Shown one piece after another: positions 1 to 45,240 of a DNA stretch of 45,240 nucleotides (position 1 is its first letter; the number at the start of each line of letters is the position of its first letter). The notes under the pieces are model-generated. The model did not search any database and had not been told where the DNA came from. It saw only the letters and a list, made by a program, of their open reading frames with translations. This DNA is from Rhodocyclaceae bacterium (lineage in GTDB: Bacteria > Pseudomonadota > Gammaproteobacteria > Burkholderiales > Rhodocyclaceae). The stretch spans positions 37,616 through 82,855 of the forward strand of contig RXJP01000039.1 in NCBI GenBank assembly GCA_003963315.1, in the 5' to 3' direction. Both the position numbers and the translations under genes were made by a program.

Positions 1-33
1 ATCCAGATGCACCATGATGTTTTTTATGGTCAT
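1..33 (-). CDS. 5' end of a CDS cut by the window edge, possible universal stress protein
   Basis: Read on the minus strand, an ATG at 33-31 follows a strong Shine-Dalgarno stretch (AGGAGGAGAAG, roughly 35-48). It opens 11 codons, MTIKNIMVHLD, before the window ends. A basic residue, a short hydrophobic strand and then an acidic residue is how UspA-fold universal stress proteins usually begin. Eleven codons cannot prove this, so the product is a guess while the start itself is well supported. Confidence 0.45.
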   Translation of the reverse strand, partial: MTIKNIMVHLD

Positions 34-336
34 TCTTCTCCTCCTGTTGTCACGCATAGGGGTACCAAGACAGATGGTAATGCAAGGGGCGGCAGCCTGC
101 GTGCCAGACCTGTAAATCCCTTCCTTGTCCCGTGCCGAGGTGCTTGTCCAATCCATGGGAATCGCGGTCAACGCTGACCGGAGGTGGTGCGTTGATTATC
201 CACCGGCAGGCCCGCGATGGGCGTTGCCGATGGGGTTTTGCACAGATGGCCGGGATAAACGCGCGCTCGGTGGGCAATCCCCCGAAAAACTTATAAACTA
301 TCCCAGCATTTTTACTTCCAACTTCTGGAGCGAGAC
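34..336. promoter_or_regulatory. Divergent intergenic region
   Basis: About 300 bases separate the leftward partial gene from the rightward cytochrome c gene, so both promoters should lie here. The ribosome binding site of the cytochrome gene is visible (CTGGAG at 325-330, six bases before the ATG). The 70 bases before it are AT-richer than their surroundings. I see no confident -35/-10 pair, operator or RNA gene. The short open frames here show no family features. Confidence 0.4.
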
Positions 337-654
337 ATGAAGAAAACCACCCTGATTTCCCTGTTCGCTGTTGCCGGCCTGTTCGCCGGCGTTGCCCACG
401 CTGCCGATGAAACCGCCCTGGCGACTTCCAAGGGCTGTATGGCCTGCCACTCCGTGGATAAAAAGGTTGTCGGCCCCGCCTATAAAGATGTGGCCAAGAA
501 GTACACCGCCAAGGACACCGACAAGCTGGTGAAGAAAGTATTGGAAGGCGGTTCCGGTTCCTGGGGCCAGGTTCCCATGCCCGCCAACAAGACCATGGGC
601 GTGACCGAAGCCGATGCCAAGAAACTGGTGGGCTGGGTTCTCTCCCTCAAGTAA
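337..654 (+). CDS. Class I c-type cytochrome (c551/c552 type), periplasmic
   Basis: This 105-residue protein is a small soluble electron carrier. Residues 1-22 form a signal peptide (MKKTT, hydrophobic core, AHA cleavage site), so it is exported by Sec and matured in the periplasm. The heme-binding motif is CMACH at 34-38, with His38 as one axial ligand. Met81 in VPMPAN is the expected second ligand. A mature length of about 83 residues fits the cytochrome c551/c552 family, which passes electrons between the bc1 complex and terminal oxidases or nitrogen-oxide reductases. The exact partner cannot be read from the sequence. CTGGAG sits six bases upstream, and a strong terminator follows, so the gene is probably monocistronic. 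Confidence 0.93.
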   Translation: MKKTTLISLFAVAGLFAGVAHAADETALATSKGCMACHSVDKKVVGPAYKDVAKKYTAKDTDKLVKKVLEGGSGSWGQVPMPANKTMGVTEADAKKLVGWVLSLK

Positions 655-671
655 TCGCCGATATGTTCAGG

Positions 672-698
672 AAAACCGCTCTTCGGAGCGGTTTTTTT
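672..698 (+). terminator. Rho-independent terminator of the cytochrome c gene
   Basis: A perfect 10-bp stem (672-681 with 686-695) closes on a TTCG tetraloop and runs into a tract of T. It lies 17 bases after the stop codon, a textbook intrinsic terminator. Confidence 0.93.
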
Positions 699-770
699 CT
701 GTCCGTTTCCCCCATGCGCGGTATAACAATGCGTTTCCCCTCTAAGGCCACTGATTTTTGGAGGTTCTCG

Positions 771-1934
771 ATGAAATTCCTTCCCGTGTTGCTGTCCGCT
801 GCCGCCGCACTTGTATTGTCTAGCTGTGGCAAGCAGGAAACGACAAGCAGTAGCGATACCGTCAAAATCGGTATGGCTGCGCCATTGACCGGCTCCCAAT
901 CCCATATTGGACAAGATATCAAGAACGGCACGCTGCTCGGGGTGGAGGATTTGAACGCCCAGGGCATCGAGATTGGCGGCAAGAAAGTGAAATTCGAGTT
1001 GGTGGCGGAAGATGACGAGGCTAATCCCGCCAAGGCGACCACCGTGGCGCAGAAATTGGTGGACGCCAAAGTGGTGGCGGTGGTCGGCCATTTCAATTCC
1101 GGCGCCTCGATTCCCGCTTCCAAGGTTTACGCCGATGCCGGCATTCCCCAGATTTCCCCGGGTTCCACCAATCCCCGCTATACCCAGCAGGGTTACGCCA
1201 CGACTTTCCGCGTGGTTGCCAATGACGACCAACAAGGACCTGCTTGCGCTAGTTATGCGGTGAACAACCTGAAGGTGAAGACCGTCGCCATCATTGACGA
1301 CAGCACGTCCTATGGCCAGGGCCTGGCCACAGCGTTCGAGAACGCTGTCAAAGCCGCTGGGGTGGAGGTGGTAGCCCACGAGCACACCACAGACAAGGAC
1401 ACTGACTTCGCCGCCATTCTGACCAACGTCAAGGGCAAGAGGCCGGACTTGTTGTTCTTTGGCGGCATCGACACCCAAGGCGGTCCCATGGTCAAGCAGA
1501 TGAAGGCTCTGGGCATCACCGCTAAGTTCATGGGGGGTGACGGTATCCAGACCCCCAATCTGCTCGCCTTGGCGGGCGACGCAGCGGATGGCGTCATCGC
1601 TTCAATCCCCGGGTTGCCCAAGGACAAGATGCCTGGCGGTGTGGCCTTCCTCGACAAATTCAAGAAGCGTTTCAACGCCGATGTGGAGTTGTTCGCTCCC
1701 ATGGGCTACGACGCCGTCTTTGTCCTCGCCGAAGCTATGAAGCGGGCAGGTTCCACCGAATCGGCCAAGATTCTGGCCGAGTTGAAGAAAACCGATTACA
1801 AGGGCGTTATCGGCCCCATCCAGTTCGACGACAAGGGCGATTTGAAGAACGGCCCCATCACCATCAACCTGGTTCAGGGCGGCAAGTGGCAACCTGTGGA
1901 CACCGTAGTACCCACTACCGCCGCAGTGAAGTAA
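771..1934 (+). CDS. Branched-chain amino-acid ABC transporter substrate-binding lipoprotein (LivJ/LivK family)
   Basis: The 387-residue protein is the periplasmic receptor that delivers ligand to the LivHMGF permease encoded just downstream. A lipoprotein signal ends in a lipobox (LSSC, residues 16-19), so Cys19 should be lipidated. The mature part follows the type I periplasmic-binding fold of the Leu/Ile/Val family: VKIGMAAPLTGSQSHIG near the start, then the GHFNSGASIPASKVYADAG and ISPGSTNPRYT segments. The start at 771 is chosen because GGAGG lies six bases upstream and it gives a proper signal sequence; an earlier in-frame ATG would run through the preceding terminator. The actual ligand could be another amino acid or amide, since this family is broad. 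Confidence 0.92.
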   Translation: MKFLPVLLSAAAALVLSSCGKQETTSSSDTVKIGMAAPLTGSQSHIGQDIKNGTLLGVEDLNAQGIEIGGKKVKFELVAEDDEANPAKATTVAQKLVDAKVVAVVGHFNSGASIPASKVYADAGIPQISPGSTNPRYTQQGYATTFRVVANDDQQGPACASYAVNNLKVKTVAIIDDSTSYGQGLATAFENAVKAAGVEVVAHEHTTDKDTDFAAILTNVKGKRPDLLFFGGIDTQGGPMVKQMKALGITAKFMGGDGIQTPNLLALAGDAADGVIASIPGLPKDKMPGGVAFLDKFKKRFNADVELFAPMGYDAVFVLAEAMKRAGSTESAKILAELKKTDYKGVIGPIQFDDKGDLKNGPITINLVQGGKWQPVDTVVPTTAAVK

Positions 1935-1950
1935 TCCGCCATCGCCAGGG

Positions 1951-1984
1951 AAAAAACGGCGCTTTTTCAAGCGCCGTTTTTTTT
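1951..1984 (+). terminator. Rho-independent terminator or attenuator after the binding-protein gene
   Basis: A perfect 14-bp stem (1951-1964 with 1969-1982) with a TTTC loop ends in T8. It lies between the binding-protein gene and livH. It probably makes the receptor transcript more abundant than the permease transcript, a common arrangement for ABC importers. Confidence 0.92.
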
Positions 1985-2006
1985 GCACTCTCGTACCATT
2001 CCTGCC

Positions 2007-2930
2007 ATGGAAACCCTCCTACAACAAATCATCAACGGCATTGTCCTGGGCGCCGTCTACGCCCTGGTCGCCCTTGGGTACACCATGGTTTACGGCATCC
2101 TCGGCCTGATCAACTTCGCCCACGGCGAGGTGGTCATGGTGGGCGCCATGGTGACCCTGGCGGTCATCAAGCTGCTGGCCGGCACCGGCCTGCCCTTGGT
2201 GGTGCAATTGCTGATCGGCCTGGCGGTGTCCATCCCCGCCTGCATGGCCCTGGGGGCCGGTATCGAGCGGGTGGCCTATCGGCCGCTGCGCAATGCGCCG
2301 CGCCTGGCGCCGCTGATCACCGCCATCGGCGTTTCCATCATCCTGCAATACCTGGTGGTGCTGGTCTGGGGACGTACCTACCATCCCTATCCGGAATTGC
2401 TGCCCACCACACCCTTTGATCTGGCCGGGGCGCGCATCAGCCCGGCCCAGGTTGCCATCATCTTTTTCTCCGCCCTGGTCATGGCCGGGCTGCTCTGGCT
2501 GGTGCACCACACCCGCCTCGGCCGGGCCATGCGCGCCACCGCCGAGAACCCGGTCGTGGCGCGGCTGATGGGCGTCAACGTCAACCACGTGGTCACCATG
2601 ACCTTCGCCATCGGTTCCGCCCTGGGGGCGGTGGCGGGCGTATTGGTGAGCATCAACTATTCCGTGGCCCACTATCAAATGGGTTTCATCCTCGGCCTCA
2701 AGGCCTTCACCGCCGCGGTGCTGGGCGGCATCGGCAACCTCGGCGGCGCCATGGTGGGCGGCCTGCTGCTGGGCCTGATCGAAGCCCTGGGTTCGGGCTA
2801 CGTGGGCGACCTTACCGGCGGCCTGTTCGGTTCCAATTACCGGGACGTGTTCGCCTTCCTGGTGTTGATCGTGGTGCTGATTTTCCGACCTTCGGGGTTG
2901 CTGGGCGAACGGGTCGCAGAGCGCGCATGA
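2007..2930 (+). CDS. livH: Branched-chain amino-acid ABC transporter permease LivH
   Basis: This 307-residue inner-membrane protein is one of the two channel subunits of the branched-chain amino-acid importer. It begins METLLQQIINGIVLGAVYAL, the usual LivH opening, followed by YTMVYGILGLINFAHGEV, one of the most conserved stretches of the family. The Leu/Ala/Gly-rich hydrophobic segments throughout fit about eight membrane helices, and the cytoplasmic loop that contacts the ATPases is present (ATAENPVVARLMGVNV). The length is normal. No strong ribosome binding site is seen before the ATG at 2007, but earlier starts would lie in the terminator. Confidence 0.94.
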   Translation: METLLQQIINGIVLGAVYALVALGYTMVYGILGLINFAHGEVVMVGAMVTLAVIKLLAGTGLPLVVQLLIGLAVSIPACMALGAGIERVAYRPLRNAPRLAPLITAIGVSIILQYLVVLVWGRTYHPYPELLPTTPFDLAGARISPAQVAIIFFSALVMAGLLWLVHHTRLGRAMRATAENPVVARLMGVNVNHVVTMTFAIGSALGAVAGVLVSINYSVAHYQMGFILGLKAFTAAVLGGIGNLGGAMVGGLLLGLIEALGSGYVGDLTGGLFGSNYRDVFAFLVLIVVLIFRPSGLLGERVAERA

Positions 2931-2965
2931 GAAAGGCCTTCTTGTCCGGTTGCTTGCAGTGGCTT

Positions 2966-3095
2966 TTAACCCCCCCCACCCCCTACTTCGACCAGGCTCA
3001 GCACAGGCTTGTCAGGGGGGAGTTCGCGCCGCGATGCATTGAGCAGCTGGCCCCTCCCCTGACAAGGGGAGGACGGGAGGGGTTGCGGTTCTCAT
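2966..3095. repeat. Dispersed GC-rich repeat between livH and livM
   Basis: The 220 bases between livH and livM hold a C-run, a TTCGACCAGGCTCAG half-element, then a CCCCTGACAAGGGGAGG hairpin followed by GGGAGGGGTTGCGGTT. Closely related sequences occur at 26473-26574, 26723-26770, 31298-31385 and 35466-35579. The short open frame over it is composed mostly of repeat and resembles no protein. The element separates two genes that are usually tightly linked. Confidence 0.8.
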
Positions 3096-3150
3096 TTTTC
3101 CAGTCGAGTTTCAAGCTGGAATCTGCTTGGGGCAACCCGGCAAAAACATC

Positions 3151-4260
3151 ATGATTCAAATCAACAAGAAACCCTGGTGGGGTGTTGTCCTGGTCGCCGT
3201 CGCCCTGGCCGTGCTGCCCTTCATCACCGGCGCCGCCTTCGGCCCGGCCTGGGTGCGGGTGTTGGACTTCGCCCTGCTCTATGTGCTGCTCTCCTTGGGC
3301 CTCAACATCGTGGTGGGTTACGCGGGGCTATTGGACCTGGGCTACGTGGCCTTCTACGCCGTGGGCGCCTATCTCTATGCCCTGGCTTCCAGCCCTCACC
3401 TGATCCAGAACTTCCCCGCCATCGCAGCCCTGTTTCCCGCCGGCCTGCATGGGCCGATCTGGTTGCTGCTACCCGCCGGCGCGCTGCTGGCGGGCGTCTT
3501 CGGCGTGCTGCTGGGGGCGCCCACCCTGCGCCTGCGGGGCGACTACCTGGCCATCGTCACCCTCGGTTTTGGCGAGATCGTGCGCATCTTCATGAACAAC
3601 CTCTACCGGCCGGTGAACATCACCAACGGCGCCCAGGGCATCACCCAGATCGACGGCATCCATATCGGCTCCTTGGCCCTGGACCGGACCCAGAACATCC
3701 TCGGCTTGGCCGTGCCGTCCCTGCATCTCTACTACTACCTGTTCCTTGCCCTGGTGCTGCTCATCATCGTGGTGTCTGTCCGTTTGGAGGATTCCCGCAT
3801 CGGCCGCGCCTGGGTCGCCATCCGCGAGGACGAGGTGGCGGCCAAGGCCTGCGGCATCAATACCCGCAATGTGAAACTGCTGGCCTTCGCCATGGGCGCC
3901 AGCTTTGGCGGCGTCGCCGGTGGGCTGTTCGCCGGCTTCCAGCAGTTCGTCAGTCCCGAGAGCTTCCAACTGATTGATTCGATCATGATCCTGGCCATGG
4001 TGGTGCTCGGCGGCATGGGCCACATCCCCGGCGTGATCCTGGGCAGCCTGCTCCTCACCGGTTTGCCGGAGTTGTTCCGTTACTCGGCCACACCGGTGCA
4101 GCAGATGTTGTTCGGCAAGGTGCTGATCGACCCGGAAACCCTGCGCATGCTGCTCTTCGGCCTGACCCTGGTGGTGGTCATGCTCTATCGCCCGGCCGGC
4201 CTCTGGCCGGAGAAGCGCCGCAGCCGCGAACTGGAGCAGAAGCGGGGAGAGGCGGCATGA
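3151..4260 (+). CDS. livM: Branched-chain amino-acid ABC transporter permease LivM
   Basis: The second channel subunit of the importer, 369 residues long. It contains the LivM hallmark LNIVVGYAGLLDLGYVAFYA near residues 50-70, and the loop GDYLAIVTLGFGEIVRIFMNN followed by ITNGAQGITQIDG. The ATPase-contacting segment AIREDEVAAKACGINTRNVK is also present. The ATG at 3151 is chosen because a Lys/Trp-rich leader then runs straight into the first membrane helix; a TTG at 3127 is possible in frame. Its stop codon overlaps the start of livG by four bases (ATGA), so M, G and F are translationally coupled. Confidence 0.94.
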   Translation: MIQINKKPWWGVVLVAVALAVLPFITGAAFGPAWVRVLDFALLYVLLSLGLNIVVGYAGLLDLGYVAFYAVGAYLYALASSPHLIQNFPAIAALFPAGLHGPIWLLLPAGALLAGVFGVLLGAPTLRLRGDYLAIVTLGFGEIVRIFMNNLYRPVNITNGAQGITQIDGIHIGSLALDRTQNILGLAVPSLHLYYYLFLALVLLIIVVSVRLEDSRIGRAWVAIREDEVAAKACGINTRNVKLLAFAMGASFGGVAGGLFAGFQQFVSPESFQLIDSIMILAMVVLGGMGHIPGVILGSLLLTGLPELFRYSATPVQQMLFGKVLIDPETLRMLLFGLTLVVVMLYRPAGLWPEKRRSRELEQKRGEAA

Positions 4261-5024
4261 GTGCGTTACTCGAAGCCCGCAATATCGGCAAACGTTTCGG
4301 CGGAGTACAGGCGCTGAAGGACGTGTCGCTGACCATAGCCAGCGGCGAGATCTATGGCCTGATCGGCCCCAACGGCGCCGGCAAGACTACCTTCTTCAAT
4401 GTGCTCACCGGCTTGTATCCGCGGGATGCCGGCGAAGTGCTGTTCCAGGGTACGCCGCTGAAACTGGGCAATCCTTCCGCCGTGGCCGCTGCCGGCGTGG
4501 CCCGCACCTTCCAGAATATCCGCCTCTTCGCCAATATGACCGCCCTGGAGAACGTCATGGTGGGTCGCTACGTGCGCACCCGCAGCGGCGTCATCGGCGC
4601 CGTGCTGCGCACCCGCAGGACGCGGGAAGAAGAAACGGCGATCCAGCGCCGCGCCGAAGAACTCTTGCACTACGTGGGCATCCCCCACCGTGCCAACGAC
4701 CTGGCGCGCAACCTCAGCTACGGCGACCAACGCCGCCTGGAAATCGCCCGGGCGCTGGCCACGGAACCCAAGCTGCTGGCCCTGGACGAACCCGCTGCCG
4801 GCATGAATGCCACCGAAACCGCCGAACTGCGCAAGCTGATCGTAGGGCTGCGCGATGACGGCCTCACCGTGCTCCTGATCGAACACGACGTGAAGCTGGT
4901 GATGGGGCTCTGCGATCGCGTTGCGGTGCTGGACTATGGCGAGAAGATTGTCGAGGACGTGCCCGAAGTGGTGCAAAGGCACCCACAGGTTATCGAAGCC
5001 TATCTGGGAACCGGACATGGCTAA
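4257..5024 (+). CDS. livG: Branched-chain amino-acid ABC transporter ATP-binding protein LivG
   Basis: This 255-residue cytoplasmic ATPase energises the LivHM channel. Walker A is GPNGAGKT (37-44). The family-specific VARTFQNIRLFANMTALENV follows, then the signature LSYGDQRRLEIARAL, Walker B LLALDEPAAGMN and the switch histidine in LLIEHDVKLVMGLCD. LSYGD in place of LSGGQ is usual for LivG. It overlaps livM by four bases, and its own stop falls inside the first codons of livF. Confidence 0.95.
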   Translation: MSALLEARNIGKRFGGVQALKDVSLTIASGEIYGLIGPNGAGKTTFFNVLTGLYPRDAGEVLFQGTPLKLGNPSAVAAAGVARTFQNIRLFANMTALENVMVGRYVRTRSGVIGAVLRTRRTREEETAIQRRAEELLHYVGIPHRANDLARNLSYGDQRRLEIARALATEPKLLALDEPAAGMNATETAELRKLIVGLRDDGLTVLLIEHDVKLVMGLCDRVAVLDYGEKIVEDVPEVVQRHPQVIEAYLGTGHG

Positions 5025-5730
5025 GGCGGTATTGGACGTACTCAACCTCGAAGTTCACTACGGCGGCATTGCCGCAGTGAAGGGGATTTCCTTTGCTGTC
5101 GAAGAAGGCGAAATGGTGTGCCTGATCGGCGCCAACGGCGCCGGCAAGACCAGCACCCTCAAGGCCTTGGTGCGCATGCTGCCGAGCCGGGGCGAAATCC
5201 ATTACGGCGGTGCGCGCGTGGACCACGATGAAAGCCACGTCCTGGTGGGGAAGGGCCTGGCCCTGGTGCCCGAAGGCCGCGGTGTGTTCGCCCGCATGAG
5301 TGTGGCCGAGAACCTGGCCATGGGCGCCTATTTGCGGCGCGATGCTGCCGGCGTGCAGAAAGATTTGGAGGAGGTCTACGCCCTCCTGCCCCGCCTGCGG
5401 GAACGCCAGCGGCAATTGGCCGGTACCCTCTCCGGTGGCGAGCAGCAGATGCTGGCCATCGGCCGTGCCCTGATGGGAAGGCCGCGCCTGCTCCTGTTGG
5501 ACGAACCCTCCATGGGCCTTGCGCCCATCATGGTGCAGCGGGTGTTCGAATTGATCCGCGCCATCGCCGAGCGCGGCGTGAGCATCCTGTTGGTGGAACA
5601 GAACGCCCGCCTGGCGCTGGAAACCTGCCATCGCGGTTACGTCATGGAGAGCGGCCTCATCACCCTGGCCGACACGGCAGCAAAGCTCGCCGCCGACCCG
5701 CGGGTACGGGCAGCCTATCTGGGCGAATAA
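5017..5730 (+). CDS. livF: Branched-chain amino-acid ABC transporter ATP-binding protein LivF
   Basis: The second ATPase of the importer, 237 residues, expected to pair with LivG. Walker A is GANGAGKT (38-45), followed by LVPEGRGVFARMSVAENLAMG, a typical LivF stretch. The signature LSGGEQQMLAIGRALM, Walker B LLLLDEPSMGLAP and H-loop ILLVEQNARLALE complete the ATPase. The start at 5017 overlaps the end of livG by eight bases and gives the normal family length. No clear terminator follows; the next gene is convergent. Confidence 0.95.
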   Translation: MAKAVLDVLNLEVHYGGIAAVKGISFAVEEGEMVCLIGANGAGKTSTLKALVRMLPSRGEIHYGGARVDHDESHVLVGKGLALVPEGRGVFARMSVAENLAMGAYLRRDAAGVQKDLEEVYALLPRLRERQRQLAGTLSGGEQQMLAIGRALMGRPRLLLLDEPSMGLAPIMVQRVFELIRAIAERGVSILLVEQNARLALETCHRGYVMESGLITLADTAAKLAADPRVRAAYLGE

Positions 5731-5752
5731 GACGGATGGATAGGGCGCAGTT

Positions 5753-5959
5753 TCAGTAGCGCATCCGCTTGCGGTTCTGGGGCAGCTTCTGCAATTGCTC
5801 CCGCAGGTTCGCATTGGGTCGGGGCGGTTTTCCTTGCGCCGTGTCCGTCGCGTTTTCATCCCGCTTGATATTGACGCCCACGCCCCGGGGGCAGAAGCCG
5901 GTGTCGGCGCAGGTGCAATTGACGCATTGTTTTTTGCTCTTGGGACCGGCGCGGTTCAT
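5753..5959 (-). CDS. Small Cys-rich basic protein of unknown function
   Basis: I do not recognise this 68-residue protein. It starts with ATG at 5959, four bases after the stop of the flavin-reductase gene, so it is almost certainly cotranscribed with it. The first third carries four cysteines (CVNCTCADTGFC, Cys12, 15, 17 and 23), spaced like a small metal or iron-sulfur site. The remainder is hydrophilic and rich in Lys, Arg, Gln and Pro, ending LPQNRKRMRY. Linkage to an iron-sulfur flavoprotein suggests a redox or maturation accessory, but this is inference only. An upstream in-frame start would overlap the reductase gene by about 80 bases and is less likely. Confidence 0.6.
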   Translation of the reverse strand: MNRAGPKSKKQCVNCTCADTGFCPRGVGVNIKRDENATDTAQGKPPRPNANLREQLQKLPQNRKRMRY

Positions 5960-5963
5960 GGCG

Positions 5964-6977
5964 TCACTTCGCGGCGAAGGTAAAGGAATCGGCAAAGAAC
6001 TCTTCGCTGGGCAGGCCAGCCGCGGCAAAGTCCTGTTGCGCGGCATCGATCATGGCCGGCGCGCCGCAGGCGTACACCTGGTAGCCGGAAAGGTCGGGTA
6101 AATCTTCCAATACCGCCTGGTGCACCAGACCGCGCCGGCCGCTCCAGGCATCGGCATCAGTGGCGTCGGAGAGCACGGGGCTGTACTTGATGTGGGGATA
6201 TTCCTCCGCCCATTGCTGCGGCAGTGCCGGCAGATAGAGGCCGGCTTTGTCCCGCGCCCCCCAGTAGAGGTGGATGGGCCGTTCCATCTTGTGGTGGATC
6301 GCGTGTTCCACCAGGGATTTGATCGGCGCGAAGCCGGTACCCCCGGCCAGCATGACGATGGGTTTCGCGGACTCTTCCCGCAGGAAGAAGGTGCCCAGAG
6401 GGCCTTCGAAGCGGAGGATGTCCTTTTCCTTCATGACCTCGAACACGTGGGTGGTGAAACTGCCGCCGGGCACTAGGCGGATATGCACCTGGAGGAATTC
6501 GTCATCGTGGGGCGCATTGGCCAGGGAGAAGGCGCGACGACCGCCGTCCTTGAGGATGAACTCGATGTACTGTCCGGCGAGGAATTGCAGGCGCTCGTTG
6601 GCAGGCAGCTTGAGGGAGAGGGCGATCACATCGGGCGCGAGTTTTTCCAGGCGCTGCACCCGGCAGGGCAGGGTCTTCACCGGGATGTCCCGGTTGACCT
6701 TCACTTCCTTGGTTTCCAGCACCAGGTCGGAAAGGGGCTTGGCGCAGCAGAGCAGGGCCTTGCCCGCGGCCCGCTGTTCCGCCGGCAGGGCCCAGTCCTG
6801 GGATGCGCCGTGATCCACGCTACCCGCCAGCACGGTGACCTTGCACACGCTGCAAGCGCCGTTGCGGCAACCGTAGGGCAGCGACAGGCCGGCGGCGTCG
6901 GCGGCGGCGAGCAGGGTTTCGTCGGCGGGGGCGGTGAAGCTATGGCCGCTGGGCTGGAGGGTGACTTGGTAGCTCAT
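5964..6977 (-). CDS. NAD(P)H-flavin reductase with N-terminal 2Fe-2S ferredoxin domain (CDP-6-deoxy-delta-3,4-glucoseen reductase family)
   Basis: A 337-residue soluble electron-transfer flavoprotein. Residues 1-90 are a plant-type ferredoxin with cluster cysteines in CRNGACSVC (37, 42, 45) and a fourth Cys at 77 or 78. The FAD-binding domain follows with the R-x-x-S motif (RAFSLANAP), and the NAD(P)H domain shows LAGGTGFAPIKSLVE and YACGAPAMI. It should pass electrons from NAD(P)H through FAD to the cluster and on to a partner. The family name comes from deoxysugar enzymes, but many betaproteobacteria carry such a gene with no sugar pathway nearby, as here, so the partner is unknown. The four-Cys small protein directly downstream is a candidate. 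No clear ribosome binding site is seen; the ATG at 6977 is the natural start of the ferredoxin domain. Confidence 0.88.
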   Translation of the reverse strand: MSYQVTLQPSGHSFTAPADETLLAAADAAGLSLPYGCRNGACSVCKVTVLAGSVDHGASQDWALPAEQRAAGKALLCCAKPLSDLVLETKEVKVNRDIPVKTLPCRVQRLEKLAPDVIALSLKLPANERLQFLAGQYIEFILKDGGRRAFSLANAPHDDEFLQVHIRLVPGGSFTTHVFEVMKEKDILRFEGPLGTFFLREESAKPIVMLAGGTGFAPIKSLVEHAIHHKMERPIHLYWGARDKAGLYLPALPQQWAEEYPHIKYSPVLSDATDADAWSGRRGLVHQAVLEDLPDLSGYQVYACGAPAMIDAAQQDFAAAGLPSEEFFADSFTFAAK

Positions 6978-7015
6978 GGGAGGGGTGACAAGGCAAGTTC
7001 GGGGATAATTGCGGG

Positions 7016-7897
7016 ATGAGACGGTTGTTGATCATCGGTTGCGGCGACGTGGTGCGCCGGGCGCTGCCTGTGCTGCTGCAACGGTGGCGGGTGTTCGCCC
7101 TGGTGCGCCGCCGCGACCCGGCCCTGGCTGCCTTGGGCGTGGTGCAACTGGTCGGCGACCTGGACGACGCCCGCAGCCTGGGCCGCATCGCCGGCATCGC
7201 CGACGCCGTGCTGCACAGCGCGCCACCCCCCGCGGAAGGGGAGGCCGACCCGCGCACGGCACGGCTGCTGGCCGCGTTGGCAAAGGGCAAAAGTCTACCA
7301 CGCAGCCTTGTTTACATCGGCACGACAGGGGTTTACGGCGATTGCGGCGGCGCCCTGATCGACGAAACCCGGCCCGTAGCCCCACGTACTTCCCGCGCCC
7401 GCCGCCGCGCCGACGCCGAACGCCGGCTGCGGAATTTCGGCCGCCGCAGCGGCTGCCGCGTGGTGCTGTTGCGGGCGCCGGGCATCTATGCCGCCGACCG
7501 CCTGCCCCTGGAGCGCATCCGCAACCGCACGCCGCTGATCCGCGCCGAAGAGGATGCCTACAGCAACCATATCCACGCCGATGATTTGGCCGGCACCTGC
7601 ATCGCCGCCCTGCATCGGGGTGGCCCGCAGCGGGCGGTGAACGTGGTGGACGATTCCGCCCTGGCCATGGGCGACTGGTTCGACCTGCTGGCCGATGCCT
7701 TCGCCCTGCCGCGCAGTCCGCGCCTGGCCAAGGCCGAAGCCCTGGCCGCGCTCTCCCCCGTGCAACTGTCCTTCATGGGAGAATCCCGCCGCATTGGCAA
7801 CACCCGCCTGAAAAACGAACTGGGTGTGCGTCTGCGCTATCCCACCGTGGCGGTGGGTGTCGCGGCGGCGCTGGAAAACAATCGAGGTGCATCCTGA
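7016..7897 (+). CDS. Atypical SDR (NAD-dependent epimerase/dehydratase-like, YeeZ-type)
   Basis: A 293-residue Rossmann-fold protein. The nucleotide-binding turn is degenerate: LLIIGCGDVVRRAL at residues 4-17, followed by VFALVRRRDP, the strand that usually selects the cofactor. YIGTTGVYGDCGGALIDE and the mid-protein NHIHADDLAGTCIAAL match extended and atypical SDR proteins related to E. coli YeeZ. The substrate is unknown. Its stop overlaps the start of the next gene by one base (TGATG), as that gene does with the one after it, so 7016-9497 is a tight three-gene operon. It is divergent from the flavin-reductase gene with only 38 bases between them. Confidence 0.82.
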   Translation: MRRLLIIGCGDVVRRALPVLLQRWRVFALVRRRDPALAALGVVQLVGDLDDARSLGRIAGIADAVLHSAPPPAEGEADPRTARLLAALAKGKSLPRSLVYIGTTGVYGDCGGALIDETRPVAPRTSRARRRADAERRLRNFGRRSGCRVVLLRAPGIYAADRLPLERIRNRTPLIRAEEDAYSNHIHADDLAGTCIAALHRGGPQRAVNVVDDSALAMGDWFDLLADAFALPRSPRLAKAEALAALSPVQLSFMGESRRIGNTRLKNELGVRLRYPTVAVGVAAALENNRGAS

Positions 7898-8313
7898 TGC
7901 TGTGGGTCAAAGTGTTCCATATCTTTTTTGTGGTGAGCTGGTTCGCCGGGCTGTTCTATCTGCCCCGCATCTTCGTGAACCTCGCCCTGTGCGGCAACGA
8001 GCACAGTGCCGTGCGTGAGCGCCTGCTGCAGATGGCCCATAAGCTCTATCGCTTCGTCACTCCCATCGGCGCCCTGGCGGTGGGCTTCGGTTTCTGGCTC
8101 TGGTTTGGCTTTGGTTTTTCCGGCGGCTGGCTCCACGCCAAGACCGGCGTCGTGCTGCTCCTGGTGGCCTACCACCTGAGCTGCGGCGTGCTGCTGCGCC
8201 GCTTCGCCGCCGGCCGCAATACCCGCAGCCATGTCTGGTTCCGCGTCTTCAATGAAATCCCGGTGCTGGCCCTGCTGACCATTCTGATTCTCGTCGTGGT
8301 GAAACCCTTCTGA
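7897..8313 (+). CDS. hemJ: HemJ-like protoporphyrinogen IX oxidase / CopD-clan membrane protein
   Basis: This 138-residue membrane protein has four predicted helices. It opens MLWVKVFHIFFVVSWFAGLF and continues with YLPRIFV, close to the HemJ (UPF0093) pattern. His8 and Lys82 (in WLHAK) occupy the places of the conserved His and Lys reported as essential in HemJ. HemJ oxidises protoporphyrinogen IX to protoporphyrin IX near the end of heme synthesis. The window also carries hemL and hemE, though not in this operon. A general CopD-family role is the alternative. It overlaps both neighbours by one base. Confidence 0.75.
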   Translation: MLWVKVFHIFFVVSWFAGLFYLPRIFVNLALCGNEHSAVRERLLQMAHKLYRFVTPIGALAVGFGFWLWFGFGFSGGWLHAKTGVVLLLVAYHLSCGVLLRRFAAGRNTRSHVWFRVFNEIPVLALLTILILVVVKPF

Positions 8314-9497
8314 TGGCAACCCTCGTGCGCAAGGCGCCCCCCCGTAACGAACAATTCTTCGCCCCCTGCCCCCGCGGCCTCGAGCCCCTGTTGGCGGAGG
8401 ACCTGGCCGGCGTCGAGGCCGGCAATATCCAGATCGTCCCCAGCGGCGTGGGTTTCACCGGCAGTTGGGAAACCTGCTACCGGGTGAACCTCGAATCCCG
8501 CATCGCCACCCGGGTGCTGTGGCGCCTGGCGGGCGGACCCTATCGCAACGAAACCGATGTGTACCGCCTGGCCTACGACATTCCCTGGCCGCGCCTGTTC
8601 GCCGTGGACAACACCATTCGCGTCTACGTCACCGCCCAGCGCTCGCCCCTGAAGAGCCTGGAGTACATCACCCTCAAGGTGAAAGACGCGGTGTGCGACC
8701 GTTTCCGCGACGAAACCGGCTCCCGTCCCAGCATCAACACCAAGGAACCGGACATCCGCATCCACTTGTTCCTCAATGAACAACAAGCCACCCTGTATCT
8801 GGATACCTCCGGCGAACCCCTCTACCAGCGCGGCCACAAGGTGGCCAAGGTGGAAGCGCCCCTCAAGGAAAACCTGGCGGCGGGCATCCTCCGCCTGTCC
8901 GGCTGGAAGCCCGGCATGGCCTTGTTCGATCCCATGTGCGGCAGCGGCACTTTCCTGCTGGAGGCGGCCCAGATGAGCCTGGGCGACGCGCCTGGGTTGT
9001 CGCGGGATGCCGGCGGTTTCGGCTTCCAGCGCCTGAAGCATTTCGACGCCGCCCTGTGGAAGCGCCTGCGTTTCGAGGCGGCGGACAACCGCATTTCCGT
9101 GGGCAGCCTGCCCATCTGGGGCTCCGACATATCCGCCGATGCGGTGTCCCGCGCCCGGCAGAACCTGGCCCATGCCGGCTATGACGATCTGATCCAACTC
9201 GGCCAGGCCGATCTGTTGCAAGTATCGCCCCCCGCGCCGGAAGGCGTCATGGTGACCAACCCGCCCTACGGCGAACGCCTCAGCGACGACGACTACCTGG
9301 CCCAGTTCTATCCCAAACTGGGCAGCGTGCTGAAGCAACGTTTCGCCGGCTGGACCTGTTGTTTCCTCACGGCGGACGAACGGCTGCCCAAGGGCCTGGG
9401 CCTCAAGCCCAAGCGCAAGACGCCGCTGTTCAACGGTAACCTGGAGTGTCGCTTGTACACCTTCCCCATGGTGGCGGGCACGGCGCGGAACCTGTAA
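8313..9497 (+). CDS. THUMP-domain SAM-dependent RNA methyltransferase, RlmL N-half family
   Basis: A 394-residue predicted 23S rRNA guanine-N2 methyltransferase. The N-terminal ferredoxin-like and THUMP region spans roughly residues 1-160 and includes PDIRIHLFLNEQQATLYLD. The SAM-binding motif is FDPMCGSGTFLLEAA, and the N2-methylating motif is NPPYGERL. Length and layout match the N-terminal half of E. coli RlmL, which makes m2G2445; the second RlmK-like half is absent, as in many betaproteobacteria. It is translationally coupled to hemJ (TGATG) and convergent with the CBS gene; a small GC hairpin with a TATA core at 9504-9520 lies between them. Confidence 0.87.
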   Translation: MATLVRKAPPRNEQFFAPCPRGLEPLLAEDLAGVEAGNIQIVPSGVGFTGSWETCYRVNLESRIATRVLWRLAGGPYRNETDVYRLAYDIPWPRLFAVDNTIRVYVTAQRSPLKSLEYITLKVKDAVCDRFRDETGSRPSINTKEPDIRIHLFLNEQQATLYLDTSGEPLYQRGHKVAKVEAPLKENLAAGILRLSGWKPGMALFDPMCGSGTFLLEAAQMSLGDAPGLSRDAGGFGFQRLKHFDAALWKRLRFEAADNRISVGSLPIWGSDISADAVSRARQNLAHAGYDDLIQLGQADLLQVSPPAPEGVMVTNPPYGERLSDDDYLAQFYPKLGSVLKQRFAGWTCCFLTADERLPKGLGLKPKRKTPLFNGNLECRLYTFPMVAGTARNL

Positions 9498-9524
9498 CGC
9501 CCCCGGCGGGTATACCGCCCAAAC

Positions 9525-9962
9525 TCAACGCAGGTTGTTGGCCACGTACTCCGCGTGGCGCTCGATCTCGTCGGCGCCGGCCAGCTCTTCCGGCAGGGCG
9601 TCGCGGATGGAAAACACGCCGATGGGCCGGTTGTTCCTGTCCACCACCGGCATGTGTCGGAAACCATACTCCCGCATGGTGAACAAGGCATAGGAAACCG
9701 GCATGTCGCCTCGGGCGCAAATGGGTTTCGGCGTCATGATCTCGCCAACCCGGGTTGTGTCAGGGGTGCGGGACTCGGCGATCACCTTGTTGAGGATGTC
9801 CCGCTCGGTGACGATGCCCACCAAACCCGTTGCATCCAATACCAGGGCGCTGCCGCAGCGGGCTTGCGCCATGAGCACGGCGCTGCGCTGAACGGTATCG
9901 TCGGGGGATACGGTGAGCAGGGTTTGCTGGGGAAGCGCGGAAGCAAGCGTGCGTTGCGGCAT
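9525..9962 (-). CDS. CBS-domain protein
   Basis: A 145-residue cytoplasmic protein made of two CBS repeats. The first contains VSPDDTVQRSAVLMAQARCG and GLVGIVTERDIL; the second begins VGEIMTPKPICARGDM and contains GFRHMPVVDRNNRPIGVFSI. Such tandem domains bind adenosine nucleotides and act as sensors or regulatory partners; no catalytic domain is attached. The ATG at 9962 is preferred over an upstream one at 9995 because AGGAG lies about eight bases before it. The target is unknown. Confidence 0.87.
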   Translation of the reverse strand: MPQRTLASALPQQTLLTVSPDDTVQRSAVLMAQARCGSALVLDATGLVGIVTERDILNKVIAESRTPDTTRVGEIMTPKPICARGDMPVSYALFTMREYGFRHMPVVDRNNRPIGVFSIRDALPEELAGADEIERHAEYVANNLR

Positions 9963-10175
9963 GGCGAATCTCCTGGGCGGCGGGACGGTTGCCATTTTGC
10001 GCCCGAATTGGACCAGGTCAACGGGCCGTTCCCCATCTTTCGCGCAATCGAAAAGTCTTTATCTCCGTCAAGGAAATGGCGGCCAAGTTGCGGGAACATT
10101 GCCCATGCCGGATGCCCGCATGGCAGGCCCTTGGAGGTATGCTATGAGCAAATTGGGGACATAAAAATACCCCTC

Positions 10176-10203
10176 TATGTAGAATGGCAATTTCCACTAC
10201 ATA
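10176..10203. promoter_or_regulatory. Inverted repeat upstream of the PAS-chemotaxis pair
   Basis: TATGTAG (10176-10182) and CTACATA (10197-10203) form a perfect 7-bp inverted repeat with a 14-base spacer, 34 bases before the GTG start of the PAS gene, in the AT-rich part of a 274-base divergent intergenic region. It could be an operator or a leader hairpin. No matching regulator is known to me and chance is possible. Confidence 0.3.
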
Positions 10204-10236
10204 CGAAATATCCGCGCAGCAGAAGAGGAGAGCAGC

Positions 10237-10755
10237 GTGAAAAACCAGGTACAACCCAACAACCATGAGAAGGTCATGCGCGAGGAGGATTTCATTGTCT
10301 CCAAGACCGATCTCAAGGGCCGCATCACCTACGGCAACCGGATATTCATCGAATTCTCCGGTTACAGCGAACCCGAGTTGATCGGCACGCAACACAACAT
10401 CATCCGCCACCCCGACATGCCCCGGGGCGTTTTCAAGTTCCTCTGGGACACCCTCGGTGCCCGCCAGGAATGCTTCGCCTATGTCAAGAACCTGGCGAAG
10501 GACGGCAGCTTCTATTGGGTGTTCGCCAATGTGACGCCCGACTACGATGCCGCTGGCCAGGTCACCGGTTATTTCTCCGTGCGCCGCAAGCCGAAAAAGG
10601 CCGCCCTGGATGTGATGACCGATGTCTACAAGACGATGCTGGCGGAAGAACGCCGTGCCGGCCCCAAGGACGCCTGCCAGGCCTCCCTCACCTGGCTGAC
10701 CAATGTGCTGCAACAGAAGGATGTGTCCTATGAAGAATTTATCCTTTCGCTCTAA
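10237..10755 (+). CDS. Aer-type PAS protein (CetB-like energy-taxis sensor)
   Basis: A 172-residue cytoplasmic protein that is essentially one PAS domain plus a short helical tail. The core follows the FAD-binding Aer pattern: [21 protein letters not shown], then [21 protein letters not shown] and [14 protein letters not shown]. In E. coli Aer this domain is fused to a chemoreceptor. Here it is a separate protein whose gene overlaps the next gene, a membrane chemoreceptor, by 26 bases. That is the arrangement of the Campylobacter CetB/CetA energy-taxis pair. The GTG start at 10237 is supported by GAAGAGGAG just upstream. FAD binding is inferred from the family, not shown. Confidence 0.85.
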
Positions 10756-12205
10756 GACGATCCTCCTGGTCGTCTTTTTCAACCTGGTGATCGCCGGGGT
10801 CGGCCTGGCCGCCATGGCTTTCCATGATTGGCCGGCACCGGACTGGATCGTCGGCCTGGTGGTATTGACGGTGACGGTGGGCATCAGTCTCATGTACCTG
10901 CGCACCCTGCGCATCACCTATGCCCCGACGGCGGATATCGACCGGGTGGCCAAGGCCATCAGCCTGGGCCACCTGGGCCATCGCATCGTCGGCGTGCCGC
11001 CCGAGGCGGAGATGGCCAACCTGTGTTGGGCCATCAACGATATGTTGGATCAACTGGAAACCTGCTTCCGGGAGCAACGCACCGCCCTGGATTACGCGGG
11101 GCAGGGCAAGCTGTTCCGCCGTACCCAACCGGGCGGCTTGCACGGGGTGTTCCATGACGCCCTGGACGGCGCCAACCGCTCCCTGGATATCCTCAACAAC
11201 AACTACAAGCAGGAGTTGAAGAACCGTTTGACCTCCCGCCTGGGCCAGCTCAACTCATCCAACCTGCTGAGCAATATGCGGACGAACCAGGACGACCTGC
11301 GCGGCATTTCCTCCGCCACCGACGAACTGGAACGCTTGGCCCAGAAGAATGCCGAGGACGCCGAGCGCAGCCGGGATTCCATGATCCAGGTATCCGCCAG
11401 CCTCAACGACATCATCGGCAAGGTGGAAGTCACCAACACCGCCATCGAACAGCTCAATGCCCGCAGCGGCGAAATTACGCAAACCGTGGAGCTGATCAAG
11501 ACCATCGCCGACCAGACCAACCTGCTCGCCCTCAATGCCGCCATCGAAGCGGCCCGGGCCGGGGAGCACGGCCGCGGCTTTGCCGTGGTGGCCGACGAGG
11601 TGCGCAAGCTGGCGGAAAACACCATCAAGGCCTCGGCCGAGATCGGCGGCGTCATGGGCAGTCTCAACCAGGATGCCCAGCAGATGCTGGATGACGCCCG
11701 CCAGATGAAGACCCTGGCCGACGCTTCGCGGGACAGCGTTGCCGAGCTGGAGCAACGCTTCACCACCTTTGCCGATTCCGCCCGGGAATCCCTGGTGCGC
11801 ATCGGCTATGTGCACGACATCAGTTTCACTTCCCTGGCCAAGGTGGACCACGTGGTGTACAAGCAGAACGCCTATCTGGCGGTGAACCGCGGTGCCGGCT
11901 CAGACGAAGCCAAGGCCGTGTCGGTGGATGAGCACAACTGCCGTTTCGGCAAATGGTTCGAGTCGGATGCCGGCGCCATCTTCAAGAAATACGGCGCCTA
12001 CCAGCGCATGGCGACGCCCCATGCCGGGGTACACCGCAACATGCACGAAGCCATGGCCTGCTTGAACCAGGGTTGGGAGAGCCATCTCGACGTGCAGGAA
12101 AAAATGTATCGGGCCTTCGAAGCGGCGGAAAGCGCCAGCGACGAAATCATGGCCTTGCTGGATGAGGTGGTGCGGGAGAAGCACGGCGCCGCTGCCGCCG
12201 GCTAG
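10730..12205 (+). CDS. Membrane chemoreceptor with C-terminal CZB zinc-binding domain (CetA-like)
   Basis: A 491-residue methyl-accepting chemotaxis protein. Two hydrophobic segments near residues 10-30 and 40-58 are joined by only a few residues (HDWPAPDW), so there is no periplasmic ligand domain. A HAMP-like region follows, then the coiled-coil signalling domain with the tip [20 protein letters not shown] and [14 protein letters not shown]. The last 120 residues are a chemoreceptor zinc-binding domain with the expected Cys and His residues ([20 protein letters not shown]). The ATG at 10730 lies inside the end of the PAS gene, implying coupled translation; the PAS protein probably supplies the sensory input this receptor lacks. 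Confidence 0.9.
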
Positions 12206-12207
12206 GG

Positions 12208-12242
12208 GCGGTAGGGCGCCGCCTAGCGCAGCGCCTTACCGC
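12208..12242. terminator. Hairpin between two convergent chemoreceptor genes
   Basis: Arms at 12208-12219 and 12231-12242 pair over 12 bases with one mismatch around an 11-base loop. There is no T-run on either side, so it is at best a weak bidirectional terminator, but its place between two converging genes fits that role. Confidence 0.5.
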
Positions 12243-12252
12243 GCCATGGCTA

Positions 12253-13377
12253 TCAAGGCCGGCCGCAGAGCAGGTTCGGGTGTTCTTCGCCGTAGGTGGC
12301 AACGACTTCCAGGGCCTTGACCACATCCAGGCTGGCCGTTTCCATGCGGGCAACGGCTTCTATGCCCTTCGAGGCATCACCGCTGCGCAGGGCCGTCAGG
12401 GCCTCCTTGGCGGCGCGGTGCACCTGGGCGTGGGGAGCATCCATCTCCCGGTAACCCGGCAGGGACGAATAACACTCCTTGCCTTCCCCTTCGTAATACC
12501 ACTGGCCCAAGCGGCAGCGCGTGTGGTCGGTGAGATCCCCCTCCCCCTTGTCGCTAAGGCCGAAGAAGGCCTTGTACACCTCGAACTTGAAGATCAGGTG
12601 GTCCACCTTGGCCACTTCCACGAAGCAGCGCAGGGTCGAGGCGGAGATGGTTTCCTCCATGCGGGAGGAAAGCCCAAGCAGTTTTTCCATGCTCTCCGTG
12701 GCGGCATTGCCTTCCTTGCTGAAGTTGCCCGCTTCTTCGGACAGGACAGTCATGCTCTCCGTGGCGGAGCCGGTGTCCTGCTGGATCAGTTTGACCAGCG
12801 TGGAGATTTCGCCGGTGGCATTGGTGGTGCGTTCCGCCAACTTGCGCACTTCGTCCGCCACCACGGCAAAACCGCGGCCCTGTTCCCCGGCGCGGGCCGC
12901 CTCGATGGCGGCGTTGAGGGCCAGCAGATTGGTCTGGTCGGCGATTTCCTTGATCAGGTTGACGATGTTGACGATCTGGGAGGCCCGGTTGGACAGGCTG
13001 GCCACGCTTTCCGCCGCAGCATGGGAGCGCCCGGAGAGCTGGTTGAGGTTGGCGGCGATCAGGCTGAGGGAGCTGCGGCTGCTGCCGGACACCGTGGCCG
13101 TGGTGGCCGCGTTTCCCCGCTCCTGCTGCATGTTGCCCGCCAGTTTGGCCAGGCTCTGCTGGCTGAGGGCGAAGGAACTGGAAAACTGGTCCAGATTGCG
13201 CACCAGGCTTTCATAGACGACATTGTTCGTGTTGGCCACGTTCAAGGACTGTTGGGCCCCATCCAGCGCCCGCTCCAATTCGGCGATCCGTTCCTGTTGT
13301 TCCCGCTCCCGCCTGCCCGCATCCGCCAGGGCCTGCTTGGTTTCCTGCAAGGCCTTTCTCGTTGCCGCACCGAACAT
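12253..13377 (-). CDS. Soluble chemoreceptor with C-terminal CZB domain
   Basis: A 374-residue methyl-accepting chemotaxis protein without membrane segments. Residues 1-50 are a charged coiled coil rich in Arg, Glu and Gln. The signalling domain contains [34 protein letters not shown] and the downstream methylation helix. The C-terminal 130 residues are a CZB domain: [17 protein letters not shown], then [15 protein letters not shown] and [12 protein letters not shown]. Such cytosolic receptors respond to internal cues; zinc or zinc-linked oxidant sensing is the proposed role of CZB. It converges on the CetA-like receptor gene. The two tails share layout but differ in sequence, so this is not a recent tandem duplication. 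Confidence 0.9.
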
Positions 13378-13556
13378 GCACTTTCCCTTCTGGTTTGAAT
13401 GTGTGCCGCAAGGCGCGGCGACCTATGACCGGCAGGCAGACTCCTGCCATGCCCTTTGCCCTCCCGGCGGGAGAACAAAGGGCGCAATAGTACTTTAGTT
13501 AGTAAGGAAATAGTAAGGGCGGGAACCGCCCCAGGAGACGCCGGGCGTGAGCCCCT

Positions 13557-14693
13557 TCACACGATGTCGAGATGGCCGATGCCGGAATTGAGATCCTTGT
13601 CCTTGGAGTCCTGGCCGTGGAGTTTGATCATCAGGCGTACTTCGTTCATGGAATCGGCGAAGCGCAGGGCATCCTCGTAACTGATGCGTCCGGCCTCGTG
13701 CAGATCGAACAGGGCCTGGTCGAAGGTCTGCATGCCCATTTCCTTGGACTTCTTCATGATCTCCTTGATGCCGTGTACCTCGCCCTTCATGATCAGGTCG
13801 GAGATCAGGGGCGAGTTGAGCAGCACTTCCACCGCCGCCGCACGGCCCTTGCCTTCCTTCACCGGGATCAGGCGCTGGGAAATGATGCCCTTCAGGTTGA
13901 GGGATAAATCCATCAGCAACTGGGGACGACGCTCCTCGGGGAAGAAATTGATGATCCGGTCCAGGGCCTGGTTGGAGTTGTTGGCGTGCAGGGTGCCCAT
14001 GGCCAGGTGGCCGGTTTCGGCGAAGGCGATGGCATGTTCCATCACTTCCCGGTCGCGGATTTCGCCGATCAGGATCACGTCCGGCGCCTGGCGCAGGGTG
14101 TTCTTCAGGGCCGCTTCCCAGGAGTCGGTATCCACCCCCACCTCGCGCTGGGTGATGACGCAATTGCGGTGGTCGTGCACATACTCCACCGGGTCTTCGA
14201 TGGTGATGATGTGGCCGTAGCTGTTCTGGTTGCGGTAGCCGATCATGGCCGCCAGGGAAGTGGACTTGCCCGAACCGGTGCCGCCGACGAAGAGCACCAG
14301 GCCGCGCTTGGTCATCACTACATCCTTCAGCACCTGGGGCAGCTTGAGGTCGTCGAAGTCGGGAATGGACACATTGATGGTCCGCAGCACCATGCCCGTG
14401 CGCCCCTGCTGGACGAAGGCATTGACGCGGAAGCGGCCGATGCCCGCCGGCGAAATGGCGAAGTTGGATTCCTTGGTCGCCTCGAACTCGGCCGCCTGGC
14501 GGTCGTTCATGATGGAGCGGGCCAGCTCCAGGGTGTGCTGGGGCGTCAGGGGCTGGGTGGTGGCCGGCGTCATCTTGCCGTCGATCTTGATGGCCGGCGG
14601 AAAGCCCGCGGTGATGAACAAGTCCGAGCCCTTCTTCTGCACCATCATGGCCAGAAGTTGGTACATGAATTTCGTTGCTTCGTCGCGTTCCAT
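13557..14693 (-). CDS. pilU: Type IV pilus retraction ATPase PilU
   Basis: A 378-residue secretion ATPase of the PilT/PilU group that assists pilus retraction. Walker A is GGTGSGKS (137-144), the Asp-box region is HIITIEDPVEYVHD, Walker B is VILIGEIRDREVM and the His box is HLAMGTLHANN. Features separating it from PilT are the N-terminus MERDEATKFMYQLLAMMVQK, the DRIINFFPEERRPQL stretch and the longer hydrophilic C-terminus. It lies downstream of pilT on the same strand, 133 bases away, with a large palindrome and repeat fragments between them. Confidence 0.94.
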   Translation of the reverse strand: MERDEATKFMYQLLAMMVQKKGSDLFITAGFPPAIKIDGKMTPATTQPLTPQHTLELARSIMNDRQAAEFEATKESNFAISPAGIGRFRVNAFVQQGRTGMVLRTINVSIPDFDDLKLPQVLKDVVMTKRGLVLFVGGTGSGKSTSLAAMIGYRNQNSYGHIITIEDPVEYVHDHRNCVITQREVGVDTDSWEAALKNTLRQAPDVILIGEIRDREVMEHAIAFAETGHLAMGTLHANNSNQALDRIINFFPEERRPQLLMDLSLNLKGIISQRLIPVKEGKGRAAAVEVLLNSPLISDLIMKGEVHGIKEIMKKSKEMGMQTFDQALFDLHEAGRISYEDALRFADSMNEVRLMIKLHGQDSKDKDLNSGIGHLDIV

Positions 14694-14744
14694 AGTACTG
14701 CTCCAAACTTCAGCCGCGGATGCGGCTCACATCAATGGATTCCC

Positions 14745-14800
14745 CGCGAGGGGAGCTTGGCCTGCCCTGAGCTCGTCGAAGGGGGAGGGGTGGTTGTCAG
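14745..14800. repeat. Fragment of dispersed TCGTCGAAGG-type repeat between pilT and pilU
   Basis: CTGAGCTCGTCGAAGG followed by a G-rich tail resembles half of the repeats at 18087-18190 and 29504-29578. It has no second arm, so it is probably a decayed copy. Confidence 0.5.
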
Positions 14801-14807
14801 TTCGGCG

Positions 14808-14849
14808 ATAAAGACAACTTCCCTGGCTAGCCAGGGAAGTTGTCTTTAT
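14808..14849. terminator. 42-bp perfect palindrome at the 3' end of pilT
   Basis: Bases 14808-14849 form a perfect inverted repeat with no spacer (centre GCTAGC), 21 bp per arm. It contains the last codons and the TAG stop of pilT. A transcript would fold into a very stable hairpin, which could stop transcription, protect the 3' end of pilT mRNA or limit expression of pilU. Only a weak T-tract follows on either strand. Confidence 0.8.
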
Positions 14850-15870
14850 TCGCTGCTTTGCTGCGCGCTTCCGACGGCGACACGATGTTACGCCGCACCA
14901 GGTCTTGCAGGTTCTGGTCCAGGGTCTGCATGCCGAATTGCTGGCCGGTCTGGATGGCGGAATACATCTGGGCGATCTTGTTCTCGCGGATCAGGTTGCG
15001 GATGGCCGGGGTGCCGATCATGATCTCGTGGGCCGCCGCCCGGCCGGAACCGTCCTTAGTCTTGAGCAGGGTTTGCGAGATCACCGCGCGCAGGGATTCG
15101 GACAACATGGCCCGCACCATTTCCTTTTCCGCGGCGGGGAACACGTCCACGATCCGGTCCACCGTCTTGGCGGCGCTGGAGGTGTGCAGGGTGCCGAACA
15201 CCAGGTGGCCCGTTTCCGCGGCGGATAGGGCGAGACGGATGGTTTCCAGGTCGCGCATTTCCCCCACCAGGATCACGTCCGGGTCTTCCCGCAGGGCGGA
15301 GCGTAGGGCGTTGGCGAAGGACAAGGTGTGCGGCCCCACTTCCCGCTGGTTGATCAGGCACTTCTTCGATTCGTGCACGAATTCGATGGGGTCTTCCACG
15401 GTGAGGATGTGGCCGTGGTCGTTTTCATTGATGTCGTCCACCATGGCCGCCAGGGTGGTGGACTTGCCCGAGCCGGTGGGGCCCGTCACCAGCACGATGC
15501 CCCGGGGGGTGCGGGCGATTTCGGCGAAGATCTTGGGGGCGTTCAATTGCTCCAGGGACAGCACCTTGGAAGGAATGGTCCGGAACACCGCGCCGGCCCC
15601 CCGGTGCTGGACGAAGGCATTGACCCGGAAGCGGGCCAGGTTGGGCACCGAGAAGGAAAAGTCGATGTCCAGGTTCTCTTCATACACCTTGCGCTGGCCG
15701 TCGTTCATGATGTCGTACACCATGGCGTGCACGTCCTTGTGCTCCAGGGGCGGCAGGTTGATGCGTCGCACGTCGCCGTGCACCCGGATCATGGGCGGCA
15801 GTCCGGCGGAAAGGTGAAGGTCGGAAGCCTTGTTCTTGACGACGAAGGCGAGCAGTTCGGTGATGTCCAT
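14827..15870 (-). CDS. pilT: Type IV pilus twitching motility ATPase PilT
   Basis: A 347-residue hexameric ATPase that depolymerises type IV pili, powering retraction and twitching. Walker A is GPTGSGKS (130-137). The Asp box is HILTVEDPIEFVHE, Walker B is VILVGEMRDLETI, and the His box is HLVFGTLHTSSA. The conserved C-terminal AIRNLIRENKIAQMYS and MQTLDQNL are present. The ATG at 15870 gives the standard PilT opening MDITELLAFVVKNKASDLHL. It is divergent from yggS, a neighbourhood conserved in many Proteobacteria. Its final codons lie inside a 42-bp palindrome. Confidence 0.96.
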   Translation of the reverse strand: MDITELLAFVVKNKASDLHLSAGLPPMIRVHGDVRRINLPPLEHKDVHAMVYDIMNDGQRKVYEENLDIDFSFSVPNLARFRVNAFVQHRGAGAVFRTIPSKVLSLEQLNAPKIFAEIARTPRGIVLVTGPTGSGKSTTLAAMVDDINENDHGHILTVEDPIEFVHESKKCLINQREVGPHTLSFANALRSALREDPDVILVGEMRDLETIRLALSAAETGHLVFGTLHTSSAAKTVDRIVDVFPAAEKEMVRAMLSESLRAVISQTLLKTKDGSGRAAAHEIMIGTPAIRNLIRENKIAQMYSAIQTGQQFGMQTLDQNLQDLVRRNIVSPSEARSKAANKDNFPG

Positions 15871-15965
15871 GGAGGGTCCTTGCGGTGTGGTGCGCTGGGA
15901 TATACTCGTTTGCCAATTTCGCCCTTCGCTGCCGCCGGGCGCTGCGAATGATCGCAGGCCGCTAT

Positions 15966-16682
15966 ATGACAACAATCTCCACCAACTTGCAAGCCAATCT
16001 CCGCACGGTTCTGGCCCGTATTTCCGCCGCTTGCGGAAGCGCCGGACGTGATCCGGCAGGGGTGCGGCTGCTGGCGGTCTCCAAGACCTGGCCGGCGGAG
16101 GCGGTGCGGCAGGTCGCCGCCTGCGGCCAGCAGGCCTTCGGCGAAAACTACGTGCAGGAAGCAGTGGACAAGATCGTCGCCCTGGCCGACGTTCCGGGGT
16201 TGGAGTGGCACTTCATCGGCCCCCTGCAAAGCAACAAGACCCGGCCCGTGGCGGAGCACTTCCACTGGGTGCATTCCATCGACCGCCTCAAGATCGCCCA
16301 GCGGCTTTCGGAGCAGCGGCCCGATGCCTTGCCGCCGCTCCAGGTCTGCATCCAGGTGAACGTCAGCGGCGAGGAAAGCAAGAGCGGCTGCCCGCCGGAA
16401 GAAGCGCAAGCCCTGGCTCTGGCGGTGGCCGCCTTGCCCCGACTCACGCTGCGGGGCCTGATGGCCATCCCCGAACCCACCGAAAACATCCCCCTCCTGC
16501 GCAGCCGCTTCGCCCTGCTGCGACAATTGCAGCAAACCCTCAACAGCAAGGGGCTGGCCCTGGATACCCTGTCCATGGGCATGTCCCACGATCTTGAATC
16601 GGCCATCGCCGAAGGCGCCACCCTGGTGAGGGTGGGCACCGCGATTTTCGGCGAGCGCACTTACCCGAAGGAAACATCATGA
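15966..16682 (+). CDS. yggS: YggS family pyridoxal-phosphate homeostasis protein
   Basis: A 238-residue PLP-binding TIM-barrel protein of the PLPBP/YggS family, which buffers cellular PLP and affects amino-acid pools without known catalysis. Lys40 in LLAVSKTWPAEAV is the PLP lysine. HFIGPLQSNKTRPV and LSMGMSHDLESAIAEGATLVRVG are the family fingerprints, the latter holding the phosphate-binding Ser. The ATG at 15966 gives the usual length. Its stop overlaps the proC start by four bases (ATGA). Confidence 0.95.
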   Translation: MTTISTNLQANLRTVLARISAACGSAGRDPAGVRLLAVSKTWPAEAVRQVAACGQQAFGENYVQEAVDKIVALADVPGLEWHFIGPLQSNKTRPVAEHFHWVHSIDRLKIAQRLSEQRPDALPPLQVCIQVNVSGEESKSGCPPEEAQALALAVAALPRLTLRGLMAIPEPTENIPLLRSRFALLRQLQQTLNSKGLALDTLSMGMSHDLESAIAEGATLVRVGTAIFGERTYPKETS

Positions 16683-17491
16683 AAATCACCTTCATCGGCG
16701 GCGGCAACATGGCCAACGCCCTCATCGGCGGCCTGCGTCGCCAAGGCTATTCCGCCGCGGCCATCCAGGTGGTGGAGCCGGTGGAAGAACTCCGCGCCAC
16801 CCTTACCGACACCTACGGCGTGCGCTGTACGCCCCAGGTGGACGCCGCCGCCCTCAATTGCGAAGTGCTGGTGCTGGCGGTCAAGCCGCAGGTGATGAGG
16901 GACGCCCTCCAACCCATCGCCGGCAAGCTGAAGGACCAGCTCATCATCAGCATCGCCGCCGGCCTGCGCATGGACGTGCTGGCCCGCTGGCTGGGCGGCC
17001 ACCGGCGCATCGTGCGCACCATGCCCAACACCCCCGCCCTGATCCAGGCCGGCATCACCGGCCTCTGCGCCGACACCAGCGTGGACGCGGAAGGCCGCAA
17101 CACCGCCGAGAAAATCCTCTCCGCCGTGGGCCGCACCCTGTGGGTGGATGATGAAGCCAAGATGGACGCCGTCACCGCCCTTTCCGGCAGCGGCCCCGGC
17201 TACGTCTTCTACTTCATCGAGGCCATGGAGCGGTCCGCCATGGAACTGGGCTTTGACGCCGCCACCGCCCGCCTGTTCGCCGTGGAAACTTTCCTCGGCT
17301 CCGCCAAGCTGGCGGAATCCAGCAGCGAATCCATTTCCACCCTGCGCCACCGGGTCACTTCCAAGGGCGGCACCACGGCGGCGGCGCTGGAATCCTTCAT
17401 GGCCGACGGCATCGCCGAAGCCATCCACCGCGGCGTGCTGGCGGCGGAAGCTCGCGGCCGCGAGCTGTGCGACTTGCTGGGAGCGGAATGA
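16679..17491 (+). CDS. proC: Pyrroline-5-carboxylate reductase
   Basis: A 270-residue enzyme that reduces 1-pyrroline-5-carboxylate to proline with NAD(P)H, the last step of proline synthesis. The N-terminal Rossmann motif is ITFIGGGNMANALIGGL. MPNTPALIQAG and LSGSGPGYVFYFIEAM form the substrate region. The C-terminal HRVTSKGGTTAAALESF is the most conserved signature of the family. It is coupled to yggS by overlap and followed one base after its stop by yggT. Confidence 0.96.
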   Translation: MKITFIGGGNMANALIGGLRRQGYSAAAIQVVEPVEELRATLTDTYGVRCTPQVDAAALNCEVLVLAVKPQVMRDALQPIAGKLKDQLIISIAAGLRMDVLARWLGGHRRIVRTMPNTPALIQAGITGLCADTSVDAEGRNTAEKILSAVGRTLWVDDEAKMDAVTALSGSGPGYVFYFIEAMERSAMELGFDAATARLFAVETFLGSAKLAESSSESISTLRHRVTSKGGTTAAALESFMADGIAEAIHRGVLAAEARGRELCDLLGAE

Positions 17492-17492
17492 C

Positions 17493-18071
17493 ATGTTCCT
17501 CGAGATCCTGCTCTTCCTTCTCGACACCGTCTTCAGTTTCTTCGCCTTCGCCCTGTTGGCCCGTTTCGCCATGCAATGGGCGCGGGCCCCGTTCCGCAAC
17601 CCCATCGGCCAGTTCATCATCGCCGTCACCGATTGGATGGTGCGCCCCGCACGGCGGGTGATCCCCTCCGCCTGGGGCCACGACCTGCCCAGCCTGGTGC
17701 TGGCCTGGCTGATTCAGGGCATGTACCTGGGCATCGCCTACGGCCTCACCCTGGGCATCAACGCTACCCTGCACGCCAGCGGCGTGGTGGCCCTGCTGGC
17801 CGTGGTGGAAGTGCTCAAGCTGGCCTGCCGCCTGGCCTTCGGCGTGCTCATCGTCAGCATCATCTTTTCCTGGGTCAATCCCTACGCGCCCCTGGCCCCG
17901 CTGTTCAACACCCTGGCCGAACCCCTGCTGCGTCCCTTCCGCAAGCTGATCCCCCCCATCGGCGGCGTGGACCTGTCGCCCATGGCGCCCCTGCTCCTTA
18001 TCCAGGTGCTGCAAATGCTGCTGGCCGCCCTGCGCGGCGCGCTGCTGCCAGGGTTGTTGCCCGGGTTTTAG
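17493..18071 (+). CDS. yggT: YggT family membrane protein
   Basis: A 192-residue inner-membrane protein with two copies of the YggT unit, each a hydrophobic hairpin followed by a conserved amphipathic stretch. The first contains FAMQWARAPFRNPIGQFI, the second IVSIIFSWVNPYAPLAPLF and LLRPFRKLIPPIGGVDLSP. Function is not firmly known; the family has been linked to osmotic or potassium stress and to cell-envelope organisation. The ATG at 17493 lies one base after the proC stop, so it belongs to the yggS-proC-yggT operon. Confidence 0.9.
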   Translation: MFLEILLFLLDTVFSFFAFALLARFAMQWARAPFRNPIGQFIIAVTDWMVRPARRVIPSAWGHDLPSLVLAWLIQGMYLGIAYGLTLGINATLHASGVVALLAVVEVLKLACRLAFGVLIVSIIFSWVNPYAPLAPLFNTLAEPLLRPFRKLIPPIGGVDLSPMAPLLLIQVLQMLLAALRGALLPGLLPGF

Positions 18072-18086
18072 GAACGTGTCGATTAA

Positions 18087-18190
18087 GTCCCTACCGTTCG
18101 GGCTGAGCTTGTCGAAGCCTGTCCTGAGCTTCGTCGAAGGGCCCTTGCGCCACAAGGCGTGCACTTCGACAGGCCCAGTGCGAACGGACT
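18087..18190. repeat. Dispersed TCGAAG-type inverted repeat between yggT and yggU
   Basis: The outer arms CCGTTCGGGCTGAGCTTG and CAGGCCCAGTGCGAACGG are imperfect complements, and TCGAAG units plus an inner CCCTTGCG...CAAGG hairpin lie between them. The same layout recurs inside chpA at 29504-29578, and half copies lie at 14745-14800, 19808-19832 and about 26646-26683. It splits yggT from yggU, which are often directly adjacent. Confidence 0.85.
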
Positions 18191-18218
18191 TGTTCTGTAT
18201 GTCCCCAATTAACAAGCA

Positions 18219-18512
18219 GTGACGCCCTGGATCAAACCCCAGGGCGACGGCGTCGTGCTCACCCTGCACATCCAGCCCGGCGCAAAAAAAACCGAAGTGG
18301 CCGGCATCCACGGCGAAGCGTTGAAAATCCGCCTTGCCGCGCCGCCGGTGGACGGCAAAGCCAACGCCGCCCTGCTGGCTTTCGTCGCCGACACCCTGCA
18401 AGTGGCCAAGGCCCGGGTCAGCCTGGTGTCCGGCCAGACCTCCCGCGCCAAGCGGGTCGCCGTCGCCGGCGTGGCGGCGGATGTGGCGCAGGCGCTGTTG
18501 CTGCGAACCTAA
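18219..18512 (+). CDS. yggU: DUF167 / YggU family protein
   Basis: A 97-residue small alpha/beta protein of the DUF167 family, usually encoded next to yggT. The core VVLTLHIQPGAKKTEVAGIHG, then LKIRLAAPPVDGKANAALLAF and the late VSLVSGQTSRAKRVAV are diagnostic. The biochemical role is unknown. The start is the GTG at 18219, after a repeat that separates it from yggT; no good ribosome binding site is visible, so the start is less certain than the gene. Confidence 0.88.
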   Translation: MTPWIKPQGDGVVLTLHIQPGAKKTEVAGIHGEALKIRLAAPPVDGKANAALLAFVADTLQVAKARVSLVSGQTSRAKRVAVAGVAADVAQALLLRT

Positions 18513-18543
18513 GGCGGGTGATGTTGTCACAATGATTGAAAAT

Positions 18544-18619
18544 GCCGTCATTCCCGCGAAAGCGGGAATCCAGGTTTCCCGGCTACCGCATAGATTCCCG
18601 CTTTCGCGGGAATGACGGC
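18544..18619. repeat. 27-bp perfect inverted repeat of the GTCATTCCCGCGAAAGCGGG type
   Basis: Arms at 18544-18570 and 18593-18619 are perfect reverse complements around a 22-base spacer, and each arm is itself a short hairpin (CCCGCGAAAGCGGG). A sister element with changed but compensated bases lies at 25705-25779. Units of this type are widespread in proteobacterial intergenic DNA. Confidence 0.9.
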
Positions 18620-18686
18620 AGCGCGAGATGCGCTGCCCATCGACACGGCCCGCCTAAACCAAGGCGCCATCCTCAGGAGGATGTCC

Positions 18687-19448
18687 ATGCAACCCAGCGA
18701 CTTTCCGCCCCTCCTCAACATCGCCTGCACCCATTGCGGCAGCCGGGCGGCGACACGGCTGTTCATCCCCCATGAGGAAGGCCACGCCTGCGAACAATGC
18801 CTGCTGGACCGCCACCTGGCGGAGAGCGGCGCCGTAGTGGTGATCGATAGCCTCTACGGCCAGTTCGTCGAAGCGCTGACCGAGGCCCTGGACGCCCGGG
18901 AGAAGGAAACCGGCCTCCATTCCCGCCGCACCGCCTGCCTTACCCTGGTGCTGGCCCGCCGCTTCACCGAAGACGCGGAGACCCTGCACCAGGTGTACTG
19001 GGGTTCCCAACTCCACGATGTGGGCAAGGTCGGCATTCCCGACCACATCCTGCTCAAGCAGGGCGGCCTGGACACGGCGGAGTGGGACATCATGCGCACC
19101 CACGTGGACCTGGGCTACCACATCGTCGGCAAGCTGCCCGCCATGGGCGATGCCGCCGAACTGGTGCGTTGTCATGAAGAACGCTTCGACGGCAGCGGCT
19201 ACCCGCGCAAGCTGAAGGGCGAAGACATCCCCCTCGGCGCCCGCCTGTTCGCCGTCATCGATACCCTGGACGCCATGACCTCGGATCGTTCCTACCGCAA
19301 GGCCCTGCCCTTCGACACCGCCAAGGCCGAGATTGTCCGCATGGCCGGCAGCCAGTTCGACCCCATGGCGGTGGATGCTTTCCTCGCGGAGGAAGCCGCC
19401 CTGCGTACCATGGTGGCCCTCAAATGCAACGCAGTGAACCTGCCGTGA
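18687..19448 (+). CDS. HD-GYP domain protein with N-terminal zinc-finger, predicted c-di-GMP phosphodiesterase
   Basis: A 253-residue cytoplasmic protein. Residues 14-38 carry CTHC and CEQC, a four-cysteine zinc-ribbon pattern. The HD-GYP domain covers about 70-240, with the HD pair at 110-111 (SQLHDVGKVGIPD) and the GYP loop HEERFDGSGYP at 163-173. Both are intact, so cyclic di-GMP hydrolysis is plausible. There is no receiver or membrane domain, so input may come through the zinc site or a partner. The ATG at 18687 is preferred to one at 18681, because AGGAGG directly abuts the earlier codon and sits at normal distance from the later one. Its last 25 bases overlap the next gene. Confidence 0.87.
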   Translation: MQPSDFPPLLNIACTHCGSRAATRLFIPHEEGHACEQCLLDRHLAESGAVVVIDSLYGQFVEALTEALDAREKETGLHSRRTACLTLVLARRFTEDAETLHQVYWGSQLHDVGKVGIPDHILLKQGGLDTAEWDIMRTHVDLGYHIVGKLPAMGDAAELVRCHEERFDGSGYPRKLKGEDIPLGARLFAVIDTLDAMTSDRSYRKALPFDTAKAEIVRMAGSQFDPMAVDAFLAEEAALRTMVALKCNAVNLP

Positions 19449-19780
19449 ACGGCATGGCCCCCATCCTGAAACACCGCACCCTGCGCATCGCCGATGGCGA
19501 TAGCGGCGCGGTGGCGGCAGCCTGTCGCGGCATCGCCGCGTTGCCGGGCGTGGCCGTGGTCAATGTCGACGGGTGCAAGTTGCGGGTGGCCTACGACCTG
19601 CTGCAAGTGGGCCTGGCCCAGGTCGAACTCGCCGCCGAGGACGCGGGCGTGGTGTTCAGAAACGGCCTCCACGGCCTGCGCCGCGACCTGTGGAAATTTA
19701 CCGAGCAGAACGAACGGGACAACGCCGCCCACGCCGGCACAAGACCCTGTTGCAGCCGCCCGCCAACGCGGCTGAAGTAG
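19424..19780 (+). CDS. Small HMA-fold-like protein of unknown function
   Basis: A 118-residue protein whose gene overlaps the end of the HD-GYP gene. Residues 15-75 (RTLRIADGDSGAVAAACRGI, then LPGVAVVNVDGCKLRVAYDL) have the beta-alpha-beta rhythm of a heavy-metal-associated domain but lack its CxxC metal site. The following segment, FRNGLHGLRRDLWKFTEQNE, is strongly amphipathic. The last dozen residues are of random composition and may be a readthrough tail. An alternative start at 19454 removes the overlap. I know no experimentally defined role; coupling to the HD-GYP gene suggests a shared process. Confidence 0.65.
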   Translation: MQRSEPAVNGMAPILKHRTLRIADGDSGAVAAACRGIAALPGVAVVNVDGCKLRVAYDLLQVGLAQVELAAEDAGVVFRNGLHGLRRDLWKFTEQNERDNAAHAGTRPCCSRPPTRLK

Positions 19781-19807
19781 AACCTGCTCCGCAAACACTG
19801 AAAAATT

Positions 19808-19848
19808 CCGTTCGCGTTGAGCCTGTCGAAACGCTTGTTCGGCGTTTC
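19808..19848. repeat. Half copy of the TCGAAG-type repeat with adjoining hairpin
   Basis: CCGTTCGCGTTGAGCCTGTC at 19808-19827 matches one arm of the 18087-18190 element. A separate 7-bp hairpin, GAAACGC with GCGTTTC (19828-19834 and 19842-19848), follows directly between two convergent genes and may help terminate either transcript. Confidence 0.55.
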
Positions 19849-19849
19849 C

Positions 19850-20434
19850 TTAGGTCTTGGGGCCGTTCAGCACCCGCTCGATGCGCCGGTCCGGCACCAG
19901 CCAGGCCAGGGCCACCAGCACGTAGATGCCCAGGGAGAGCCATGACGACACAAAGGCCAGCGGGATGGCGGCGGCGTAAAGGATGGGCGACGCCTTCCCC
20001 TTCCAGTCCCGGCCCACGGCCCGCTTGAGCAGGGAGTCCACCCCCTGGGAGCGGATGATGAGCTGTTGCAACACAAAGTAGGCAATGGCGGCCATCAACA
20101 GCACCGCGCCGTACACCGCGGCCGGCATCGCCGAAAAATGGTTCTCCCCCATCCAGCCCGTGGCGAAGGGAAACATCGACAGCCAGAACAGCAAATGCAG
20201 GTTGGCCCACAACATCGGCCCCGTCACCCGGTGCACCGTGTGCAGCATGTGGTGGTGGTTGTTCCAGTAGATACCCACGTAGATGAAGCTCAGCACATAG
20301 CTCAGGAACACCGGCAGCAGCGGCGCCAGGGTGTCGATGCCATCGCCGTGGGGCACCTTGAGTTCCAACACCATGATGGTGATGATGATGGCGATCACGC
20401 CGTCACTGAAGGCTTCGAGTCGGTTTTTTTCCAT
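19850..20434 (-). CDS. TMEM175 (DUF1211) family potassium channel-like membrane protein
   Basis: A 194-residue membrane protein with six predicted helices. It opens MEKNRLEAFSDGVIAIIITI; the FSD motif in helix 1 is the signature of the TMEM175 family, whose bacterial members form tetrameric potassium-selective channels. The histidine-rich YWNNHHHMLHTVHRV after helix 2 is also typical. The physiological role in bacteria is unclear. It is GC-rich like the chromosome. It stands directly downstream, in the same orientation, of the last attC site of the cassette array, but no attC follows it, so I treat it as the chromosomal flank and not as a cassette. Confidence 0.87.
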   Translation of the reverse strand: MEKNRLEAFSDGVIAIIITIMVLELKVPHGDGIDTLAPLLPVFLSYVLSFIYVGIYWNNHHHMLHTVHRVTGPMLWANLHLLFWLSMFPFATGWMGENHFSAMPAAVYGAVLLMAAIAYFVLQQLIIRSQGVDSLLKRAVGRDWKGKASPILYAAAIPLAFVSSWLSLGIYVLVALAWLVPDRRIERVLNGPKT

Positions 20435-20489
20435 ATGGGGTTTCTGGAGAGGGATGATTGTGGTTGATTAGATCACTCGGCCCCCTTTG

Positions 20490-20556
20490 GTTCAACGTTT
20501 GAATTCACCGGACTGCGCGGCTTTTCGCGCAGGTCTGCTCGAACGAAAGGTTCGGC
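20490..20556 (-). other. attC site ending cassette D (67 bp)
   Basis: On the minus strand R'' is GCCGAAC (20556-20550) and R' is GTTGAAC (20496-20490). The body has a partly paired stem around CTGCGCG and CGCGCAG with an AAAAGC loop. Its right arm, CAGTCCGGTGAATTCAAAC, is identical over 19 bases to that of the attC ending cassette A, a sign of shared origin. Confidence 0.9.
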
Positions 20557-20557
20557 G

Positions 20558-21517
20558 TCAGTCGTCTCTGTCTGCTTGCCATTTGTGGTAGCCGCAGAGG
20601 CCCCCGCCATGTTGATCTTCTGGCCCAAGTGCTGCACCACATACGCCGCACTTCTCATAGCTGAGCGAAGCTTGGCACAGTAGACAGAAACCTGACTCGA
20701 CATGAAACGACTCTTCACCGCACTCGTGGCAATAATCCAGTGGTGGATCGCCACCATCAGTCATTGCTATGTATGCATCGGCTGCGAAAGCCTCAGCGAT
20801 TGCGTCTCCAATCGTATCTTCAAAGTTGGAAGTCTTTCCACAAGACGTGCATAGAAACTCAAGTGTCGTGAGGTCGGAAGTCTCGGGGTTGGTCGGCTTC
20901 ACAAGTGGAGAGCGACAGTGAATGCAACAGACTTCTGCAACGACCGCATCGTAGATTGGGTGTGGCCAATCAATTCTTGAGAGCTCAGCACGGCAGTCTT
21001 GAAGTTGCTTCTCATACACCGAAGCAACGTTCAGAAGCGTTTGCCAGGTCTTTTCCCCAAGCAGATCAAGCGGCTCATGACCAAGTGCGGTGGCAATGAA
21101 GGCTTGGAGAACCACAAGAGCATCGGCCAAAACGCTCTGAACGGTGGCAGCCGATGCTGTTGTGTAGTAGTGCTCAAGGTCGTTGCGCAATCGAACAAGC
21201 GCATCGAACCGATCCCATTCAACCGAGACATGCAAAGATTCAAAACGATCCTTGATGTGCTGCACATCGACGGTCTTGCGGCCGGCACCAACGAACGTAA
21301 TGGACCCATCCGGGCGAAGCGACGGACGCAACCGCTCCTTCAAGAGAACTTCGTCTGAGTCAGGCGGCGAAAGTCGTCGAAGTTTCTCCTTGAACAAAAG
21401 AAGTACGCCAGCCGTAATGTTCCGCACTGCGGATAGACCTCGATTTGGGTCGGAGGCTTCGTAATCCTCTACCCCGGCCTGAATTGCAGATACTGCGTTT
21501 GCGAGAAGCGGATTCAT
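20558..21517 (-). CDS. Cassette D protein: HEPN-like domain plus C-terminal zinc ribbons
   Basis: A 319-residue protein I cannot assign to a named family. The N-terminal 160 residues are helical and contain RLRNDLEHYY near 109-118, an R-N-x3-H (RX4H) motif as in the catalytic core of HEPN ribonucleases. The C-terminal half is a chain of paired cysteines: CCIHC, FLCTSCG, YCHECGE, FCLLC and KCGVCGAALG, suggesting two or three zinc ribbons. A HEPN domain with zinc ribbons would fit an RNA-targeting toxin or defence effector, but this is inference. The ATG at 21517 lies four bases after the R' box of the shortened attC, as cassette genes usually do. The stop abuts the attC of its own cassette. 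Confidence 0.82.
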   Translation of the reverse strand: MNPLLANAVSAIQAGVEDYEASDPNRGLSAVRNITAGVLLLFKEKLRRLSPPDSDEVLLKERLRPSLRPDGSITFVGAGRKTVDVQHIKDRFESLHVSVEWDRFDALVRLRNDLEHYYTTASAATVQSVLADALVVLQAFIATALGHEPLDLLGEKTWQTLLNVASVYEKQLQDCRAELSRIDWPHPIYDAVVAEVCCIHCRSPLVKPTNPETSDLTTLEFLCTSCGKTSNFEDTIGDAIAEAFAADAYIAMTDGGDPPLDYCHECGEESFHVESGFCLLCQASLSYEKCGVCGAALGPEDQHGGGLCGYHKWQADRDD

Positions 21518-21520
21518 GAC

Positions 21521-21539
21521 GCCGAACGCAGGGTTAGCT
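21521..21539 (-). other. Collapsed attC between cassettes C and D (19 bp)
   Basis: On the minus strand R'' AGCTAAC (21539-21533) is followed by only CCTGC and then R' GTTCGGC (21527-21521). The other three sites are 67-74 bp. Both core boxes match their own cassettes, so this is a genuine site that has lost its folded middle. CCTGC also follows R'' in the attC of cassette B. Without the stem this site should not recombine. Confidence 0.85.
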
Positions 21540-21540
21540 C

Positions 21541-22227
21541 TCACTTGGCACGACGAGACCATAGGCCAGAAAAGGCACTTGCCGGTAAGTGAGACCGTTG
21601 CTGTTGAGCCACCAAAGTTTTGCGCAGCAGTTCAGAAAATCGTTTGCGGTCTTTTTGTGTGACCTTCTTGTGCCGCATCAGCTTCATCATTTCGTTTGCG
21701 ACAGCGGGGTTGTGGACCACCGAATCCGCCACAATTTCCTCAGCTATAGCTGCGCGAACTTCTTTGGTGAGCCCATCCATACCATTACGATATTCACGTG
21801 CCGAGCCAATTAACTCTCCAAGCTCGTTATCGGAGAGTTCGAGCATTGGACTGTAGTCTCTCGCCGGAAGTCTTCCTGCGGCAACATCCTCGCGGACGCG
21901 GTTAGCGACTGACTTAACCAGATCGTAGGCGGCGTTTCCTACGACACCGCTTAAAGCAGCAAGCATTACCCACGCAAAGGCTTCGCCGTCAAATAGTAAT
22001 GAGGGCTTCGGCGGATTGTTGCTCTCAGCATAGGCGTCTTCATAATAGCGACGATATTGGACCCCGTAGTAATACACCTCGGCGGCATATTCATAGAGAC
22101 GCAGAATGGCCTTGGGATCTAGCTCAGTTCCGCATTCGCTACAACGTGCACCTTGCTCCTCAGGAAAATCAATTACCTCCCCACATGAAAGGCAGAGGGC
22201 GCGCGACGGCTCGGGAAAGTGCGACAT
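21541..22227 (-). CDS. Cassette C protein: zinc ribbon plus hydrophobic segment, unknown function
   Basis: A 228-residue protein not recognised as any named family. Residues 12-34 hold CLSCGEVIDFPEEQGARCSEC, a zinc ribbon. A Tyr-rich stretch follows (YEYAAEVYYYGVQYRRYYED). Residues around 85-110 (AWVMLAALSGVVGNAAYDLV) are one membrane helix or a buried hydrophobic helix. The C-terminal half is charged and helical, with HKKVTQKDRKRFSELLRKTL. The ATG at 22227 lies ten bases inside the cassette boundary. Because the attC after it is collapsed, it may travel with the cassette D gene, which also carries zinc ribbons; the two may work together. Confidence 0.8.
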   Translation of the reverse strand: MSHFPEPSRALCLSCGEVIDFPEEQGARCSECGTELDPKAILRLYEYAAEVYYYGVQYRRYYEDAYAESNNPPKPSLLFDGEAFAWVMLAALSGVVGNAAYDLVKSVANRVREDVAAGRLPARDYSPMLELSDNELGELIGSAREYRNGMDGLTKEVRAAIAEEIVADSVVHNPAVANEMMKLMRHKKVTQKDRKRFSELLRKTLVAQQQRSHLPASAFSGLWSRRAK

Positions 22228-22236
22228 GGTTGTGAG

Positions 22237-22310
22237 AGCTAACGTTCAAGGTCAGGGGCCTGGCGCGGCTTTATGCGCCAGGTCCCCTCCCCTGCACCGC
22301 AGGGTTAGCC
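22237..22310 (-). other. attC site ending cassette B (74 bp)
   Basis: On the minus strand R'' GGCTAAC (22310-22304) and R' GTTAGCT (22243-22237) flank a strong stem, ACCTGGCGC with GCGCCAGG, extended by AGGGG with CCCCT and closed by an AT-rich loop. The stop codon of the cassette B gene lies seven bases before it. Confidence 0.92.
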
Positions 22311-22316
22311 ATCCGA

Positions 22317-23030
22317 TTATCGAAGCACATATCGGCCAGGGCCCACGGAATGAAGAAATGAATGTTTCGACCACTTCCCTGTCTCGGTGTTGTCGCAATA
22401 GTCGGCCGGAAGAACCGATCCTTCATTAATGCCACGTTCCTTCGCTAACCGAAGAATGTCCTTTCGTCTAATTATCTTGTCCCCTGCGGCTAGCTCCTGG
22501 CATATCAGCCGAATACGCTCTGGGACGGATAGCTCACTTAACGGGTTGCGATTGGGCGGCGGGGCATTCGACGGCGCTTGCTTTCGTATCCGCGGCTGCG
22601 GTGCAGGCTTCGTTGTTTCTGCGGGCGTAAGAATTTCGTCAATGAACCGGTGAATCTTTAGACGTTCATCGTCGATGTCAGCCTCTCCATAGCGGTAGCC
22701 TTTCAGATCATTGAGTAGTCTGACCGAGCGGCGCAACTTGTGAAGAAGTAGCTTCTCGTCTTCGCGTCTGTCATGGGTTTCCTTGAACTTCACAAGGATT
22801 CGGGCGCCGCGCTTTCGCAAGTACTTGACGGCTTCTCCGACCTTGAAGTCGGTCGATGCCGAGAAGTTCGCCGACATATAGTCGCCAAAGCGCCCAACAT
22901 GGCGTGAGCTTTCACCAACGTAGAACGGAACTGGTTCAGTTGCGTTGTCGGTGAGATAGTGAAAGACATAGACGATGTCCCGGTGCTGCGGGAATTCCAT
23001 TTCCTGAAAGGCAGAGAGGTCGATCGTCAT
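22317..23030 (-). CDS. Cassette B protein: GIY-YIG-like nuclease domain with C-terminal winged-helix-like region
   Basis: A 237-residue protein. The first 110 residues fit a GIY-YIG-type fold: IVYVFHYL as the first strand, VPFYVGESSRHVGRFGDY as the YIG strand and conserved Arg helix, then ARILVKFKETHDRREDEKLL with a Glu in the position of the metal ligand, and LLND at the end. The match is by pattern only and the family is divergent. A Pro-rich linker near 140-165 leads to a C-terminal domain (SVPERIRLICQELAAGDKII ending GPGRYVLR) that looks like the winged helices appended to restriction-type nucleases. The ATG at 23030 is 12 bases inside the cassette. The likely role is nucleic-acid cleavage, possibly defence; not proven. 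Confidence 0.78.
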   Translation of the reverse strand: MTIDLSAFQEMEFPQHRDIVYVFHYLTDNATEPVPFYVGESSRHVGRFGDYMSANFSASTDFKVGEAVKYLRKRGARILVKFKETHDRREDEKLLLHKLRRSVRLLNDLKGYRYGEADIDDERLKIHRFIDEILTPAETTKPAPQPRIRKQAPSNAPPPNRNPLSELSVPERIRLICQELAAGDKIIRRKDILRLAKERGINEGSVLPADYCDNTETGKWSKHSFLHSVGPGRYVLR

Positions 23031-23041
23031 GGCAATAGGAT

Positions 23042-23110
23042 GGCTAACGTTTGAATTCACCGGACTGGCGCGGCTTGCCGCGACAGGTCCGGTGGAATGA
23101 TTGGTTGGGC
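23042..23110 (-). other. attC site ending cassette A (69 bp)
   Basis: On the minus strand R'' GCCCAAC (23110-23104) and R' GTTAGCC (23048-23042) bracket an extended stem: CACCGGAC pairs with GTCCGGTG and CGCGGC with GCCGCG, with unpaired bases on one arm as attC recombination requires. The stop codon of the cassette A gene (23059-23057) lies inside this site, so the last 17 residues of that protein are encoded by attC DNA. Confidence 0.93.
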
Positions 23111-24085
23111 ATCTTCCCACCACAGGCACTCACGCAGTACTTTGTCATTCATGAGCAGTTGCTCGTTGAAGTAGCCGCGCATGAAGAAGGTCAGGCCAGG
23201 ACAAATCGGTGGTGGAAACTTAATAACGGTTTGAATTGTTGACGCGTAGTCCTCGCAAGCCTTGAGCGTCTCATTCACGAGGTATGCAATCGCGGGACGA
23301 AGTGAGCAAAGATCGTTTGGAAGGCGATGCTCTTCGTTCCAGATGTTAAAGAGCGAAAACGGTTTGGTTGAGGCTTGCACAGCAAACCCTCTTTCTGTAA
23401 CGAATACCAATTCCGGCGAATTTCCTCCATGAACGAATTTATCCCGGAACGTGCGCAGGATCTGGAAGAACGCTCCACTCCTTACATAGAAGGCTGCGAG
23501 TTCTTTCGGAACGAGGAAGCGAGCGACCAATTCCTCCTCGGTTCTCAGACGGTTGGCTTCTAGGGCAACGGCGGCGAATGTCTCGGGTAGTTGCCGCTTA
23601 CGCTTGGTCTCGTCAAGAAGCCTGATGTTCTGCCACTGTGCCGCTACGACCTCTTGTAGGAGGTCAAATATGCTCTTGCAAACCGTGAACAGATACTCAA
23701 GCTCTGTAATTACTAGCCGAGAAACCCCCGATCGATCTTTTTTGGAGTATTCGAAGAGTAAGTCGAACTTCTTCAGGCACCCGCTTAAGTTGAAGAAGTC
23801 TTCCATTAACCCTTGCATCGGTCGCGAGACACCTTGAGAGTTCCCAATTTGAGCGATGAAGTCCAGGAAATGCAGGTATCCATCTTTTTCGGATTCTGGC
23901 TGGGCAGCAAAGTAGAACCCTTCAGCGGGCCAGCCCTTCATGCGAATCAGTCCGGCGTCGGTCGGGACCCAAAGATGCCATTCACCATCGACGAAGAAAG
24001 TCAATGAAGCCAGCCCTCGTCCTCCGAGGTTGGTGTGATCGATCTGCGGAATCTTTGCGAGTTCGGAAAGCTGGATCTGTGGCAT
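23057..24085 (-). CDS. Cassette A protein: large helical protein with HEPN-like RX4H motif, unknown function
   Basis: A 342-residue protein not assignable to a named family. Residues 20-60 form a beta-rich N-terminal part (GLASLTFFVDGEWHLWVPTD). Residues 100-300 are mostly helical and end their central helix with ILRTFRDKFVHGG, where Arg214 and His219 make the RX4H pattern of HEPN domains. The helix before it (ELAAFYVRSGAFFQIL) suits that fold. HEPN assignment is moderate: the motif is short and the usual Asn after Arg is Asp here. The C-terminal AQPIIPPDLSRQAAPVR is specified by the attC site. The ATG at 24085 lies 15 bases from the putative insertion point and would be first to be transcribed. 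Confidence 0.78.
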   Translation of the reverse strand: MPQIQLSELAKIPQIDHTNLGGRGLASLTFFVDGEWHLWVPTDAGLIRMKGWPAEGFYFAAQPESEKDGYLHFLDFIAQIGNSQGVSRPMQGLMEDFFNLSGCLKKFDLLFEYSKKDRSGVSRLVITELEYLFTVCKSIFDLLQEVVAAQWQNIRLLDETKRKRQLPETFAAVALEANRLRTEEELVARFLVPKELAAFYVRSGAFFQILRTFRDKFVHGGNSPELVFVTERGFAVQASTKPFSLFNIWNEEHRLPNDLCSLRPAIAYLVNETLKACEDYASTIQTVIKFPPPICPGLTFFMRGYFNEQLLMNDKVLRECLWWEDAQPIIPPDLSRQAAPVR

Positions 24086-24099
24086 GGCTTATCTAGGAT

Positions 24100-24113
24100 G
24101 CCCAACGTTAAAT
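24100..24113 (-). other. attI-like or terminal R' core site at the head of the array
   Basis: On the minus strand ATTTAAC (24113-24107) directly precedes GTTGGGC (24106-24100). The R' box matches the R'' of cassette A exactly, so cassette A was inserted here. The upstream box resembles the inverse L box of a simple attI site. No attC-like stem lies upstream, which favours attI over a further attC, but no integrase is attached. Confidence 0.6.
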
Positions 24114-24397
24114 GTGGGGCCTAAAAATGACGGAATATTTTCCGTCATGATGGAAAATCCCCATCAATAGGACGCCTAAAACGGGAAACGCAGACGTGAA
24201 ATGTAATGAATTCATGACCATGGCGAAATTTAGTACGTCCTAAAAATGGGCAAATGCGTCAGGTGCCGCAAGGGATGTCCCGGGCATTTAACGATGCCTT
24301 GTGCATGAATGCAAGGGCGATGATCCATTCGCCATGTCTGGCGGATGGGTCGTGAGATCAGGAGTGGGTGGCGCGTGGGCCGCGCCGAGCCGCCGGG
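24107..24397. other. Non-coding stretch between the array head and the MFS gene
   Basis: About 290 AT-richer bases without a credible gene. A perfect hairpin, TGACGGAA with TTCCGTCA (24128-24135 and 24140-24147), lies 20 bases from the array head. A motif CCTAAAA recurs three times near 24120, 24175 and 24239, about 55-65 bases apart. Either could mark a cassette promoter or remnants of an integrase platform; neither is decisive. No integrase remnant was recognised in any frame. Confidence 0.5.
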
Positions 24398-25632
24398 TCA
24401 GTGGCCGGGTGCGGCCCGCTTGTTTTCCTGGGCGCGCACCGCCAGCCCCAGCACCACACCGCCCAGGGCGGCGAGGCCGGTGATCCAGGCGGCGGATTGC
24501 CAGTGGCCGCTGCTGGCCACCAGGGCGGCGATGGCGGGTGGGCCGAAGAACTGGCCCAGTTGCGCGCCCTGCATGTAGAGGCCTTGCAGCGTGCCGATCT
24601 GGCGCGGCGATTTGGCCAGGGCGGCGGAGGATGAAAGCACCGAGGCGGGGATCAGGCCGCCGGTGAAGGAAAGCAGCAGGCACAGGCCGTAGCGCACCAG
24701 GTCGGGCAGGCCGTCGATGAAGATGCCCAGGCTGGAAAGGCCGGTGATGGCGCTGGCCGTCGCCACCAGGTTGCCGCGGCGGAAGTTGCGTTGGAGCAGG
24801 GCGCCGCCCAGGAGGTTGCCGGGCACATTCACCAGCACCATCAGGCAGGAAAGCAGGGCGATGGTGAGGGGGGAGAAATCCCGCTGTTCCTTGAGGAAGG
24901 TGGGCAGCCAGATGATGAGGGCGAAGTGCTGCACGGTCCAGGTGCCGAAGATGAAGGCCAGCAGCCAGGGCATGGGCTGGGCCAGGGCGTCCTTCGCCGT
25001 GGCCAGGAAAGGCGCGGCGCTGCCGCCGTGGGTGTGGCGGCCGTAGGCTTTGCGGTGGAGGCTGATGCCCACGGCGGCCAGCAGCAACATGACGATGGAA
25101 AACAGCCACAGCCCGCGCCAGCCTGCCAGGGGCAGCAGCACCGGGGCGGCCAGGGTCGCCAGGCCCACGCCGGCGGGGGTGTAGGTGGCCCAGATGCCGA
25201 GGGCGAAGCGTCGGTCCGAAGCATGGGCGGCGGCGCTGAGCAGGGCCGGGGCCGATACGGCGGCGGCGATGAAACCGGCCCCTTCAAAGAAGCGCGAGGC
25301 CAGCAGGAACAGCGGCGTGGCGCTCATCATGCCGGCGAGGCCGCCAAGCACGCTGACCGTCAGGCCCAGGTAGCACATGCGCAGGGCGCCCACCCGGTCG
25401 CCGAGCATACCGACACCAGGGCGCTGACCACGGCCAGGGTGTTGAACATGGACGATACCCAGCTTGCATCCACCAGGGAGAGGCCGAACTCCTGGCGCAG
25501 TTGCCCCAGGGAGATGGGCACCTTGCCCACGTTCATGGCCACGGCCACACCGCACAGGGCGGCGGCGAGGACGGCGAACCAGTCGGTGGCCGGTGCGGCG
25601 GTAGGAGCGGTGTTTTGCTGGGAGGTACCCAT
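24398..25632 (-). pseudogene. MFS transporter interrupted by a frameshift
   Basis: A major facilitator transporter of about 12 helices, related to CynX/NimT-type carriers. The first 75 residues (ending NTLAVVSALVSV) read in one frame from the ATG at 25632. The rest, from GMLGDRVGALRMCYLGLTVS to the end, reads in another. GMLGDRVG is the conserved MFS loop after helix 2 and should follow directly, so one base is missing or two are extra near 25405-25420. Without a correction only about 90 residues would be made. It may be a real pseudogene or a sequence error; the remainder looks unusually intact for an old pseudogene. Confidence 0.82.
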
Positions 25633-25704
25633 GGCGTGTGTCCGGAAAGTTCTGATTATTGAAAGGGGTAAAAGTGACCCATGAAAAACGATTCAAGAAA
25701 ACGA

Positions 25705-25779
25705 CGTCATCCCCGCGCAGGCGGGGATCCAGTGTCTTTGCCCTAGCGTCGCTGGATCCCCGCCTGCGCGGGGATGACG
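25705..25779. repeat. 28-bp perfect inverted repeat of the GTCATCCCCGCGCAGGCGGG type
   Basis: Arms at 25705-25732 and 25752-25779 are perfect reverse complements around a 19-base spacer. It is the same class as the element at 18544-18619, with substitutions present in both arms, so pairing has been kept while the sequence drifted. Confidence 0.9.
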
Positions 25780-25805
25780 ATAGAGGGAAGGTTCGTCACC
25801 CGTTA

Positions 25806-26423
25806 TTAATATTCCGATGTTCCTTGGCATGCCGCGCTGTCGTTGAGCAGCGCCTCCGCCGCGGCGATGAGGGTGTCGATTTCTTCCCGGCTGGCTTCGG
25901 CGGGCACCGGGAAGGGGAGGAACTCCAGGTCGATGCGGCTGAAGGGCAGGGGAATCAGGAAGCGGTCCCAGTGGGTGCCGCGAATGGCCGTGGCGCTATG
26001 GACGCGGCACAGCCACAGGGGCACCTGGGCGCGGTAGGCGGCCACCACGGCGCCGGCCTTGAGGGCGCGCGCCGGACCGCGGGGACCGTCGGGCGTGATG
26101 AGGACGCGGCCCCGGGCGGCGGCATCGAGCAGATCATGCCAGGCTTCCTTGCTGCCCTTGGAGGACGAACCACGAATGACGCGAAAGCCCCAGCGTTGCA
26201 ACAGTTGCGTCAGCAACCCGCCGTCGCGGCTCTGGCTCACCAGAGCGACGCAGCCTTGGCCGGCGAAGCACTTCCACACCGGCAGCATGTCGCCGTGCCA
26301 GAAGGCGACCACCGCTTTGTCGGGCGGCAGCGGGCCGCTGGTGCGCAGGCGCCAGGTAGCGCCGAGGAGATAGAACAGCAGCGGGCCGATCTTGGCCAAC
26401 TGGCGGCGCAGGGCTTTCAGCAT
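25806..26423 (-). CDS. DUF374 family lysophospholipid acyltransferase-like protein
   Basis: A 205-residue protein of the DUF374 group, part of the glycerolipid acyltransferase clan. VVAFWHGDMLPVWK carries the His-x-Asp-like catalytic motif in its degenerate HGD form; LVSQSRDGGLLTQLLQRWGF and RGSSSKGSKEAWHDLL follow; then VLITPDGPRGPARALKAG, the family hallmark. N-terminal residues 1-25 are a basic amphipathic and hydrophobic anchor. Members are associated with lipid A or other envelope lipid acylation; the substrate is not known here. Confidence 0.85.
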   Translation of the reverse strand: MLKALRRQLAKIGPLLFYLLGATWRLRTSGPLPPDKAVVAFWHGDMLPVWKCFAGQGCVALVSQSRDGGLLTQLLQRWGFRVIRGSSSKGSKEAWHDLLDAAARGRVLITPDGPRGPARALKAGAVVAAYRAQVPLWLCRVHSATAIRGTHWDRFLIPLPFSRIDLEFLPFPVPAEASREEIDTLIAAAEALLNDSAACQGTSEY

Positions 26424-26783
26424 GGGAGGAGGTGATCGGGAAGCTGTCTTGGGCGGTACAGATGGGCGAACACCGCAACCCCTCCCGTCCTCCCCTTGTC
26501 AGGGGAGGGGCCTGCTGCGCAAGATGTCGCCCCTCGAACCCCCCCCTGACAAGGGGGGCCGGGGGGGTTACGGTTCACAGCAAGTCTATTGCCGGAATTT
26601 GTGAGACGAGTTTTAAGGAAACTCCGGACTCGTCCCTCGCGGTCCAGGCTGAGTCTTTCGGCAAGCTCAGCGCGAACGGAATGGGTCGGGATTTGCCCAC
26701 GGTGGGTGGGCCGGCTTGTTAAAACCGGAACCCCCCCGGCCCCCCTTGTCAGGGGGGGGTGTGGGGGTGCCGGCTTGAGCGTT
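26424..26783. repeat. Repeat-filled intergenic region downstream of chpA
   Basis: This 360-base region has no credible gene. It contains an inverted pair of the CCCCTGACAAGGGG element (26473-26510 against 26537-26574), a TCGGCAAGCTCAGCGCGAAC half-element near 26650-26680, and a third copy at 26723-26770 with long C and G runs. It lies between two minus-strand genes and may act as a strong transcription barrier after chpA. Confidence 0.85.
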
Positions 26784-29700
26784 CTAGCCAACGTAATCCC
26801 CGATCAGCTTCAGCAATTCTTCTTCGTCATAGGGCTTGCCGAGGAAGTGTTCCACGCCGATGCCGGCGGCGACGTTGCGGTGCTTGTCCGCCGTGCGCGA
26901 GGTGATCATGATCACCGGCAGGTCGCGCAGGCGTGGGTCGCTGCGCAGGCTGCGCACCAGCTCGAAGCCGTCCATGCGCGGCATCTCGATGTCCGCCAGC
27001 ACCACCGCCGGTAGTTCTTCGTTCAATTGTTCCAGGGCGTCCACGCCATCCTTGGCGGTGAGCACCCGGTAGCCGGCCCGCTCCAGCAAACGGCCGGTCA
27101 CCTTGCGCACGGTGAGGGAGTCGTCCACCACCAGCACCGTGGCGGGCTGGGGGATCGGCGCCGGCGGCGCCTGCACCGGGGCCATGGGCGCCAGGCCGCC
27201 GCTGCGGCTGTGGTGCAGGCGGTGGTAGCGTTCCGCCAGGGCCACCGGGTTCACGATCAGGGCGATCTCGCCGTCCCCCAACACCGTGGCGCCGGCGATG
27301 CCGGGCAGCTTTTCCAGTTGCGGGCCGATGGCTTTCATCACCACTTCCTGCTTGCCCACCACGGCGTCCACTTCCAGGGCGATCTGTTGCGGGCCGCCCC
27401 GCAACAACACGCGCCAGTGGCGGCGCTGCGGGCGCGGCACGGCGTCTTCGCGGCCGAGGAGGCGCGGCAGGTAATGCCAGGGGTAGTGGCGGCCCTGGTG
27501 TTGCAGGCTGCCTTCCCGGCGCAGGGCTTCCATGTCGTCGGCATTCATTTCGTCGGCCTGCTCCACCATGCCGGCGGGGATGCCCAGGCAGCGGGCGTTG
27601 CCTTCTTCGTCATTGCCCACCTTCACCAGCAATGCCTGGCCGATGGCCAGGGTGACGGGCAGGGTGAGCTGGAAGCGACAGCCCTGGTGCGCTTCGCTAT
27701 GCACCTCGATGCGGCCGCCCAGGGCCACCACTTCGTTGCGCACCACGTCCAGGCCCACGCCGCGCCCGGCCAGGCTGGAGAGGGACGAGGCGGTGGAGAA
27801 CCCCGGTTGGAAGATGAGCTGGATCAGGGATTGTTCGTCGAGGGCAGCCTCGGCGGTGATGAGGCCGCTGCCCCGGCCCTTCTGGCGGATGCGGGCCAGA
27901 TCGAGGCCGGCGCCGTCATCCGCCAGTTCGATGCCCACCTCCCCGCCGTGCTGGCTGAGGCTGAGCGTGATGGTGCCGGCATCGGCCTTGCCCAGCCGGC
28001 GGCGTTCCGCCAGGGCTTCGACGCCGTGCACCAGGGCGTTGCGCAGCAGGTGCTCCAGGGGCGCGATGAGGCGTTCCAGCACCGAGCGGTCCATTTCCGT
28101 CTGCTCGCCCTCGAGCTTGAGCACGGCCTGCTTGCCCAGTTCCTTGGCGGTCTGGCGCAGCACCCGTTGCAGGCGTTCGGCGATGGCGGCGAAGGGCACC
28201 ATGCGCACCCGCAACAGGCCCAGGGACAGGTCGCGGTTGAGGCGGGCCTGGGCCACCAGGGTGGTTTCCGTGTGCTCCAAACCCCGCAGCAGGGCGTGGT
28301 GCACGGTGGAGACGTCTTCCACGCTCTCGGCCATCATCCGCGTCAGTTCCTGGAAGGCGGTGAAGCGGTCCATCTCCAGCGGGTCGAAGCCGGCGTGCTG
28401 GTCGTTGGCTTGGGCCAGGCGCGAACCCATCTGGCTTTCCGCCTGGATCTCGATTTCCCGCAACTGGTGGCGAAGGCGGCCCACGTTTTCGGTGAGGTCG
28501 CCCAGGGCCGATTTGAAATTGCGCAACTCGGCTTCGATGCGGCTGCGGGAGATGGCGATTTCGCCGGCCTCGTTGATGAGCTGGTCCACCCGGTCGGAGC
28601 GCACCCGCAACTGGGTGCCCTGGCCGGCCTCCGCCATCTCGGCAGGCGGTGTGGCGGAAGCGGCAGCGATGTCCGCGCCTTCGGCGCTTTGGGGCGTGGC
28701 GGCAGTCGTTGTAGCGGCGGGCCGGGCCGGACGCAGGGCGTCGATTTCGGCCATCACTTTGTCGCAGGCGTCTTCCAGCTCGGCGATGAACACGGCGGTG
28801 GGATGGCGGCAATCGGCGATGCGCGTTTCCAGGCCGTGCACCCGGTCGCCGATGGCGAAAGCGCCCACCATGCGGGCGCCGCCCTTGAGGGTGTGCAACA
28901 GGCGGCGCAACTGCCGTGGGGCGGCGTCGTCTTCCGGATCGGCGCGCCAGAAGCGGAGCTGCTCGGCGATGGCGGCGGCGGCTTCCTCGCTTTCCTCCAA
29001 AAACAGCGGCAGCAACTGGGTGTCGATGGTGACGCCGGGGGCAGATACCGCAGGCACCTTGGGCACCGGTTCCGCCGCCGGGGCGGTGATCTGCGCTGGG
29101 GCTGTACTGTCCGCCGGGGGCAGTGTTTCAAAAGCCTGCGCCAGGGGCCGCCACTGGGGGGCGGGCGCGTTGGCGTTCAATTGGTCGACCCAATGCCGCA
29201 GCAGGTCGCGGGCTTGTTCCAGCAGCGTCTGCAAGGGCCCGCTGATCGGCTGCCCGGCGGCGCGCCAGGCGTTCAGTCTTTGCTCCACCGCCCAGGCGCA
29301 GGTGCCGAAGTCGTCGAGGGACACCATGCGAGCGGAGCCCTTGAGGGTGTGGAAGCTGCGTCGCACGTCGGCCAGGAGGGTGCTGTCACCGGGCTGGCCG
29401 CGCAAGGCCGGCAGGGCGGCGTCCAGGCTGGCGAGCACTTCCCGCGCTTCGTCGAGGAAGATGGCCAGCAGTTCCTGGTCGATGGCACTTTGCTTGCCGA
29501 GTTCGTTCGCACCGAGCTTGTCGAAGTGCGGGTTCCCTTGCGTAGCAAGGGGGGCTGCGACAGGCCCAGCCTGAACGGAGAAGGGCGGGAGATTTTCCAG
29601 CAGGTTCCGGTGTTCCTGCCCTCGGGACAGGTGGTCATTGAACAGGTTGAGGGCCGCCAGCCGCTCCGCCACGGCTTCCGCCAGGGCCTGGCGCCGGGAA

Positions 29701-31268
29701 GCGTCCTGGACGCAGCCGAGACCGAGGCAGCCGGCCAGGATATCGTCGGCGATGCGGGATGCCGCTGCCTGGTCCAGCACGGTGAAGGCGCCTGCCACTT
29801 GTTTCAGCAGCAGGTGCGCCGGTTCCATCAGTTCCCGGTGTTCGGGGTTGCGGTAACCGGCGTCGAGGATTTGTTCCACCTGTTCCAGGTTGATGCCGAT
29901 TTCCTTGCATACCTGCGCCATCAGGCGCTTGTCCTGGGCGCGGCGGGCCACGGCTTCCAGTTGCGGCCGTTCTTCGCCGGCCGGCACCTCGCCCCGCAAC
30001 AGGGCGGCAAGGCGGGCGCTGATGAGGTCCACCTGCCGGGCGAAGGCGATGTCCTGCACGGCGCCGGGGCGGCCCAGGTCGTCCACCGCGCCTTCCAGCA
30101 GCAGCAAGGCCGCCACCATTTCTTCGGCCAGAGCCTCGTGGTAGGCGAGGGGATTCTTGCGCAGCAGGTTGGCGCCGTTGCCGATGGCGGCGGCAAGGCG
30201 GGTGACATCCATGCGTTCCAGACCGTCCGCCAGTTCGACGATGCGCTGGCTGGCTTCGTGGAAGGGCGGCAGGGCGGCGGCGGTGCCGCTGCAAAAGCGG
30301 TCCCAATCCTCCTGGGCGGCGGCGATGTGGTTCGTCAGTTGTTGCAGGCGCTGGATTCTTTCCTGCTCGCGGCTGGCGTCGGTGGCTTCCCGCGGGATCA
30401 GGTCGGCTAGGCGGTAGGCGGCGCGGACGATGCGCACCTGTTCGCTATCCCGGGCCGCCACCGCCACTTGGTACAGCACGTCGCGCAGCAGGGTGACGTC
30501 TTCTTCCGCGCCGCCCTGGGCCAGGGTGTCGATCTGTGCGCTGAGGCGCTGGAACAGGCCGCCCAGCAGGTTCTGCAATTCCGGGTCGGTGATGATCTCG
30601 GCCAGGGAATCGAAGAAGGCCAGGGCCACCCACCACAGGGCGCGTTCATTGGGGTTGCTGCGGGTCTGCTCGACGATGGCGATGGAGTTGCGCATGTCCC
30701 GCAGGCCGCTGCTGTCCACCGTGCCGTTGTGCTTGAGCCACTTCTGCCGGCCCCGCTCGAAACCCAGGCGGGCCGCCTTGAGCCGCGCCGTGAGGGCGTC
30801 CGCGGCCAGGGGTTCGGGTTCCATGTCGCGCCGGGGCGGGCGCTGGGAAAGATCGGGGAAGAACAGCTCGGCCTGGGGCGGCGCCTTGCGTCCCGCGGCC
30901 AGCACTAGCTCCCGATACACCGGATAGAGGGCCAGGGGCTGGTCGGCGGCGCCGGCCATGAGGCCGTCCAGGTAGCTGCGCAGGGTGGCGAGGCCGGTGA
31001 GGGCGGTGTCGCGCAACTCGTCGTTCCAGGCCACGCGGTTGTCCGCCACGGCTTCCAGCAATTGCTCCACCGCCGTGGTGAATACGGTGACGCCCTCCAG
31101 GCCGACGATGGCCAGGGCGCCCTGGCATTGGTGCAGGCAGCCCCGCGCTTCCTGAATGCTTTTGGCATCGGGGTTGGCGGTGAGGAATTCACCGGCCCGG
31201 GTCAGGGCCAGATCGATCTCCCCCTTGACCCAGGAGAGGGGGCCGGTGTCGATGTCAGCAGCGGCCAT
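26784..31268 (-). CDS. chpA: ChpA/PilL-type hybrid CheA histidine kinase of the type IV pilus chemosensory system
   Basis: A 1494-residue multidomain kinase. An FimL/Hpt-like N-terminus (EARGCLHQCQGAL) has no canonical phosphorylation motif. Two true Hpt domains follow with SFHTLKGSARM (His640) and LLHTLKGGARM (His792). Next come the dimerisation helices (DRVDQLINEAGEIAISRSRI) and a CheA-type ATPase (HLLRNALVHGVEAL, LADDGAGLDL, GRGVGLDVVRNEV). A CheW-like domain follows, then a receiver domain with Asp1426 (LADIEMPRMDG) and the lysine in FLGKPYDEEEL. It receives signals from PilJ through PilI and phosphorylates PilG to control pilus extension and twitching. Residues about 564-589 are encoded by a dispersed repeat. 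It is last in the pilG-pilI-pilJ-chpA cluster. Confidence 0.93.
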   Translation of the reverse strand: MAAADIDTGPLSWVKGEIDLALTRAGEFLTANPDAKSIQEARGCLHQCQGALAIVGLEGVTVFTTAVEQLLEAVADNRVAWNDELRDTALTGLATLRSYLDGLMAGAADQPLALYPVYRELVLAAGRKAPPQAELFFPDLSQRPPRRDMEPEPLAADALTARLKAARLGFERGRQKWLKHNGTVDSSGLRDMRNSIAIVEQTRSNPNERALWWVALAFFDSLAEIITDPELQNLLGGLFQRLSAQIDTLAQGGAEEDVTLLRDVLYQVAVAARDSEQVRIVRAAYRLADLIPREATDASREQERIQRLQQLTNHIAAAQEDWDRFCSGTAAALPPFHEASQRIVELADGLERMDVTRLAAAIGNGANLLRKNPLAYHEALAEEMVAALLLLEGAVDDLGRPGAVQDIAFARQVDLISARLAALLRGEVPAGEERPQLEAVARRAQDKRLMAQVCKEIGINLEQVEQILDAGYRNPEHRELMEPAHLLLKQVAGAFTVLDQAAASRIADDILAGCLGLGCVQDASRRQALAEAVAERLAALNLFNDHLSRGQEHRNLLENLPPFSVQAGPVAAPLATQGNPHFDKLGANELGKQSAIDQELLAIFLDEAREVLASLDAALPALRGQPGDSTLLADVRRSFHTLKGSARMVSLDDFGTCAWAVEQRLNAWRAAGQPISGPLQTLLEQARDLLRHWVDQLNANAPAPQWRPLAQAFETLPPADSTAPAQITAPAAEPVPKVPAVSAPGVTIDTQLLPLFLEESEEAAAAIAEQLRFWRADPEDDAAPRQLRRLLHTLKGGARMVGAFAIGDRVHGLETRIADCRHPTAVFIAELEDACDKVMAEIDALRPARPAATTTAATPQSAEGADIAAASATPPAEMAEAGQGTQLRVRSDRVDQLINEAGEIAISRSRIEAELRNFKSALGDLTENVGRLRHQLREIEIQAESQMGSRLAQANDQHAGFDPLEMDRFTAFQELTRMMAESVEDVSTVHHALLRGLEHTETTLVAQARLNRDLSLGLLRVRMVPFAAIAERLQRVLRQTAKELGKQAVLKLEGEQTEMDRSVLERLIAPLEHLLRNALVHGVEALAERRRLGKADAGTITLSLSQHGGEVGIELADDGAGLDLARIRQKGRGSGLITAEAALDEQSLIQLIFQPGFSTASSLSSLAGRGVGLDVVRNEVVALGGRIEVHSEAHQGCRFQLTLPVTLAIGQALLVKVGNDEEGNARCLGIPAGMVEQADEMNADDMEALRREGSLQHQGRHYPWHYLPRLLGREDAVPRPQRRHWRVLLRGGPQQIALEVDAVVGKQEVVMKAIGPQLEKLPGIAGATVLGDGEIALIVNPVALAERYHRLHHSRSGGLAPMAPVQAPPAPIPQPATVLVVDDSLTVRKVTGRLLERAGYRVLTAKDGVDALEQLNEELPAVVLADIEMPRMDGFELVRSLRSDPRLRDLPVIMITSRTADKHRNVAAGIGVEHFLGKPYDEEELLKLIGDYVG
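29504..29578. repeat. TCGAAG-type dispersed repeat lying in frame inside chpA
   Basis: This 75-base segment begins CGTTCGCACCGAGCTTGTC and ends CAGGCCCAGCCTGAACGG, with an inner CCCTTGCG...CAAGG hairpin, the same layout as the intergenic element at 18087-18190. Its length is 25 codons, so the chpA frame is preserved and it is translated, giving SVQAGPVAAPLATQG and HFDKLGANE in the linker just before the Hpt domain with His640. Confidence 0.85.
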
Positions 31269-31297
31269 GATTGACTATGACGGATTGCGTGAAAGTG

Positions 31298-31385
31298 GCC
31301 TCCCCCCTGACAAGGGGGGCCGGGGGGGTTACGGTTTTCGATCCGTGCCAACCCCTCCCTGTCCCTCCCCTTGTCAAGGGAGGGA
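31298..31385. repeat. Inverted pair of CCCCTGACAAGGGG elements between pilJ and chpA
   Basis: CCCCCTGACAAGGGGGGCC with its GGGGGGGTTACGGTT tail (31300-31336) is opposed by an inverted copy ending CCCCTTGTCAAGGG (31349-31385). The pair is nearly identical to that at 26473-26574, so chpA is bracketed by two like elements. Confidence 0.85.
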
Positions 31386-31415
31386 ACCTGCTGCTGCCCA
31401 CCAGCCTGAGTCGCA

Positions 31416-33380
31416 TCAAACCTTGAACCCCGCCACGGAGCCTTTCAGTTCCCCGGCCAGGTCGGTGAGGTCGCCGATGGAGTTGGCGGTTTGCTGGGTG
31501 CCGGCGGTGGTCTGCTCGGTGATGCGCAGGATTTCCTTCATGGACTCGGCCACGTTGCGCGCCACTTCCGATTGGCGCTGGGTGTCGCCGGAGACGCCTT
31601 CGATCAGGCGCGCCAGGTCTTTGGCTACGCCGGAGATTTCGGCCAGGGCTTGTCCGGTGGCGTCGGAGAGGCGGGCGCCTTCCACCACGTTCTGGGTGGT
31701 GCGTTCCATGGCGGCGACGGCTTCGTGGGTGTCGGCCTGGATGGTGCGCACCAGGGCGGCGATCTGCTTGGTGGCTTCGGCGGAGCGTTCCGCCAGGCGC
31801 TGCACTTCTTCCGCCACCACGCTGAAGCCCCGTCCCGCTTCGCCGGCGGAAGCGGCCTGGATGGCGGCGTTGAGGGCCAGCACATTGGTCTGCTCGGTGA
31901 TGTCGGAAATCAGCTCGACGATCTCGCCGATCTCCTGGGAGGATTCCCCCAGGCGCTTGATGCGCTTGGAGGTTTCCTGGATCTGCTGGCGCATGTCGTT
32001 CATGCCGGCGATGGCGTTGTGCACCGCCGCCGCGCCGCGCTCCGCCACATCCTGGGACTGGTGGGCGATGCCCGCGGATTCCCGCGCTTTTTCCGACATC
32101 TGGTTCATGGAGCCGGCCATGGACAGCACCAGGCCGCTGGCATAACGGATCTGGTCGGTCTGGGTGTCGGAGGCGGCCAGCAGTTCTTCCGTGGTGTCGG
32201 CGGCCAGGCGGGTGGCCAGGGTGACGCGGCTGGCGGCATCGTTGATGCGCTGGACCAACACCGACAACTGGTCGATGGTGTAGTTGAGGGACTCGGCGAT
32301 GGAGGCGGTGACGTCGCCGGTGACCGTGGCGCGTACGGTGAGGTCGCCATCGGCCAGGTTGGCCATTTCGCCGATCAGGCGGGCGATGGCGTACTGGGTG
32401 GCGGCGTTGGCGGCTTCGGCCTCGCGCCGGTGGCGCTCGGCTTCCTCGCGGCGGGCGACGGCGTCGTCGCTGATGACTTTGACCATCAGCACCAGCATCA
32501 GCAGCGCGGCGGAGCCGAAGGTGGCCACCACGCCCAGGTGCCCGCCGCGACCGCTGAGGCTTTCTTCCAGGCGGCTGCCCAGGGTGTCGGCGGCATCGCG
32601 CAGCCGGCTGCTGTTCTTGATGGCGGCGCCGGCGGCCTGCTTGGCCTGGAGCAGGGGCTTGATGTCGGCGGTGATGGGTTGCAGGCCGTTCTGCCAGCCT
32701 TTGAGCAGGGTTTGCAGTTCGCCGTCCTTGAGCTTGGCGCTGGCCTCCACGGCGGCGTTGATGTCCTTGCCCAATTGGGCGGCGGGGGCCTCGTCCACGG
32801 CGGTGAGGGTGAGGAACAGGGTGGCGTTGCGGCCGATGCGTTCCACCAGCAGGGGCAGGCTGCCGCCGGCCTGGCCGCCCAGATCGGCGGCGCGGGGGGA
32901 TTGTTCGGTGATGTCGCTCACCAGCTTGCCCAAGGCGGTGAGGGATTTTTCCTGGGCCAGCAGCAGTTGCAGGTTGCGGTCCATCTGGTCCCATTGGGCG
33001 CGCAGGTCTTCCAGGGGTGTGTACAGGGCCGGCGAGAGGGGCGGCAGGGTGGCGGCCTTGAGCGGGCCGCCGTTGGTCAATACCGTGAGCAACTGGGCGA
33101 AGCGGTCCCGTCCGTTGCGCAGGTCCGCCATGGCGGATGCCTGCCCGGTGAGCCCGCCCTGGGCGGCCCGGGCCAATTGCTGGCTGAGGGTGCGCATTTC
33201 GCCGGTGACCGCCAGTTGCGCATTGCCGTTGCCGGTGGCCCGGCTGTCCTGCAAGGCGACGAAGGTGGCGGCGATGAAGAACAGCAGGAAGGCGGCAGCC
33301 AGGATCTGCACCTGCATGTTCACGGGGAATTCGCCGATGAGGGGCAGGCGCAGGGGACGGGGAGCGGCGGAAGTCTTCAT
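31416..33380 (-). CDS. pilJ: Type IV pilus chemoreceptor PilJ
   Basis: A 654-residue membrane chemoreceptor. A first helix ([20 protein letters not shown]) precedes a periplasmic region of about 250 residues with PilJ-type sensory helices ([18 protein letters not shown]). A second helix ([16 protein letters not shown]) follows, then HAMP and the signalling domain with [20 protein letters not shown] and [28 protein letters not shown] in place of the usual IEAARAG is typical of PilJ. It signals through PilI to ChpA; in Pseudomonas PilJ responds to pilin and surface contact. It ends in a short C-terminal tail, [13 protein letters not shown], without an NWETF-type tether. Confidence 0.94.
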
Positions 33381-33421
33381 AGGACGGATCGGAAACGGTT
33401 AACCACGGCGAGAGGTGACGG

Positions 33422-33519
33422 CGTTAGCCACGGGGGACACGGGGAGCACGGGGAGATGCCGAAAACCAGGTCCAATTCAAGGAGGCTTTTGTCCTTCCCC
33501 GTGCTCCCCGTGGCTAACG
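33422..33519. repeat. Inverted repeat between pilI and pilJ with a duplicated block in one arm
   Basis: The right arm (33496-33519) pairs with the left arm starting at CGTTAGCCACGGGG (33422), but the left arm carries an extra block (GACACGGGG) of about nine bases. The 175-base gap between pilI and pilJ is mostly this element. It differs from the other repeat classes in the window. Confidence 0.75.
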
Positions 33520-33555
33520 TCCTTGATCTTGTCTTTGCCTTTGACATGCTTCCTC

Positions 33556-34065
33556 TCACAGCGCGATATCAAGGAAGCGTGGCGATTGCAGCAGGGTCGG
33601 CACCACCAGTCGGCGCCAGGTTTCGTTCTGGCCGTCCCGCAGTTTTTCGCCGGCCCAGGGACGGTTGGCATCGGCGGCGGCGGGTTCGGGTTTGAGCCCT
33701 TCCGGCGCACGCAGGCCGAGGATGCGGTTTACCAACAGGGCGCTGTTGATGCCGTGGCGGGCGCCCACCAGGAGCAGCCGCGCCTGGCCGTTGCGCGGCG
33801 TGGCGGCGAGGCCGTGGAAGGCGGCCAGGTCCACCACGCTGTAGAGGGTGCCGCGGATGTTGGCCAGGCCCGCGTACCAGGGCTGGGTCAGGGGCACGTC
33901 CGCCAGGGGCGGCAAGGGCACCACTTCGCCGGCGTCGGTGAGGTCCAGCAGCCAGCGTTCGCCGCCGGCCTCGACGCAGAGCAAGGCGCCGGAACTGCCG
34001 CCCTGTTCGGCCCGGTCCAGCTTGGCGCTAAGGCCCTGTTGGAATTCCTTGAGGGAAGTTTTCAT
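33556..34065 (-). CDS. pilI: CheW-like coupling protein PilI
   Basis: A 169-residue cytoplasmic adaptor that joins the PilJ receptor to the ChpA kinase. The CheW fold is visible: ALLCVEAGGERWLLDLTDAG, then VPLTQPWYAGLANIRGTLYS and VVDLAAFHG, the last being the conserved binding strand. LLVGARHGINSALLVNRILG closes the second barrel. Its start overlaps the pilG stop by four bases (ATGA), so the pair is translated together. Confidence 0.91.
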   Translation of the reverse strand: MKTSLKEFQQGLSAKLDRAEQGGSSGALLCVEAGGERWLLDLTDAGEVVPLPPLADVPLTQPWYAGLANIRGTLYSVVDLAAFHGLAATPRNGQARLLLVGARHGINSALLVNRILGLRAPEGLKPEPAAADANRPWAGEKLRDGQNETWRRLVVPTLLQSPRFLDIAL

Positions 34066-34475
34066 TGCGCCTTGGCGGCGTGGGCGGCCACCGCTTGCAA
34101 CAAATCCTGCTGGGTGAAGGGCTTGGTCAGGTATTGCTCGGAGCCCACCATGCGGCCACGGGCCTTGTCGAAAATGCCGTCCTTGGAGGACAGCATCACC
34201 ACCGGGATGGCGGCGAAGCGCGGGTTCTTCTTGATCAGGGCGCAGGTCTGGTAGCCGTCCAGGCGCGGCATCAGGATGTCGCAGAAGATCACTTGCGGGT
34301 TTTCGTCGGCGATCTTGGCCAGGGCGTCGAAGCCGTCTTCCGCCAGCACCACCTGGCAGCCGGCCTGGGCCAGGAACAGTTCGGCGCTGCGCCGGATGGT
34401 GCTCGAGTCGTCGATCACCATCACCTTGATGCCGCGAAGTTCGCTGCCGGGATCGGTTTGATTTTCTGCGTTCAT
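34062..34475 (-). CDS. pilG: Response regulator PilG
   Basis: A 137-residue single-domain receiver. The acidic pair is in VMVIDDSSTIRRSAELFL, the phosphorylated Asp in VIFCDILMPRLDGYQTCALI, and the switch lysine in YLTKPFTQQDLL. LSSKDGIFDKARGRMVGSEQ marks it as PilG rather than PilH or CheY. PilG is phosphorylated by ChpA and promotes pilus extension. In many species pilH follows pilG; here pilI follows directly. It is divergent from thiD. Confidence 0.93.
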   Translation of the reverse strand: MNAENQTDPGSELRGIKVMVIDDSSTIRRSAELFLAQAGCQVVLAEDGFDALAKIADENPQVIFCDILMPRLDGYQTCALIKKNPRFAAIPVVMLSSKDGIFDKARGRMVGSEQYLTKPFTQQDLLQAVAAHAAKAQ

Positions 34476-34579
34476 GTCGGCTTCATGGCGTGGATGAGGT
34501 CCGGGCCCTTCCGCCGGGCGGCGGCGGGCATTCGGTTAGAATGGCCGAATCTTACCGCAGCACAGGTTCCGCCCCGCCC

Positions 34580-35455
34580 ATGGCCTCGTCTTCCTCTTCC
34601 CCCCCTCCCTATCTGCCGCCCCTGGTGCTGACCTTCGCCGCCACCGATCCCACCGGCGGCGCGGGCATCCAGGCCGACATCCTGACCCTGTCCAGCATGG
34701 GCTGCCACGCCCTGGCGGTGGTGACCGCCATCACCGTGCAGGACACCTCGGGGGTGGAGGGCATCCTGCCCATGGACCCGGACTGGGTGGCCGACCAGGC
34801 CCGCAGCCTGCTGGAGGATGTGCCCGTGGCCGCCTTCAAGCTGGGCATGCTGGGCAGCGTGGAGAACATCGCCGTCATCGCCGAGATCGTGGCGGACTAT
34901 CCCGACATTCCCCTGATCCTCGATCCGGTGCTGGCCTCGGGCCGGGGCGACCAGTTCGCCGATGAGGAAATGGTGTCGGCCATGATCGAGCTGCTGCTGC
35001 CGGAAACCACCATCCTCACCCCCAACAGTCTGGAGGCGCGGCGCCTGGCCCAGAACGACGAGGATGACGACAATGGGGACGCCCGTCCCGGCCTCGATGT
35101 CTGCGCGCTTCGCCTGATCGAATTCGGCGCCGAGTACGTGCTGATCACCGGCACCCACGAAAACACGGCCCAAGTGGAGAACCTGCTCTATGGCCCCCAG
35201 GGCCTGATCCGCACGGACAAATGGGAGCGCCTGCCCGGCAGCTACCATGGTTCCGGTTGCACCTTGGCTTCCGCCATTACCGCCAGCCTGGCCGGCGGCG
35301 CCGACATCGAAGCCGCCGTGCAGGAAGCCCAGGAGTACACCTGGCAGGCCCTGGCCGCCGGCTTCCGGCCGGGCATGGGCCAGCACATTCCGGACCGCCT
35401 CTTTTGGGCCCGCGGTGAAGAGGGCGATGACGGCGGCGACGATGCCGGCAAATAG
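34580..35455 (+). CDS. thiD: Hydroxymethylpyrimidine/phosphomethylpyrimidine kinase
   Basis: A 291-residue ribokinase-fold enzyme that phosphorylates hydroxymethylpyrimidine and its phosphate to the diphosphate for thiamine synthesis. TFAATDPTGGAGIQADI is the substrate loop, and YHGSGCTLASAI holds the anion hole and catalytic Cys usual for ThiD. The N-terminal Ser/Pro stretch and the acidic insertion NDEDDDNGDA near 155-165 are additions to the core. The ATG at 34580 is chosen; an in-frame ATG at 34541 is possible. The next gene is thiE, so the two join the pyrimidine and thiazole halves of thiamine phosphate. Confidence 0.93.
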   Translation: MASSSSSPPPYLPPLVLTFAATDPTGGAGIQADILTLSSMGCHALAVVTAITVQDTSGVEGILPMDPDWVADQARSLLEDVPVAAFKLGMLGSVENIAVIAEIVADYPDIPLILDPVLASGRGDQFADEEMVSAMIELLLPETTILTPNSLEARRLAQNDEDDDNGDARPGLDVCALRLIEFGAEYVLITGTHENTAQVENLLYGPQGLIRTDKWERLPGSYHGSGCTLASAITASLAGGADIEAAVQEAQEYTWQALAAGFRPGMGQHIPDRLFWARGEEGDDGGDDAGK

Positions 35456-35465
35456 GCTCCCCACG

Positions 35466-35579
35466 AACTCCCCCCTGACAAGGGGGGGTGGGGGGGTTAT
35501 AAATCCACGCCGATTGACCCCAACCCTTCCCCGTTCCTCCCTCCTTCAACTAGGCTCAGGGCCGGCTTATCAGGGGAGT
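35466..35579. repeat. Dispersed GC-rich repeat between thiD and thiE
   Basis: CCCCCCTGACAAGGGGGGG with a G-run and GGTTATAA tail is followed by a TTCAACTAGGCTCAGGGCC half-element and CTTATCAGGGGAG. It is the same composite as the livH-livM element. The remaining bases before the thiE start at 35588 are too few for a separate promoter. Confidence 0.8.
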
Positions 35580-35587
35580 GGACGTTC

Positions 35588-36226
35588 ATGACCCGCAGCG
35601 CCCTGCGCGGCCTCTACCCTGTAACCCCCGACGATTTCCTGTTGCCGCGACTGTCGGCCCTGGTGTCGATGACCCTTGAGGGCGGTGCGCGCATCATCCA
35701 GTACCGCAACAAGACCGCGCCCCAGCCCCTGCGCCGTTCCCAGGCGGCGGAGCTGGTGCGCATCTGCAAGGCCGTCGGGGCGAAGCTGATCGTCAATGAC
35801 GACCTGGCCCTGGCCCTGGAAATCGGCGCTGACGGTGTGCATCTGGGCAAGGAGGATATGGCTGGTGGCGATCTCAAGAGCGCCCGCGAGGCCTTGGGAC
35901 CGCAGCGCATCCTCGGCGTGTCCTGCTACAACGATATGGCCCGGGCGGAAGCTGCCGCTGCCGCCCGGGCGGACTACGTGGCCTTTGGTGCGATGTTTTC
36001 TTCTTTCACCAAACCCAAGGCGGCGCAGGCATCCTTGTCCCTGATCACCGAAGCCAAGGCCCGCTTCGGCTCCCAGGGCATGGCTATCGCCGCCATCGGC
36101 GGCATCACCTTGGACAACGCGGCGGACGTCATCGCCGCTGGCGCCGACCTGGTGGCCGTGATTACCGATCTCTTCGATGCCATGGACATTGCGTCCCGCG
36201 CCGAGGCTTACCAAAAACTGTTTTGA
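35588..36226 (+). CDS. thiE: Thiamine-phosphate synthase
   Basis: A 212-residue TIM-barrel enzyme that joins hydroxymethylpyrimidine diphosphate and thiazole phosphate to thiamine phosphate. Family marks are GLYPVTPD at the start, [31 protein letters not shown] with the diphosphate-binding residues, [21 protein letters not shown] and [12 protein letters not shown]. The length is normal. The hemL start lies ten bases after its stop, so thiD, thiE and hemL may be one transcript. Confidence 0.95.
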
Positions 36227-36236
36227 GATTGTCGCC

Positions 36237-37514
36237 ATGACCAAGAACGAAGACCTCTTTGCCCGCGCCCAGCGCCATATCCCCGGCGGCGTGAATTCCC
36301 CCGTCCGCGCCTTCCGTTCCGTCGGCGGCACGCCGCGCTTCTTCACCAAGGGCGAAGGCCCCTACGTCTGGGATGCCGATGGCAAGCGCTACATCGACTA
36401 TGTGGGTTCCTGGGGTCCGCTGATCCTGGGCCACGCCGAACCGGATACCGTGAAGGCGGTGCAGGACGCCGCCGCCAAGGGACTTTCCTTCGGCGCGCCC
36501 ACCGAGGCGGAAATCGAACTGGCCGACCTGCTCTGCCAACTGGTGCCCAGCATGGACATGGTGCGCCTGGTGTCTTCCGGCACCGAGGCCACCATGAGCG
36601 CCATCCGCCTGGCCCGGGGCCACACCGGCCGCGATGTGCTGATCAAGTTCGAAGGCTGCTACCACGGCCATGCCGACAGCCTGTTGGTGAAGGCCGGTTC
36701 CGGCATGCTCACCTTCGGCAATCCTTCCTCTTCCGGCGTGCCCGCCGACTTGGCCCAGCACACCCTGGTGCTGGACTACAACGATCCGCAGCAACTGCGC
36801 GACGCCTTCGCCCAGCACGGCGACAAGATCGCCTGCGTCATCGTCGAGCCGGTGGCCGGCAACATGAACCTGATCGCGCCCAAACCCGAATTCCTGCAAG
36901 CCATGCGTGAGCTGTGTACGAAGCACGGTGCGGTGTTGATCTTCGACGAGGTGATGACCGGCTTCCGCGTCGGCCTCAAGTCCGCCCAAGGCCTCTACGG
37001 CATCGTGCCCGACCTGTCCACCTTCGGCAAGATCGTGGGCGGCGGCATGCCCCTGGGGGCTTTCGGCGGCAAGCGCGAGATCATGGAAAAGATCGCGCCC
37101 CTCGGCCCCGTGTATCAAGCCGGCACCCTGTCGGGCAATCCCCTGTCCGTGGCCGCCGGTTTGGTGACCCTGAAAAAAATCCAGGCCCCCGGCTTCTACG
37201 AGGCGCTGGCGGCCAAGACACAATCCCTGGTGGATGGTCTCACCGCCGCGGCGAAAAAACGCGGCGTCACCTTCTGCGCCCAAAGTGTGGGCGGCATGTT
37301 CGGCGTGTATTTCGCCGCCACGCCCCCCGCCAGCTATGCCGAAATCATGAAGGCGGACAAGGAGGCCTTCAACGGTTTCTTCCATGCCCTGCTGGAAAAG
37401 GGCATCTATCTGGCGCCTTCCGCCTTCGAGGCGGGCTTCGTGTCCGCCGCCCACAGCGCCGCCGACATCGCCGCCACGGTGCAGGCGGCGGAAGAGGTGT
37501 TTGCGTCACATTAG
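36237..37514 (+). CDS. hemL: Glutamate-1-semialdehyde 2,1-aminomutase
   Basis: A 425-residue PLP enzyme that converts glutamate-1-semialdehyde to 5-aminolevulinate in the C5 heme pathway. The PLP lysine is Lys265 in [50 protein letters not shown] and [16 protein letters not shown], with normal small deviations, are the family signature. The ATG at 36237 is chosen because it gives the standard [18 protein letters not shown] start. Use of HemL means 5-aminolevulinate is made from glutamyl-tRNA, as usual outside alphaproteobacteria. Confidence 0.96.
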
Positions 37515-37562
37515 CACTTCATCATGGTGCCCGTGGGCAATCCATAAAGGGGCTAGCATGGG

Positions 37563-37585
37563 GCCTTCTGATTTGAACAGAAGGC
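37563..37585 (+). promoter_or_regulatory. Hairpin covering the bacteriohemerythrin ribosome binding site
   Basis: GCCTTCTG (37563-37570) and CAGAAGGC (37578-37585) form an 8-bp stem. The second arm contains AGAAGG, the likely ribosome binding site of an ATG at 37591. If that is the start, the fold would hide the site and could control translation. Confidence 0.4.
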
Positions 37586-37590
37586 AGTCC

Positions 37591-37992
37591 ATGGAATGGC
37601 AGGCAGAATATTCGGTTGGCATTGACACCATCGACCGGCAGCACAAGGAAATTCTTGGCTACATCAACCGGCTCAACGATGCCCTGGACGGCAAGGACCG
37701 CTGGAACGTCAGCCACTACCTGCTGATTCAGGTGGATGCGTTCATCAAGGTGCATTTCGCGGTGGAAGAGGCGCTGCTGGAGATCATTGCCTATCCCGAC
37801 CTGGCGGCCCACAAGCTCGGCCACCAGGACATCATTGATCACATCGCCGACCTCAAGCTGCGGGCGGTGAGGGAAGACATTTCCGGCGAATTGGTGCAGT
37901 TCCTGCGCGACTGGTTCATCGGCCATGTGCTGGAAAGCGACCGGGCCTACGGCAAGTACATTGTCGCCCGGGAGCAGGGAACGCCGCCCTGA
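37591..37992 (+). CDS. Bacteriohemerythrin
   Basis: A 133-residue four-helix oxygen-binding protein with a non-heme di-iron centre. The ligands are all present: His18 (DRQH), His55 and Glu59 (HFAVEE), His74 and His78 (HKLGH), and the late His and Asp in WFIGHVLESDRAY. It may store or deliver oxygen, or sense it, in a microaerobic cell. The start is open: an in-frame ATG at 37558 follows AAAGGGG and adds 11 residues, while the ATG at 37591 gives the common short MEW opening. It lies downstream of hemL on the same strand. Confidence 0.9.
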   Translation: MEWQAEYSVGIDTIDRQHKEILGYINRLNDALDGKDRWNVSHYLLIQVDAFIKVHFAVEEALLEIIAYPDLAAHKLGHQDIIDHIADLKLRAVREDISGELVQFLRDWFIGHVLESDRAYGKYIVAREQGTPP

Positions 37993-38075
37993 GGGACGAT
38001 TGATCCAGGGACAGGTTGCAGTATCGGGCGGCAGGCCCCAGAATCCGCGCTCACCGCCTTTCCTGCCCATCTATT

Positions 38076-39386
38076 TTGAGTTCGTCCCCTCGCCCCCGCC
38101 GTTCCGTCTCTGACCTTCCCGAAGATTCCCTGGCCTATGCCCTGCGGTGCGCGGCGGAAGGAATCGCGGCCGTTTTCCGGGGCCGCAACCTGGATGTCGC
38201 CCTGGCCGCGCTGCACCTGCCCCCGGCGGTACGACCGACGGTGATGGACTTGGTTTATGGCACCCTGCGCGCCTATGGCCGTGGCGATTTCTTCCTGGCC
38301 CGCCTGATGCCGAAGCCTTTGCAGGACCAGGAAACCCGTGCCCTCTTGCAGGTGGCGCTGTACCGCCTGGAACGACGCGGCGACGATGCCCACACGACAG
38401 TAGACCAGGCGGTGCATGCCGCCGCCCGTATTGCCGGAGGGCGTTTCCGTGCCCTGGTGAATGCGGTATTGCGGAATTTCCTGCGGCGGCAGGAGGAGTT
38501 GCAGGCTGCCGCCGACACCGATGACGTGGCCTGTTGGCAACATCCGCTATGGTGGATCGAGGCCCTGCGCCGGGCTTATCCCGATACCTGGCAGACCGTA
38601 CTGGCGGCGGGCAATCTTCATCCCCCCATGAGCCTGCGGGTGAACCTGCGCCGAGGCCGTTTGGACGACTACCTGGCCCGCCTGGCCGCGGCGGAAATCG
38701 CCGCCCGGCCCTGGGGCGAGGCCGGCATCCTGCTGGAAAAGCCGGTGGCGGTGGACAAGCTGCCAGGCTTCTTCGACGGTTTGGTATCGGTGCAGGATTG
38801 GGGCGCCCAACGGGCCGCCCGCCTGCTCGACGTCGGCCCTGGCCTACGCGTGCTCGACGCCTGCGCCGCCCCCGGCGGCAAGACCGCCCACTTGTTGGAA
38901 CTGGCCGAGGTGGCTCTGCTGGCCCTGGATGCGGAACCCAAGCGCGCCGCCCGGGTGGTGGACAACCTGGCCCGCCTGGGCTTGCAGGCCGAGGTCAAAA
39001 CCGCCGATTGCCGCGTTCCCGCTACTTGGTGGGACGGCCGTCCCTTTGATCGCATCCTGGCCGATGTGCCCTGTTCCGCCTCGGGCGTGGTGCGCCGCCA
39101 TCCCGACGCCAAGGTCCTGCGCCGTGCCGCGGATGTGAAGGGATTCGCCGCCACCCAGAAGGAAATCCTCGAGGCCCTGTGGCCGCTGCTGGCCCCCGGT
39201 GGCACAATGCTCTACTGTACGTGTTCGGTATTCCCCGAGGAGAACGGGCAGCAGGTGGCGGCGTTTCTCACCCGTCATGCCGATGCCCACCGGATAGCGC
39301 TAGAACAACAACCCGAATTGCAACTGCTGCCCAACGCCGATCATGACGGTTTCTACTATGCCCTGCTGCAAAAGCGCGCGCCCTGA
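38076..39386 (+). CDS. rsmB: 16S rRNA cytosine-967 methyltransferase RsmB
   Basis: An approximately 436-residue RNA m5C methyltransferase that modifies C967 of 16S rRNA. Residues 1-140 form a NusB-like RNA-binding domain (LVYGTLRAYGRGDFFLARLM, then VDQAVHAAARIAGG). The catalytic half has the SAM loop LDACAAPGGKTAHLLEL, the first catalytic Cys in ADVPCSASGVVRRHP and the second in YCTCSVFPEENGQQV. No ATG opens the frame. I use the TTG at 38076, which gives MSSSPRP; another TTG at 38016 is possible. Neither has a strong ribosome binding site, so the start is uncertain. The following gene overlaps its end. Confidence 0.9.
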   Translation: MSSSPRPRRSVSDLPEDSLAYALRCAAEGIAAVFRGRNLDVALAALHLPPAVRPTVMDLVYGTLRAYGRGDFFLARLMPKPLQDQETRALLQVALYRLERRGDDAHTTVDQAVHAAARIAGGRFRALVNAVLRNFLRRQEELQAAADTDDVACWQHPLWWIEALRRAYPDTWQTVLAAGNLHPPMSLRVNLRRGRLDDYLARLAAAEIAARPWGEAGILLEKPVAVDKLPGFFDGLVSVQDWGAQRAARLLDVGPGLRVLDACAAPGGKTAHLLELAEVALLALDAEPKRAARVVDNLARLGLQAEVKTADCRVPATWWDGRPFDRILADVPCSASGVVRRHPDAKVLRRAADVKGFAATQKEILEALWPLLAPGGTMLYCTCSVFPEENGQQVAAFLTRHADAHRIALEQQPELQLLPNADHDGFYYALLQKRAP

Positions 39387-39960
39387 CGGCTTCTGCCGTC
39401 TGCTGCGCGCTTTTCTGGCCCTGACGCTGGCCTTCATGTGCATCGGCGCTGCGGCGGGAGGCATAGAACCTACCCGGGCCGCCCTGGTGGCCACCGAAGA
39501 CGGCTACGCCCTGGCGGCGGAGTTCAATGTGGATCTCGGGCCGCGGGTGGAAGAGGCGGTCACCCGGGGCATCGCCCTCTACTTCAATCTGGAATTCGAG
39601 CTGACCCGGGATCGCTGGTATTGGGCCAATGAGCACGTGGCCAGCCATACCTTGACCTACCGTCTCAGTTACACGCCACTGACCCGCCAGTACCGCCTCG
39701 CCACCGGTTCCTTGTTCCGCAGTTTCGACACCTTGTCCGAGGCCTTGCGCGCCCTGGGCCGGGTGGGCGCTTTGCCGGTCATGGAGCGGGGCACCATCAA
39801 GCCCGGCGAACGCTATATGGCCGCCGTGCGCCTGGGCCTGGATCGCAACCAATTGCCGAAACCTTTCCAGCTCGATGCCTTCGCCAACCGCGACTGGGAC
39901 ATTCCGGCCAAGGTGTTGCGCTGGCAGCCCGTCCTACCGGCGGCGGGGGAGAGTAAATGA
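39343..39960 (+). CDS. DUF4390 domain protein, exported
   Basis: A 205-residue protein of unknown function, found in betaproteobacteria between rsmB and the NtrY-like kinase. An N-terminal basic segment and a hydrophobic stretch ([20 protein letters not shown]) form a signal peptide, so the body is periplasmic. The domain is mainly beta, with [34 protein letters not shown] and [19 protein letters not shown]. It overlaps rsmB by 44 bases (or 29 if the ATG at 39358 is used) and overlaps the kinase start by four bases. Position suggests a link to the membrane kinase, perhaps as its periplasmic partner; this is inference. Confidence 0.85.
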
Positions 39961-42053
39961 GGTTGGGTATTACCGTGGCGGTGGCCGTACTTGGGGCCAT
40001 CCTGCTTTTCCTCTTGGCGTCCGCCACTTCCAATACCGATCTGTTCGCCCGCCATTACGCCTTGCTGGTGGGCATCAACGTGGCCATCGCCCTGGCCTTG
40101 CTGGGCCTGGTCGGCATGCAGTTGCGCAGCCTGTGGCGGGAATACCGACAGCAGGTTTTCGGCTCCCGCCTCAAGACCCGTTTGCTGCTGATGCTGGCAT
40201 TGATGGCGGTGCTGCCCGGGGCCCTGGTGTACGGCGTGTCCATGCAATTCGCCGTGCGCAGTATCGATTCCTGGTTCGATGTACGGGTGGACAGCGCCCT
40301 GGAAGGCGGCTTGGAGCTGGGCCGCAATGTCCTGGGCAGCCTCCAGTCCGACCTGCGCGGCAAGGCCCGTTCCATGTCCCTCGACCTGGCCGACGGCGAT
40401 GTCAGCCTGACCCGGCTCAACCGGCTGCGGGAGCAGGCCGGCGTCGGCAGCGCCACCCTGTTCAACGCCAGCGGTCAGGTGCTGGCATACAGCAGCGCCG
40501 GTGACATGGGCAGCCTCTTGCCGCCGCTGCCATCCGGTTCGCAGTTTCGCCAGGCGCGGCAAAGCCGGGGCAGCACTTGGGTGGAGGGTGATGCTGCCCA
40601 GGGCATGACGGTGTACGTGCTGTTGCCCATGGTGGCGGGATTCGGCCAGGAGACCTTCCTGCAATTGACCCAACCCGTATCCAGCGCCGTGGCCAAGAGC
40701 GCCGACAGTGTTGAATCGGCCTACCGCGATTATCAGGGGCTGCAACTGGGCCGGGACAGCCTCAAGCGCATCTACACCCTGACCCTCACCATTACCCTGT
40801 TGATGGCCTTGTTCGCCGCCGTCGCCTTGGCCTTCTTCCTGGCCCGTCGCCTGGCCCAGCCGCTGCTGATCCTGGCTGAAGGCACCCGGGCGGTGGCGGC
40901 CGGGGACTTCACGCCCCGGGCCACCGTATCCAGCCGGGATGAACTGGGGGTGCTGACCCATTCCTTCAACCAGATGACCACGCAATTGGCCGATGCCCGG
41001 CAGGAAACCGAACGTCATCGGGGCGCCCTGGAGGAAGCCCGGGCGTATCTGGAAAGCGTACTGGCCAACCTGTCCGCCGGCGTGCTGGCCTTCGACCGCG
41101 ACTTCCGCCTGCGGGCGGCCAACCGCGGCGCCGTCCAGATCCTGGCCGACGACCTGGCCCACTTCGAAGATGCGGCGCTGGTCGACTGGCCGCGGCAGCA
41201 GGTATTCGCCCAGGCGGTGTTGCAGGCCTTCCGGGAGAAGGGCGCCGAATGGAACCTGGAACTGGAACTGGAAGGCCCCAAGGGCGACCCCAAGACTCTG
41301 CTGGTGCGCGGTTCCTCCCTACCCGGCGGCGGGGGTTATGTGGTGGTATTCGACGACATCACGCAACTCATCTCGGCCCAGCGCTCCGCCGCCTGGGGCG
41401 AAGTGGCGCGCCGCCTCGCCCATGAGATCAAGAACCCCTTGACGCCCATCCAGCTCTCCGCCGAGCGCCTGGAAATGAAGTTGATGGACAAGCTGGAAGG
41501 CGTCGACAAGGACATGCTGCATCGGTCCACGCGCACCATCGTCAACCAGGTGGAGGCCATGAAGAACATGGTCAACGATTTCCGCGACTACGCCCGACTG
41601 CCGCCGCCGGTGCTGACCACCGTGGACCTCAATGAGTTGATCCGGGAAGTCCTTGGGCTCTATGAAACCGCCAAGGCGCGGGTGATGGCGGAACTCGATC
41701 CGCAACTGCCGCCGGTTCGGGCGGACGGTGGGCAACTGCGCCAGGTGATCCACAACCTGCTGGCCAACGCCCAGGATGCCGTGGCGGAAGTGGATAGCCC
41801 CTGCCAGGTGCACATTCACACCCGCCTGGAAGGTGGGCGCGCCGTGCTGAAGATCAGCGACAACGGCCCCGGTTTTCCGCCCAACACGCTGTCCAAGGCC
41901 TTCGAGCCCTACGTCACCACCAAGGCCAAGGGCACGGGGTTGGGGCTGGCCATCGTCAAGAAAATAGTAGATGAACACAATGGCGAGGTACGTCTCGCCA
42001 ACCGGGAGGAAGGCGGTGCGGAAGTGGCAATCCGTCTGCCTTTGGCAGCGTGA
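39957..42053 (+). CDS. NtrY-like membrane sensor histidine kinase
   Basis: A 698-residue sensor kinase. Three N-terminal helices lie at about residues 5-25, 38-58 and 75-100, followed by an extracytoplasmic region, a fourth helix ([19 protein letters not shown]), a HAMP domain, a PAS domain ([19 protein letters not shown]) and the kinase. The phosphorylated residue is His489 in [20 protein letters not shown], and the ATPase boxes are [20 protein letters not shown] and [13 protein letters not shown]. The layout matches NtrY, which in other bacteria responds to redox or nitrogen status. It is coupled to DUF4390 and followed 33 bases later by its likely partner regulator. Confidence 0.93.
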
Positions 42054-42086
42054 AGGCAATCAATAAGGAAGCGCAGGGAAAGCACC

Positions 42087-43319
42087 ATGGCAAAAATTCT
42101 GGTCGTTGATGATGAAGTCGGCATTCGCGAACTGCTTTCGGAAATCCTTCGCGATGAAGGCCACGATGTGCAGTTGGCGGAAAATGCCGCCGCCGCCCGG
42201 GCCGCCCGGGGCGCGGGGCGGCCCGACCTGGTGCTGCTCGACATCTGGATGCCCGATACCGATGGCGTAAGCCTGCTCAAAGAGTGGGCGGCCTCCGGCC
42301 AGCTCACCATGCCGGTGGTGATGATGTCCGGCCACGCCACCATCGACACCGCGGTGGAGGCCACCAAGATCGGTGCCGTGGGCTTCCTGGAAAAACCCAT
42401 CGGCATGCAAAAACTATTGGGAGCGGTGAAGCAGGCCCTGGACAATGTGCGGCGTCCTGTGGCCGGCCTTTCCCTGGCGGCCTTTCCCCGCTCCACCGCC
42501 CTCAAGGATCTGAAAAAGCGCCTGGACCAGGTGGCCGCCGGCAGTTCGGCCCTGCTGCTGCGTTCGGCCCCGGGCGGCATCGTCGAACTGGCGGCGCGCA
42601 GCCTGTTGGCCTCGGGCCGGGCCTGGATCGACCTGGCGGCGGATTCCAATCCCATTACCCTGGAAGCCCTGGAGGCCGCCGTCGGCGGTGTGCTCTATGT
42701 GGAAGAGCTGACCCGGCTCAAGGGCTTGCAACAAAAGAACCTGCTGTTCGCCGCCGAGCGTCTGGAAAAGAGCAAGTTGCACCTGGTGGTGGGCACCGAG
42801 GCCGATGCGGCGACCCTGGCCGCCCACGGTTGGGACGAGGCCTTGCTGGCCCGCATCTTCCCCGGCCGGCTCGGCCTGCCGGCCCTGGTGGAACTGCGTG
42901 ACGACATTCCCGATATCGCCTCCCATCTTCTGGTGCAGTTGGTGGAGGCCGAACAGGTGGCCCTGCGCCGTCTTTCCGTGGCCGCCCAAAACGCCCTGCG
43001 CCAGCACCATTGGCCGGGCGGTTACGCCGAGCTGCGGGCGGCGATCAAGTCCCTGGCCCTGTCCGCCCTGACCGACGAAATCGAAGCCGAGGATGTGTAT
43101 CGCCTGATCACGCCGGCCAATGGCGGCAATGTCACCCCCGGAGGCTTCTCCGCGGAAATGCTGGAACTGCCCCTGCGGGAGGCGCGGGAAATGTTCGAAC
43201 GCATTTATTTCGAATACCACCTCAATGCCGACGGCAGCAACATGACTCGTCTGGCCGAGAAGACCGGCCTCGAACGTACCCACCTGTACCGGAAATTGAA
43301 GGATCTGGGCCTGCGGTAA
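42087..43319 (+). CDS. NtrX-like response regulator with a degenerate central AAA+ domain
   Basis: A 410-residue regulator. The receiver domain is intact: Asp8 and Asp9, phosphorylation site Asp52 (LLDIWMPDTDG), and the lysine in FLEKPIG. The C-terminus is a Fis-type helix-turn-helix (NMTRLAEKTGLERTHLYRKL). The central region aligns in layout with NtrC-type ATPases but lacks the expected motifs: the Walker A loop is replaced by LLLRSAPGGIVELAARSLL, no GAFTGA loop for sigma-54 contact is present, and the domain is shortened. It should therefore not activate sigma-54 promoters and probably acts as a DNA-binding repressor or sigma-70 regulator under control of the upstream kinase. Confidence 0.9.
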   Translation: MAKILVVDDEVGIRELLSEILRDEGHDVQLAENAAAARAARGAGRPDLVLLDIWMPDTDGVSLLKEWAASGQLTMPVVMMSGHATIDTAVEATKIGAVGFLEKPIGMQKLLGAVKQALDNVRRPVAGLSLAAFPRSTALKDLKKRLDQVAAGSSALLLRSAPGGIVELAARSLLASGRAWIDLAADSNPITLEALEAAVGGVLYVEELTRLKGLQQKNLLFAAERLEKSKLHLVVGTEADAATLAAHGWDEALLARIFPGRLGLPALVELRDDIPDIASHLLVQLVEAEQVALRRLSVAAQNALRQHHWPGGYAELRAAIKSLALSALTDEIEAEDVYRLITPANGGNVTPGGFSAEMLELPLREAREMFERIYFEYHLNADGSNMTRLAEKTGLERTHLYRKLKDLGLR

Positions 43320-43384
43320 GGCGGATAAGGCAGTGGCGGGCGTAAAATCCCGCCCCTTGTCCAACCCTCTTCCGGAAGCGCCCC

Positions 43385-44443
43385 ATGGCCCGCCCCAAGA
43401 ACGACACCTTCCTCCGCGCCCTGCTGCGGGAACCCGTTGAGTACACGCCCCTGTGGCTGATGCGCCAGGCCGGCCGCTACCTGCCGGAGTATTGCGAGAC
43501 CCGTAAGCGCGCCGGCAGCTTTCTGCAATTGTGCAAATCGCCGGCCCTGGCCTGCGAAGTGACCCTGCAACCCTTGGCCCGTTACGATCTGGACGCGGCC
43601 ATCCTGTTTTCCGACATCCTCACCGTGCCAGACGCCATGGGCCTGGGCCTTTACTTCGCCGAGGGCGAGGGCCCCAAGTTCGAGCGTCCCCTGCGGGAGG
43701 AATGGGCGATCCGCGATCTGGAAGCGCCGGATCCCAATGTGCACCTGCGTTATGTGATGGATGCCGTGGCGGAGATCCGCCGCGCCCTGGACAACTCGGT
43801 GCCCCTCATCGGTTTTTCCGGCAGCCCCTTTACCCTGGCCTGCTACATGGTGGAAGGCGGCGGTTCCGACGATTTCCGCACGGTGAAGACCATGCTCTAC
43901 AGCCGGCCCGATCTGCTGCACCGGATACTGAAGGTGAACGCCGAGGCGGTGACCAGCTACCTCAATGCCCAGATCGAAAGCGGTGCCCAGGCCGTGCAGA
44001 TCTTCGACACCTGGGGCGGCGCCCTTTCCGCGGCGGCTTATAAAGAATTTTCCCTGCAATACATGGAACAGATCGTCGCTGGCCTGAAGAAGACCCAGGA
44101 CGGCGAGCGCGTGCCTTGCATCGTCTTCACCAAGGGCGGTGGCCAGTGGCTGGAAGACATCGCCGCCATCGGCTGCGATGCGGTGGGCCTGGACTGGACC
44201 ACCGATCTGGCGGCTGCCCGGCGCCGGGTCGGCGACAAGGTGGCGCTGCAAGGCAACCTCGATCCCTTCAGCCTGTTCGCGACCCCCGAGGCGGTGGCGG
44301 CGGAAGCGCGCCGCGTGCTGGACAGCTATGGCGAAGGTAGCGGCCATGTGTTCAATCTCGGCCACGGCATCAACCAGTTCACCCCGCCCGAAAATGTGGC
44401 GGTGCTGGTGGATACGGTGCATAAACACAGCAGGAAAAATTAA
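43385..44443 (+). CDS. hemE: Uroporphyrinogen decarboxylase
   Basis: A 352-residue cytoplasmic enzyme that converts uroporphyrinogen III to coproporphyrinogen III in heme synthesis. [19 protein letters not shown] holds the substrate-binding arginines, and [20 protein letters not shown] contains the catalytic Asp. [19 protein letters not shown] and FDTWGGALS are further signatures, and [16 protein letters not shown] closes the site. The ATG at 43385 gives the normal length; GGAAG lies a few bases upstream. It follows the NtrX-like gene after 65 bases. Confidence 0.96.
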
Positions 44444-44783
44444 AAAGATTCCTCGCCAAAACCCTTGACAAGCCATTTCAGCCGCACGGTTACAGGGCCT
44501 GGGGCAACTACGGCGGGGATTGACTTATGCACAGAATTGGGGAGATCGGCTTCTGAGGGCATTATTACCCGAGCCGATTTGGGGCGTATTTCATAACCCA
44601 ATGATTAAAAAGACATTTATGGGTGATGAATTGTTGCGCACTTTAGGGTTTCGCCTTGCCCCACCGGCACTTAGCATCGCTTGCGGTGCACAATTCACAA
44701 AGTTATCCACAGAATTTGTGGGCAACTCAGAAGTCCTTTCCTAGCAGTAAGTTAGGCGTAAAAGACAAAGTGAAGTCGAGTTA
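44444..44783 (+). promoter_or_regulatory. hemE-priA intergenic region with two consensus DnaA boxes
   Basis: This 340-base gap is clearly AT-richer than its flanks and has no supported gene. Two perfect DnaA boxes (TTATNCACA) lie on the plus strand, TTATGCACA at 44525-44533 and TTATCCACA at 44703-44711. A weaker reverse-type box, TGTGGGCAA, lies at 44717-44725 with two mismatches. A possible -35 TTGACA at 44465-44470 has GTTACA 18 bases further on. It may hold the priA promoter with DnaA control, or be a DnaA-binding reservoir. Confidence 0.6.
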
Positions 44784-45240
44784 ATGACTGCAAGCCCTTC
44801 ATGCCCCTCAAGCATTGTGCGCGTGGCCTTGGATGTACCCTTGCCCAGGCTGTTCGATTACCGTGTGGAGCAGGCGCTACAGGGCGATGAAGTCGGCCTG
44901 CGGGTGAGGGTGCCTTTTGGCCGCGGCGAAAAAATCGGTGTCGTCGTTGCCCTGGCCGAGGCCAGCGACCAGCCCGTGGATAAACTGAAAACAGTGACAG
45001 AGGTGCTGCGGGACATGCCGCCCCTGCCCGCCGATTGGATCGCCCTCACCGAGTTCTGCGCCCGTTATTACCAGCATCCCTTGGGCGAGGTGATGAACTT
45101 CGCTTTGCCCCCCATGCTGCGCAAGGGTAAGCTGCCCCGGCCGCGGAAGGACAAGCCCGTCAAGGACACGTCGTCGCCGCCCAAGCCTACCCTCTCGGCA
45201 GAGCAACAACGGGCGGTGGCCGCCATCGTCGGCGCCCGTG
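44784..45240 (+). CDS. priA: Primosomal protein N' PriA, N-terminal part
   Basis: The first 152 codons of the replication-restart helicase PriA, cut by the window end. The translation begins MTASPSCPSSIVRVALDVPL, followed by PRLFDYRV and RVRVPFGRGEKIGVVVAL, the conserved 3'-OH-binding fold of PriA. FCARYYQHPLGEVMNFALPP leads into the linker, and SAEQQRAVAAI begins the helicase core. The ATG at 44784 gives the normal family start. PriA reloads the replisome at stalled forks; the DnaA boxes upstream are notable for a replication gene. Confidence 0.93.
   Translation, partial: MTASPSCPSSIVRVALDVPLPRLFDYRVEQALQGDEVGLRVRVPFGRGEKIGVVVALAEASDQPVDKLKTVTEVLRDMPPLPADWIALTEFCARYYQHPLGEVMNFALPPMLRKGKLPRPRKDKPVKDTSSPPKPTLSAEQQRAVAAIVGAR

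Follow-up and report, generated by a model that had tools for sequence, protein, structure and literature searches.

A fused two-gene integron cassette in a Rhodocyclaceae genome, very probably formed by loss of an attC hairpin between CGTTCG repeats

Introduction

In 59-base elements, the two outer boxes of a free circular cassette come from one and the same cassette and are usually complementary. The closest described counterparts of the locus reported here are the fused cassettes of class 1 integrons, such as blaGES-1/aacA4 (PMC4670013; PMC8876359, section 2.4.4), in which the stem-loop of the upstream attC has been lost, both reading frames are intact, and a single functional attC follows the second gene, with excision of the pair as a unit expected. 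For blaGES-1/aacA4, the truncated GES-1 attC was unused, and the pair was excised as a unit and co-transcribed (PMC4670013). Both the fusion of cassettes by attC loss and the view that fused cassettes are a route to operons have already been published (PMC4670013, PMC8876359). A second related class is the CALIN of IntegronFinder, a cassette array with no adjoining intI (PMC9024848).

Here, we analyzed a window of 45,240 nucleotides of a Rhodocyclaceae bacterium (assembly GCA_003963315.1, contig RXJP01000039.1) and describe a new example of cassette fusion with an unusually legible deletion scar. The lost stem-loop, the intact reading frames, the single remaining attC and the expected excision of the pair are common to this locus and class 1 fused cassettes. 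The locus differs from them in four respects: the array is neither a resistance array nor class 1, the remnant of the lost attC retains both outer boxes, the repeat probably behind the deletion can be read from intact relatives, and the pair is known from sequence alone. Like a CALIN, the array has no integrase gene beside it (none was found in the window by tblastn). Unlike a CALIN, it has an attI-like site, which is almost identical to the attI of the integron on another contig of this genome.

Organization of the cassette array

The array is encoded on the minus strand and comprises, in order of falling coordinates, attI-like element, cassette 1, attC, cassette 2, attC, cassette 3, 19-bp site, cassette 4 and attC, with a TMEM175-like gene next after the attC of cassette 4. 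Its features are as follows (fold energies were computed on the bottom strands of the sites, with z scores relative to shuffled sequences):

24104..24350, minus strand: attI-like element with no adjoining integrase gene (93% identity over 56 bp to the attI beside intI on contig C8)
23057..24085, minus strand: cassette 1 gene (A), open reading frame of 342 aa
23042..23110, minus strand: attC of cassette 1, 69 bp, intact (fold -18.4 kcal/mol, z -4.45)
22317..23030, minus strand: cassette 2 gene (B), open reading frame of 237 aa (weak match to DUF7225, under the Pfam cut-off)
22237..22310, minus strand: attC of cassette 2, 74 bp, intact (fold -22.9 kcal/mol, z -4.73)
21541..22227, minus strand: cassette 3 gene, 228 aa (N-terminal zinc-ribbon-like CxxC pairs; otherwise an orphan)
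21521..21539, minus strand: collapsed attC of cassette 3, AGCTAAC CCTGC GTTCGGC
21523..21528, minus strand: CGTTCG, the single surviving copy of a putative 6-bp direct repeat (by comparison with the intact attC family)
20558..21517, minus strand: cassette 4 gene, 319 aa (HEPN-like domain and CxxC zinc pairs; candidate anti-phage family PDC-S64)
20490..20556, minus strand: attC of cassette 4, 67 bp, intact (the 69-nt stretch 20489-20557 folds at -16.8 kcal/mol, z -2.67)

The initial annotation had described a 19-bp site with both core boxes only five bases apart, where other sites have about 53-60 bases, between two genes presumably identical to the upstream gene (cassette 3) and the downstream gene (cassette 4) listed above. 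This description was borne out: the minus strand of 21521-21539 reads AGCTAAC-CCTGC-GTTCGGC, and the three other attC sites of the array are 67-74 bp long, close to the spacing given. The site starts 1 nt past the stop codon of cassette 3, and its right box begins 10 nt ahead of the start codon of cassette 4.

The boxes themselves are true cassette ends. Each cassette has ends of its own, and the four box pairs are mutually different: cassette 2 starts with GTTAGCC and ends with GGCTAAC, cassette 3 starts with GTTAGCT and ends with AGCTAAC, and cassette 4 starts with GTTCGGC and ends with GCCGAAC, all three pairs being self-complementary at seven of seven positions. The ends of cassette 1 (GTTGGGC at 24100-24106, and GCCCAAC) are also complementary, and its insertion point at the attI-like element is G^TTGGGC. 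The last box of cassette 4 is the R'' of its attC, the sole attC left to the fused pair, and complements the start of the cassette. Coincidence is very unlikely for this pair because the usual RRRY pattern is broken at the same position at both ends. It should be noted that a loose box-N5-box pattern alone would carry no significance. Even for the stricter YYY form, chance alone predicts 0.57 occurrences per window, and the 19-bp site, with its G in AGCTAAC, does not conform to that form. The site is significant because of its paired cassette ends, its position and its match to an intact attC family. No Rfam match was found in the window.

Origin of the five-base spacer

A family of attC sites with the structure RYYYAAC-CCTGCGTTCGAG...CTCCAC-GTTRRRY is present intact in related genomes, and was first recognized downstream of a homolog of cassette 4 in Ca. 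Nitrotoga. A search of 300 relatives with the left-arm pattern gave 21 exact matches. In 17 of these, the complete body was present, as RYYYAAC-CCTGCGTTCGAGGCGACCTGCGCGAAAAGCCGCGCAGGCGCCTCAACTCCAC-GTTRRRY or a close variant. Thus, 17 intact attC sites in related genomes, and one more in Ca. Nitrotoga, combine the left arm YAACCCTGCGTTCGAG with a GTT right box. The right box is degenerate in one further exact match (L140), and the remaining three (L134, L136 and L149) look like chance matches in which the attC body is absent. Within the same genome, a member of the family on contig C42 has one altered box base (AAC changed to ACC), and a related attC with the left arm CTTTCGTTCGAG is found on contig C8. 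On the basis of this family, the CCTGC of the 19-mer is most likely the normal left arm of the attC of cassette 3 and not a random remnant. The attC of cassette 2 (CCTGCGGTG), with a 2-bp CG homology, had also been considered as a model for the attC of cassette 3 and was dropped in favor of the CCTGCGTTCGAG family.

No intact version of the junction between cassettes 3 and 4 was found, and the ancestral site was reconstructed by placing the left box of cassette 3 and the right box of cassette 4 on the family consensus. In the hypothetical intact site, which is 66 bp long, CGTTCG occurs twice, at positions 12 and 59, as a 6-bp direct repeat flanking the hairpin. Deletion between the two copies yields exactly the observed 19-mer, AGCTAACCCTGCGTTCGGC. 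The one other 6-bp repeat in the hypothetical site is internal and would give a different product. Intact sister attC sites share just the 4-bp CGTT at this place, because their right boxes continue with A or G. The GTTCG of the right box is common to the left arm of the family, which makes deletion between these copies the likely route.

The following sequence of events is therewith suggested. Cassettes 3 and 4 would formerly have been independent, each with its own attC, that of cassette 3 belonging to the family with the left arm CCTGCGTTCGAG. When cassette 4, with its unusual first box GTTCGGC, landed behind it, CGTTCG would have come to stand on both sides of the hairpin, and a single deletion of about 47 bp between the 6-bp repeats would have produced the 19-bp remnant. 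The simplest route would be replication slippage across the folded hairpin, and slippage at attC stem-loops has been named as one source of fused cassettes (PMC8876359). We consider it very probable that cassettes 3 and 4 form a fused two-gene cassette whose hairpin was lost by deletion between the CGTTCG repeats. We infer the ancestral site, the slippage route, the loss of function, the joint movement and the coupling of the two genes as parts of this explanation.

The same fused cassette could also have been made by the integrase, had IntI joined the left-arm GTT (CCTGCG^TTCGAG) to the boundary of cassette 4 (G^TTCGGC) and so removed the hairpin. The crossover point of IntI, G^TT, fits both deletion endpoints, and recombination between the two GTTs gives the same product as the repeat deletion. 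Moreover, IntI occasionally acts at secondary GTT sites, with low frequency (PMC3518468), illegitimate integrase recombination is listed as a source of fused cassettes (PMC8876359), and an intI gene is present in the genome. However, an integrase needs just G^TT, so remnants would also be expected at sister sites with the 4-bp repeat. Such remnants (spacer CCTGC followed by a canonical right box) were absent from 399 genomes of the family, which leans weakly against the integrase, the search having low power with few genomes known to carry the CCTGCGTTCGAG attC family. Taken together, an integrase-made deletion appears possible but rather unlikely. Many matches to looser remnants with a TTC spacer were found in 369 genomes of the class, but they did not visibly outnumber those of a reversed-pattern control. 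Repeated occurrences of ACCTAACCATTCGTTAGGT (G788) and GCCTAACATTTCGTTAATT (G620/G736) lay within copies of other repeated sequences and not in cassette arrays.

It is highly improbable that misassembly attached the left arm of one attC to a different cassette: the genome is a draft of 168 contigs and similar attC sites complicate assembly (PMC9024848), but the shared stretch of about 6-10 bp is far below usual assembly k-mers, no exact copy of the family left arm exists in the genome (the nearest has one mismatch), and the junction lies well within an 82.9-kb contig.

Loss of attC function and joint movement

In the folded bottom strand of a functional attC, the R and L boxes are paired and some bases remain extrahelical. 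In the 19-mer, which has neither L boxes nor extrahelical bases, pairing is limited to AAC/GTT and two outer base pairs. Its fold (-1.0 kcal/mol) is no better than those of its own shuffles, compared with -16.8 to -29.9 kcal/mol for full-length sites. Of the upstream attC, 19 bp remain and have no stable fold, against approximately 66 bp in intact members of the family. The remnant would then be unable to form the paired R and L boxes required by the integrase. Excision of the pair would be confined to exchange between the attC of cassette 4 and either the attC of cassette 2 or attI, and would release a single cassette. The absence of L boxes, extrahelical bases and a stable hairpin supports the claim of the initial annotation that attC function was lost and that the two cassettes would now move jointly.

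Published experiments point in the same direction. Removing the extrahelical bases from both attC sites abolished deletion between them, and removing them from one site lowered it to below 1% (PMC2727003), and a 7-bp core site alone gave no precise recombination (PMC3518468). Recombination at the remnant should accordingly fail or be very rare. These data also speak against the reading that the 19-bp site still acts as a weak attC or attG-like site from which the two genes remain separable at low frequency. The AAC/GTT cores are retained, and one truncated aadA1 site was reportedly still used for excision (cited in PMC4670013), but with neither an L box nor extrahelical bases remaining, such residual activity seems improbable.

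The reading frames agree with a fused cassette. Two complete open reading frames in the same orientation (21541-22227 and 20558-21517) lie between the attC of cassette 2 and that of cassette 4, and the start of gene 4 is supported by relatives. That the two genes were once separate cassettes, as had been proposed, also held up: both keep self-complementary ends, and the cassette 4 family occurs elsewhere as a stand-alone cassette, so the pairing is secondary. The distance from the stop codon of gene 3 to the start of gene 4 is 23 nt, with no clear ribosome-binding site. Given this gap and the missing ribosome-binding site, translational coupling of gene 4 with gene 3 is plausible, and loss of an attC hairpin has been reported to favor downstream translation (PMC8876359).

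Proteins encoded by the array

The cassette 4 protein matched the PADLOC profile PDC-S64 (PDLC05058) over residues 2-286 with an E-value of 2.8e-49, which places it, by sequence, in this candidate defence family. R111, E115 and H116 (an RX4H motif), together with several cysteine pairs, were invariant in 28 relatives. Foldseek alone gave no significant PDB match for the protein. In its AlphaFold2 model (pLDDT 90.9), the best solved match of the N-terminal domain was the HEPN protein 2hsb (Z 12.0 over 116 residues at 2.4 A). The next matches were mostly HEPN toxins and AbiV, whereas unrelated receptor rows scored a Z of 6.7 or less. The predicted helical fold and the RX4-6H motif suggest membership of the HEPN superfamily, a match that should be read with the reservations that a common fold shows no activity and that helical bundles can score high. 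No cassette 4 homolog was found in viral contigs.

Stand-alone cassettes of the same gene family, each with an attC after the gene and complementary ends (seven of seven positions), were found at eight loci (L027, L035, L040, L041, L045, L047, L049 and L062). At the stand-alone loci checked, no collapsed attC was seen ahead of the gene in a coarse view of the upstream neighbors. PDC-S64, a HEPN-like candidate defence family, was thus repeatedly integron-borne in diverse bacteria at these eight loci.

By comparison, little could be said of the cassette 3 protein. Its Pfam zinc-ribbon matches were all under the cut-off, its single-sequence structure model (pLDDT 48.5) was too poor for use, and searches of 100 related genomes, genome_contigs and plasmids found no relative of it. 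As none of the collections searched contained a relative, no moved copy of the pair could be sought. The cassette 1 protein matched nothing in Pfam, NCBIfam or PADLOC. This orphan carries FRDKFVHG, an RX4H motif resembling that of HEPN proteins.

attI copies without an integrase gene

One clear integron integrase was found in the genome (G000); its gene adjoins an attI on contig C8. Contigs C94 (the window), C33, C42, C89 and C142 carry at least five further attI-like copies that lack an integrase gene. The positions outside the window are:

C8:2140-2195 (L009): attI with intI, the only one found in the genome
C33:5003-5247 (L195): attI-like copy
C42:6981-7063 (L194): attI-like copy
C89:1259-1462 (L010): attI-like copy
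C142:27020-27061 (L022): attI-like copy

Four of the five copies have a common module of about 220 bp, 66-77% identical where alignable, which contains GACGGAAAANNTTCCGTC and TTTTAGGC.CCACATTTAACGTT and shows no trace of intI. Cassette-like sequence and attC candidates were found behind those four attI-like copies. The integrase-less attI copies may act as platforms on which the single intI works in trans; no published account of such copies was found. A similar copy without intI may exist in a relative (G028, L020). About 2.4 kb past the attI-like site on contig C33, there is a 48-bp attC candidate, CCCCAACCCGGCAGTCGAGCGGGCCGGCCGCTCACTTCTACGTTGGCC, which resembles a longer attC of the C8 array without its terminal hairpin and is a possible case of partial collapse. 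On contig C8, a run of N, masked or unresolved, lies at about 10.0-10.1 kb inside an outer-membrane-efflux-like gene.

A much broader proposal would join these observations: the CCTGCGTTCGAG attC family would be primed to collapse, its left arm carrying CGTT at a set distance from the outer box. A neighbor whose first box lengthens the repeat would allow slippage to delete the hairpin, always with a 19-bp remnant, and the neighbor would thereby decide which cassettes are fused. Here, a candidate HEPN defence gene would in this way have become tied to an orphan zinc-ribbon gene, in an array on one of several attI platforms that lack an integrase gene and depend on a single integrase acting in trans. 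We regard this proposal in its entirety as speculative and improbable.

Implications

Fused cassettes are mainly known from resistance integrons, and the fusion of cassettes 3 and 4 occurred in a non-resistance array. The length of the repeat is set here by the first box of the neighboring cassette, and the likely mechanism can be read from the sequence. Deletion between the CGTTCG repeats predicts that collapse would depend on how well left arm and neighbor match, and that it would proceed without the integrase. Should the cassette 4 protein prove to act in defence, the locus would also illustrate a way for integrons to assemble two-gene defence units out of single cassettes.

Follow-up and report, generated by a model that had tools for sequence, protein, structure and literature searches.

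An in-frame copy of a dispersed palindromic repeat in the chpA gene of a Rhodocyclaceae bacterium, with related copies in other genes

A dispersed palindrome inside chpA

The DNA analysed here (the window) is a 45,240-nt stretch of the genome of a Rhodocyclaceae bacterium. Its reverse strand carries chpA (26784-31268), which encodes a CheA/ChpA-type hybrid kinase of 1494 residues in which Pfam recognizes two Hpt stretches, HATPase_c, CheW and a response regulator. Genes in this study were called with a custom codon-usage caller trained on this genome, not with a published annotator. Two inverted 24-nt arms lie inside the chpA open reading frame, each with two mismatches to the motif CTTCGACARGCYCAGNNCGAACGG. 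In coding order, the first arm (29555-29578) reads SVQAGPVA, for which the form typical of the family is xVRxEPVE, and the second (29503-29526) reads FDKLGANE. The loop between them (29527-29554) has a small hairpin of its own, and all of these parts lie on the reverse strand, as does the Pfam Hpt domain that follows the repeat-encoded linker (29196-29474, residues 599-691).

The motif belongs to an abundant repeat family. At three or fewer mismatches it matches the 3.77-Mb assembly 61 times, while the reversed pattern does not match at all. At two or fewer mismatches there are 37 places, of which 32 are intergenic and five are in genes. Alignment of 21 intergenic copies reveals a longer element, in which outer inverted repeats flank the inner arms and their loop. 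The common short intergenic form is ∼121 nt long, with outer inverted repeats near TTAGGGAAACRCTGAWYAAGT, 24-nt inner arms and a loop of ∼22 nt. Arm-to-arm lengths of the intergenic copies cluster at 70-73, 94 and 118 nt, roughly 24 nt apart, and the forms of ∼70, 94 or 118 nt are explained by optional modules of 24 nt. The outer repeat gives 23 matches (control, zero), every one of them at a place also matched by the family model described below. Folding of nine in-gene and 12 intergenic copies yields similar hairpin energies per base.

Family membership of the chpA element was assessed with a covariance model built from the 21 intergenic copies, from which every in-gene copy was excluded. 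The model matches the element in its coding-strand orientation over positions 1-124 of 124 (29480-29604, reverse strand) with 39.8 bits and a genome-wide E-value of 1.7e-6; the E-values of these models are rough. Because a model that holds no in-gene copy finds the element from end to end, the assignment is independent and does not reflect a chance resemblance. The two mismatches in both arms, and an arm-to-arm length off the common 70, 94 and 118 nt, would be expected if a coding linker merely happened to resemble the repeat. However, the arms occur in the right order and spacing, the control pattern is absent from the assembly and the model E-value already contradicts this reading, which we consider exceedingly improbable.

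The preliminary description of this DNA had recognized in chpA an inverted-repeat element built like the intergenic copy at 18087-18190, placed before an Hpt domain and free of stops on the coding strand. All three points hold: arms and model agree on the architecture, the Hpt domain begins at residue 599, and the reading frame is open through the element, with both flanks aligning to homologues in one frame. The element had also been described as 75 bases long and thus a multiple of three. It is real, but it measures 76 nt from arm to arm (29503-29578) and 125 nt over the full model match, so the multiple of three stems from the boundary that was chosen.

The window holds further copies, all on the forward strand. 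The intergenic copy at 18066-18210, which is part of the model, scores 110.2 bits and has inner arms that span 94 nt (18094-18187). A single intergenic arm lies at 19808-19831, within a weak model match (19785-19855, E=0.015, genome-wide 0.83). Downstream of chpA, a degenerate intergenic copy (26611-26702, arm 26656-26679) is matched with E=1.1e-5 (genome-wide 6.0e-4). No Rfam family matches the 45,240-nt window at gathering thresholds, and no NCBIfam domain corresponding to the repeat peptide was seen in ten host proteins at E≤0.1, among the best 25 families listed for five of them.

The ChpA linker

ChpA residues 564-589 are encoded by the repeat. An AlphaFold2 model of residues 380-702 (30 sequences, mean pLDDT 87.1, pTM 0.57) renders residues 560-597 as a 38-residue coil that links a helical domain to the Hpt helices, and pLDDT falls below 50 for residues 573-594. 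Most of the ChpA linker, which is predicted to be disordered, comes from the repeat. Being in frame within a short linker, the copy makes up most of this putative flexible tether, which could have arisen by exchange for a longer linker just as well as by a gain in length.

Comparison with homologues bears on these two alternatives. Among 109 chpA-homologue loci, 63 retain both anchors flanking the linker, and in these its length ranges from 15 to 293 residues with a median of 115. The linker here comprises 44 residues, a length that only five of the 63 match or fall below, and the net gain of about 25 residues suggested earlier is not seen. None of the 63 homologues carries the repeat linker peptide, and thus no relative was found whose linker is alike in protein and unlike the repeat in DNA. 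Likewise, no arm at three or fewer mismatches lies inside the matched gene at any of the 109 loci (1.32 Mb), which hold two arms, both outside the matched chpA. Among named homologues, the best-ranked records come from Rhodocyclaceae and other betaproteobacteria. Since identity to homologues reaches no more than about 57% even in the best segments and the linkers are not alignable, the boundary of the chpA insertion cannot be fixed.

The linker appears to have been replaced, not lengthened. A rearrangement, either recombination between copies or a deletion beside one, might have swapped a longer low-complexity linker for a short repeat-encoded tether, an event that we regard as possible rather than probable. 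Consistent with such an exchange, the segment around QNLxxLQKDADLVAD that is common in many homologues is by eye absent here, the whole protein is shorter than most homologues (1494 residues versus mostly 1600-2200), and a copy in the gene for Sua5 is likewise without net gain. However, end points of a deletion are not visible at such distance, the linkers of homologues vary widely regardless, and the chpA copy covers the model in full, as an insertion would.

The alignments of ChpA (26784-31268) also suggest that extra Hpt-containing stretches, found in relatives between two Hpt domains, are missing from this protein.

Copies in other genes and genomes

Five genes of this genome host a copy, encoding ChpA, HypF, Sua5, RecB and MutS. 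A scan of the other coding sequences had been proposed in the preliminary description, and it recovers the repeat in frame in the last four. Three of these copies, all outside the model, are matched with genome-wide E-values of 6.0e-13 (MutS), 4.1e-19 (RecB) and 1.4e-6 (HypF). In MutS, 30 residues (321-350) stand where the MutS of the solved structure 5x9w has two. Between conserved anchors the site holds 29 residues here. Of 28 relatives, 27 have one to nine residues there and the remaining one (G059) has 36; a short match in G063 that runs into the end of its contig (base 6361 of 6363) was left out of this count. By sequence comparison, the MutS copy is a clean insertion. HypF has 42 residues (389-430) versus three in the solved structure 4g9i. 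In RecB a full copy lies near residues 995-1034, a region over which E. coli RecB is unaligned, and a separate stretch of 58 residues (70-127) stands where E. coli has two. In Sua5 one arm is present, and comparison with archaeal Sua5 shows no net gain in length, which counts against simple insertion at that site.

Two additional palindromes were observed in these host proteins. The stretch at RecB residues 70-127 (L187) appears by eye to contain a 24-nt family module beside a palindrome like the CCCCCCTGACAAGGGGGG core, read in frame, in a region where the arm scan scored nothing. In the MutS of G059 (L318), an unrelated palindrome, CTCTCCCGC...GCGGGAGAGG, is read in frame at residues ∼338-375, the same site as the family insert here. 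The presence of unrelated palindromes at one site in two MutS orthologues makes peptide tolerance testable in a well-understood enzyme.

Counting this genome, 35 of 121 genomes have the arm at two or fewer mismatches. For seven of the others (G052, G059, G107, G109, G063, G117 and G001) the stretches around listed copies were covered, and for G120, 26 stretches covered 33 listed places of its 104 arms. Copies inside genes, at gene edges and in intergenic DNA number 9, 2 and 20 in G120; 4, 0 and 23 in G109; 1, 1 and 11 in G059; 0, 1 and 13 in G052; 0, 0 and 11 in G107; 1, 0 and 41 in G063; 1, 2 and 42 in G117; and 1, 0 and 10 in G001, with the in-gene places of G117 and G001 at the ends of open reading frames. 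Lineages therefore differ: some have many in-gene copies, whereas others equally laden with repeats have few. Since the stretches covered from G063, G117, G001, G052 and G107 hold few or none, in-gene placement is no general property of the repeat. G063 and G117 (loci L439-L498) are repeat-rich genomes, and the copies examined there are nearly all intergenic, unlike those of this genome and G120.

The internal hosts in G120 are RecG, HtpG, an FAD oxidoreductase, UreC, UvrD, MutL, urea carboxylase and an RND permease. Those in G109 are lipoamide dehydrogenase, an AceE-like E1 protein (for which TIGR03186 names alpha-ketoglutarate dehydrogenase), a protein with weak TPR similarity and one unnamed protein. 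In G059 the host is MutS, with the family copy at a second site. Gaps relative to solved homologues accompany several of these copies: RecG has 34 residues where its homologue has four, the AceE-like E1 has 44 versus none, UreC has nine extra residues and HtpG about 16. MutS and HypF of this genome, together with these four hosts and MutS in related genomes, provide the best demonstration of the earlier proposal that a dispersed palindromic repeat is translated in frame in the manner known from Rickettsia; chpA does so less well.

In-gene copies favour one reading frame. Of 19 left arms, 18 are translated in the xVRxEPVEx frame; with two frames open, the binomial p is 4e-5. This count keeps three places at the ends of open reading frames and leaves out, as chance, a three-mismatch match in L202. 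One of the other two frames (PFxLSLSK) is open and the third holds a TGA. The right arm (n=16) is read as STSSxRTx in ten cases, LRQAQxER in five and FDKLxxN in one, the chpA copy. The LRQAQxER frame, otherwise uncommon, is used for the arm in an RND permease of G120 (L299) and in a protein of G063 (L445) that resembles an RND permease by eye.

The preliminary description also predicted that in-gene lengths would be biased to multiples of three. The bias is present but modest: nine of 12 in-gene arm-to-arm lengths are multiples of three versus 5.8 expected (p=0.024, stratified by genome), and the chpA copy, at 76 nt, breaks the rule. The expected share was drawn from pairs of the same genomes, with G001 included. 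Leaving out G001 gives p=0.007 and pooling without stratification gives p=0.0004; we rely on p=0.024. The HypF and RecB pairs were off the automatic list of arm pairs because one arm of each is too diverged, and adding them gives ten of 14 versus 6.0 expected (p=0.008).

Such patterns might arise if the repeat were kept for the function of its host genes, as an mRNA hairpin that tunes translation or as a selected linker peptide. The strong hairpins that in-gene copies keep, the favoured frame and, modestly, the multiple-of-three lengths would agree with that proposal. Nonetheless, the host genes are unrelated, the MutS site is without an insert in 27 of 28 orthologues, and both arms of the chpA copy have decayed. 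Purging of harmful frames predicts frame choice equally well; it would leave such a pattern of frames and lengths with no need for a selected peptide function. We therefore find a host-gene function very unlikely, and purging of harmful frames may well be what causes the frame bias.

DNA-repair proteins make up six of the 19 internal hosts (MutS, RecB, MutS, RecG, UvrD and MutL), where the 19 are the 22 in-gene places minus three at the ends of open reading frames (L277, L494 and L383). The corresponding binomial p-values range from 2e-8 to 2e-4 under an assumed background gene share of 1-5%. Di Nocera and co-workers describe the same tendency towards repair genes for other palindromes (PMC3733652). 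Conceivably, the element is drawn to genes of mismatch and recombination repair (MutS, MutL, UvrD, RecB and RecG) or survives preferentially in them, and a slight weakening of these proteins relaxes surveillance against palindromes, so that in particular lineages insertion promotes spread and spread promotes insertion; we consider this scenario unlikely. The hosts would fit preference, tolerance and feedback on spread alike.

Loss of MutS is not supported as a correlate of repeat load, given that MutS was found in 29 of 30 chosen genomes (15 repeat-rich and 15 repeat-poor). The sole exception (G097) is repeat-rich, with 18 arms, and is a single case.

Proposed origin and relation to known palindromes

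Two candidate sources of mobility were rejected. A RAYT-like Y1 transposase (PF01797) has no match in this assembly, which is 95.6% complete, and over 121 genomes its presence is unrelated to repeat load: it occurs in nine of the 17 genomes that have at least five arms and in 58 of the 104 others. An autonomous element with the same ends was not found at three or fewer mismatches, and the outer repeat is confined to elements of the family. No target-site duplication has been established.

Taken together, the chpA feature is very probably one copy of a non-autonomous MITE- or REP-like palindromic element whose in-gene survivors are in frame and at tolerant sites. Copies would land or recombine at many sites, perhaps moved by a transposase acting in trans, and within genes they would survive only in frame, where a floppy peptide is tolerated. 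The surviving frame would avoid the TGA of the left arm and nearly always be xVRxEPVEx. In ChpA, the flexible tether that joins the N-terminal helical domain to the first Hpt domain would now consist mostly of the copy, which is probably close to neutral.

Among the closest precedents are the Rickettsia palindromic elements (RPEs), palindromes of 105-146 bp that reportedly lie in frame within 19 reading frames of Rickettsia (PMC2229807). In accounts of these elements, described by Ogata and co-workers, their effect is considered neutral or slightly harmful (PMC2229807, PMC10969869, PMC3733652). Like RPEs (about 105-150 nt), the repeat described here is a dispersed palindrome translated in frame in unrelated conserved proteins. 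Judged by published descriptions of RPEs, it differs from them in belonging to another bacterial class, in being rich in G+C and in being mostly intergenic in this genome (32 of 37 places).

The GTAG and CGTC REPs are reported inside open reading frames of many species, including the betaproteobacterium Thauera (PMC3733652, Di Nocera and co-workers 2013). According to the same source, many hosts of these REPs and their dimers function in DNA synthesis and repair (uvrA, uvrD and recBCD), and two Xanthomonas recB genes carry palindromes at about the same site (PMC3733652). The present family resembles them in that short palindromes lie inside genes of betaproteobacteria, with repair genes among the hosts. 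It differs in that, by eye, neither the consensus of 21 copies nor the arm motif has a terminal GTAG or CGTC, in its outer 21-nt inverted repeats and 24-nt modules and, relative to the GTAG class, in that a RAYT (Y1 transposase) partner was not found here. MutS is among the hosts here, and the word MutS has no occurrence in the main text of PMC3733652. The earlier likening to the elements of Rickettsia is upheld in its core, although the palindromes of Thauera (PMC3733652) take away the novelty that had been seen in its betaproteobacterial setting.

Prokaryotic MITEs such as ERIC and NEMIS/Correia (PMC2229807, PMC10969869) share with this family a non-autonomous nature, terminal inverted repeats and occasional in-frame fusions, the last covered in a 2024 review (PMC10969869). 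Unlike for those elements, neither an autonomous partner nor a target-site duplication has been established for the family described here. A paper on hairworm mitochondria notes few reported cases of stable structures inside coding sequence (PMC6649704), and listings of further open-licence literature on intragenic palindromes offered nothing else that we judged relevant. The DNA motif and six repeat peptides have no match in the open-licence literature. Since intragenic palindromes are already published, we regard this as a new repeat family that displays a known phenomenon.

These findings add in-frame, protein-coding palindromes in Burkholderiales that come from a separate and widespread family, pass a measurable reading-frame filter and affect several DNA-repair proteins. 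They also carry a warning for annotation, in that segments of the VRPEPVEG or STSSGRTE type are derived from a repeat.

Other palindromes are present in the window. A second dispersed palindrome with a CCCCCCTGACAAGGGGGG core is mostly intergenic and occurs at 3048-3080, 26481-26575, 26723-26767, 31280-31338, 31356-31384 and 35448-35499. In addition, perfect 28-nt inverted repeats with CGTCATTCCCGC or CGTCATCCCCGC are found at 18543-18620 and 25705-25779, and these presumably resemble REPs of the CGTC type.
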